From Cornus controversa (taxonomy: Eukaryota; Streptophyta; Magnoliopsida; Cornales; Cornaceae), in contig CM048852.1 of assembly GCA_026545225.1 (NCBI GenBank), positions 57,357,146 through 57,421,145 on the forward strand: DNA of 64,000 bases, read 5' to 3'. A program made the translations under genes and the position numbers. Below the pieces are notes generated by a model, which did no database searches, had not been told where the DNA came from, and worked only from the letters and a program-made list of their open reading frames with translations. Shown here piece by piece: positions 1 to 64,000 of this stretch. The first letter of the stretch is position 1. Every line of letters begins with the position of its first letter.

Positions 1-469
1 ATCAAGGGCATAATGATAATTCATAATGCTTCCCCCATATTTTCTCCCTCTTCAACAATATATTTTGCAACACCGAAATTGGGCATAGAATTGCAAGTAT
101 TGTATGCCCTTTTGTATTGTGTTGTATTCGTAGCCCATATCCATGATATTTCTTTAATAATATATATGTTTACAATCCTATATAGATATGGCAGTGAACT
201 ATGAGTCATTGTTTCTTACTCGACTTAATATTACTTGGTGCCCTTCTCTCTCTCTGTTATGAGATTTATGAGTTATTACCATAAGAATTAAAATATGGAA
301 TCTTGTTTAGCCTCATTCTACTCATCTCAACAAAGGCTTAATCCTAACTACTTGCTGTTGGCTCATTAATTCGGTGGATTATTCTATCTTATTAATTCAT
401 TCTTGTTAGTTCAAAATTTGGAAGGATATTTTTCCCAATGGAGTTCAAAATTTGATTTGAAAATTCCAG

Positions 470-1459
470 GTTGCAAAACGTCTTCGTCATCTCACAAAGC
501 ATCCTGTGGAACAGATTCAAACCATGGCTTCTGATGTGGTCGAAATTTGGAAAAAAATAGTCATTGATGAAACAATTAAAAAGAAAAATGGTGGCCTTGA
601 TAATAAACATTCAATGAAGATCGAGGTTACTGAGGTGGAGACTGTCAAAGTTGAGGAGGTTCATAAGTCCGGGTCGATAAAGGCTGAAAAGGCTGGAACT
701 GTCAGAATTGAGAAAGTTGAAAAAAGTAATTTTACAAAATCTGGGAGTTTTTCTAGAACAGAAACCATTAAGGTTGCGAAGAAAGTGGGAATTATGGATG
801 ATGTGAAGGCTGAGAAGGTTTATGTGAGCGAGAATGTGAAGGATGAAAAGATACCAAAGGAAGAGAAACAAGCTTCTAGCATGAAGAAATCATCTCAAGC
901 AGCTAATGCTCCCCCAAAGCTGACTTCATTGATCAAATGTAATGATGCTATGCGTGACAAAATGCGAGAACTTCTTTTAGATGCGTTGTCTAAAGTTTCT
1001 AGGGAGGCTAATGAGAACATCAAGGATGAAGTAAATGCATGTGACCCAATTCGAGCTGCTGTAGCTGTAGAGTCTGGAATGTTTGAGAAAATGGGTCGGT
1101 CAAATGGGCCCCAGAAGGTCAAGTACAGATCTATAATGTTCAACATAAGGGATCCAAACAACCCTGATTTGAGGCGAAAATTGCTTCTTGGACAGGTAAA
1201 GCCAGAGAGGTTAGTCAATATGACCCCGGAAGAAATGGCCAGTGACGAAAGGCAACGTGAGAATCTGCAAATAAAAGAAAAAGCTTTATTTGAATGCGAG
1301 CGTGGTGCTGCACCAGAAGCCACGACTGATCAGTTCAAGTGTGGTCGTTGTCAGCAGCGCAAGTGTACTTACTATCAATTGCAGACCAGGAGTGCAGATG
1401 AACCAATGACAACCTTTGTAACGTGTGTAAACTGCAACAACCATTGGAAATTTTGCTAG
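470..1459 (+). CDS. TFIIS: Transcription elongation factor TFIIS (S-II), 3' exon, N-terminus outside the window
   Basis: TFIIS rescues backtracked RNA polymerase II in the nucleus by stimulating transcript cleavage. The exon opens after an AG acceptor at 468-469 with VAKRLRHLTKHP, the end of the N-terminal LW (TFIIS-N) domain, and runs without a stop to TAG at 1457-1459. After the LW remnant comes a charged linker rich in Lys, Glu and Val with repeated AEK/VEK-like units. The central polymerase-binding domain follows (from about DAMRDKMRELL to KERLVNMTPEEMASDE-like residues). A C-terminal zinc ribbon has CGRC and CVNC pairs and the invariant acidic loop RSADEPMT. The protein ends in WKFC as plant TFIIS proteins do. 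The first coding exon lies left of the window; bases 1-469 read as intron. A start at 506 would use GTG and cut the LW domain, so I reject it. Resembles Arabidopsis RDO2/TFIIS. Identification is firm; the splice site is inferred. Confidence 0.93.
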   Translation, partial: VAKRLRHLTKHPVEQIQTMASDVVEIWKKIVIDETIKKKNGGLDNKHSMKIEVTEVETVKVEEVHKSGSIKAEKAGTVRIEKVEKSNFTKSGSFSRTETIKVAKKVGIMDDVKAEKVYVSENVKDEKIPKEEKQASSMKKSSQAANAPPKLTSLIKCNDAMRDKMRELLLDALSKVSREANENIKDEVNACDPIRAAVAVESGMFEKMGRSNGPQKVKYRSIMFNIRDPNNPDLRRKLLLGQVKPERLVNMTPEEMASDERQRENLQIKEKALFECERGAAPEATTDQFKCGRCQQRKCTYYQLQTRSADEPMTTFVTCVNCNNHWKFC

Positions 1460-3280
1460 AGGGATTTCCAGTTGGACATTCAGTCGGATGGATTATAAGC
1501 ATGGCTTATATGCTTTGAAGCTCCACCATTCTCGAGCAAGATTCAACATTCATTCTTGTGACATTTGATGTTCAAAATATCCATCTATGCATATTTATTT
1601 TCTTAAGAGGTGTTTTCTTAAGGGAATATCAGGCATGTGTTGAGGTGGTTAGATTTAGTGTTTAAGGTGTTTGGATGTAGTGTTTAATGTTTATGCCAAA
1701 GCCTGGCAAACGTGCTTTTTCAGTAAGTTGATAGGTTCTCTCTTCATTGCTTCTTTCTCATGTTAGGTTGTACCTTATGAACAACTTATTTTAGTGAAGT
1801 CTATATAATTTAGCTTGAACTTTGATGATGGCTATTTTAACCCCTCTCTCTCTCTCTCTCCCCATCTTTTGTGTTGTGTGTGTATAAGCTTCTTGTGATT
1901 TAAATTTAAAATTTATTTTCTTCTCTTTGTTGCCAGAATGTTTGGGATATTTTTGTAGTGTAGCAACCAATGCTATGAATGGTGATCGTTCATTATTATT
2001 ATTGTTTATTGTTATTTTGGCAAGTAATCATTCATCGTTACTATATTATTATTATTGTTGTCATCTTTTGAGTGTGTGTGTGTGTGTGTGTTTTTCTAAC
2101 AATCAGGTAGAGCTTAGCGCTTAGGCAAGCTTCCTCCCATGTTCATGGAGGTTGCTAGCCGAGGCTGTGGGCCTTAACACACATTATTCTGTTCAAGTAT
2201 ACAATATTGATTTTCCTTTGCTTTTGAAGGTAATGCTCTTCTAAGTTGCAGTCAGGATTCGATTGAACTATTCATTCCTTTCTATGCATTTTGGATAGGG
2301 TTTTGCATCCTTTGTGAGCGTTAGGTTAGGTTTTACTTGTTCTGCTTGCTTAACTGGGAAAGGTGACCGAAATTGGTTCCAGGAGCAAGTGTTATGCTTT
2401 AATGATCATCTTTTCATCGACTACTGTTTTATATGATTTGAGAACCTCTTGAGCTGTCTAAAATTGTTTCTGGTTCTGGTTATACAATTTTCCTTTTCCA
2501 TTAGTAACAATAGAAATTCAATATACTCAACATACGTATATTATTGATTTTCTTATGCTTGGAGGTGAATTGTCCATGGAATATATAGTAACCATGGTTA
2601 ATGACTTCAAGGGAAACCCTCGTAACCACCAAGGGCTTAACTCAACTGACATCTCTTCTTCATTTTAATTTTCAAATGAATTATTTGAAGAAGGATATTC
2701 ACAACAAACATTTAACTTTTTAGTATTGAAATAAATTATGAAGAACTTCTAGCCTTCACTATTTGTTTTGATTTTGAGGCCGGGCATTCATGGAAAAAAT
2801 TTCAATAATTGTTGAGGCTATGTTTCGTCGCATGGAATTAGAGTTTTAGAATTAAAATTGAAATTTTTTTTGTCCATCATCGAAAATGATTCATTTATCA
2901 CCAATTTCAATTTTAAAGCTACTGAACATAACTCTTCAACTTTTTCCTAAAATTGATATTTGCATTCACATGCAAATTTTGATGGAAATAAATCTGGGGT
3001 GATTTGACGTATTTTGTACCTTTGTTTATAAAAACAAAATTTGCGCTTCTACTATTACAATGGAACAGATGCATCATAATCAAAATACTTTTTTTATAAT
3101 TCATATACTGAATATAATATAATAATATTTTATAAAGCAATATAATATAAAACAATGAATAATGATACAAATGCTCCAAAAGTCGTTTATGTGACCCTAC
3201 TCACAAAATTCCTCAACCTGAAATAGAGTCAGAATGCTCAGCTAATTTTATTTGAGTTGAAATGTGCTCAAGTAATTTTT
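1460..3280. other. TFIIS 3' UTR and intergenic DNA
   Basis: The first few hundred bases are probably the TFIIS 3' UTR. Beyond that I see no gene. The stretch has a CT microsatellite near 1842-1860 and a GT microsatellite near 2071-2091, and is otherwise unremarkable AT-rich sequence. Confidence 0.6.
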
Positions 3281-3881
3281 CATTTTACATCAAATTACAA
3301 AACTTAAATAACACATCAAAATAATAATGGTATCATTAAAGCAAAGAAATAAAATCTCATTTGATTTCTTTGTTTTTGATACAATTTTTTTTTTTGGTAG
3401 TGTTATTAATTATTGTAATTTGATGTAAAATGTAAAGTCAAATTGATCTCATGAACTATCATATTAAACATGCGGATGACTAATAATGTAATAAGATAAT
3501 AGTTAATGATATTTTATTTCTTTGTTTTAATGATACAATTATTATTTTGCAGTGTTATTAAGTATTGTAATATATAAAGTCAAACCAATACAAAACTTAA
3601 ATAACACATCAAAATAATAATGGTATCATTAAAGCAAAGAAATAAAATCTCATTTGATTTCTTTGTTTTTGATACAATTTTTTTTTTTGGTAGTGTTATT
3701 AATTATTGTAATTTGATGTAAAATGTAAAGTCAAATTGATCTCATGAACTATCATATTAAACATGCGGACGACTAATAATGTAATAAGATAATAGTTAAT
3801 GATATTTTATTTCTTTGTTTTAATGATACAATTATTGTTTTGCAGTGTTATTAAGTATTGTAATATATAAAGTCAAACCAA
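3281..3881. repeat. Fold-back (MITE-like) repeat with a 293-bp tandem duplication
   Basis: Bases 3298-3590 are repeated as 3591-3881 with only a few single-base differences and an offset of 293. Each unit is itself built from inverted copies: a block of about 50 bases at 3306-3355 (aaataacac...aagaaataaaat) returns inverted at about 3511-3560 with a handful of mismatches, and a third partial copy lies between them. The left part, 3281-3432, folds as a hairpin ending in CATTTTACATCAAATTACAA and its complement. This looks like a non-autonomous fold-back element that was later tandemly duplicated. No coding capacity. Confidence 0.75.
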
Positions 3882-4289
3882 AACTATTTCCATTCTAAAC
3901 TTTTCGACTTAAACATATTTATTTAGAAAAAGGCAAAGAAAAACGATAAGAACCCTAAAAAGTTGATGATATTATATATATTCTCTATCTCAAAATTTGT
4001 TAATAGTATACTACTATATTCCAATTATGTCAATTTGTTAAGGAACAATAAAAATGAGCATATTCAATTAATTGGGTTCCTACCCATCCAAAAGTGGACT
4101 CCAAAAAGCATATTCTATTCTAATGAGTTGGTCCACGATTGGGAAATTTTCATTAGTGGTAAGCTATCCGACCAGCCATTAGGATGGAGACACGTGTAAG
4201 GCGTCAAAATTGAGCACATATTTCAAGTATATTCCTCCTTTGTGCGTTGTGATGTTATAGGCGGCGACGCGAGGCCTTCGTTTTGTTAA

Positions 4290-4404
4290 TAGTAATAAAA
4301 CTTCCAACAAAATTAGAAGTCCTCCGCTTCGCCTCCTCTACAACCCCCCAAGGTAGATTCACTCTCTCTTTTCATCTTTCTATTTCTATATTCTACAATC
4401 TCTG

Positions 4405-4440
<36 letters not shown>

Positions 4441-6115
4441 GTTTGTTTTTTTTGGGGGGATTATTGTGTTTATGTTTGCGATCTGTTTGGTTAGCGAGAA
4501 ATCGGAGGAAAAGAAAAGGATCTGGAAAATTTTAACCTGAAAATCTTGTTTTTTTCATTGTTGAAACGAAAAAAATAAAAAATAAAATTCGGAGGTATTA
4601 ATTTTTTTTTGGGGAAAGGAATTCGGATGCATCAATATTGTTTTAACGATTTCGTTTTCCATGATTGTTCGTGATGATCCTATTGTTTGAGAAATCTAAA
4701 TTTGTATAGAATGTTTTATGGATTCTTATTATACTCTGACAGGATTTTCGAAGATTGAGCTTAAATGATCTGGGGGGTGTCTTTGATTTTTTTTACTTTT
4801 CACTAGTTTTGTTTTATAATTTTCAGAATCTACTAGATTCAGTTGTAAATTTGTTACAATTGACCATGATATACTGAATTTGTGTGAAAAGAACTGCAAG
4901 GTTCCCTTTTTAAGGATTTTGGACCTTTTAGTGTTGTTTTTCTTTTCTTTTCTGGGGATGGATCTAAATCTGTTTACATGCAATAAAAGTTAGCAAAGAA
5001 TTACATATAGAATGTTAAGTTTAATTTCATCAGCAGGATTTATTGACAAACAAATAATGTTGATTTTAACATGTAAGAAATTTTTATACATTATTCGGGT
5101 TTGGTTACACAAACAAACTTGATTTATGAAATATAAGGTCTATTTATAACATGAAATTGGACTCTTTATTGAAAATTTCCTTGCCTTTTATTCCATATGG
5201 ACGGAGTTGGCCACATGAATTCTCTTTTTCAATGCTTTCCTTTCGTTCGTACACATGTCTCCTCTAATATATGTGAAACTTGTTTAATATACATTCTAAA
5301 CTCTTCTTGTTTACTTTATTTTCCCCTTTTTTGTTGAATGTTGAGTTCCCCTCCAAGTTGTTAACAATTTCTTTTCATTGTTTGAGGCATTACAGCAAGG
5401 AAGGTATTCATGCAATAGTTATCTTAAAAATTTAGGAGAAATTGCTAAACGAAGAACCCCCAAATGGGTGAATTTGATTTCTGGCTTCTCTAAGAGAGTT
5501 TTGTATCCATCTGCATGTAAATGTCTTACAAAGTGTTGCTAATTTTTATATACTTATATATATCTGTATGAGAATCTTTTATGCATGTTCAGGTCAGTAT
5601 GAGTATCCATCATGAAATTAAGTGCTCGTTAGTAGACTTATGGCTAGTCCTAATCAATTGCAGTTTTCACTTCTAAGGTCTTATTATTATGGAGAAGCTT
5701 ACAATTTTTTTTATATCCTTTTCTGTAACGTAATCTTGTTTGCTTAGTCTATTTATTTAACCCACTTGTTAAAATCTTGTCTCTTGACCTTGAATAACAG
5801 ATCTGACAGCCATAACTTCATGAATTCAAGAACTACTGGGGTATCCGTGGTTTCCTGTAAATCGGGAAACAAGAACGATTTCTTTTGCTGGATTTTGGTC
5901 TGCCTATTGTCGAAGTTCTTCAAAACTCCCACTGCGTATGTGAACTTCTTTTTGATTGAGGCTGTCAAAGTTCTTCAAAGCTCCCACCGTGTATGTGAAC
6001 TTCTTTTTGATTGAGGCTCCTTCAGCAGTATACATCTTGGAGTCCTTTGTAGAAACTCATCCGTAGTAGTGACTGACTTTTGGCCAGCTTTATCCCTTAA
6101 ATCAAGGTTTGCATC
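4290..6115 (+). other. Probable S6K promoter, 5' leader and leader intron
   Basis: This gap lies upstream of the S6K start. A pyrimidine-rich stretch around 4321-4350 followed by CAAG|GTAGAT could be a first untranslated exon with its donor. TTGAATAACAG at 5790-5800 could be the acceptor of a second leader exon. CT and TA microsatellites lie at about 4399-4440. If 5801-6115 is exonic, the leader contains an upstream reading frame starting at 5819 (MNSRTTGVSV...) that stops at 6014, before the main ATG. Exon limits here are inference. Confidence 0.4.
5908..6017 (+). repeat. 55-bp tandem duplication just upstream of the S6K start
   Basis: Bases 5908-5962 (tgtcgaagttcttcaaa...) are repeated at 5963-6017 with about four substitutions. 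The array ends about 98 bases before the S6K ATG and extends the upstream reading frame. Confidence 0.85.
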
Positions 6116-9127
<3,012 letters not shown>

Positions 9128-10128
9128 TGCTTCTACATGCAAGGTTTTGTAGAAATCGTTGCTTTTCCATCCTTAGCACTCTTGTAGCAAGACGAGATGG
9201 TTAATTTAAGAACCCCATCCTGGTTGATTTTAGATTATTTTTTTATTATGGAGCCTTAACCATAGAAGGTGATCAACTTTGTCATGAGTGGCTATTGACT
9301 GATCAACCTTATCATCAATGACCAGCTATTGTCTAATGTAATTGTTCTTATCAAACACGTTTTATTTATTGACTTCCAATATTGAATTTGATCATCTGTT
9401 TTACTACTTTAATTATGAGTTTGTTTTAAGCAGCTGTGAGCTTCATATTTTTTCAGCTTTTTGATTGAAATGTGGAATTTCATGGAGAGGTGTAGCTTCT
9501 TTTACTTGGTATTTTTCTTGTTTGCCTTATTTTTATTTTCTTAACCTCTGCCACCTAAACTAGACGTAGAGTTGATTTTATAATGAGTTTGCCCAAAGTG
9601 ACGGAAACTCGAACCAGTGTAATCACGAATGCAAATCTGTGTTTTTACTAATGCAATAAGAAATGGCCATAATAATAAATAATAAATAATAAATAATAAA
9701 AACTTTATCCTTTTCCATTCTACTGTATTGATGCATTGGGCAAGTTAACCCAACCAGAAATTAACCCGATTCTCTGTAATCCAAAGTTTTAAAACACAAT
9801 TAGGGTTAGAGAATTTGGGTTGAAGGACGAATTAGATTGTGCTTGACTTGAAGAATCTGTATCTTAGGTTGAGCCTAAATTCATCCATAAACAGTGTTGC
9901 CCCCTGCCCGTTAAGGACATCAGTGTCAATTTGTGCGAAAAGAAAAACGAACTGCCAGTTCGTTTGGTCACTGGATTGCTGTTTTCTCTGTATCCACACA
10001 CGCTCAACTCAAAAGGATAAACCTTGGATTGACACGTGGGAAAAGTCCAGCCTTTGCTGGCACTTTTTCCTTCTTGAACACCACCATACTCGCGCCATCA
10101 TCTTCTCCTTGGAGGAGTATTCAATTTC
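9128..10128 (+). other. S6K 3' UTR, intergenic spacer and STN8 leader
   Basis: The left part should hold the S6K 3' UTR. An AAT trinucleotide array lies near 9670-9700. The right part, from roughly 9780-9950 to 10128, is probably the STN8 5' UTR and promoter. No other gene is visible. Confidence 0.5.
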
Positions 10129-12861
10129 ATGGCTTCTCTGCTTTCCCCAACTGCCATTACTCTTCAACAGAATGCTCAATCCACTTGCTTCTTTTCTTCA
10201 AGACCCACGTCCCGGACCCATCTCTGGTCCTTCACAAGCCGTTGCAAAAGAAACCCAGTAAAGTGTAGTAGTTCATTTTTTGACTACATTTCAGATAATT
10301 TCTTAGAGAACTCTCTTCATCTTGACCAATCATTCTCTCTATTCCCCATTTTACGATCTGGGTATGCCCAGTTTCAGAGAATTACCGAGGATTTACCAGA
10401 GATGGAGAAGTGGAGGATTTTGGTTTTTGGTGGATTAACTTGGATTTACTTAACAGCAAGGCCAGGGGTACTTGCGGGTGCCATTGATGCATATCTCCTT
10501 GCTCCTCTACAATTGGGCTTCGACAGTCTTACTGGCAAGAGGAGCTTGAAGAGCACTGATTTTTTGGTGGGGGATAGATTGGGAGAAGGCTCATTTGGGG
10601 TTGTTTATTACGGTGTGATTCTTCCAAAGAATGTGACCGTTGAAGAAAGAGTTCAGAAGAGGGGTAGAGGAAAAACACTACAGATGGATGGGAAGTTTAA
10701 GGAGAAGGTTATTCTCAAAATGGTAAACATAATACTTTTGTTCTCATTCACACCTGTTGGAACTTGTAGACTGCTTGATTTCCTTGTTAAAAAGTTCATT
10801 TTCATTAGGTGTAAAAACTGCTTGGCTTGTCATCATTCCATTTCACACTTCAAATTTTTAATCATATTTTAAATATTATTGAGATGGTTTCTAATGGCTT
10901 TCCCTTGTATGGACTTCGAGTTTTTTTTTCCCCTTTAAAAACATTGCTTACATGAAGCTATCAAGTAGAGTATTGGTTAGGAACCATTTCTGTTTATAAG
11001 ATGTTAATTTCTTCATATTGGCTAGCTTGTTCAATTGTATATTTGTTTCAGGTTCTTATTAATGATTTGGAGACCAATTGTATAGAAGCAACACTACTGA
11101 CATGTTTTCAAATGGTTTACTTGATCGTGCATTTTGATTGATTCACACATCATTCTTGAAGCCTATTAAATGATTTACATTCTTTTGATCCTTTAGCCTA
11201 TGTCCCCCATCCTTTTTACTGATATGTTATTGATTAATTAGATTTAATTTCTGATTGCGTAGGTAAAGGTTGGAGTCCAAGGTGCGGAAGAATGTGGTGA
11301 ATTTGAGGAGTGGTTTAATTACAGGCTATCGAGGGCAGCTCCAGATACATGTGCTGAGTTCCTTGGAAGTTTTGTTGCTGACAAAACGAATTCACAATTT
11401 ACAAAGGGTGGAAAATGTCTTGTCTGGAAATTTGAGGTGCTCAAACTATTTGCATGTGTTTGTTTTTTAGTGTCAAAATGCATCAATTATTGCTATGGAG
11501 GTGGACATGGTGGAAAAACCTGCGTAATTTTTATAAAATTATGGGCTGAGGCCTCTATCACACTTGAGACTCATCCACTCACTTCGAGCTTCCCATGTAT
11601 TCAACCTTTTGTTGTAGCCCTTGTTTAAATTGATGTGTTCTTATTAAATGCATGTCCAACTCATGTAAAAGTTTAGAAAAGGATCTATCTATTGGCTCTG
11701 ACATTAATTTTAGGAAACCACGTGTGACAGGGAGATCGAGACCTTGGCGATTACATGAGAGATCGCAACTTCCCTTTGAATTTAGAGTCTGTTATGTTTG
11801 GTCGTGTCTTACAAGGACTAGACTCCATTGAACGAAATGCATTAATCATCAAGCAAATAATGCGTCAGATTATTGCTTCACTCAAGAAAATCCACAACAC
11901 GGGTATTGTTCATCGTGATGTAAAGCCATCCAACTTAGTGGTGACAAAGAAGGGACAGATCAAACTCATTGATTTTGGGGCTGCCACAGACCTTCGGATT
12001 GGCAAAAATTTTGTACCAAACCGTGGCCTACTTGACCCTGACTATTGCCCCCCTGAACTATATGTACTCCCAGAGGAAACACCAAAGCCACCCCCAGAGC
12101 CAGTTGCTGCCTTTCTTTCTCCAATTTTATGGCAGGTATGGCACTTCTCTACCTTTTTCCTCTTTGTATCTGAATCAGTCAACTTTTATGAATGTAATGT
12201 TCTGAACGGAAAAAAGAAAAAAAAGAAAAGCAGAGAGGGTTTTAAATCTATCAAGTCGGGTGTACCTCATTTAATTTAGAAATGTTTGGTTCTACCTGAT
12301 ATCAGATATATGATTAAAAGAATCGACCAAATTTTCTATTTATTGAAAACAGACTGGATTCAGATCTTTTCTGATACCTTGAGAAGGCTATCTGACCTAG
12401 CTACTGCTATGCTGGAAATACTTCATCATGGGACTGCTCAAGCTTCCTTTTCTGGGGCATAGTAAATATTGTTCTTCAAAGTGCTAAAGGGAGTTTTGTT
12501 ATTATTCTTGCAGTTAAATAGTCCTGATCTATTTGACATGTATTCTGCTGGGATAGTACTCATGCAAATGGCAATACCAAGCATAAGGTCTACTGCAGGC
12601 TTGAAGAATTTCAATTTAGAAATAAAGGCAGTTGGCTATGATCTAAAAGAATGGAGGGCTAGAACTCGGTCAAGGCCCGACTTCAGTATCCTTGATCTTG
12701 ATTCGGGTAGAGGGTGGGATTTAGCCACAAAGCTCATTTCAGAGAGAGGTTTCCTTCGAAGGGGGCGTTTATCAGCTGCAGCTGCTCTGAGGCATCCATA
12801 CTTCTTGTTGGGTGGTGACCAAGCAGCCACAGTTCTCTCAAAATTTAGCTTAACCAAGTAA
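10129..12861 (+). CDS. STN8: Chloroplast thylakoid protein kinase, STN8-like
   Basis: STN8 is the thylakoid serine/threonine kinase that phosphorylates photosystem II core proteins. Exons read as 10129-10722, 11263-11436, 11731-12135 and 12514-12861, giving 506 residues (Arabidopsis STN8 is about 495). The Ser/Thr/Arg-rich N-terminus fits a plastid transit peptide. A hydrophobic stretch at about residues 97-130 (WRILVFGGLTWIYLTA...) is the single membrane segment. The kinase has GEGSFG (Gly152/154/157), Lys197 in VILKM, HRD Asp319 in IVHRDVKPSN, and DFG Asp337 in LIDFGAA. The C-terminus stops at LSKFSLTK and lacks the long tail of the paralogue STN7, which decides for STN8. All junctions are GT-AG in phase 0. 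It follows S6K by 1 kb on the same strand with no sign of co-regulation. Confidence 0.95.
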
Positions 12862-14469
12862 TCAGTTGCCTTGTAATGTGAGTAGGACATCTTTTGTCAC
12901 TTCCGGATTTGTTTAAATTTTCACTTTTTTAATGCTCCTTTTGTTCCACACTGGTAAGTGTTACGCCCATTATGTATGGCAATGGAACTACTATGCAATA
13001 CCTGAATAATCAGCTTATTCATTATTATTATTATTATTTTTTGACTGACCAAAGCAATGCAATAGCATGAGAAATGAATCATTTAATGATGTTGACTTTG
13101 GGTTACAGATTTCATTATCCTGTATTGGATTTACTGGTGCAAGTCCTACTAGCAACTTCCTTTAAGTTTTAACTTATGCTGCCATCCTCATTGAAGAAAG
13201 TCAGGCTATCTTCGGATTCTGACTCACATTCTGATTTCACTTGAGGGAACTAAATATTGTGCTTATATTATTTGCAGTTTGACATGAAAGTGTTGGATCA
13301 TTTTCATGTGGTAACAGAAGAAAAGCACGTGGAAGGGGCACACACAAATTTCTTGCTTCCCATATATTAGATTTCAGTTGACATCCTTGCATCAAGTAAC
13401 CAGGTACTTTGACTACTAAATGCATGCAGGTAATACTATCTATTTGGATACAGTTACAAGAGCTCATTGTGTTTGTTTTTTCCTTTCATTTTTTCATAAA
13501 GTGCTGCTTCTAGAAATTAGCAATGGACGTGGCTTTCCATTTTCATCCCTCTCTCTCTCTCTCACACACACACACATACATAAAGTGATAAAGTGTCAAG
13601 AGTTTAGTTTACAACACTGCTGCCAAATTCATGTCCAGCAGGATCTCACTGGAACGTTGGAATCAGGAACAGAATCAAATTGTCAGAGTTGTCCGCATAA
13701 TGACCAATACCTGTGTTCTTGGGGCATAATCTGTGTAATATGATGATGTGTTTTGGGAACTGAGGATTGGGCTCTTTAATATATATATATACATATAAAA
13801 TCCAGTCAGTAATATGCTTTTGATTCTGCTGTCTAGTATCATGTTAAGTGATAGCTCCATCTTGACATTCTTGCAAGCATACTGGTTCCTATTGTTATAT
13901 CATAATGTAAAAACTAAATAAAAAATTTTACACTCTCGAAGAAACATCAGGGGACTCTTTCATGAAAATTTCTGGTACAAAGTAATTTGCCTTCTAGTTA
14001 ATGCTAGTAACATCGGAACCATTTAGGCAAGGAAAATGTAATGACAAAATGCCATCAATCTCTGCAACAGAAAGTTGAGTTATGCTTGTAGTAAGTAGTG
14101 AAACATGCAATGTTGCAACTGATCGCCAGTCAATCATATTTAGAAAACCATCTAGATTAATGAATACATTGTACTTGTACTGTTCTGCACCATGAGCACA
14201 ATGTAGTTGTCACAGACTTGCAGGTCTTTCCTCTAGCAATCGAGTTTCCATGGCAAGTTAACAGAGTTCTAGATTGGGAAAGCCGTGTTGAGTCATGAGT
14301 GTATGAAGGTTTGTTGTTCTGTAAGCCCCAAGCTTTCCTCTTTGTGAAATCTAACGATCAATAAATGTTACTCAGATGGTACTATAAACTGCCTCGTCAT
14401 CTGAAATGAAAAGGTTTAATGCAAACAAGTTCGTTGTTAGTGTGCCGGCAGTTTTGGAGGCTGCATATT
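12862..14469. other. STN8 3' UTR and intergenic DNA
   Basis: Only microsatellites are visible (ATT near 13021-13036, CT/CA near 13551-13576, TA near 13780). Short reading frames across this stretch have no recognisable domains. I see no gene. Confidence 0.5.
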
Positions 14470-14690
14470 GTACAGATTAAACAACATGTTTGAGATTGTC
14501 AAAGCTACAATAACTGAAAGCAGGATGCCGATACCTTGCACTGTCAAGGCCGCTAAGAAAGACTGCCAACGCCACAGCTCTCCTGGGTTGCTGCACAGAT
14601 ATAATTACAGCTGAAAGTGGGTAATCACTTCCAATGCCAAATCCAAGCCAGAGTCTGAGAAACATGAGCCACACTTTCAGGCGATTCCAA
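14470..14690 (-). pseudogene. Relic of a PHT1-type inorganic phosphate transporter
   Basis: On the minus strand one frame reads RLWLGFGIGSDYPLSAVII, which is the PHT1 signature GFGIGGDYPLSATI. After a frame change another frame reads SFLAALTVQGIGILLSVIVA, matching the next PHT1 segment (AAVFAMQGFGIL...). The stretch between them that should contain the SEYANK-like loop is shortened. No flanking transporter exons are seen, so this is a small, broken host gene fragment, perhaps one displaced exon. PHT1 proteins are plasma-membrane H+/phosphate symporters; this copy cannot encode one. Confidence 0.7.
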
Positions 14691-15315
14691 GTGTCTAAAT
14701 AATACCCAATACAATATCATGGACCAAGTGACAATAATGATCACATGAAGGTTTTTCTCCCCACCCTTTCTCTGAGCCCCTGAAGGAAAAGTGAAAAAAC
14801 AAGAGCTTGTAATGGTGAGTGCTGAGAAGATATGCATCATACTGTTGGAATTGAGTGGATACTTCTTTACCTCTGTTAACAGGGAATATCAGGGATAGTG
14901 TTATACCATTTGTGAGAGAGGTTGGTACCATTTATGAGAAAATTGGAGCTATTTCCAAGATAGCTAGAGTTAATTAATGATCTGCTTGAAGTTTTGGGAG
15001 TTATAGCATGGAAAACTATATATTTCATTTGTAACAACGACTAAATGTGAAATTACTTCTGATTTTTATGGAAAACTATATATTTCCATATGCACTAGGC
15101 AATACCACTACCTAAACCTTTTGAGTTGCTGAATTCAACTTCATTGCCATACCAACAAGATTATGTGGTGGTAAAAAAGCTTATAAGCAAGCTATAATAA
15201 TTTTAGGTATCTGCCAAGAATTGGTCGCAGCTGAAAGATGGATTGCATGGCCAATGAAAAGGACCACGTTGGTTCTAAAATGAAATCTAATTCCCTTGAA
15301 CACTTTAGAGTAATA

Positions 15316-15466
15316 GACAAATCTAGTGCACGAGACTCTATTGCGGGATTTAGGGAGGATCGGATGTATGCAGCCTTACCCCGTATAAGGTTGTTTCCGT
15401 CTTTCAAACCCGTGACTTAGGTCACAGAGGACCAACTAAACCGTTGCTTTGAGGCTCGCCCTCACA
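15316..15466 (-). mobile_element. Au-type SINE fragment
   Basis: Read on the minus strand the block begins gagggcgagcct, has an A-box-like stretch (aagcaacggtttagttgg) and a degenerate B box (gtcacgggtttgaaag). It continues with ggaaaca, gggtaaggctgcatacatcc and gatcctccctaaatcccgca, and ends near ctcgtgcactagatttgt. This order matches the plant Au SINE as I remember it (tRNA-derived head, GGTAAGGCTGCGTACA core, CCCGGACCC...GCACCGGG tail). No clear target duplication was found. Confidence 0.75.
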
Positions 15467-15913
15467 TGCATTTTTATCTAGAATTATATTGGACCCAACT
15501 CTTGTTGACCTTTCAGGTTAATGCATAAAAACTCAATCACATATATAGACTTCTTTCAATGAGATGAGAAGAGTTCATTTACTGAAACAAAAAGAGGAGA
15601 GAAGTGAGAAAATTAGAGGTATTACACAATACCTTCTTCAACTTCAACTTTCGCAAGTAGCAACACCACTTGAATAGACAAATCTGAAGACTAGCATATC
15701 AAAATGTAATGGTCAATTGCAATTACTGTGATAGCTATGCGATGAACAACACTACCGCATCAAAGTAATCCATTGAATTATACGCATTATTAACTTGGAT
15801 ATTTCATTTACTAATAGCTTTGCTTTCACAATCCACATCGATATGCATCCTCACGCAGATACAGAAACATTACATTGTAATAGGACTTGTCATTTTTATA
15901 TTTTTGTACAATT

Positions 15914-18198
15914 TTAAAGTTCATCATGGTCGAGGAAATTTTCCAAAGCATGCTTCTTGCAACCCCAATGGCATTTCCAAGTACACCGGGAGTTGAAAAC
16001 TTTAAGCCTTGTGGACTGAAGAGATATGATGTTCGACGTTGAAGAAGACTTGGAAAGGACAATTGCATACCCATCATCCATGTAGTCTGTTCCATCAGGA
16101 AACAGCTGCCACAGAAGGCTTCCACCCCCACTTCCTCCTTTCTTTGTAGAATCCAAGAGTATCTTATACACTGTGCTTATGAGGGTGTCCCTGAAAGAGG
16201 AATTGTAGCCTGGATCTTTTGAAGATACACCAAACTCAGCGAACACAACCGGCATGTTAAGGAAATTTTCTGCATCCTCAATGTGTGCTTGCATCCATGA
16301 CTTGATAAATTCGATATGAGCATCAGATATTGATTGAGAAATCCTTCATCAGAGAGTTTCATATGCTAATCAGAAGCCATATTTGGAAAAAAAGATCAAA
16401 GAAAGATGGATATATAATGTAAATCCATATTTGAACTAAAGTATATATATATTCAAGCCCAGAAAAGAGTGTACTCTTAGCCTTCCACCCAAATTTTGAA
16501 CACATCACAGACGCACACAAAAGCATCAGAAGTATTAACTACTGATATTGTTTCTAATTATAAAAATTAAGTTTCTTTTTTTTTTTTTGTAAGATGACTC
16601 TTCAATGCAGTAGTTACTTACCAAGAGTCTGCATAAATGTGAACAGAAGCAAAATCAATCCCAAGAATCTGATGGTTCCTGATAAAGTCAGTTCCAACTT
16701 GTTGAGCATATGTATTTGGATTGAATTGAACCCTATTAAGCGTTGAGGGACCATAAAATCCTTCCAATCCAATCTCCACCAAATGTTTTGGGTCGATGCT
16801 CTTCACATAGACTGCCATTTCTACTATCCATGCCTACAAACATAAATTAAATGCGCTGATGATAAGCAAAATATATTTCTCAAATACTACTGTGTTGGAG
16901 CTAAATTTCTGTTACTAGTGTAGCTAAGTTCATCCAACCAATCTACCAAAATAAGTAGATATTATGCAAAATTCTAGCTGTGAAGAAAACAAACCTGCAG
17001 TTTATCCCCTGTGGGATCTGAGACACAGCGGGGCTCATTCATTAGTTCCCAAGCAAAAATTGTAGGATCATCCTTGTAAGTAATGTTGGTGAATGTATTG
17101 ACTCGATTAAGCACCGTCTACATAGTCAGAATTTTGAACAAAAGTGGCATTAGACAACATTTGAAACAGAGACTTTAATGTTCTAGTAATACTGCAGAGT
17201 TGATATACTGAAACACATCTATGACATGCTTAATTTTAAAAGTTTTACAGTATTAAGGAACTTGCATGAACATGGGCTTTGTAGTAGTTTCGGAGAGTCG
17301 GATCAGAGAAGAAGTCATCGTCAGAAGTCAAATTCAGGCCTGCAGCTTTGCCCCATTTAACGTATTGTGGTTTGCCACCATATGCATCCCAGTTGTTAAC
17401 TAATGACAATATAAGCCTGATCTTGTGCTTCTTTGCTTCACTCACTACAAAATCCAAGGCCTGTAACACACAATAGGAAACTGAGATATGTGATGAATGC
17501 TTACCAGTTCCTAAATGTACAGTCATCATTCACAAAAGTTCAAACACACACACACTCACACACAACACACAACACACATATATATGGCACATTACGAAGA
17601 CGATAAAGAAATTTTACGGCACATTGTTGAAAGACGCATTAAATAGAGCACCTTGAAAACCTCTTCATCATAAACAGATGGTGACTTCTGAAGAGCTCGC
17701 CATTGACCATCATTGAAAGCCCAAGTTCGACATATCGTTAAACCCACAGCAGATGCCTCTTGAAATACTTCACTAACCTTTCCTCTTGTAGATTGGTCCG
17801 CTGCAAATACCATCAACCAGTAAGTGTTAAATCCATTCATATAAAAAGGTTGGCCATTAACCACAAATTGGTTCCCCTTTTTCTGCACCATCATCCATGC
17901 ATCATCTTCTTCCAAGTCATCAAACTCATACATCCTGCACATTTGAATAAAAAATGATATATATATATATATATAACAATTATTACGAGTATTTAGAGCT
18001 AGAACTGAAAAAAGGTAAAAATTACGGATACCCATGATTTGAGCTAGAATATGGTAAATGAGTCTCCTCTCTCTCCACCATTAAATTCTCATTTCCACTG
18101 ACCTCAAGAACAGAGGAGATCGAATTTTCAGCAAAAATCACAATAATGGCCACCAAATAAATGATTTTAAATTCAAAGTTTCGCTCATGGGTATCCAT
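15914..18198 (-). CDS. MAN: Mannan endo-1,4-beta-mannosidase (GH5 subfamily 7)
   Basis: Secreted glycosidase that cuts beta-1,4 links in cell-wall mannans and galacto(gluco)mannans. Minus-strand exons, 5' to 3': 18198-18026, 17934-17652, 17460-17266, 17117-16995, 16833-16622 and 16343-15914, giving 471 residues. The start at MDTHERN is followed by a hydrophobic signal-anchor segment ([14 protein letters not shown]); an in-frame GTG upstream is not needed. Family blocks: [33 protein letters not shown] with acid/base Glu245, VHIYADSW, and VVFAEFG with nucleophile Glu365. The Cys-rich tail ([11 protein letters not shown]) occurs in some plant MANs. Intron 3 joins in frame only if its donor is GC (CAT|GCAAGT), giving [16 protein letters not shown] as the family expects. 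Other junctions are GT-AG. Looks intact. Confidence 0.94.
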
Positions 18199-18729
18199 AT
18201 TTTGAGTTAGTAGCCACACTTTTCACAATTCCCAGCACACACACATATATACAAGAATGACCAAGGTTTCAGCTATGATGACAACAATACTGTGATATAC
18301 AAGAGAAGTATTGAAGAGGGAACCATAGCTCAACCTTTGAAGCAAAGAAATTTTGATTTCTTGTCTCTGCATATTTTGATCTTTCAGATACATGTAAAAA
18401 AATGAAAAAAGGAGGGTAAAATTGGTTGCCATTTAAGTTTTCTCTTTCTCTTTCCTTTTTCTCCCATTAGTTATAATAATTAAGCACAACTGACTAATCG
18501 GAGGCCATAGGAAAAGAAGCTCCATTAAGCAGTATGCAATTTCTGCGATGCATTAAATTACTGGAAGTTCATTTTCAGCTCTAGTTCAAATGTCTAAATC
18601 ACTCCATTTTGGGGGAAGATGGAGGAGTTTTTACTTAGGGGCATGTAATTATAAGCAACAAATACATTATCTATCCGTCTATGCAAAGCTTTAGATGGAC
18701 ATCAGTCCTTGACTTTAAAGCATGACATG

Positions 18730-18776
<47 letters not shown>

Positions 18777-19089
18777 ACCATAATTTCTGGAACTGGGCTA
18801 AATAATTTAGAAAGAAGAAAACCATGAATAATGGAACAATATCATTAACCTTTTTGATCCATCCCCATATTCCCAAAAAGTCAAATGTAAAACCAAAATT
18901 GCAACCTTTATTTCAAATACAATATTTGTGTGTGTATATATATACCTATAAATAAATTCATCTAATAAGAAAAGAAAATTATATGGAAGTGACCATGATG
19001 TCCTAAGCCCAGAGGAGGTGGGAGCAAAGTAATCACCAGAAAATGGGGATGTCATTAATGACAATTTAACCCAAGAATAACTCACCAAT

Positions 19090-19124
<35 letters not shown>

Positions 19125-19487
19125 CCATTTTGAGAAATAAGATGAGAATATCATATTCGTTTTATTTTATTTTATTAGAAGGGCACTTAGGGCAGGGGTA
19201 TCTACCGTAATATACAGCCTAACACTCAAAAAGATGGAAAAAAATATTATGCTGCACGGAAAAGAAAAGGAAAGCAAAAGCATAAATTGTGCCTCAACCT
19301 CAACTACTCCCATCCCCTTCCATTTTCTGTTAGATCACCGTTTAGAACCGTAAGAGTATTGTGCGGACTATTCGATCCAACTACAACTAAATGATCATGA
19401 ATCAAGACTTTAGATGGGAACCACCCTCTCGCTTACGAATTCATCAATAGTTTTCTAATGTTTTCTCAAAAGGAATTGGAAGTTCCA

Positions 19488-19553
<66 letters not shown>

Positions 19554-19563
19554 ACACACACAC
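18199..19563. other. Mannanase upstream region
   Basis: The mannanase promoter should lie at the left end of this stretch (read on the minus strand from 18199 upward). The rest has TA arrays near 17959-17976, 18730, 19095 and 19492-19551 and a GA array near 18746-18770. I see no gene. Confidence 0.5.
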
Positions 19564-19985
19564 ATGAGAAATTATTATATGGTCTCGAGACCATTGATCT
19601 TGGATTAAAAAGAAGTTAACACGCAAGTGAAAAGCTGAAAAAAACTGACACATTTGCTTGTGTCAAATTATGATTAGCTAGAACTATTTTCAAAAAGAAG
19701 ATATTGGATGAGTCAATCATAGTATGCCATTGATATATCCACTCAATCAACATGTATGATTTCAGTTTATTGAGAGCAGTTTTTATACGTAAGTGAGATC
19801 AATTTCATTGAATGGTGTATTTTAATTAAACTCAATTAGAATATATGATTTTAGTTTGTTGAGAACAGTTTTTATACGTGAGTGAGACCAATTTCATTGA
19901 TGTAAGTGGGCATACTAATAACGTGACATGCTGACTCATCCAATATCTACTCGTTTCCAGGACCATGCATGTAATAATTTCTCAT
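19564..19985. mobile_element. MITE-like element with inverted ends and an internal 89-bp duplication
   Basis: The ends are inverted: atgagaaattattatatg at 19564 and its near-complement catgtaataatttctcat ending at 19985. A second inverted pair lies inside (agatattggatgagtca near 19699 and tgactcatccaatatct near 19928-19945). The middle holds a tandem duplication with an 89-base offset (around 19740-19828 and 19829-19917, sharing agtttttatacg). Both flanks are TA microsatellite, so a target duplication cannot be told. No coding capacity. Confidence 0.65.
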
Positions 19986-20479
19986 ATATATATATAGAAT
20001 AATGATTTAAAAGCCAATCGAACTAGTCCGATTTTATTTTTATGTGGGTGGGGTGGTGGGCCCCACCATATGATGTTATGGTGATGTCATGTGGTAGAAC
20101 CCGTCATTACACTCACATAAAATTATTCTCGACTTTGTCCGATTCGGACTCTCTATCATTCTTTATATAGGTGAGCTTGGTTTGTTCAATTCTTAGGGAT
20201 AAGAAGGATCCATTAAGAATGAATGGGAAGACTGGAGTAGTATCTTCATTAACCAGAAGGAAGTAGTCTCCACTAGCGTCATTCAAATAATGAACAAGAA
20301 AAGGGTTACTGTGGATAGATAGATGTGGTCCAATGGCTAAAGCTTTGCCAGCTTCTTTTAGACTGAACTTTCTTATCGTTAGGCTCCGAGTTATTTTTGG
20401 GTGGGATGATCTCATTTTTCTTCGCCACTAGTGGCAACGAAGTTCTTGATAATTAGTAAAAGGGAAGGAAGATCTCCAC

Positions 20480-20530
20480 ACATTTCATTCATTCAGTGCC
20501 TGTGGGTGAGGCACTGAATGAATGAAATGT
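20480..20530. repeat. Perfect 22-bp inverted repeat with a 7-base loop
   Basis: The left arm 20480-20501 (begins acatttcattcattcag) and right arm 20509-20530 are exact complements around the loop gtgggtg. The arms contain ATTC/GAAT tetranucleotide repeats. Function unknown. Confidence 0.85.
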
Positions 20531-20929
20531 TATATAGTATCGTTACTATATATAGGGTCTTTGTTGTTGCAGAATTCAAATAAAGTACTTTGTCACATAT
20601 TATACAACAGTAATGATACAAAAAAAAAATTGTAATTATTGCAATTAACAAAGATAAGAATCAACTCTTTCTCTTTTGAGTGTTTCACTCATAGCTGTTA
20701 TTGTGCCGAGAGCCTATAAACTCAAAAAACAAATCACCTATTCCCGCAAGGTGGAAGGTTTTGCACATAGTAAAACACTCGGATAAATTCGGCTTAAAAC
20801 TCCAAGTACGAATTAAAGTGATAATCTTTAAAGTTGTGACATATTATTTTATATGTTGTTTATGTGGTGTTATTTAATATAACATGTATTGAGATTATAA
20901 ACGCTTATGTAATTCAGATATAGCTTACA

Positions 20930-23900
20930 GGGATTGAACCACTGGATGGTTCAAATTATACTGCCTAGATGACAAGTATTAAGTTTGTGTTGGATTTCTT
21001 AGACTATGAGTCTGTACCTTTTAAGGAGAAACCCTCTATGCTGGTTGCAGAGTCTTCTAAGGTAGTAAGGTTGTTACATTTTAAGTGGACTAAAGGTAAT
21101 TCAATTATCATAAGGTTGATTTATGCTTCTATTGGTGTGACTTGTGGGGGTAGTATTCTAGTATTTGATACTATCAAGGATTTTCTTGATTTGATCAAGT
21201 TCAAGAAGCAATTTTTTGGCATCAAGAAACACCTACATTATTATTAGTTAACAGAACTCATGTCAGTAAGAAATTATGACAATGATTAAGTGAGGGAGCA
21301 TATTTATAAGATGTGCAAATTGGTTAATGGACTGAGGGAGTAGAGAATCATATTTGAATATGATGATGAGTTATTAGTCCACATGATGATATATTATCTG
21401 CCCAAATTTATTGAGATTTTCAAGGTGAATATAATTCACAAGAGATAAAATATGACATTAACCGATTGTTGGCACTTTTTGTGTCAATGAAATGGAATGA
21501 CTCAAGGACAGTTTATCTTGCCATAAGTAATAGCTATAAGAATATTTTTTTTTGAAGAAAATAAGCTGCAAGAAAGGAAATTTGATTCAACAGAAAAGTT
21601 AAAAGTAGAATAATAAAGAAAAATGCATGATCATAGGAATGATGAATACTGGTTTTACAAAATGAAAGGGCATCAAAAGAAAGACTGTTACAATTTTAAG
21701 ATTTAGTTGAAGGAAAACAACGCATGTATGAAAATTATTGTGATAATTTTTTAGCCCAATTAGGTAAACGTACCTGAATATATATGAGGATTGATTCAAG
21801 AGAAATCATACATGCCTCTTGTTTATCTATGGGCTCGATACCTTCCAGATAAAATCGTGTTTTGTTAGAGATAATTAATTTGTGCTATGACATAGGAGAT
21901 TGGGACATGTCTCTTGAAGAAACATGAATGCTTGGTTAAAGATGGGATCAATGGACTACTAAATTTTTTCAAATTATGATTGTTGTGTTGACCGAGTCAA
22001 GGGAAAGCTGTAGAGGCAAAATTGTACAATCCAAATATTAAGAAGCTTGATCCTCGTATCGTCATTTGTCATTTCATAGAGTATTTCGAGAGATCGTTTG
22101 GTTATGAATTTTATTATCCCTCTAAACCAATGGAGATTGTTAAAACATGTCATTGTAAAATTTATTGAGGGTGTGTGAATTCAGTGGGAGTTAATTTGTT
22201 ATTTTTGTCTTATATATACGTTAATGATATTTTGTTAGTTAGCAATGACATTCATATGATACATGCACTACAGAAAACTTTGAACTTTCTCAAAAGGCAT
22301 GTATTGATAAAATATTGAAAAACTTTTGAGATGAAAAATTGTGTACCAAATGAGGTTTAAGGTGTTAAAGGAAATATGTTGTCAGAATAAAAGTGTCTCG
22401 ATAGTGATTTTGTGAGAAGTTAAGTTGATTTTAGCAAAATCTGCACATTGTTTATTCGAAGGTAGGGAAGAAAGTTTAGAGGTATCTCCAGAGAACCAAA
22501 TTGTTCATATTGGTCTATATGAAATCAAATTGCTTAGAGATAGATGGTTATTCTGATGATGACTATGTAGGTTGTTCAAGTAGTAGAAAATCTACTTCTG
22601 TTTTTTATTTTTATGTTGGCTCAAGAAGCGAGTTATCTTGTGAAAATCTCTAAGCAATATATTATCACGTATTTCACTATGTATGTAGAGTTGGTCAGTT
22701 GTTGTTAAACAACCAAACATGCCATATGGCTAAGAAATTTTATTATGGATTTGAAGGTTATGGACTCCATACACAAGCCTATGGCATTTTCTGTGATAAT
22801 GAAATTGTTATAAAGCATGTGAAAGATAAAAAATTGACCAAGAGTAATAAACAAATTGACATAAAGTACATTTTCGTGTGTGAGAGGGTTAAGGAAGGTT
22901 CTATTGAGGTTCCCCACATAAATACTATTGTAGATCCTCTCATTAAAGGTATTTAGCTACAAATTTTTTGAAGAGCACATGATCCTGATAGGTGTTCGAG
23001 AGTCATTGTGTTATGATGTCTGATATTTCTTTTATATTATTTACATTGCAGTTAGCTTTCAACTTATTTACACCTTATGTTTTTTCTTCAGTTTATTTAC
23101 GCCTTTTAGTGACAGTTATTTGCATACAAAATAAAATTATGATGCATTATCATCAATACTATTATGTTCATATATATGGTTTATGCACGTACTATTATGT
23201 TTGTTTATGAGTGATATTACACTCATGAGGGTGTTTGGGTGAGGTGTGCGTTTAGACTACATGCAGTTTGTGCATCTCGTGAAATGCAGTAAAACTCACT
23301 ATATTTGCTCAAATTCTAGATGGAATCAGTTTTGAGACCATAGAACTGTTTAGACTAATATATTACTAGTCTATGCATTTATGATTCACTATTGAGGAAA
23401 TCTATGAAAGAAAGTGTTTTAAAGTTTCAACCGATTTGTTTTGATAATTGTATTTTTTAAAAAAAAATTAAAATGAGTGGTCACTTGACCTTTCTAAAGT
23501 ATTGCAATCGACCGTGTCATTTTACAAAACTTAAAGTGTATGAACCAAGTGAGAGATTGTTAGAATATTTTAATAAATAAAATATTTTTATTTATTTGTG
23601 TTACTATACACTATTTCTAAAATTGGATTGCAATGTAATTATTATTACTTGATAGGTTGGGGTTATAATTGTTAATTGTGGTTTAATTGATAGTATAATA
23701 TTTACACCGTTGGATTGTGATTTTTCAACTTTATTTGGTGGAATTTAATCCTAACCGTTGATATCTAGGTTTCCATAATAGGAAGGGAGACTTAGGTATT
23801 TTATTTGTAGACAAGTCGTCCCTCCTGTTGTTGTTATTAATAAGGGTTTCATAACCCTTATTCAGTCATATCGAAGAACAACTCTCAGAAAGAGGTAAAA

Positions 23901-24037
23901 TTCTCTAAGGATCTCTTGCAGAAACTCAAAGGTATCTTACAGCTTAATCTTCATTCAGGTATGTCAATTAAAATCTCCTTTATAAGTATTGTCGTATTCT
24001 TGATTTTTACAAGTTAATTGTGAATTAAATTCCAACA
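20930..24037 (+). mobile_element. Decayed Ty1/copia retrotransposon with one LTR
   Basis: Fossil copia-type element on the plus strand. Gag-like text begins near 20930, a nucleic-acid-binding knuckle-like segment lies near 21640-21710, reverse-transcriptase-like text near 22200-22330, and RNase H-like text near 22550-22960. A long terminal repeat follows at about 23558-24037, opening with TGTTAGAAT after a purine-rich tract and closing with TTCCAACA. I found no matching left LTR, so the left end appears lost. The coding region is heavily broken with many breaks, and the element looks old. Confidence 0.8.
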
Positions 24038-24268
24038 GAACATTGCCAAATTGAGCTCGATCATTGCTTGGAAGAGCTCGATCGAACAGAAGCCAAGTTG
24101 GGACACTCCTTTGAGTTTGATGAGTTGAGCTCCAACACACTAAAGCTCGGTTTGGGTTTTTTACCGTCCTAGTCTCAAGCCTTATTTTCACTAATGTGTT
24201 ATGGGCTTATTATGTGCATTCTGAACATTCTACACATTACACTATATATGTAAATCGACTATATAACA

Positions 24269-24630
24269 TGTTAGGAATTATGACTCATATTTCTATTATA
24301 ATTGAGTTTTTATTTTAGAGTTGTAATTTATTTGGTAAACACGTTTTATGCTTCAAGTAAATTGTAATCCTTGTGTAACAAAAAATAAGTTTGGAGACTC
24401 TATAAATAAAGATAAGGTTAAAGAAAAAAAAGAGAAGGAAGACAGAAAAAGTTGGTGTGTTATGAGGAGTTGAGAGAATATATGTAATTCTAGAGAAAGA
24501 TGTCAAGAGATAGTGAAATAATGTGTGTAGTAGCTATGCTTTTCACGTATTGTATATTTTCATCTCAGTATAGTAAATCTCTCCATTCATTTTATATAGT
24601 TATTAAATTATCGATTTAAAATGATTGCAT
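24269..24630 (+). mobile_element. Possible solo LTR
   Basis: The block starts TGTTAGGAATTATGA and holds a promoter-like ctataaataaagataagg in its middle, as copia LTRs often do. A TAACA pentamer lies on each side (24264-24268 and 24631-24635). The right end is not a clean CA, so the call is tentative. Fossil only; no internal region nearby matches it. Confidence 0.35.
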
Positions 24631-24639
24631 TAACAATTT

Positions 24640-25740
24640 AAATAATTGTGTTGAATATATAAATGCACAAGCCAGGCACAACACCAAAAAGATGCATATG
24701 TTTGGCCTCGTAAAAAATGAGTCGAGAACACGAAGCACATCGACAGTTGCATGTTATACAATCCCACTTTTATGAAAGGCAATGGTTATATATTCTGTGT
24801 ACATATAATATCCCCCTAGAGCAAGTGCGCTGCGTAGTGGCTTCTCTGAAGTCCGACCTCACGCTCTGGTGGATTTAAAGTCCACAGACGCGTCTAATGA
24901 TGGTTGTATTTTGTTTCTTCATATATTAATGGTCCCACCTAACGTGATGAGGCCCAGTTGCAACTGATTGGACCCCCTTCACCTAAATAACCCAAACCAT
25001 TGAGGACTCCAACCCCAAAACAACTCAGCTCATGAATAATGCATACATATATTGGCATGTTAGAACGACTTTTCTGATTCAAAAATTCCGTTCACTTAAA
25101 AAGTTTTTGAAAATATCTTTAATAAATTTTTTTTTAAAAAAAAGATTTATTTGGTGGATGCATTTTTAAAATTCATTATACAATTAACACAATTTTAATT
25201 TTGACAAATTTATAGTTAATAATTACTCCTAATAGACAAGTTTCACGAAATAAAAGAAGTCAAAATTGTTAATAAAATTTGTTACTTAAAATATTTTTGA
25301 TTTTTTACGGTTTCGACTTTTTAAGATTTTAACTTTTATTAGAGGTCCATTTTTTTACTTTACCGAATATTAACATTTTTTAGAAGAAATTTTTAAATTT
25401 AAAAGCCTTTTCAATCTTCAGAAAGGCTCCTCCAAACCACCTCATACAGAGGGAAACAGTGACGCGTTTGCCAAAATTAGTCTCCCAATTTTAACGCGTT
25501 TCTTGCCTGCGATGATCAGCTGTCATCGCACACTTGTTGATAAAGATCATGCACCTCAGACAATGGCGAGATTAGCAAATCCGTTACCAGAGTAAGGATA
25601 TTTCTGTCATTCAAAACGATACTAATTGACTGTTAGTATTCAGTATTTTATTAAAGAAGGTTACTATTGTGATTGTCCCTTCCTTTATTAATTAATGTCC
25701 GACTTCTTATTACAAAACCGTCAACCAGTTCCTAATTTCG
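24640..25740. other. Intergenic DNA upstream of FERONIA
   Basis: AT-rich sequence without a recognisable gene. The last few hundred bases are the presumed distal FERONIA promoter. Confidence 0.5.
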
Positions 25741-25751
25741 CTTCTCGAATC

Positions 25752-25791
<40 letters not shown>

Positions 25792-26430
25792 TCTCTTCTC
25801 TTCTCCTCTCCTCTCCTCTCCTCTGTTCTTGCGCTATCTCGCCGAATTTCAAACCCTAGTCTCTCTCTCCTCTCTCTAGCAATCTGTCCGATCTGAGATT
25901 CTGAGCTGATTCAAAGGTCGCATTTTGATTTCGTAGAGTTATCGCCAGTCCAGAAATGTCTTGAAGATTCTTAATTTGGCTCTCTCTGTTGTTTTAAAGG
26001 TAATTTTGTCTACTACATTTTCTTACTCATGGTATCGTGTTGATTTTTTTTTTGTACTTTATAGTGTTTGATTTCCTAGCTAGTTCATCTAGTGGATCTG
26101 GAAACTTCATTTCGTTTTTGACTGAAACCCTCGTCTGTCTTATTTGAAACTGTTGTTTTTCATTTGAGAAACTGGAATTCTGAGATGATATGTTTTGGAT
26201 TATACCCTAATTTATCTCTTAGGAGCCTCAGATCTTGTGCTTATTGTTGCTAGAGTTGTTGTGTTAGACACCTGTTGTTTCGGTCAATATTCTGATTGAT
26301 TTCATTTTAAGTCTTGACTTTCTCTCTACCCATATGCATTTATAGCCTTTTTTAAGTGTTTAATTTTGGTTTTAGGTCGCAGAAGTTCAGAAGTTGTTAG
26401 CTTTTTGCGGAAATTATTGGCGTATTTTCC
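25741..26430 (+). promoter_or_regulatory. FERONIA 5' leader: CT-rich tract and untranslated-region intron
   Basis: A long CT/TCTCC array at about 25754-25833 lies in or just before the leader; such tracts are common in plant core promoters and can bind GAGA/BPC factors (known in general, inferred here). TTTTAAAG|GTAATTTTG gives a donor at 26000 and GGTTTTAG|GTCGC an acceptor at 26374-26375. This marks a leader intron of about 376 bases ending 55 bases before the ATG. Confidence 0.65.
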
Positions 26431-29109
26431 ATGAGGAACACCGATTCTAAGTATCATCCAGTGTCGATTTCTGTTTTGCTGTTCTTGGCCTTTGTGATTC
26501 GTGTAATCTTAGCTGCCGATTATGTTCCAACCGATAAAATTCTCCTAAACTGTGGGGTATCTCCCGAAACTACTGATGCTGATGGTCGGAAATGGACCTC
26601 AGATATCGGCTCAAAGTTTGCATCAGCAGGTGGGAAGACGTTGACATCCACTGCTGCTACTCAAGACCCTTCTGTTCCTGCGGTCCCTTACATGACCGCT
26701 CGGATTTTCGAATCTGAGTTCACCTATAGTTTTCCTGTAGCTTCTGGTCGTAAATTTGTTCGTCTGTATTTTTATCCTGCTTCTTATTTGGGTCGAAATG
26801 CTTCCAATGCTGTTTTCTCGGTGACCGCTGGCCAGTATACCCTTCTGAAGAACTTCAGTGCAGCACAAACAACTGAAGCTCTGAACTATGCTTTTATTCT
26901 TAAGGAGTATTCCGTCAATGTCCCCACTGAGACATTGAACATAACCTTCAAACCATCATCCAGTACTTCCAATTCCTATGCCTTTGTGAACGGGATTGAG
27001 GTTATGTCGATGCCTGACATATATAATACAGAGGATGAATCATCCTCAATTGTTGGCCAAGGTGCTCCATTCATCATTGACAATGGTACTGCTCTGGAAA
27101 ATGTTTATCGGTTAAATGTGGGTGGAAATAGCATTTCGCCCACTGGCGATACTGGTTTGTTTAGGTCCTGGTACGACGATTCACCATATATATTTGGGGC
27201 AGCAACAGGCGTTACAGTGGCTTCCGACTCAAATGTGACGATCAAGTACCCCTCAGGCATGCCTACTTATGTTGCACCAGAAGATGTCTATTCCACTGCT
27301 AGAACGATGGGTCCAACTGACAACATCAATAGAAATTACAATTTGACTTGGATGTTTGCAGTCGACTCGGGATTCTCTTACCTGGTTAGGCTCCATTTCT
27401 GTGAGGTTGCTCTAAATATAACCGTGATTAATCAAAGAGTGTTTGACATCTTCCTTAATAATCAAACTGCAATGAACGAGGCAGATGTGATTGCTTGGGC
27501 ACAAGCCAATGAAGTTCCAGTTTATAAGGATTTTGTTGTGGTGGTTCCTGGTGGGGCTCCTCAGCAGGATCTTTGGCTTGCTCTGCACCCAGCCATTGAG
27601 TCAAAGCCCCAATATTATGATGCGATACTGAATGGACTGGAGATATTCAAAATAAGCGATACTTCTGGAAATCTCGCCGGTCCAAATCCAGTCCCAGCTC
27701 CAAAACAGGATGTTATTGACCCATCATTAGTTAGACCATCATCCTCTTCGAGTCAGTCAAAGAATCAAAAGGCTATTATTGGCGGAGGTGTTGGTGGTGG
27801 CGTTGCTGCAATCCTTCTTGTTGGTTTGTTGGTTTGTGCTGTTTCCCGTCACCGTAGGCAGGGGAAGGACTCAAGTGCTAGCGATGGGTGGCTCCCTCTT
27901 TCTCTATATGGAAATTCACACTCTGCAGGCTCGGCAAAGACAAATACCACAGGAAGCTATGCTTCCTCCCTCCCTTCAAATCTTTGCCGCCACTTTTCAT
28001 TTGCTGAGATCAAGGCTGCCACCAACAACTTCGATGAGGCTCTACTACTTGGTGTAGGAGGTTTTGGCAAAGTTTACAAGGGAGAAATTGATGGTGGAAC
28101 GACTAAGGTGGCAATTAAGCGAGGGAACCCCCTTTCTGAGCAAGGTGTGCATGAATTTCAAACTGAGATCGAGATGCTTTCAAAACTCAGACACCGTCAC
28201 CTTGTTTCGCTAATTGGTTATTGTGAAGAGAACTGTGAAATGATCCTTGTCTATGATTATATGGCCCATGGAACCCTTCGTGAACATCTATACAAGACCC
28301 AAAAGCCGCCTCTTCCATGGAAGCAGAGGCTTGAGATATGCATTGGAGCCGCTCGTGGTTTACACTATCTCCACACTGGCGCCAAGCACACCATTATCCA
28401 CCGTGATGTTAAGACAACCAACATCCTCTTGGATGAAAAATGGGTGGCAAAGGTTTCTGATTTTGGGTTGTCAAAAACAGGTCCTACATTAGATCACACT
28501 CATGTTAGCACTGTTGTGAAGGGCAGTTTTGGTTACTTGGATCCGGAGTACTTCAGGCGGCAGCAACTGACAGAAAAATCTGATGTTTACTCATTTGGAG
28601 TTGTACTTTTTGAGATCTTATGTGCTCGGCCAGCTTTGAACCCAACTCTTCCAAAGGAACAAGTAAGCTTGGCTGAGTGGGCATTGCATTGCCAGAAGAA
28701 GGGCATTCTTGATCAGATTACTGACCCATATCTGAAGGGGAAGATTGCACCGGAGTGCCTAAAAAAGGTTGCTGAAACGGCAATGAAATGTGTGTCTGAT
28801 CAGGGGATCGACAGGCCATCAATGGGTGATGTGCTGTGGAACCTCGAGTTTGCTCTGCAGCTTCAAGAGAGTGCAGAGGAGAGTGGCAAGGGTCTGGGAG
28901 GTGTGGACATCGAGGAGGGTTCATTTGATGTAGCCTGTAAAGGAAAGCAGGATCCAAATGCATCCCCAGGTTTTGATGGTAACGTGATGGATTCAAGGAG
29001 CAGTGGGATGTCTATGAGCATAGGTGGCCGGAGCTTAGCTAGTGAAGATTCAGATGGATTGACGCCGAGTGCCGTGTTCTCACAGATCATGAACCCGAAA
29101 GGACGTTGA
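26431..29109 (+). CDS. FER: FERONIA-like receptor kinase (CrRLK1L family)
   Basis: Plasma-membrane receptor kinase that binds RALF peptides and cell-wall pectin, with LLG co-receptors, in growth, fertilisation and immunity. One uninterrupted exon encodes 892 residues (Arabidopsis FER has 895). A signal peptide (LLFLAFVIRVILAADY) is followed by two malectin-like domains with many N-glycosylation sites (about residues 36-415). A transmembrane helix lies at about 447-472 (IIGGGVGGGVAAILLVGLLV) with a basic stop-transfer SRHRR. The kinase has GVGGFGKVY from about 541, Lys563, HRD Asp659, DFG Asp677 and the KGSFGYLDPEYFRRQQ activation segment. The tail ends FSQIMNPKGR, typical of FER rather than of ANXUR or HERCULES relatives. 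The intronless coding region is normal for the family. Looks intact; no paralogue nearby. Confidence 0.97.
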   Translation: MRNTDSKYHPVSISVLLFLAFVIRVILAADYVPTDKILLNCGVSPETTDADGRKWTSDIGSKFASAGGKTLTSTAATQDPSVPAVPYMTARIFESEFTYSFPVASGRKFVRLYFYPASYLGRNASNAVFSVTAGQYTLLKNFSAAQTTEALNYAFILKEYSVNVPTETLNITFKPSSSTSNSYAFVNGIEVMSMPDIYNTEDESSSIVGQGAPFIIDNGTALENVYRLNVGGNSISPTGDTGLFRSWYDDSPYIFGAATGVTVASDSNVTIKYPSGMPTYVAPEDVYSTARTMGPTDNINRNYNLTWMFAVDSGFSYLVRLHFCEVALNITVINQRVFDIFLNNQTAMNEADVIAWAQANEVPVYKDFVVVVPGGAPQQDLWLALHPAIESKPQYYDAILNGLEIFKISDTSGNLAGPNPVPAPKQDVIDPSLVRPSSSSSQSKNQKAIIGGGVGGGVAAILLVGLLVCAVSRHRRQGKDSSASDGWLPLSLYGNSHSAGSAKTNTTGSYASSLPSNLCRHFSFAEIKAATNNFDEALLLGVGGFGKVYKGEIDGGTTKVAIKRGNPLSEQGVHEFQTEIEMLSKLRHRHLVSLIGYCEENCEMILVYDYMAHGTLREHLYKTQKPPLPWKQRLEICIGAARGLHYLHTGAKHTIIHRDVKTTNILLDEKWVAKVSDFGLSKTGPTLDHTHVSTVVKGSFGYLDPEYFRRQQLTEKSDVYSFGVVLFEILCARPALNPTLPKEQVSLAEWALHCQKKGILDQITDPYLKGKIAPECLKKVAETAMKCVSDQGIDRPSMGDVLWNLEFALQLQESAEESGKGLGGVDIEEGSFDVACKGKQDPNASPGFDGNVMDSRSSGMSMSIGGRSLASEDSDGLTPSAVFSQIMNPKGR

Positions 29110-30081
29110 GATGGATTAGTAGCAAAAACCGTTGGTTGCTGATTTTCATCTGGCAATGTGCTTTCATATGTTGGTTAAAACACGCGAGTAAAAATTTTCT
29201 GTCTCTATTTTATCTTTATTCATTTACTTACTATTTATGTTTTGGTCAAATTTGCCTGTAAGTTGTATCTGGAATTAAACTAAGGGCGTGAAAATAATTT
29301 GTTGTAATACCTAATTGCACTCGTTGAGAGATTGATTTGGCTTTCATGTTGGTGCTATTTGATACCAGCTTGTCTTTTTTCTGTCAAATAGCAGAGCATG
29401 GGATAAACTAAAAGGATTGAAAATAACAAATAATAATAGAATAGTGATAATAATGCTAATTTATGCGGGCTGACAATTTGGTTACCTACATATTTATTTA
29501 TTCAGACAGCGGTGCTACTTTAAAGAAATGTTTTGTTTAATTAAACAATTGGTAGGAAGAATATCTAAGTCAGCTGGCAATAGGTGGAAAGAGTTTAGTG
29601 GAGAGAGCCATTAGTTGCTTTGATTACGCGGTTGGTTTGGTCTCTCTCTCTCTCTCTGATAGTTGTTGACTAGGCTTGAGAGAGAGAGAGAGAGAGAGTT
29701 GAGTCCCATGATAACATTAGAATAGTAGGGAAAATAGAACAGAACATTAGTTTAAAGGAGATTCCTTTCACTTGTTTGGAGAAGAAAAATGAAAAGCAGA
29801 GTTAGAGAATTCGAGCGATGGCTTAACTAGTCCATTTTTCTTTTTCTTATTGTTTATATGATTTTAGTCCATTGTTGGGTATGGCTGTCACCTCCCTAAA
29901 GATCGACTTTTCTTATTTGAAAAATTACAAGATAAAGTTGGGTTTCAAAGGTGAAAGTGACACCTTTGGCATTTAGGCCCCCAGAAGTGCCACTTGGTGG
30001 AGTGGCAACAGTGCATCCCAATAAAATGCTTTCTCTAAAGCGGTGCGGTGCATTTAAAGAAGTCGAATGGCCGCTCACGCA

Positions 30082-30114
<33 letters not shown>

Positions 30115-30593
30115 GTGTGTGCTCTTAGTTTGGCGTAATTGCATGATACTATATATCCTACCAATTAACAGCTCATAGAGTCTACACGAAAACACAATAA
30201 TTTGGATTCAATAGTTCTAAAGCACGAGTCTACACGAAAACACAATAATTGAAATTAGTTAATGTATGATTTGATTTTTTTTCCTTTTTTCTGTGTCTCT
30301 TCAATTTTAAAAAGTTATTTCAAATGACCGACGTTAAACAAGGTCCATTCAATTGTGAGCTGTGATATCCCTTAAAACTAGAAGGTACACCGTTACACAC
30401 GTCAAAACTATTTCAGTCACGCGGGTTTCCAACAAGTAGTAGTAAATATCACGTAATTGCACAGCAAATTTCATTTTCGTTGCCATCTCTTTTGGATGAG
30501 TTTGAAAAGGAAAAAGACGGTAGGTAGGTATTCATTCTGAAAGAGAGAGCCAAGTAATCCACTGAGGACGACCCACATCACTCACCCTGGACC

Positions 30594-30624
<31 letters not shown>

Positions 30625-31185
30625 CATGGCCTCCATCTGCTATCGGTAGTTTGTCCATCCAATCAATGCGGCCAAAGAAGCCACAGAAAAAAGAAGGCAT
30701 CACCATGTGGTTGTTTCTTTCCCCTCCTCATAAAGGACAGACAAAGACCAGTTCCAGCTCACCTTATATCCATTTTTTGTCTCTTCCAACCCATTACATC
30801 CTCTTTCCCAAACACACTTCTCCTACAAAATGAATATATATATACAATTTTTTTCCTTGGTAAAACTATAGACACCTAAGGTGATCGAATCTCAACTTAA
30901 CGACTGATCATGATAATCCATCACCTACTTAAATAATAATAATAAGGAAAATCCGTGTACACAAAAAAAAAATATATATATATATATATATCTAAGAAGC
31001 ATGAATTAAAATATACTGTAGCTAGGTTGGTTATATGGAACAATGGTAGAAGCTATATAAAAATGAGCAATAACAATAAAACCCGGTCACAGGCACAGCA
31101 ATGGTGGAAACAGGAAATTATGCATCGGGGGGGGTGGGGGGTGGTTCTTGTAGAATTACGGATAAAGGAAGCACGTCGAGCAGCC
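29110..31185. other. FERONIA 3' UTR and intergenic DNA
   Basis: A TC array at about 29641-29657 and a GA array at about 29680-29698 form an inverted pair. Other simple repeats are GT near 30096-30112, GA near 30600-30624 and a G-rich run near 31125-31143. The phrase gagtctacacgaaaacacaataatt occurs twice (near 30178 and 30226). No gene recognised. Confidence 0.5.
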
Positions 31186-31189
31186 AAAC

Positions 31190-31490
31190 CATCCATCTGA
31201 TTCAAGGGGAGAAAGAAGTCTTGCTTGAATAGAAGGTTTGATTTTTGCGGTAATGGGAGCAACTGGTATCTCTAAAGACTCGGGCATGGGGTAGATGGTT
31301 GCTGAAAGCGCCAATTTGTTGATTCTATTCGATAAGGTTCTTCGCTGCCCTATTGATTGATTCACCCCAAGATTGTGGTTGAATCTGGAAGCCACATTGG
31401 TGTTGCATAAAATGCCACAAAGAGGTTGAAAATTGGCCGTTGAAGAAAATGTGGTTGATTGATTCACTACATCTCAGGCACAAAGAGCCA
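31190..31490 (-). mobile_element. LINE relic: reverse-transcriptase-associated zinc-binding (zf-RVT) segment
   Basis: On the minus strand a frame reads CLRCSESINHIFFNGQFS and then TSLWHFMQHQCGF, the pattern of zf-RVT (CxxC...HIFF.C.FS..LW). After a frame change another reads KLALSATIY and later KIKPSIQARLLS, which normally follow zf-RVT at the end of L1-type LINE ORF2. Stops and at least one frameshift make it dead. No poly(A) tail or target duplication was identified. Confidence 0.6.
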
Positions 31491-32998
31491 TGGTTGGTTA
31501 GGTATGTGAAATTTGAAAGATGAAGATGATGATTTTTTTATCTAAGGTGGGCGGCATTCTTTTTAGAGTTTGAGAGTATTGCATATTTTGGAGTGCAGCC
31601 GAATCCTACAACAAGTTCGAGAACAACAGAAATTCGTTATTATTCATTTCAGTTACCTGATAATTTCATATACCACTACCATTCATTCAGAGTATGAGAA
31701 ACAAAATCATTATTACTCGTAGAAATAAAGAAAGAGAATTGTATTTATTGAATTGACATATAACTTAAAATTATTATGGACAATAAATAAAGGCCTATTT
31801 ACAGACATAAATCTTGGAAGCTAAGTAAACTTAGAAAACAAAAAATCCTAATCCGAGATGGTTTAAAAGAAGGTGTAAGAAACCTATATAGTTTAGAAAA
31901 AGATATATAATTTAACAGGAGATATAATAGGAAAATATATAATCTAATAATTACTATTTTACATTTTCCCCATATTTTTTAATGTTGTTGTCCCATTGAC
32001 ATTTGTAAAACCAAATCATTAGCAATAATCATATCAGGTCAGGTCAAAACTGATATAGCACTAATATTCTATATAGCAAACTCAGTGTGTTACCAAATAA
32101 AAGCTCAAATTTAATCCTGTATTCAGTATCAGGTCAAAACTTAAGCTCAACCCAAACTTATAATTTTGATAAATCAAGCTCGTACAACCCAGTACTAGCT
32201 CAGTTCTGTTCACTTGTAGTGTCCAAGTATTTGTAGACTGCTGAGCACAGAAAAATCAAAATCCGCCATTTCTCAAAAACACAAATACTATTTAATAAAA
32301 TTATGACAATTAATGGTTCAACTACTGGTTCTTGTGATTTGTGCATTGCATTGCATAGCATTTTTGTCATCGGAAACAAATTAGAAGTACTCCAAATTGC
32401 AAAGCTGTCCGGAGACTTGGTTTTTCCAAAGAATGCAGCCTAGAATTGGTCTTGGCTAAGTCACTGAGGCTACACACTGCATAAGATTATCTCTTTGCTA
32501 GTCATATGATAGCTAAAGAGCCTTCAAAACAGTCTCATCAAACTTGGCACTTCATCATCTTCGATTCATTTTGGCGTGCCAAAGCAAATGCAGGTCATGG
32601 AAGTCCCCCAATTAGATTTATGTTCTTCAATATCCTTTTTTGAACATATATATCATTAATATATATATATACAGAGAGAGAGAGAGACAGAGAGATGGGA
32701 ACAAGGAGATAGTGGGATGAAGAAAGCAATGGGATAATAAGATAAGCTAGATAATTAACTTTACAACAAAAAGAATTTTGACAATTCTGGATCTCCATTT
32801 TCTGGAAAATTGAGCGGTCATTAGTACCCAGGTTTTCTCTCTTAAAATTTTCCATACCAAAAGACAATCATGTAATTAAATTAGTCAACTTTACAATGTA
32901 AGGCAAAGTATATAGACAAAGACTCACAGCACTCACAAGAAGAAGAGAGAGAATAGTTCCTTGGCCACTCATATATGACAAAATAAAAAACCAAACAG
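31491..32998. other. Intergenic DNA and thioredoxin 3' flank
   Basis: AT-rich, no recognisable gene. A TA/GA microsatellite lies near 32659-32694. The thioredoxin 3' UTR should occupy the right end, read on the minus strand. Confidence 0.5.
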
Positions 32999-35900
32999 TT
33001 ATTTCTGACCTGGGGCAACAGAATCTAGAATGTCAGTTATCTTCTTCTGGAGCTCCAGCTTGTTGGCCCCCACAAGTTTGTCAATTTGCTGACCATCTCT
33101 AAGGAAGAAGAAGGTCGGAGTGGCTTTGATATCCCATGATGTACTAAATTCCTGCACCAGAATAAAATTAATTGTTAACAAATTCCACAGATTCTAGAAA
33201 AAATTACCTGAAACATCAATGTGAAGAATTGGATCAGACAATTACTTCACATTGTCTGTGGGTTTGAATATCAAAATTATTTTTTTCTTTTTTGCCTTGT
33301 CATTTACAAGCCAGCCACATAATAAAAGGGGAGGCATTTGGCGGGCTTCAAACATCAGAAATGCCACTTTGTTTCACTTTACAAGTTCCCAATATAATTG
33401 CATTACTTACAGTTAGTTCATCAACATCGATTGTTAGAAACATTAATGAAGGGTGTTTCTGGGATAGCTCGCAATAGAATGGTGCAACCATTCTACAAGG
33501 ACCACACCATGATGCACTGAAATTTGCAATCACCTGTTGAAAAATTAGCTCTAGTTGGAAGGGAAAAAACCCATAAAAAAGAACACTTCCCAAATAAATC
33601 AAATTGAACTTCAATGCAAAATCAATAATATCAAGGAATTTTGTATATCATATAGTATTAGATATGGCTAATGCTTGTATATGAGAGAGAAGAAGAGGAC
33701 AATGCTTGTAGACATTCATTTATGCTTAGTGTGAGCTGAAAGCATATACTGTAGATTCAAAAGGTATTTGGCCTAAACTGTTTTATTTCAGGTCACTCAC
33801 CTCATCATATTGGTTATAACATTAAATCATCCTGAATATATTATCCAGGTCGTCCAGCGAGTTTTTTTTTTTTTTTCTCTCTTTTTGCTTGGTAAATGCT
33901 AGCAGGTAACTTCTCAAAACTAAGTAACCTGGTAAGCAGATGTCAATATTCATTCAAGATAGTCCTAAAACACACACCATGTATTACTGAACTAAGCAAT
34001 CCAGTTCAAAGTAAACATTGATAGGGGATCCTTACATGAAGAGATAATAAAAGAGGCTGAAAATTTGAGAATGGTCATCACTTTAAGCAAGGCAAACCAA
34101 CAGCTCATTCAAAATTTTAAACCAGTTCATTGATATTACTACTAATGAAGTAGAGGAAGCAGTTATGAAGACGGGTAAAATAAAGCAGAGGAAGCACTTG
34201 CAAAGATGGGTAAAAATAAAGCAGTAGGACCTGATGGCATAGAGGTATGAAGAATTCTAGGAAAAATATACGAATTGAATAGTTAACAAAATTCTAGCAG
34301 AAAAAATAATGCCAAATGAGTGGAGTAGTATCATAGTACCAATTTATAAAAATAAAAAGATATACAAAATTTTAAAAATTATAGAGGAATTAAATTAATG
34401 AGTCAAACAATGAATTATGGGAAATGATAAATAGCAAAGATTAAGAAGAAACTTCAATATCAGATAATCGTTTGGATTTATGCCAAGTAGATCCACTAGG
34501 GAAGCCATCTATTTAGGAAGACAATTAATAGAAGAGTGTAGAAGTAAATAAACGGATCTACACATGATTTTCATAGAATTAGAGTAAAGGCATATGACAA
34601 AGTGCCAAGGGATGTACTTTGGTGGACTCTACAACGAAAACAAGTTCTTATAAAACTTAAATATCTTATTCAGGACTTGTATAGTGAGACAAGGACTAGA
34701 ATTCGGACTATAAAAGACTAGTGATTTTTATATAAAAAATAATAATAAAAAAGAAGTAGGATTACACCAAGGTTCAATGTTAAGTCCATACTTATTAATG
34801 GTAGTTTTAGATCAAATAACGAATGATATCCAAGAAGACATTCCATGGAGCATGTTGTTTGTTGATTCAATAATTCTATTGGATACTTCTAAGGAGTGGC
34901 AATTATATTAGAAACTCCCTTAAAAGCAAAAGGCCTAAAAATTAGTCAGATTAAAATATAATACATGATATGTAAGTTTAATAAGATAGTAGAAGACGAC
35001 AATATAACTATCACAGTTCAAGACAAAAGAGCCACTAAAAATAGCCATTTTTTATATTTAAGCTCCATAATACGACTAGTTAGAGGTAGATGACGATGTA
35101 ATTAGAAGGATTGGAGCAAGGTGGACAAAATGGAGACAAACTAGTAATCTTCTATTTGACATACGAATACCAAATAAGTTAAAAGAAAAACTTTATAGGA
35201 CGGTTCTTAGGCCAACTATATTATATGGAGCAAAATCTTGGACATTAAAAAGAAACAATAACAACACAACTGAAATAAGAATGCTAAGATGGATGATAGG
35301 GTTGACTAAGAAATATAGAATTAATAATCAACATGTGTGGGGAAAATTAGGAGTGGCGCCTATTAGTGATAAAATAAGAGAGAGTAAACTTAGTTGGTAT
35401 GGTGACTACGGTCACATACAACGGAAACCCATGGATGCACTGTTAAGAAAAGGTAGATTCATTTACAAAGAAGGTAATAGACAAAGAGGCCTACCAAAAC
35501 TCATGTGGGAAGAAGTAACTAGAAATGATCTTAAAAATTAAATATAATAGGAGAAATGACTTGTAATAGAAAAGAATGAAAAGGAGAATTCATGTGGCTG
35601 ACTCCATTCATATAGGAGAAAGTCAATGATGATGATGAATTGATAGAGAAAAGGAACGTGCCTAATCATCTCCTTATTGACATGAAAAAAACTTTGTGAT
35701 GAAAATTGAAGAGTGGTCATGCAAATATTCAACTTATCCCAGAGGAAAAAAAAAGGCTGGAGAGTGGTGAACAATTTATATCTGGTAAAATCCAAAGTAA
35801 TCGAATTCACATAGATGTGTTGGAAAGAAATTTTGGAAAACTTCTGTCTTTAGTGGGTGTGAATTTTGGTGGGTGGCAGCGAAAAGGCTTCGCTGGAATG

Positions 35901-37987
35901 ATCAACTTTCTAATATCCATGAACTAGAATATACCATAAGGATAGATTTGTCGTGCATAAGGCCAGCCATTGATGTTTTAGAAACTTTATCAGGTCCAGA
36001 TTATTTAATAAATTTTGTCTTTATACTTTGTGTTCTAGCTAGTTGACGTCAATTCTTCACTGGTTGTCAACACAATTCTATAGGTGCATACCAAAAGAGA
36101 GAAATAATTTGATGTAAAATGGTTTAAAACCTTAGAGGCTCAATGACTTGGATGTGCCTGTTGTTCTCAGGCTGTTTCTAGGAGCTAAAATGTACTTTTT
36201 TCTTTTTTTCTGTCAACCAGGATTCTGACCTTGGGAGAAAGCCTGGACCTCTTTGCCTGATTTTTCAGATGTACACCATATATGTATGCGGTACACACTT
36301 GGAAGTTGGAACACTTTCTTATAACAAATTTATTATTTAAAGAATATAGTAACTATCGAAAAAGAATAGATTAGTTCACTCTCATAACAAAAAAATGGAT
36401 TAGGAAACCATAATAGGGCTTCCAATGGCACTTTATATGGTTCATTATACTGCCAAAAGATAACCTTGTTACAATACTTACAATCTTTTCATCCCTCCTT
36501 GCTTCTGACTGCTTTTCATCCCAACTTTCTCTGGTTGTGATAAGCTGAACATTTCCACCAGCAAAATCGACATTATGATCAGAATCATCTCCATCATTCT
36601 GAGGCTACAAGTAGGATGCAGATTGTTACGTCTTTGTCAAATAACTTAAAAGGTAAGATTCATAAAAATGTACCATATATATGAAGCCAAGTTTCGAAAT
36701 CATCAGCTAAGGCATTACTGTAGTTGACTAAACTGACATTTTTGTGGAGGAAGATTTTTTGAAACTATTTGTATTTTTTTCCTGGTTGTTAGAAACTATT
36801 TGTATTGCTAGCCAGTTAACAAGGAAAACCAAATAAGCTATAACATAAACGTAACTATCACGTCTACTTGGACCTTTGTGGAAATTGAGTCTTTTTTCGA
36901 TAACATTTAGCAAAAAAACCACTCTCTTAAACATAGCTGCATAAAGCAAACAAGATAATTGAACTATAACACAACACAATGAACTCATTTCTCAAATTCC
37001 AAGTAAAAAAACCTAGGCCAATTCAATTTCTATTTGACAATGAAATACCTTGCTATATATTATAAATTATAAAAGAGAAGTAATGAAAGTAAAATTAAGA
37101 TTAGTACTACATGAAAAAGTATCTTTCATTGCTTAAAACTGAGAAACAACCAAATTACAACTTAATAGGTGTGGATACTGTTTGAGGCAAAGCTATATGC
37201 TATGCTCCAGTTCAACAACAAACAATTACTGAAGACAAGTCGAAACTGTGACCAAGAAATGCTCACACACACACATACTGAAGAAATGTGTGTCCTTAGT
37301 CCTTACCCTGTGTGTGTAAGGACACACATACTAAGAGACACTCAAACTATACTCACACATATACAAATGCACAAAAAACATGCACACACTAACTCTAAGA
37401 TACACCTCAACTAAACCCACCCACTTGCCCATCCACCTAAACACCTAGAACAAACACTAAGAAACAATCAAAGAAACCCATTTCCACCATTTTACTCAAT
37501 CTTGTAGCATATCTTCTGATAATCATACCCCATCAAATCCTTCCTATAGGATCTCCACGTCGTTTCTGGCTTTCCTCTTCTCCGCAATTCATATAACCTA
37601 TCAGTATCAGCTAAAACTGTATCATATTTATAATGCTCTGGAATTCAAGCAAACAAATAACTTTTTCTCTAACTTTTTCCAAATTTGATGTTTTCACTAA
37701 TTCCAAGAAAAAAATGATCACTAATTCAGAACATAAGGTAAAAGGGAACAATAACTAAACAGAAAAGACTGTTCCACAATACAATATGAAAGACAACAGG
37801 ACAAGGCATAATAGAAGAATACAGGAGTTACAATAGACAACCACCACCAGAATAAACACTATTCTGATAAAGGAAATCACTAAATCTATAGTTTCTATGC
37901 ATATATTTTGTTTGAGAAGATTTTTGTACTTGTTAAATAGGCAGGTATCAATGAAAAAAAAAATACCTTAGTTAAGCAAAGTCCCAT
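32999..37987 (-). CDS. TRXH9: Thioredoxin h, TRX H9 class
   Basis: Small dithiol-disulfide oxidoreductase. Minus-strand exons 5' to 3': 37987-37967, 36604-36482, 33533-33411 and 33151-32999, each in phase 0, giving 139 residues (Arabidopsis TRX H9 has about 140). The first exon encodes only MGLCLTK, a Gly2/Cys4 motif suited to N-myristoylation and palmitoylation, as known for TRX H9, which is membrane-associated and moves between cells. The active site is SWCGPC (Cys58, Cys61), with the IDVDEL strand and the cis-proline in KATPTFFF (Pro101). VNDNVQLITT-like N-terminal text reads NVQLITTRESWDEK here. Introns are large: about 1.36 kb after exon 1 and 2.95 kb after exon 2, the latter carrying an antisense RTE LINE. 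The tiny first exon is easy to miss. Confidence 0.93.
34120..35640 (+). mobile_element. RTE-clade LINE, 5'-truncated and degenerate, in thioredoxin intron 2
   Basis: Plus-strand text, broken by many stops and shifts, follows the RTE order. First AKMGKNKAVGPDGI (RT start) near 34196-34240, then SIIVPIYKNK, then a DLHMIFIELE/KAYD-like palm near 34555-34610, then QGSMLSPYLLMVVLDQITN near 34765-34820 with a FVD box remnant. It ends with a clean reading frame at 35281-35541 (MLRWMIGLTKKYRI..., KLSWYGDYGHIQRKPMDA..., GLPKLMWEEVTRNDLKN), the usual RTE C-terminus. The 3' tail gatgatgatgaa near 35626-35638 is the short microsatellite end common to plant RTEs. It is antisense to the host gene. No target duplication found. 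Confidence 0.8.
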
Positions 37988-38689
37988 TTTGATCTTCAGA
38001 AAGCTAGATATGCTGAACTACCCACAGTATCCTGAAAGTGAAATTAAATTAAAGAAAATGACAGCATTAAAGTCAAAATGTTAACACGGATTAATTAGTG
38101 GAACTATTCTAAAGTAAAATGAGCATTTTAAGCCTCTCATCAATATAAAATGAGTTCATTAGTTCACTTCAACTTTATTGGCAATATGTTTTTGAAAGCA
38201 AATACATGTAGAAGTGTAACATTCTCCTATAAAACCTTCTGAGATATTTATTTTATATTCAGTTAATTACTCTGGGTAGATTGTATCTTTTTTTAATTAA
38301 AATACATGAATCTGTGAATACACGAGAAAATAGTAGGTGTTTCCCTCAAGTGATGCGTACATCAACTTTTGAATGCTTTGAAAATGAACAAGAGACGCAA
38401 CATCAGAGCTCAAATGCAGCAAAATGTGGGTAAATGTTTCCAAGATATTCAGTAAGAGCGCAGGTAAATCAGCTAATTGAATATCATAGATTTAGATTAG
38501 TGATTTAGTACATAGGAAGATTAAAATGTGGAGGGATCTAGTTGTTAGACGCTATGATTAGGAGGAGGGTTAATATAGTATTGCTTATAACAAAATAGTA
38601 AGAGAGAGCTATTGAAATTGAAAATACAGAATATAAAATATAACAAAGAAACATATAATGTATAATGGTTGAAAAGTATTTAAAATAAT

Positions 38690-41600
38690 AAATTATAACC
38701 ATTCCCTAAAAAGGATATAAAATAATGTCAATAAAGCTTGTACTGAAGGAAAATAAAGTTAATATAATGAGCAGTTAAACACTCTATATAAAAATAATGT
38801 GGATATTTAACATTGTACAAATTATCATGGTATTAAATTAATGAGTCATGCTATTATAAACTTTAAAGAGAGTGTTATATGAGAACAACAGTACAGAAAA
38901 ATTGATTTACTTTTATGCCAGGTAGGACAACAATAGAAGTTATTTACTTACTATAGAGACTAATGGGAAGACATATAGAATCGAATAAATTTTTTTATAT
39001 CATTTCTTATAGATTTGGGGAAAGCCTATGACATGGTCCCTAGAGGTACAATGTGATGAATTTTAGAAATGAAAAGAGTTGGAAATAAATATATTAACAT
39101 GATAAGAAAAATGTAAAATGAAGCTATTATTATATAAAAAAAAAACTCCAGGAGAAACAATTAGATTTCCAATTATTGTAAGCTCGCATCAACTCCATCA
39201 AGGATTAGCATTAAACACCTATAAATTTAGTGTTACTTATAGGTGTATGCTATTTGTTGATATTGTTGTTTTAATTGATGGAACTAAAGTAGGGAGAAAT
39301 GCTAGATACAAGGTCTAGATGGAATTTCTAGAACAAAGAAGGTTTAAAAAAGTAACACTAAAATTAAATATGTGAAATGTAAATTTAGCAAAACTAGGAA
39401 TCTAAATGGGAATATAGTGAAGATTACAGATCAAGAGATTCCAAAAAGTTAAGGCCTTGCTTGGTTTGTCACTCCAAAAACAGTTTTCTGTTTTCAGAGT
39501 GACAAAAAATTAAAAACTGCTAATTAGATCTACTTGGAACTGTTTTTAAGAAACAGTTTTTAGAAAACTGAGATAACAAAGTTGAGGTTTTTAGAGAACA
39601 CAATTTGGTAGTTCTCTGAGTTTTTGGAAAGAGTTTTCAAAACTAAGGAAACACAGAGAACTGGAGCCCCGCTTAAAAAATGACGTTACTTTTATCCTCG
39701 TTTAAAACCTCTATCTTTATCTCCTCTCTCAACCTGTTAAACGACTTTTCTAGTCTCTCGCACGATTTCTCTAGCCTCAGCTGGAGATTGCATTCTCGTT
39801 TCCAACTGAGAATCGAGTTCATCAAGAAGATTTCCAATCATCGATCCCTCTCTCTCTCCAAGATTTTTGGGGAATTTTTTTAAAATAGAAGAGACTCTTT
39901 GATATTCACTCTTCCCCTACTATGATCTCCGACAATTGTATTGTATTGTAGTGAACAATCAAGCCGAGACCAGAGAAACAACAATTGCCATTGCCCGCGA
40001 TTTTTCTGTCCGATTCTAAGTCTGAGGTAGAGTCAAAAGTTTCAAACCTAACTTTCTCATCTTCTTCGATTCTGTTCAGTAGTTGAGAGAATTTTTGTTT
40101 GTGTATGTGGGTTTTGTTTGTGTATGTCTTCATTTGAAGTGCTTTAAGAATTCAGTCATTTGTTTATTACGGGTTATTTCTCCATATATACTATATATGA
40201 GTCAATTCAGTTGATTATATGGGTTTCCGCCAGTTAATTGAGTTACAATTCTGGCTATCTGGTTTGTTATTGATGATAAATGCTAGAAAGATTTCTGGTC
40301 TGATATTTGAGGTGATTGTTAATGAATTGTAGGAAAAATGGTGAACAGTACTTGAATGATATGTTTTCTTTGTTCAGGGTAGTAGTGTTGTCATAAAGGT
40401 CTCTTCTAATATGTATTTATGAATTGTATTTTTTTATCTTACTTCAGGCCTATCTCTGTGAACAAGAAACAATGAAATCATCATAACTTATTAACACTAG
40501 ATGGATGAACAAACTGAGGTGGAAGAGGAAGGTAATGGGATAAGAACTCTATATTTTAGCTAAATAGTAATGAAATGTCAGTATAGAAACAAGAATTAGT
40601 GTCCATACTAGCATTTTATAGCACTAGGCTAGCATTTTATACCACTAGGCTGAGGGTTTAATTGTATTGTTAGATCAAACCTAAGATTTGAGATTTGCTT
40701 AGTTCTCGGAAGAAATGAGAACAAATAATAGTATAAGCATTGGTAACAAAGTGGTTCCCCAACATTTTTTTCCAGCAAGATAGTGATTAGGGAAAATTTT
40801 CCTTGGGACAAATTACATTGGACTTCCAATTTATTCATCAGTCAGCTTCTTGACAGGAAATTTTCACTTCACCAATCCAACAGCTTCCATGAATCCTAGC
40901 TTCCAATGTTTCTTTTAGTAGGATTATTGCAAATTTCAAGAATATGATTAAAAGAAGATTGGCACAAAATCCAGATATGGTTGTTTACAACTTATGATTG
41001 TACTTCTGTTTTAAAATGTATTATCTCTTTTGATGGTGTCTTTTAATACTAAGTAGTATTTTGAAGTGGTTGAATTTTATATTTGTAGTGCCTTTTGAAG
41101 AAGATGACAAGGACCCAAACATATGTTTTGTTAGTGAGGAGAATGCTAGCACTAGTAATGCAGCTGATGCTAGTGCGGCAGAAATGACTTCTTATAGAAA
41201 CAAATTGTGGGATTATGGACATCATATGTAGCCAATGCTGGATGATACTAAATTCATGTACTCCAATGTTTATTTTGGTTATCAAAAACTCAACTTAATG
41301 ATTGTACTACTAAAAGCGCATGCGACACTTGAAGTAATGCTAGATGAAGCGCATGTGACAGATTCCATTCTCTTTTATTCTCTAATAATGTTTTGTTTTG
41401 GTTATGTATAACTAAACTTAATGATTGTACAACTAAAAGTGCATATATGACACATGAAGTAACTCTATTTAAATTTAATCAAGTCATGTACCTCTCATGT
41501 TTTATTTAAACTTGTGAAATTGTATTTGTGCAATTTTTATTAAGTTAAGAATACTAGCTTTAAAAAAATGCACCTCAAACACTTATTAATAAATATTGCA

Positions 41601-42065
41601 TTAGTAGACTTGGGGAAAAAAAAGAGGTGAAAATTGCCCTCTAAAAACTGTTCGTAGATACAGTCAAGCAGATTTATGAAATTTTGTTCTCTAAAAATTG
41701 TTTTGTAGTTTTTCCAACCAAGCAGATTTTCAAACTGAAAAATTGTTTTCTCTTCTCATTCTCTAAAAACTATTCTTGAAAACTATTTTGAAATTTGCAA
41801 ACCAAGCGAGGCCTAATACTTTCATTAAACCTAAACTTGACTATTCACAGAGAAGGAGAGATTTAAGATGATGTTACTTATATAATTAAAGTATGGTGCC
41901 ACTGAGAAATGCTTCCAGTACGAAGAGCAAGTGAGAAAAAGTGATAGGGTTCACATTGAAGGAAACTTTTTTTTCTCGGTAAGTATTAAGGATAATGTTA
42001 AAGAAATGGAAGATCAAAATTATATGGCTAAGATAGTAATGATAGATATGGTAGTGCCTTTTTAA
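38690..42065 (+). mobile_element. Second RTE-clade LINE relic, split by a DNA transposon
   Basis: Left of the insertion, text near 38830-38860 reads NYHGIKLMSHAI, near 38920 LLCQVGQQ/FMPGRTT-like, and near 39012-39045 DLGKAYDMVPRG, the RTE palm. Text near 39365-39445 (YVKCKF...) and the sequence resuming at 41817 (gagaaggagagatt...gatgatgttacttatata, GEI.DDVTYII-like) are the next RTE segments, so the reading continues across the transposon. Many stops. The left end and the true right end are uncertain. Confidence 0.6.
39453..41813 (+). mobile_element. PIF/Harbinger-like DNA transposon, non-autonomous, with TAA target duplication
   Basis: The ends are inverted: GGCCTTGCTTGGTTTG from 39453 and CAAACCAAGCGAGGCC ending at 41813. 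TAA lies immediately outside both ends (39450-39452, 41814-41816), the 3-bp signature of PIF/Harbinger elements. Subterminal sequence is also partly inverted (cagttttctgttttc near 39490 against gaaaattgttttctc near 41738). At about 41088-41231 the plus strand reads an acidic stretch PFEEDDKDPN, then FVSEEN and AAEMTSYRNKLWD, which resembles the C-terminal exon of PIF-type transposases. The DDE core is absent, so the 2.36-kb element cannot move by itself. Confidence 0.8.
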
Positions 42066-42552
42066 CTAAAATTGTAACATTGGATAAAGCAGAATGACCG
42101 ACGAGAAAAAACTCTGATTCTCAAATAACTGGGGCAAGGCTTTGTTGAGTTTTAATTGTACTGCATACTTAAATTAAATATTATATAACTAAATTTACTA
42201 AACCAACACAACTTCTGCAAGAAAATTAAAGAAAAAAGGGAATCACGCAATAATAATTTCAGTTTTTTTATTAGATCCTCACTAAACAAAATTCATTGTC
42301 ACAAACCCATTAAATTTTCAACCAAAATTGCTAATTTTGTTGTTCCAAATAATTTCAGTGATACAATAATAAGAAGCATTGGCTAAGCCTATACATCCAA
42401 CAGTCAACACAGACCCAAAATTGTAAACAAATCGATGGGATTTTTAGAGCAGGTACCAAAAATAAGGAAATTGAAAAGCTTAAATACCAAACTTCATTAT
42501 AACTGAACCAATTGAATGTGGGAAACATTAAAGATTAAGGAAAATTAACCTT

Positions 42553-42700
42553 GATTTGAGCTTCTTGTGTTGATTTAATCAGTTTCTCGCGCTTACAGAC
42601 TGGAAATTCGAATCAAATCCCTGAACAAAGTGGACCTTGGACTGTTTGTGCGTCGACTTTCGTAAAGCTTGAAATTCGGAGAACACTGGATATAAATACA
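42553..42700 (-). promoter_or_regulatory. Putative untranslated first exon of the thioredoxin gene
   Basis: On the minus strand, GC-richer leader-like sequence ending CTCAAATCAAG|GTTAATTTTCC gives a donor near 42552. An acceptor TTTCACTTTCAG|GATACTG lies near 38033, 46 bases before the MGLCLTK start. If joined, the leader intron would be about 4.5 kb and contain the second RTE LINE and the Harbinger-like element. This is inference from splice-site shape only. Confidence 0.35.
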
Positions 42701-42862
42701 AATGCATATGATATGGAGTACACAACAGGCCAAAAAGACGACTAGACGAATAATACATTAATTTATTTTTATTTGCGCAACCTGTCATTTTTGGATGAAA
42801 TTAAGTTTATACCCTCCTCGAGCTTTACTTAATACCAATAGTACCACAATCCGTAAAAACCT

Positions 42863-43545
42863 ACGGGTGCACAGAAAATTGATGAAATCGAAACCGTAAG
42901 AAATTGTAATTGAACTGAATCGAACCGTTCACTACAGTTTTGATTCCGATTTTTAATTTTAAGAACAGTTCACTACGGCTCTGATTCCGATTCCGATTCC
43001 GATTCTAAGTCAAAAAACCAGAACATAAACCATTAGAAAAAATATGTATATATAATATATAATATATAAATGAATAATAATAGCTTTTAAATTCTAGTGT
43101 TCTATATAAATATATATATATATATATATGAAGTATAAAATATATAAATAAATACTAATACCTTCTAAATTCTAGTCTTCTATTTATATATAAAGTATAA
43201 AATATATAACATATAGATCAATATATTTAGCTTCTAAGTTCTAATGTTTTATATATTTATATAATATAAAATATATAAATAAATAAATACTAAAAGCTTT
43301 TAATATATTATTATAACTAGGGGTCCACAACTATGAGTGCGTATCTTGCCAATGTTTAATCAAAAAAAAAAAATTAACAAAGAATCATTGGAGAATCGAA
43401 ACCACAAAGAATCGGAACTGAATCGAATCGGACTGAACTCAACGGTTCCGATTTCGATTCCAAAATTAAGAAATCATTAACAACGGTTCCAATTTCAGTT
43501 TCACAAAAAATCATAAAGAACCGTACCGTGTGCATCCCTACATAT
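42863..43545. repeat. hAT-like non-autonomous repeat rich in GGTTC/GAACC motifs
   Basis: The left end tacgggtgcaca and the right end tgtgcatcccta are imperfectly inverted. Both flanking zones are full of aatcgaaccg/cggttccgattc motifs, an arrangement common in plant hAT-derived repeats. The centre is AT-rich. No exact target duplication was seen, so limits are approximate. Confidence 0.45.
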
Positions 43546-44816
43546 AACACGGATGTCATACCACGCTACAAGTCCACAACACATCAAATTCTAAAAACTT
43601 AGTTAACTATTTGGGTATAAAAAATTATTATCCTATCTTGTTATTGCAATTATATTTTTTAATTACATGTTTTATGTGTTTAATATCTTGTCTTTTCAAG
43701 AAAATGAGGTTGAACCTTTGGATAAAAGTGCATAATGTTATTTTCAAGACCGTCATCTAAGGACAAAAGGTATTCTGTGTTAATTGAATGTTAAAAATTT
43801 ATTGACCAATCATCTAATATGTGTCAATTAAGTGTCTAAAATAATAATAAATTTTTTTTGTTAATTATGTACACAATCTTGAAATATTGAATGCATTAAA
43901 TATTTATGTCAAACACGGTATTCCATAAAAGCGTGGGGTGCTTTTTAGCACAATCTTGACTCACAATCTTTCCTATGAGCGAAAGGTGATGTATCACATG
44001 ATTCACCTGAATTATTGATAAAGATATTTATTTTACTGACCCTTCTGTGTTTAGTTGTTGTTGGGATGAGATGGACGTTTTTGGCCATTTATAGTAATTC
44101 AGGTTATTTCACAACCATAACTATAAATCTGGTCATGGACAATGAAGTTTAATGTATTCATATAATAAATTAAATATATATCATCTCATATAATATATGA
44201 AACGACTAAAAATATGACACGGAAAGAATGACAAAATCGAGTTCCTAACCTATAAGCCTATGACAAAGCTTTACTTTTTGTTGTTATTGTTTGTGTGTGT
44301 ATATGAAAATATATTTATGTATATTTACACACAAAAACGAAAATAACAATAAAACCAATGGGCCTTTGGCGTTGGCCTGGTTGGTCTAACCTCTACGGGG
44401 AAGATAGAAGAGTTTAGGTCTCGAGGGACACAAATTGCTTGTCAAAATTGGCTGTGAATTGCTTAATTATAATATAAAAACAAAAAACGAATAGGAAACT
44501 TCCATGAATAGAGTGACATGTTGGGCACCCAAAACAGTGGGCCGGGGGAGGGAAACAAAAAATCAACACCTGAGCAAATATATATATATTTTTTTTTACC
44601 CGAAAAATAAGTCATAATTTTCTAAACACTAAATAGACAATTCTCATTCCATTATTGTATCACATCTGAGGTGAAAAAGAGTTAGAAATTTATCTTCATC
44701 AGTGAAGAAGTAAATATTATTTTTTCAAAAATATTCAAAATATAATATTGCGAAAGTAACCAAAAGCTCCTCGATGATGCCAATGTTATCATATGGGAGA
44801 AAAATAGTTTGAGGAT
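43546..44816. other. Intergenic DNA
   Basis: No gene recognised. About 44276-44357 contains an inverted pair (gttgttattgtttgtgtg and cacaaaaacgaaaataacaat). Confidence 0.4.
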
Positions 44817-45148
44817 TGGTGGTATGTTACAAGGAAATCCTACCATAGTAATGACCCAATAAGAATTAGTTAGGAGTGTTACGGATCGGATTAGGCATTA
44901 ATTCTAATTCAATCTGTGGTTGGTATGTTATAAGCAAACCCCACAATAGTGATAAACCAATAAGAATTAGTTAGGGGTGACCACGAATCAAATCGAATTA
45001 GACATTGATTCTAATTCGATTTACGGTCTCCAAATCCATGAAAACACAATCTAATCTGATCCGTGAAATAATAAATTAGATCGGATCGGATTGACGAATT
45101 GAATTTGCTCTAAGCAACCCAATAAAATTGTTTTTTAACCTGAATCCA
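44817..45148. repeat. 101-bp imperfect tandem repeat with GGATCGGATT motifs
   Basis: ggtatgttacaaggaaatcc at 44821 and ggtatgttataagcaaaccc at 44922 start two similar units, each running through caataagaattagttagg and ttctaattc. GGATCGGATT-type motifs continue to the MULE-like element at 45158 and reappear at about 46900-47050 beyond it, so the MULE-like element probably sits inside this repeat. Confidence 0.55.
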
Positions 45149-45157
45149 ATATCATTT

Positions 45158-45732
45158 GGGTTAAATACAATGACCTCCCTTGAGGTTTGTCCTAATTACA
45201 CTAAGATGAATTTTTTTTAAAATCGTGCACTAACCTCCCCTTTACCAAAATTAGCTTACTTTTTGGTGTGATTTTACTTATTACCTCCATTATTTTAATC
45301 TAAAAAAAATCAAAATTTATGTTACTATAAAATGACCAAATTACCCACCATTAAAAAAAACACAAAGCATCTCTCTTCTCTCTTATATATGTGTATATAT
45401 ATATATATACATATATCTAAACACAACACACACCGAATCCCCATCTATAAATCACGATTATCTCTCCAAATTCCTATTTGCAAATCTCAACCATCAAACC
45501 ACCACAGTCATTTATATCAAGCTTTTCCTCACAGTCATCGAACCACCACAGAATCCAGCGAATCATCCACCATATGCGGTGGTGCTGGACAAAGGTTGAT
45601 GTATGGTGGTTCCACCAGTGGTAGCGAGACGAGGCTTCTGGAGGTTTCAATTAGTGACAATGACTTAAAAATAGGGATTGGGATACAACACTGATAATGA
45701 CGTAATTGAGGGTTGATGGCTCCATATTCTTT

Positions 45733-45764
<32 letters not shown>

Positions 45765-46477
45765 TACAAAGACAACACAACACAACACACCACGAATCCC
45801 CATATGCAAATTCGATTCTCTCTCTGAATCCCATATGCAAATCTCAACCATCAAACCACCACAGTCATCTGTATCAAGCTTTTCTCCATAGTCATCAAAC
45901 CACCACAAAATATGGTGAGTTATCCACCATATGCAGTGGCGTTGAACAAAGGTTACTTGTGGTTTGTGGTGTGTTTGAATTCTATGGTGACTTGGGTGCT
46001 TGGGTTTGTTACAGAGGTGGTTATGGCGGCTAAGGTATGGTGGTCGTGATTATTTTTCGACAACGGACAAATATTAGGGTTTGTTTGGGTTGTGTTTGGT
46101 GGGTTTCATTTGATGGCAAATTATTAAGGTGGTAGGATTGATAAACAAAGGTTAATGGGATGAGTTTTGACTAATTTTGTAATTGGGTAAAGTTGAAGAC
46201 AATAATAAACAGTATCACAAACAATTCATGGGTGATATAAGGGCAAGGGCAATTTTGTCCTAAAAAATTAGGTATTTTTGTAATTAAATGTCATTGTATG
46301 AGTTAAAAAGTCATTTCACATGAACAAATAGCATTTTGGTCAAATTATAAGTTTTTTTTGGACAGAGGGGGTATTAATAAAAAGTGTGCAAACTTTAGGT
46401 GAACAAGTACGATTTTTGAAAAGTTTCATCGAAGTGTAATTAAGCCAAATTTCAGGAAATGTCATTATATTTAACCC
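45158..46477. mobile_element. Mutator-like (MULE) non-autonomous element, 9-bp target duplication
   Basis: The ends are inverted: GGGTTAAATACAATGACCTC at 45158 and its near-complement ending TTAACCC at 46477; similarity continues for about 90 bases as long imperfect TIRs. Nine-base flanks atatcattt (45149-45157) and atatcaatt (46478-46486) differ at one position. Long TIRs plus 9-bp duplications point to Mutator. Inside, a block of about 220 bases beginning aaacacaacacacaccgaatcc near 45419 is repeated near 45770. No transposase seen. Confidence 0.75.
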
Positions 46478-46486
46478 ATATCAATT

Positions 46487-46822
46487 TGTTAACTATAGCC
46501 CAATCTCTATTTTAGAATGATTTGATTAACTTTCACAACAACCTATGTGTAAATATCAAAATGTGAACCGATAACTTGCACAATTACTTTTAGATAAGTG
46601 ACCGAAATGTGACTAAAATATGATTTTCATTTCAAGAAAATATAAGAACATGAAAAAAGACTTATACGGTATATAATCCTATATCTAATTGCGTATCTAA
46701 GACAAAGAAAAAATCATATATTGAAATGTGAACGTAGGAAAAAGTTGTAAACACATCTGATATCTCATATAAGAAAATGAAATGAGTCTTTTAGGTTTAG
46801 CTTAAAAGATATAAGATATTAT

Positions 46823-46862
<40 letters not shown>

Positions 46863-47561
46863 TTATATCTATAATATTTAAATATTATAAATTCTAACGA
46901 ATTGTCACGGATTGGATCGGATTCACAGATCGAATTGAATTTCTGACTCCCTAATCCCTAATCCATAATCCGTGAACTACGGATTCAAGTTTTACAAATT
47001 CGTTGGACTGAAAATCTGATCTGATGTGCACAGATCGGATCGAATTCATGGATTGGCGAATTATTTGAATACTATCGACAATATAGAGAAGGTGAATGTG
47101 TTGCAAGTGATGGAGTAGCAACACTAATCCATGATGGAGTGAGCTCCATAAGATTGGGGCTATGGAACACACATGCTCCATGTACAATAATATACGAAGA
47201 GCCAAATTGGACGAAGGTCCAAAAGAACCAAATAGAAACGACATCATTGTTGGTGGGTTGTGAGGGTCCATCTCCAGGGTGGTGGGTGGGTTATATATAG
47301 AGATTCATGGTAGGCTGGTAGCCATTTGAGAGAAAGAAACGTACATCAAAATGCAATGGCAGAGAAAAAGTTTGAAAAACTCTAAACCGGATCCTTTCAT
47401 TACTTAGAATCCAAAGACAATTTAATTGAAATTGTGAAATGAATATCATCTATAAATTTGGCTTAAAAGAACATGATATTCTTAGTGACAATAGAGGAAC
47501 ATATCTTTCTATAATATTAGGGAATGGGAGGTATAAAAATGTATTGAGTTAAATAAAATTA
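46487..47561. other. Intergenic or repeat-derived DNA between two MULE-like elements
   Basis: Contains a TA microsatellite near 46828-46855 and GGATCGGATT-type motifs near 46910-47050. Short reading frames have no recognisable domains. Confidence 0.4.
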
Positions 47562-48606
47562 GGATAAATTACTCTGACCTTCCCTGAAGTTTGTCTTAAT
47601 TACTTCCAGATTAAACTTTTAAAAAAATAACTCTCGCACCTCTGCCAAAGTTAAGAGACATCAAAATAGTTAACATCAATAAGTAGATTTACCAAACTAT
47701 CCCCAATTTTTAGTATATCATTTGGATACTTTCATGTTATCATCATTGCTGATGTAAGCATAACATATTGATTTTACTAAGTTACCCTCACTTATGTTCT
47801 CCGTCTCACTCTCCCACTGCCGACGCAACACCCTCTTTCTTCCTCTCTCTTTATCTTTTGATTCTCTTCGACAGCTAAAAACCTCAGTGCCCACACCGCA
47901 CTCGACACAAAATCAACGCGTCGTTGATGCCGAAACATCTTCAATTGCATATTTGTCAAAACCCATCTTCAAAATCCAGAAACCCTTGCTTCCACTGCCT
48001 GATTTGTCTTCCCCCATTAGTTACTTTTTCTCTTTTCTCCATCAGCACCACCATTATGCTTGTTGTCGGCCACCAATTCCTTTGAGAAATCACCCATCAC
48101 TGAATCTTAACTCCAAACTCAAATCCTTGAACACACACACACATATATATTTATATATTATGTGTGTATATATACATGGGTGAACTAATCAAATCACATT
48201 TATATAGATAAATAATAAAATTGGGTGGTAGTAAGAGGAAGCATACAATATAGTGGAACCTTTAATGGAACCATTAAGGTGAGTGTTACCAATCCATATC
48301 TCTCTTCTCATGTTTTTGATATTTTTTTTCATATTTTTGCTCAATAGTCAATGTTGATAATTGTTGAGATACTATATGGATACTTTCTCTCACTACTATG
48401 CTTGTTGTCGACCACCAATTCCTTCAAGAATTCACCCATATCATTGAACCCTAAATCCAAACTCAAATCTGTAAACATATATATATACACACACACACAT
48501 TATATACATGGGTGAATATTGTATGCAGATACTGTGATGTTGGTTATTGAAAAAAAAAGTAAACAGATAGAGAGATCTATGGATCGATTATGCTCTGTAT
48601 TGTGCG

Positions 48607-48646
<40 letters not shown>

Positions 48647-48949
48647 CATGTTATACGTATATTAAGAATAGATATTAAAAATGAAATACGTTAGTATTGA
48701 GTATTTTTGTGATATAAGGGTCAAATTTGTAATCTTACCATTGTAAGTAGGATAACAAAATAAATTTTATTTATTGAGGGTATTTTTGGTATTTCAAAAA
48801 AATTAACTAACGGCATTGATGGTGCTTTAATGAGTTTGGAGTTGATTGTAATTTTAATATACTTCAAGGAGTTTGACCACTTTTTTTTAAAAAAACTTTC
48901 ATTTAAGAGCAATAAGCTCTAACCTTAGGAGAGGTCAGGATAATTTACC
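47562..48949. mobile_element. Second MULE-like element, diverged
   Basis: The left end ggataaattactctgacct and right end aggtcaggataatttacc are inverted and share the AATTAC...TGACCT core with the elements at 45158 and 53388. Flanking 9-mers do not match, so it is older or was altered. A block near 48050-48175 (tatgcttgttgtcggccac...) is repeated near 48399-48512, and a longer reading frame at 47794-48183 has no recognisable domain. Confidence 0.55.
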
Positions 48950-49429
48950 TTAACAAGGTTTTAGAAAATCTTTTATAAGATTTGAAAATGTTTAGAAAAA
49001 GAATGACATGTCTTGACTAACAAAATTATTTAATAAGATACTACAAAATGAGTAATTAATTATGCAAACGTGTTTTAATACTTATTTATATATATAAGAC
49101 AAGGAATATACAAAGTTGCACTATATTCATCATTATCATCCTTGCTTTTATCTTGTACAAAAGGTCGACCAAATGGATTCTCTTTTAATAACTCTTTTCT
49201 TCTACAAAGTTGTACTATATTATAGTTAGGGTTGGCAAAATGGGCGGGTTAGACAGGTTTGGACCGGATCAAATATGAGCCGGGCGTGACCCATATTCAA
49301 CCCGTTTGTAACGGGTCAATTATCGACAGGTCAAATATGGGTCGGGTCAACTCAACAACCCATATGACCCGACCCAGACCAAATTGTCCAATCCAACCCA
49401 AATAAATGGCCTAACCGAACTCAAGTAAA

Positions 49430-49950
49430 CGGGTCGACCCAACCTAGATAAACAAATTCATGCCTCAAATTTGTTTCTTGGACACCCTTGCTCTTTTGAC
49501 ATTCATCAATTATGCTTTGAAAAATGCAATAAATAATGAATAAAATCATAAAAAAAATAGTTATAAAAAAAGGGTCAACTCGACTTGGATAAACAAATTC
49601 ATGACCCGAATTCGTTTATATCTTGGACACTCCTGCTCTTTTGACATTCATCAATTATGCTTTGAAAAATGCAATAAATAATGAATAAAAGCATAAGAAA
49701 AACATTTATAAAAAAAAAATCATTTTAACTACTATTCATTACCAAACTAACACTTATAAAAAATGGTTGACCTAACCCAGATAAACGGGTCAACCCAACC
49801 TGGATAAACAAATTCATGACTCGAATATGTTTATGTTGGACACTCTGCTCTTTTGACATTCATCAATTTTACTTTGAAAAATACAATAAATAATGAATAA
49901 AAGCATAAGAAAAACATTTATAAAAAAAAAATCATTTTAACTACTATTCA
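49430..49950. repeat. Three subterminal direct repeats of the hAT element
   Basis: A block containing gataaacaaattcatgac, ttggacac, ctcttttgacattcatcaat and gcaataaataatgaataaaa occurs three times. The gacattcat word starts at 49498, 49643 and 49855, so spacing is 145 then 212 bases. Subterminal repeats of this kind are usual transposase-binding regions in hAT elements (family knowledge). Confidence 0.75.
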
Positions 49951-50674
49951 GACAAATACAGAACCAAAAACAAGCAACAATCAAGCCATATAATACTCTC
50001 CCATGAATTTAGGCTGAGCTATTGAAATTGATCATCACATTTTGAAACAATGTGTAGACCAAACTTTATAAGTAATGAGTCTTAAGTTTTGGCTCAAGGA
50101 AGACAATGAGAAACTAAGATCTGCCATGACTTTCCATATTATGCATTTTCTTGAAGAATGAATTTAATCAGTTCTAAAAAAAAATTACTGGAAAGATGAA
50201 AATTGTTTCTGCCATTACACTACATGTTCTTTCTTACATTTGAAGAACTTCCTATAAGATGGCTATATGGTTAGGGGAGTCCTGTAAATGAAGTGAACAT
50301 GATATAAGAGACCTCTGGATCAGAAAGAAGTAGAACCATAGTTTGACATCTTTATTGATGACACTCTATCTAAAAGTGTTTTTTGAAATATGATTTGAAG
50401 AAAATTCATATTTTATAAAGCCCTTAAAAGTATTAATTCTTAACCAAGAAAGAAAAAAAATCAATTACACTTTTTTTGGAAGCTTTAGTTGATTTAGATC
50501 CATCAATTTTTGTTCAAGTAACCACTCATATATATTTTTGCTAAGTTATTCTAGGATTCAAGATCAAAGTTGGATCAGAAGCAATAAGTTGAATCCTCCG
50601 GCCCTTCACATTATTCCCATTAGATTGTTGAAAGAAGTTAATGATTTGATGAAAAAGGCTAAGAAACTTAAATG

Positions 50675-51140
50675 AGAATTTTGTTTTCGCAGTTTCTTCT
50701 CAGACATGGTTCTGATACAAACTGTATTAGTGCTAGAAGTGCTATAATCTTAGAGTGATTTTGCTAACATAGAATACTATTCCATTGATCAAGTGCATGG
50801 AGGGAGGAAACATAAGCCATTATCAAGTGCATGGAAGGAGGAAACATAAGCCATTTCTTAATAAACAAATTAACAAACAAAGAAGAATCATTCAATGAGA
50901 GAGAATTTTATTTTCACAGTTTCTTCTTAGACATGGTTCTGATACAAACTATATTAGTGCTAGAAGTGCTATAGTCTTAGAGTGATTTTGCCAACATAGA
51001 ATACTATTCCATTGATCCCACGAACTGTTGAAATGCCATCAATCCAACTGCGACCTATTGATCAAGTGCATGGAAGGAAACATAAGCCATTTCTTAAAGA
51101 AGCAAATTAACAAACAAAGAAGAATTTTTCAATAAGAGAT
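50675..51140. repeat. Tandem duplication of about 230 bp inside the hAT element
   Basis: The unit from gagaattttgttttcgcagtt (50675) to about 50901 returns from 50902 to about 51140, sharing agacatggttctgatacaaac and aaacataagccatttcttaa. The second copy carries an extra segment (cccacgaactgttgaaatgc...) and the first a small internal duplication. No protein recognised. Confidence 0.75.
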
Positions 51141-53387
51141 ATATGATGCTTGCAATAACTGAGCGGATATTACTTTTGTCCAACAGGTTTAGTACTGTAA
51201 CTTTGAGAGGGAGAGAGATAGACTAGGGTGTATTCAATTAGGATTATAAAGGATTTTAAAACATTTTAAAAATGGGTGTATTCAATCTAGAATTTTATAG
51301 ACTTTTAAAGAGTCCATACAAATCTGGCGGTATTCAATCCAGAATTTTATGGACTTTTAAAGAGTCCATACAAATCTGGGGTATTCAATTAGGATTTTAA
51401 AAAAGTCTACAAAAGTCTAGGTGTATTCAAAAAGTCATAGATTTTGAAGGATTTTTGATTGATTTTGGTGGATTTGAGGGTGGAAGTTATAAATACTAAA
51501 GCCCATAACAAATTCAACCTTTTCCCCCACAGATTTTGGTAGACCTTTTTTTTTCTTCTTTAGAATACGAACAACATTTCTCCATCCTAAGATACACTCA
51601 TTTTTTCTCTTTTGGTTTTTTTTTCTCTCTTCTCAAATTCTCTCTTTTTCTATTCAGTTAAGATTTAAAAAAAGTCATAGTACAAACAAAACCAAATTAA
51701 TTGCACAAACAAAACAATCAATATATCAAAGATCATCAATGCCAAAATCCAGTTCGGTGCATAGTCCAATTTGTACCACAACACCGAAACCAAAAATTGA
51801 ATTTCAGATGGTGTAGTGGATCTTTGATCTATAAACAAATATATCAATTCTTAAAATAATATATATATACACACACACACAATAGGGTTTGTGAGGGTAG
51901 TATTGTACTGGTTTATAATTTATTATATATCAATGCATATACACTTGTACGGATTTACTCTCATATAGATACTCATTTAACATGCTACAATGTTTATATA
52001 CACTTTTACATATTTGTTCTTATATGTATACTCATTTAACAAGCCATACATACAATAAAACAAATGTCTATATACCTTTTAAATATACAAAATAAAAAGA
52101 AATTTTATTTTTTATAAAGACTTTCATATGAAAAATATTTTATGGGGCATCAAAAGTAGATATTTAGAATCTTTTTGGTTTAATTTTTTAAAAACAATTT
52201 TATGTTTTAGATAAATGAAAACCAAGAAAGTTGTACAAAAAAATTTATTTTGTTGTAAGTTTTACGAAAATTGTTTTCTAAAAATTCAGTTACAAAAAAA
52301 ATACATTTGTCTTTTAAATTTTTTTCAAACACAAGAGCAACAACGAAATAATGCTAATGAATGATAGTTAGTATAGCTTTGAATATGTAGAGAGATGTCG
52401 GCCACAATGATAACAATGAGAACTAAGGATATTGAGTAATGCATGTTAAATATTTTTCTTTAAATTTTGCTTTCAAACTTGTTATAAATTTGTCACTATA
52501 CTTTTGTGAATGCCAGTTATTTTGCGCTTGTTATAATTTTTTTTTTCATAAAAATTATGGTGCGCACCGCAATAGTATAATTTTTTTTTTTATAAAAAAA
52601 AAAATGTCTATATATCCTATCTATCTAATACAATGACGCAAAAATTAGAAAATATAAAAATATTTTATTTACCATGAGTATAACTTTTTTGTCATTAGCT
52701 TAACATATAATACGAATAAAATAACAAAAGAAAGAGCATGGTTCAGCTCAATCTAAATCATACGTTCAACTTTCATTTTGACATATATTTTTTAATCATT
52801 TTTCGCACGGTTATGAGGAGGGATATATGTAACTTTGTATCGGTTCTTAATAATTCTATTAAATAATTTCAAATAGCAGAAACTATAAATAATAGCTTAT
52901 CCATTTTGCATTATACTTGCCCTTGAACCATTGGTTTACTTGCACGTAAAAATATAATTCAAGGATACAAATAAATAAAATATGTTACCCAAGTGTTGAC
53001 CCTAGAGGGGGTGAATAGGGTCAATGGCAAATTATGACAATTTTTCACTAATTTAAATTGCAAGAACAAATCTAAATACAAGCAATAGTGAAATGAGAAA
53101 ATTGAAATTGATGTACAAAGATTAAAAGAGAGAGTTAGAGAGAATCAAATACAAGTGACGCAAGATGTAGCGTGGTTCGGAATCCCCTACTTCACGACTC
53201 AAGATCCCTCTTAAGATTTCTCCCAAATTCACTAAGGCTTTTCCTTTCGGGTGGAAAGTAAACCTTTACAATGAAGCTTACAAGCTTCTTCTTTCTCTTG
53301 CTAAGTGAAGTCTTTTTCCTAGTCTTCCAGGGTTTAAACCAACCTTTTACAATAAATAAGAGGAAGATTGGAATACAATAAATGATA

Positions 53388-54739
53388 GGGAAAATTACAT
53401 TGACCTCCCCTGTAAATAGGCGAAATAACAGATACCTCCCATGTAGTTTCAAAATTAACACTGATCTCCCTTGTCAGTGTACCTTTTGTAACATTGACCT
53501 CCCCTGTCAGTGGTACAGGTACGAAAATTGATGATGTCATTGTATATTTGAGCTGAAAATCCCAAAATGCCCCTAAAACGTATGAAAATACTAAAATACC
53601 CTCTTTCACATATTATTTGTGGACATTTTTGCCCCCCACTATTCATTATCTCCTTCCCCCAATTAAAGTCACTGTATTCTTACATAATACACACACACAT
53701 ATATATGTATGTATACAAAAAGAAAAATATTCAGTGTTGTCTATAAGAATATTGAAGTCACTAATTTAGAAGTATATTCATATTATGAACACTGATTGAT
53801 ATTATAAATTGCATTCCAAAATAATTGATTATGATATTATATGTTGTTGTGGAAGGCAAGCAACCACTTTCCTCCATTGGATCAAAAAGCTAATCTGCTC
53901 TGTTATGGTGACCCAACTTGCAATGACAATCATAAGCATATTCTTTTAACACAATTCTTGCACCCACATTCGCATAACCCTGCTTGCATCACCAGCCTTT
54001 GCATACCCCAAAATTATATCATTCAATAACTGTATCGACTTCAATTTCTGGTAATATCGGAAAATCAATCTTGTTATTACGAACAAACAAGCCTCCATTA
54101 TCTTATAAAAAAAATAAAAAATACACACACAGGATCTCCTTGTAATCTGAACCTTTGATGTGTATATATATATATGTATATGTATATGTATACCTAGCCG
54201 TAACATTCTTCAAAATATGAGTGGCCATATAGCAGCGTGGAAAACGTACTTGGGGAACACCATTTTTCTTCATCTCAGCAAAAATAGCTTCAGCTTTCTC
54301 TAGTAACCCAGATTTGCAGTACGCACTTAGGAGAAGTGCATAAGAATCTTCAGTAGGGATGCACAGAGCTTCAATAAATATATATATATATCTGTGTATA
54401 TATGTATTTGTAGAAAAAAAGAAGAGAAGAAAAGAGAATTGGGAAAGGTGGAGAGATAATTTGCAGAGAAGAGAATAAAAGTTAGGTGATGGAGAGAGAG
54501 ACGGTGAGAGAGGAGAGAGAAAAAAAAAGTAAATGGGTTAAAGTGTAAGGGTAGATAGGTCTTTTCACATTATTAAATATTTTTAAATAAAATATAATAA
54601 AAAGTACATGGGTATAATTGTATTTTTACATTATTGGTCAACCGACAACACTGACAGGGGAGGTCAGTGTTATTTTTGAAACTACAGGGAGGTATCTGTT
54701 ATTTCATCATTTTACAGGGGAGGTCAATGTAATTTTCCC
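53388..54739. mobile_element. Pack-MULE candidate with 9-bp target duplication
   Basis: Inverted ends GGGAAAATTACATTGACCTC (53388) and its complement (to 54739) begin TIRs of about 100 bases (for example, gatacctccc...gtagtttcaaa near 53431 against tttgaaactac...gaggtatc near 54677). TAAATGATA lies immediately outside both ends (53379-53387, 54740-54748), an exact 9-bp duplication typical of Mutator-like elements. No transposase is present. The interior carries minus-strand pentatricopeptide-repeat gene fragments at 53850-54376, so the element fits a host-gene-capturing Pack-MULE. The TIR core matches the elements at 45158 and 47562. Confidence 0.85.
53850..54376 (-). pseudogene. Captured pentatricopeptide-repeat (PPR) gene fragments inside the Pack-MULE
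   Basis: On the minus strand, 54376 down to about 54200 is open for roughly 60 codons and reads CIPTEDSYALLLSAYCKSG, then LLEKAEAIFAEMKKNGVP, a P-class PPR motif and its neighbours. It ends at GCTAG|GTATAC, which could be an old exon border. A second stretch at about 54085-53850 holds LLNDIILGYAKAGDASRVMR and, in another frame, YDCHCKLGHHNRAD then LFDPMEESGCLP after a stop, again PPR-like. The spacer holds TA/CA microsatellites. PPR proteins bind organellar RNA; this fragment is too short and broken to do so. The donor gene lies outside the window. Confidence 0.65.
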
Positions 54740-56222
54740 TAAATGATATTTCTCAAAAATAAATGCTCAAGTCCAACTCACAACTATAGCAATAAATGAA
54801 TCTCAAGTTTGAAGCCCAAATCTTTGTTTCAAGAGGATGAGATAAGTAGATGATGATCAAGTTGTGTATGTTTGGCGTCTCTTGCTCATAAAATACAGAT
54901 CAAGACTCATATATAATGTCTATTTCAAAAATATGGCTATTGGAGGTGGTTGGGCAACATTAAATACAGTCAACTAGTCGTTCAGATCTGTTTCTGTAAT
55001 GTTAGTCGACTGGTCATTTAGGAGTAGTCGACTTATGAGTCTTTTCAAAACAAAAACGAGTTTTGAAACAAGATAAATCGACTAATTTATCCATTTACAA
55101 ATGGCTAAAAAACTCTATCCAGGTTAGACGATAGTTAGTCGACTGAGGGAAACTTTTTAAAAAATTATTTCAAGGCATAAGTCGACTGATGCATTTTCAT
55201 AAGTCGACTGATCTGTCCCTCTAGGAATGCCAAAAACTCACAGTTTATATTAGTCGACTGATAAGAATGTATAAGTCGACTGATACACGTTCATCATTAA
55301 AAAAATAAAGCTTTGACATACAAGCAAAGTCTAAACCATCAAGGACTTCAAAGATGTGATTCAATGTGATCAAATCCTATTCTCAAGAGGCTAAGGATCA
55401 ATATGAAATGTAAGAATGATACGCACATGTCTTAAAAACTTGTTTTGAGAAATTGAGATTCAAGCAAGATATTCAAATAAAGCTTTACAAGATTACCTAA
55501 GCTCTCACTATTTCTTAACTACCCTAATTCTTCTTTGATTGGCATGATTCTTCAAGCTTGATGTGCCAACTTCATTTCTATGTGATGAATGCTTTTATTC
55601 ATATCATCTTTAATGATTTATCCTCATTGTGAATGCTATCTTGAATAAATCATTGTTCTAAGCAATCATTCAATGAAAATGTTAGAACCTGACACCATTA
55701 ATGGTTTGTTATCATCAAAATTGCAAGATTGCCCTTTGATTAAAACCTTTAGGTCAACAAAATATATTGAAGAAATCATTACAAGTCTATAAAAATTCAT
55801 TAAAGTCTCTAATAGAAGTCTATAAAAATTCATGAAAGACTGTAATAAAAGTTTATAGAAATTCATGAAAGTCTGTAATAAAAGTCTATAGAAATCCATG
55901 TATTCTACTTAAATCCATAGAAATTCATGAAAGTCAATCACTTAAAATATGTCTTTCAAAATCATTTAAAATCCTAATTGAATACACCTTCCTTAAATTG
56001 AGGATAAACAAGCAAGAGAATGTTTAATCATTCTTTACATACTTAGTAAAAAGCATTTGAATCGCTTTGAAGTTAGGCAATGATAGGTTCAAAATCTTCA
56101 ACTAATTATTCCTCCTCCGATTATTCTTAAATTACATCAAATTATTACAAAAAATATAATTAAATACAACATACACAAATTATATATTAAATAATATTAC
56201 CTCCGGCGTCATTTATCCAATC

Positions 56223-58098
56223 TTAGGTACACAACAATGCTTCTACATTGTTCGGTATGATTGAACTTCGATATTTACTGAAAAATTGGCCTCCAATGCT
56301 AAACGCCGACTCTAATGCAACAGTTGTGATAGGAATACTCAAAATATCACATGCCATAAGAGATAGTTCAGGATATCGAGTTTGGTTTCCTTTCCAGTAC
56401 CCAAGAACATCTAGATTAGCATTTTTCTTTCGATCAACCATCTGTTCTTCCAAATAGACATCCAATTGTAACTTGTCTCTATTTAAGCTATTACGCTGAC
56501 TTGCAATAGTTTCAAATTCCTACATAAATTTTATATTTTATATAATAAAAGTTATATAATATTAAAAATAAATATAAATATAATCCACAATTGATAATTT
56601 GACGCGAGTTTACTTGCATCCATTTCGTCTACATCACCAACATTGTTTCCACTAGTAATGTCGACCTCTAACAAAGAGGGAGTTGCAGAAGAGGAGATAC
56701 TCACATACTCTTTGAAAAGCATATATACCTTCTCACGGTCTATTCTAACCCTTTCTTGATATGTCGCTAGATCAAGTTTTGAAAAAGAGAACTCCACAAA
56801 TTCTAACTTATATCGGGGATCCAATATAATTGCGAAAGATAGCACCATGCTATAACACTCCCAATATTTATCAAACTTCTCTTTTATTTGTCTTGCCATA
56901 GAACTTATAGTAGAGTCTCAATTATTCATCTCCTCCCTTATAAGATTTTCTATTTTTCAGACCTTATAAAAATACAAATTGGCTATAGAGTACTGATTTC
57001 CTGAGAACATAGTAGTGATATCATAAAAATGTTTCAAAAACCTAATTATTCTTTTAACCCTATGCCACTCCTCATCCGATGGACAAGTTTTGAAACTTGT
57101 GGATCATTTGTAATAGATGAAATGCTTGACGAAACATAACGCACTCTCAAGCATAAGATAAGTGTAATTCCACCAAGTTACCACATCTTGACACATTTTC
57201 TTGCTACATTTCAATTTTAGCTTAATAATGCATTCTGCAAATTTGATTTTTCTTCCTTTAAAGCCTCTTACATATTTCACACTTTCACGAATCTTAAAGA
57301 CAGACTCATCTATCACCTTTTAATCCAGCTTGTACAATTAGATTCAGTATGTGAGCACCACAACGCACATGAAAAAACTCTCCCTTACATAACAAGCTAT
57401 TAGTAACAGAAAATTGTTTCTTCAAGAAATTCACCAAACCATCATTGTACGATGCATTGTCCAAAGTAATTGAAATTACTTTCTTCTCAACTCCCCATTC
57501 AGACCATGACATGGAGGGGACACATGATGAAAATTTAAAGTCCTCTTCCTCAATACCCAATTTTAATCTACATAATAAGCCATGAAAGTCAAATATCTAT
57601 CAGTTGCCAATGATGACCACATATCTGAGGTCAAACAGATCTTCCCAGAGATTAACTCTAACTCAAGCTTGAGCTTCTCTTTCTCTTTCTTATGTATTTT
57701 CAGTATATCGAATTTTGCAGTATTCCTTGAAATGGATATTACTTCGAGGTTTAAATAGCTATGGAGATCTCTAATACCTTCATGTTCTACAAATAAAAAG
57801 GTAAGTTATGTTTAATAATTGCAAAAGATGTTTTCTCCTGATATATGTTTTGATCAAACTTAGAAATAGTTCGAGGCTCCCTTTTATTACGGTTAGGATA
57901 AATGAGGGCACTTGTTACATCTGCAGCATAATCCTTACCGCACCACTTATATTTTGCCCTAAGTTTTTCATTAATAGTTAGAGACAATTTTGTAAAATTT
58001 TTCCACACAACAGCAGAAGTAGACCTCTTAACATGCTTTGAACTACTAGAAGTTTGTTCTACAACATTTTTATCACTATGCTCCTCCATTGTGTGCAC
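56223..58098 (-). pseudogene. hAT transposase with BED-type N-terminus, degenerate
   Basis: Minus-strand pieces follow the order of plant hAT (RICESLEEPER/DAYSLEEPER-like) transposases. A BED-finger remnant (VWKNFTKL...KWCGKDYAAD) lies near 57940-58040. The first catalytic region reads KICLTSDMWSSLATDRYLTF near 57590-57650. ITLDNASYNDG with the second Asp and CGAHILNLIVQ (C-x2-H) lie at 57306-57490. An RNase H-like middle (ILDPRYKLEFVEF) lies near 56770-56850, and the C-terminal dimerisation domain (TVALESAFSIGGQ...) at 56223-56465. The first BED cysteine is replaced by Tyr, and the pieces sit in different frames with stops between them, so it is not functional. It lies in the matching hAT element. 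Confidence 0.85.
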
Positions 58099-58268
58099 CT
58101 ATCACAATATTATGTAGTGGGGTATTATTAAAAATTAAGTGGGTACTGGTGTTGACTTTAGCAACATAAAGAAATTGCATATTTATTTTGGACGAGTAGG
58201 ATTATAACTTGAGAAAGTTAAATAGAAACCTTTCAGAAATGATCTGGAAAATTGCCTCATAACTCTTA

Positions 58269-58635
58269 CGCTACATTTGGTACATAACAATTGAATGGAA
58301 TGAGCATTTCATTAAAGTGAGAATTGAATGAGAATGATAATGAAATGGAATGATCATTCTCATTCTATTGTTTGGTTTCAAACATGAAATGATGCAAGAA
58401 TGGAATGATGATTACATTATTTTTGGTAACTAATTTTTTTTTTTAATATTTATTGGGAATGGAATGACCATTCCATAGGTTGAGTAGTGGAATGAATTTT
58501 CATTTTTTTTTATTCCAAAGGAATAACGCGGAATGATCATTCTCACTTTTATTTTTCTTACCAAACAAAGGAATGGATCAAAAAAGGTAATATTGGCATT
58601 CCATTCCATTCCATTGTTGCGTTCCAAACGCAACA
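58269..58635. mobile_element. PIF/Harbinger-type MITE, TTA target duplication
   Basis: The ends (CGCTACATTTGGTACATAAC and, inverted, TGTTGCGTTTGGAACGCAAC) carry TTTGG cores followed by AATGGAATGG arrays. TTA flanks both ends (58266-58268, 58636-58638). The same ends recur in the neighbouring element at 58804. Confidence 0.65.
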
Positions 58636-58803
58636 TTAATGATTATTATGAGAAGTTAACCATAGAGTAACACAAGCATAAAAAAATATTATTATTATTA
58701 AAAAAATCGGCATCAAGTAAATTTACAGATTTAAGACGCATTGAGTTTATGCAATTGATTGCAATATCAAGAAATATATTATAGAAACAATAATAAACTA
58801 TAA

Positions 58804-59649
58804 TGTTGCGTTTGGTACGCGTGAATGGAATGGAATGAAGTTGGGAATGGAATGAAATGATCATTCTCATTCTATTGTTTGGTTGCAAATATGAAATGAA
58901 GTGGGAATGAAATAAAATCAAATTCTCCAAAATACCCCTCCTAATGACAAATAAATTAAACCAACAAATATGTGATGGTGAAGGAAGGTGGCGATGTGGA
59001 GGTGGTGAAGGAAGGTGGTGATGTGGAGATGGTGGCGGTGGAGGAAAGTGGTGATGTAGAGGTGGTGGTGGAGGAAGGTGGTGATGTGGAGGTGGTGGAG
59101 TGGAGTAGTGGGGGTGGTGGTGAAAGAAGGTGGCGATGTGGCGGTGTTACGGTAGGGATGGTGGTGGCGATGTGGAGGTGGTAGAGTGGTGTGGTAGGGG
59201 TAGAGGTGGAGGAAGGTGGTGATGTGGCGATGGTGCAGTGGGGGTGATGGCGGCGATGTGGAGGTGGTGGCAATGGTGGGAGTGGCGGTGGCGATGGAGG
59301 TGTGGTGGTGGAGGAAGGCAGCGGCAGCGACGGTGGTGGAGGAATGTGGCGATATGGAGGTGGTGGTGTAGTGGAGTATGAAGGTAGCGATGTGGGGGTG
59401 GAGGTGGTGGTGGTAAAGCCGGTGGTGGTGGTAGAGCCGGTGTGGTGGTGGTGGTGATGGAGGTGAAGGACTTTTTGGTCATATGAATTTTTTTTTAATC
59501 TTACTGGGAATGGAATACCCATTTTATATGTTTAACTATGGAATGAATTTTCATTCCAAGGGAATGCTCACTTTAAATTTCACACCAAACAAAAAAATGG
59601 TTGGAATGGACAATTCATTCCATTCCATTCCTGCGTACCAAACGCAACA
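58804..59649. mobile_element. PIF/Harbinger-type MITE, TAA target duplication, enclosing a GGT-rich minisatellite
   Basis: TGTTGCGTTTGGTACGC at 58804 is the exact complement of the right end at 59649, with GAATGGAATGGAATG arrays just inside. TAA lies outside both ends (58801-58803, 59650-59652). The centre is almost entirely a GGTGGAGG-type minisatellite. No transposase. Confidence 0.75.
58975..59465 (+). repeat. GGTGG/GGAGG-rich minisatellite
   Basis: About 490 bases of irregular units such as ggaaggtggtgatgtggagg on the plus strand. Strongly G-rich on one strand, so G-quadruplex formation is possible. The long Thr/Pro/His-rich reading frame on the other strand is a composition artefact. 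Confidence 0.85.
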
Positions 59650-59733
59650 TAATAGTATTTAATAACATACTAAAAAACTATTTTAAAACACTTGATCAAT
59701 AAAATTACTTATCATTATTGACAGTTCTTAAAC

Positions 59734-59783
<50 letters not shown>

Positions 59784-61139
59784 ACAAATTAGGCAAATGC
59801 CAATCCTAATAGCCTTTGAACCATGAATTATATATATGTCACAGCTTGTTTAGCAATACAACCTTGATTTAGTATATGGACTGGCTAATATATATCCATG
59901 TCCTAATTTCCATGGTTGTTCAGTAAATTTACTTTGATGATTGAATCTCAAGATGATGCAATCATAGTATGTGTCATCTTCCATATGTGGGTCCTGTGGT
60001 AAGTTACTCCATTCGAGCAAAACATTTGAATAACTCTGTTCTTCAATACTCTTATTAGTGAGGGTCATAACTCAAATCCAAGAGGCATTGAGAGAACTAA
60101 CTGAATGAGCAAGAAAACAGAAACTATAACGAGCAAAGAAAGTCAACGTAAACTAATCATGCCAACCTCCATGTAAAGGCATAAATATCGCTGTGTTCAT
60201 ATGCTACTTTATATAAATATAGCTCGAATTCTAATTTTTTTAAAGCACTCCTCAAATTAAACTTAATGTATATATATCAGTTTGTATTTGACTACTGTTA
60301 CACCCAAATTTACTCAAACAAAAATAAAAATATAAAGTTTGTTTAATCAAGTAAATATAAAACTCAATTTAACATCTTATATATGAACTACAAAGTGTAC
60401 AAACAAGTTTAATCAAGTAAATAAGAGAATCAATTACATAAATTAAATAATACCTAGTTTAACATCTTATACATGAACATAAAAAAATGAGTAAATAAAT
60501 TCAAAATTTTAGGGAACAAGAAGATAATATCTATATTGAAATTTAAGCAAAACCCTATAATTAAAAGCAAAGTGAAATCGAAACTCTATTTACCGAAAAC
60601 AAAAGAAGTGAAATTGAAACTTAGCTGGAAGTTAATCAATCAGTCGAAGTACTCAAACTCGTCCTCCTTCGATGAACTCGACCTTGAACTGCAAATTGGC
60701 CCATGACAAACCCTAAATCGAAGAGAGAGAGAGAGGCAAGAGAAAACTCGACCTAGAACGGTAGATCGGCTAGTGAAATAGCCTAAGTGGAAGAGACAAA
60801 GAGAAAGAGAGGGACGCAAAGAGACGGAGGACAAGGAAAAACCCTAAATCGAGGAGAGAGAGAGAGGGGGACGCAGAGAGGGTCGGCTGAGTAACAACAC
60901 AATATGTTGCTAGAATGCTAGTCAGTGAAATATGAATACCCATATTCAACCTGCGAAATATAACGTTTTATTTTATCCAACCCGTAATAAAAAATAACCA
61001 CCCAAAACCATTTATGACTGGACGGGTTAGAGTCCATTTTGTCAGGCCTAATTATAGTATTAAAATTATAAATATGGTAAAAAGAAAAAAATAACAAATT
61101 AACATTGTAGGAACATACACACGCACATATATATATATA

Positions 61140-61395
61140 GGCCAAATTGCACTAAACCCCTATACTATCAACAGTTGCAAAAATCCCTCTCTACTATTTT
61201 TTTGGGGTACAAACATCCCCACAATTTACCAATAGTTGTAAATTACTCCAAACGGTAGCCAAAAGTTGGAATTTTGGGTGTCAGAGAGGGGTAATTTGCA
61301 ACTTTCGGTAAATTGGAAAAGTTTGTTAACAAAGAAAAATAGAGGGGAGTATTTCGCAACTTTTTGATAGTTCAGGGGTTTAACGCAATTTGGCC
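61140..61395. mobile_element. MITE with long inverted repeats downstream of the UBC gene
   Basis: ggccaaattgcactaaaccc at 61140 pairs with gggtttaacgcaatttggcc ending at 61395. The imperfect arms run for about 70 bases around a short centre. Flanks share only TA, so superfamily is open. It starts 82 bases beyond the hAT target duplication and ends about 260 bases from the UBC stop codon. Confidence 0.7.
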
Positions 61396-61654
61396 TAAAA
61401 ATAAAAATAACTAGATCACAATCTGCAACATTTTACTGATTCTGATTCTGGCAGTCAAGCAAGATAAATTACAAAAGGTCCAAAACAGACGATACAACTT
61501 TTCCTTTCTTCCCAAAATTCAAGTCCTCAAAATAAGAATTCCAAGCACAAAAATAAAGGTTCCATCTAACTGAACATGTTTCTCACTGCGAGAAGCAGAA
61601 ATTCCAAGTTTTATACATGCTTTCAGAAGTACAATCTATGTGAAAAGGAGAACA

Positions 61655-64000
<2,346 letters not shown>

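Follow-up and report, generated by a model that had tools for sequence, protein, structure and literature searches.

The window analysed here, a 64,000-nt stretch of the Cornus controversa genome (GCA_026545225.1, contig CM048852.1, positions 57,357,146-57,421,145 of the forward strand), contains a short element with the ends of a DNA transposon and an interior that resembles, on its minus strand, part of a gene for a PPR protein. This raises the question of whether the interior is transposon sequence or host DNA and, if the latter, how it came to lie between these ends. A preliminary description had proposed a Pack-MULE carrying PPR gene fragments, and the TIRs, the target-site duplication (TSD), the empty insertion sites and the donor genes reported below bear this out. 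We consider it highly probable (roughly 0.93) that the element is a Pack-MULE carrying fragments of several host genes and inserted in a high-copy repeat. The pieces apparently stem from at least three host genes and were taken up in several steps; two of the donors encode PPR proteins, an organelle-type RNA-binding family.

The element, its insertion site and its family

The element proper is a non-autonomous Mutator-like element of 1,352 bp at positions 53388-54739. It is flanked by exact 9-bp copies of TAAATGATA at 53379-53387 and 54740-54748, as had been claimed; the extent first proposed, 53379-54748, is correct for the element together with its duplications. TAAATGATA has no other occurrence in the 64,000-nt window, and, given the base composition, two fixed sites would carry an identical 9-mer by chance with a probability of ~9e-6. 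The left TIR (53388-53480, plus strand, 93 bp, beginning with GGGAAAATTACATTGACC) and the right TIR (54648-54739, minus strand, 92 bp) align with 91% identity across 93/92 bases, in agreement with the initial estimate of about 100 bases. Both are longer than the minimum of 50 bp given for Pack-MULEs in the available portion of PMC3310237, and the exact 9-bp TSD fits the 9-11 bp range of such elements. The element contains 36 ORFs of at least 25 aa; none of the 14 (4 + 10) given to Pfam yielded a transposase domain, consistent with the absence of a transposase noted earlier. Rfam and tRNA scans of the whole window gave no match.

The tested flanks (53180-53378 and 54749-54960) are two parts of the same high-copy repeat, probably an LTR repeat, which received the element. 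We joined both flanks across one TSD copy and used them as a query for empty sites, which gave 676 first-look candidates in the genome; at 40 of the 40 places scored, the joined flanks matched unbroken over query positions 1/2-420, straight across the insertion point.

Inside the TIRs lie a left subterminal shell (53481-53733; family matches fall within query positions 1-345) and a right one (54374-54647, GA-rich, then AT-rich), both common to other members of the family, many of which have a left and a right block, each about 340-370 bp long, in common. The pattern of the element ends, with at most 2 mismatches, has 396 genomic occurrences (194 + 202), against 0 for the reversed pattern used as a control. 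An exact 9-bp TSD (within ±1 base) flanks 25 of the 29 two-ended family elements, the window element included, and 27 of 29 have a TSD of 8/9 or better; the shifted control (n = 5,800) gave 1 exact duplication and 12 at 8/9 or better. One 6.6-kb relative with matching ends, L081, encodes DBD_Tnp_Mut (9.5e-12) and MULE (1.4e-9) domains between them, with end blocks 88-92% alike and a TSD, read by eye, of TTTATTAAT. MuDR/MULE transposase domains bounded by the same kind of ends thus place the family in the Mutator superfamily, and the transposase of an L081-like relative would presumably move the window element in trans. The 1.5-kb flanks of 30 other PF10551 loci (of 150 matches) contained matches to the family ends of at most 39 bp, mostly simple repeat; the L081 domain lies >2.9 kb from either end, so flanks of this size could miss the ends. 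From the middles of other members 197 ORFs were listed, and among the 10 ORFs from 9 members that were given to Pfam only those of L015 and L016 reached the cut-off.

Origin of the interior

Between the shells we found captured host DNA, a mosaic of pieces of two PPR genes and a PP2A B56 gene together with a 67-bp block D. Neither this mosaic nor the sharing of its pieces with other elements had been noticed in the preliminary description. For the host-gene fragments donors could be identified, directly for the PPR genes on C5 and C7 and through longer copies in other elements for the PP2A B56 gene on C7. The PPR-like coding sequence previously reported on the minus strand was recognized by Pfam (PF01535; E = 8.5e-9; score 35.5 bits, cut-off 25); among the remaining ORFs of the first four submitted, the second had sub-cut-off PPR matches and the third and fourth none.

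Block C consists of one PPR repeat of the C5 gene (54250-54377, minus strand; L043:4597-4725) and the first 60 bp of the 4.1-kb intron that follows it (54190-54249, minus strand), and over 189 bp the exon and intron parts together are 93% identical to this single-copy donor. With the donor splice sites inferred from the reading frames, the exon|intron edge falls at 54250|54249, homology runs on beyond it, and the next PPR exon of the donor begins at L043:8843, after CAG. GCTAG|GTATAC, the exon edge initially suggested, is instead the point that the donor-intron homology reaches from inside and at which a TA-rich microsatellite starts. This microsatellite (54159-54193) lies between blocks B and C. 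Block B (54082-54184, minus strand) comprises about 100 bp resembling the 5' region of the PP2A B56-family gene (L050); its direct match to that gene is just 77% across 78 bp, and longer, closer versions occur in elements L048, L047 and L021. Block D (53734-53800) is 95.5% identical to C10:30713540 (L046), a search for its source gene found none, and a longer version in element L005 aligns over 435 columns at 88%.

Block A (53810-54087, minus strand) is made up of pieces of one exon of the C7 PPR gene (L045), also single copy, which we take to be CRP1-like (At5g42310); comparison of the donor protein with solved structures brought up PPR proteins as a class, too general a result to tell which gene the donor is. 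The pieces are about 90% identical to the donor; besides an in-frame stop they show two large internal deletions and some smaller ones. A short additional match to block A was seen at C8:62377035 (84%, 98 bp).

The pieces of block A lie 281 and 249 bp apart in the donor, and such gaps at first resemble missing introns, as would be expected had the cargo been captured via spliced RNA rather than genomic DNA. In the donor, however, a single open frame spans all these pieces, so the gaps are deletions and give no ground for an intron-less (cDNA) reading; TATG stands at both edges of one gap. Retention of 60 bp of the inferred intron supports capture of block C from genomic DNA. Capture through cDNA thus seems very improbable, and the genomic origin proposed in the preliminary description holds for block C; block A lies within one exon, so that either route would fit.

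A second copy of the cargo was found on C9. Copies sharing the TIRs and an interior present in all of them had both been raised earlier as points to be checked: many members share the ends, and the interior at 53724-54373 is present in this one other full copy only, the other members found having the same ends, a few of them with single interior pieces as well. The C9 copy carries the same mosaic at another site, with a different TSD, AAAAAATTA, showing that the cargo was mobilised as a unit. An alignment of their middles shows 18 mismatches in 649 aligned sites and a further 30 gap columns, and the microsatellite is of unequal length; between the two copies 4.1% of aligned sites differ, or 3.5% when the right subterminal block is left out. 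Assuming 0.65-1.3e-8 substitutions per site and year, their split would date, as a weak figure, to ~1.4-3 million years ago. These data also bear on the idea that the interior is ordinary sequence of the transposon family, its PPR likeness being residual or accidental. The shared 340-370 bp blocks and the few members with single interior pieces are what such an idea predicts, but the whole interior matches one other copy, its pieces match host genes (93% for one PPR exon, ~90% for the second, both from single-copy donors) and a PPR domain scores above the Pfam cut-off, which leaves it hardly credible.

Assembly of the cargo

Block A was found at five places, each time with the same two internal deletions: the window, the C9 copy, the complete elements L041 and L044, and L042, for the last of which the left end alone was found. 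In L041 it lies inside the PP2A capture, and an extra 12-bp deletion and the A|B junction are common to L041, the window and the C9 copy; the PP2A piece also occurs in elements without block A. The right ends of L041, L044, L021, L047 and L048 (with L023 and L024) form a separate class with a tree support of 1.000, whereas the left-end tree lacks the clean shell split seen for the right ends. We therefore lean, by a small margin of confidence, towards a cargo built stepwise by DNA repair copying inside existing elements, through gap filling with template switching. PP2A B56 and CRP1-like pieces would have been captured in other elements and brought together in an L041-like element; the combined pieces would then have moved to a different shell and been joined there to the genomic PPR exon-plus-intron piece, and finally the composite would have transposed. 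It is somewhat favoured, too, that MULEs here take cargo from MULEs as well as from genes, with fragments relayed, inverted and recombined across end types and chimeras built in still-visible steps. The order of this relay leans on the shared deletions and junctions, because few block A substitutions support it: one column (two without L044) groups the window, C9 and L041, and one conflicting column groups C9 and L041. Since L041 carries A+B in inverted orientation with respect to its ends, and block A in L042 and L044 is oriented as in the window, the relay needs at least one added inversion.

The same deletions would appear everywhere if the CRP1-like piece had been captured independently several times, with no transfer between elements, from a pseudogene that already had these deletions and is no longer present in the assembly; the short C8 match and the single end of L042 would suit such a history. 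A genome search for a pseudogene with these deletions outside elements found none (7 candidates, all scored), and the A|B junction and the extra 12-bp deletion common to L041, the window and the C9 copy speak against independent captures, so that we regard this history as unlikely and relay between elements as the better account. The captured sequences might also serve a function: the element would give rise to antisense transcripts or small RNAs that regulate both PPR genes. PPR genes are known small-RNA targets, and fragments of 128-278 bp with about 90-93% identity to two open-frame PPR genes would suit such a role, which we nevertheless consider improbable. Block C shows 4 replacement and 1 silent codon changes from the donor in the window and 4 and 3 in the C9 copy, which, with the in-frame stop in block A, argues against a selected protein but not against an RNA role. 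Nothing points to a coding function of the cargo, and we regard it as most probably non-coding passenger DNA.

Comparison with known gene-capturing elements

Pack-MULEs were reportedly treated by Jiang et al. in 2004. With a series of elements that have junctions and deletions in common, and with the single-copy PPR donors extant, the order and mechanism of capture become readable from sequence here, and relay between elements becomes testable. The acquisition of host DNA by MULEs is called not understood or perplexing in the accessible text of PMC3310237 (Ferguson and Jiang, 2012) and PMC8277862. A search of the literature for stepwise or secondary capture found nothing on point. As described in the parts available of PMC9168764, where Jiang et al. 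(2004) is cited, and of PMC3310237, Pack-MULEs are non-autonomous, have long TIRs and a 9-11 bp TSD and carry host gene fragments, several genes per element being known; the window element likewise is non-autonomous and has long TIRs, a 9-bp TSD and multi-gene cargo. In contrast, apparent assembly intermediates persist in this genome and the same cargo occurs in two right-end classes, neither of which is described in those portions of the Pack-MULE literature; accounts of multi-locus Pack-MULEs, in the text available, count loci and do not trace stepwise transfer.

Two systems come close. Cactavine-5 copies of grapevine (PMC2528002, in part) are, like the window element, DNA transposons with part of a PPR gene, in their case a PPR-domain part opposite in orientation to the transposase, but they belong to the CACTA superfamily, have their own transposase ORF and carry one gene. 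The tomato Pack-MULE family PM-ZIBP, going by the relevant portion of PMC3310237, resembles the window element as a gene-fragment MULE with several copies and an identified parental gene, and differs in having one donor gene and, in most copies, tandem TIRs. Multi-gene Pack-MULEs are already known, and the window element is a further case, one with a readable history.

Element ends, family and insertion site

The coordinates 53379-54748 given in the preliminary description proved exact: a 1,352-bp element (53388-54739) is bounded by two copies of TAAATGATA. Alignment of both ends gave terminal inverted repeats of 93 and 92 bases with 91% identity, and the left end carries a 17-base motif four times at a spacing of 30-33 bases (repeat family D2). 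We searched the genome (771.7 Mb, 61 contigs) with a 29-base end pattern, which at up to two mismatches gave 194 + 202 matches and, for the reversed-pattern control, none. Among the 29 elements with both ends, a count that omits L004, L020, L025, L042 and L049 (one end missing in each), exact 9-bp target-site duplications (TSDs) were found at the ends as aligned in 22, within one base in 25, and at 8/9 or better in 27; at shifted control positions the numbers were 1 and 12 of 5,800. The window element is one of the 29. By eye, TTAATATTA flanks L004 on both sides.

The absence of a transposase, also claimed previously, was borne out in the 14 ORFs given to Pfam (36 listed), none of which resembles one. 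On contig C1, two perfect end matches 6.57 kb apart define L081, whose end blocks are 88-92% alike to those of the window element and which is flanked on both sides by TTTATTAAT (by eye). ORFs between its ends contain a MuDR DNA-binding domain (PF03108, 9.5e-12) and a MULE transposase domain (PF10551, 1.4e-9); these putative transposase ORFs occupy different frames and are possibly disrupted or divided by an intron. Another ORF (L081:582-1025, +) has a weak GRF zinc finger match under the cut-off. No family ends were detected at thirty other PF10551 loci (150 matches listed) within 1.5-kb flanks, which would have missed those of L081 too.

When the flanks of the window element were joined over a single TSD copy and run against the genome, all 40 scored matches (676 first-look candidates) spanned query positions 1 or 2 to 420 unbroken, at 88-92%. 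These matches are paralogous empty sites, and the element was therefore inserted into a high-copy repeat. The spacing of five same-strand pairs of matches, 7.8-16.5 kb apart (e.g., C9:3738780/3748396 and C1:6797985/6805754), suggests that this repeat is an LTR. GTCGACT occurs seven times on the + strand at 55005-55281, against two occurrences in the rest of the window. The window also holds a single open frame for a Malectin-like receptor kinase (26431-29106, +), an open frame with a TFIIS central domain and zinc ribbon (461-1456, +) and, at 58646-59531 (-), His/Pro/Thr-rich repetitive ORFs that overlap across three frames and probably represent a repeat array.

Captured gene fragments in the interior

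Other family members share only their outer 340-370 bp with the window element, the cargo pieces described here aside (40 of 1,096 candidates scored). Searching the genome with 53724-54373 returned one full second copy, on C9 (93%), and partial matches (22 of 22 candidates scored), so that the interior is not common to all copies. The C9 copy has a TSD of its own, AAAAAATTA; aligned over the middle, it and the window element show 18 differences in 649 sites and a further 30 gap columns. Judged by sequence comparison, the interior is captured DNA. The middles of other members can hold other genes: L015:890-1108 and L016:763-1053 carry a Dicer dimerisation domain fragment (8.5e-19 and 8.6e-16), and the remaining eight of the ten ORFs tested from nine loci had no Pfam match over the cut-off.

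The minus-strand PPR-like text of the preliminary description contains a PPR repeat above the Pfam cut-off, and the search for a donor PPR gene yielded two, with both donor stretches single copy. Block C (54190-54377, minus) aligns to C5 over 189 bp with 93% identity (L043:4597-4785), within a donor frame that contains two PPR repeats; beyond itself, this donor matches just the window element and the C9 copy (all three candidates scored). In the donor, CCCCCAA is followed by GTATGT, and the following PPR exon starts after CAG at L043:8842; these putative splice sites would bound a 4,117-bp phase-1 intron. The window element retains 60 bp of this putative intron (54190-54249), which argues that block C was captured from genomic DNA, as had been proposed.

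Block A (53810-54087, minus) aligns with a single long open frame in a PPR gene on C7 (L045; 591 codons read, PPR_2 7.1e-81), whose protein we take to be CRP1-like (Arabidopsis At5g42310). The donor stretch otherwise matches the window element, the C9 copy, L041 (C8), L044 (C5), L042 (C10) and one more place. This extra match to the CRP1-like exon is C8:62377035-62377132 (98 bp, 84%). Both ends and exact TSDs are present at L041 and L044; at L042 the left end alone was found.

Block B (54082-54184, minus) is 77% identical over 78 bp to the 5' region of a PP2A B56-family gene on C7 (L050; B56 domain, 2e-117). The same region occurs in the family elements L048, L047 and L021 (286, 342 and 302 aligned columns at 93, 86 and 86%) and over about 90 columns in L049. 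The 67-bp block D (53734-53800) is 95.5% identical to C10:30713540 (L046), a 4-kb stretch in which no family end was found. L005 matches L046 over 435 columns at 88%, and its left part enters block D near the same point.

Proposed order of cargo assembly

All five places with block A lack the same 281 + 249 donor bases, the first gap having TATG at either edge. A further 12-bp deletion is common to the window element, the C9 copy and L041; two additional ones, of 12 and 17 bp, occur in the window element and the C9 copy. L041 has its CRP1-like piece within the PP2A capture, between L050 positions 1739 and 1717, so that B and A are joined there by the window element's junction. Substitutions in block A say little on the order of events: five columns group the window element with the C9 copy, one groups these with L041, one groups L042 with L044, and one, conflicting, groups the C9 copy with L041. 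The case for stepwise assembly therefore rests on the common deletions and the A|B junction, and we give it a probability of about 0.55. The PP2A piece would have been carried in elements of the L048/L047/L021 type and the CRP1-like piece in places of the L042/L044 type; both would then have come together in L041, and both plus block C in the window/C9 element.

With respect to the ends, block A has the window element's orientation in L042 and L044, and the opposite orientation is seen for A+B in L041 and for B in L047, L048 and L021, so the history needs an inversion or an exchange of ends. The right ends of L041, L044, L021, L047 and L048, with L023 and L024, form a class separate from that of the window element (support 1.000); the left-end tree splits less cleanly. 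By distance, L003 is nearest to the window shell at both ends, the C9 copy aside, and L005 adjoins the window element in the right-end tree (support 0.762).

Cargo function and comparison with known elements

Nothing points to a selected protein from the cargo: over 39 codons of block C compared with the donor, the window element has 1 silent and 4 replacement changes and the C9 copy 3 and 4, and block A of the window element contains an in-frame stop. Regulatory effects of the element through antisense or small RNA are possible but improbable.

In the literature searched, which leaves out most subscription papers, nothing was on point for secondary or stepwise capture, which may still be published. 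The subject area is reviewed in PMC8616336, transcription is surveyed in PMC1852403, and criteria for MULE copies are given in PMC3310237, which calls the mechanism of acquisition 'yet to be understood'; gap filling with microhomology is described in animals (PMC8277862). Also on record are multi-gene Pack-MULEs (PMC9168764, citing Jiang 2004), Pack-TYPE elements drawn from multiple loci (PMC8903248) and a grape CACTA element with a PPR fragment (PMC2528002). The window element is real and well explained; it belongs to an established kind, and its history is unusually easy to read.
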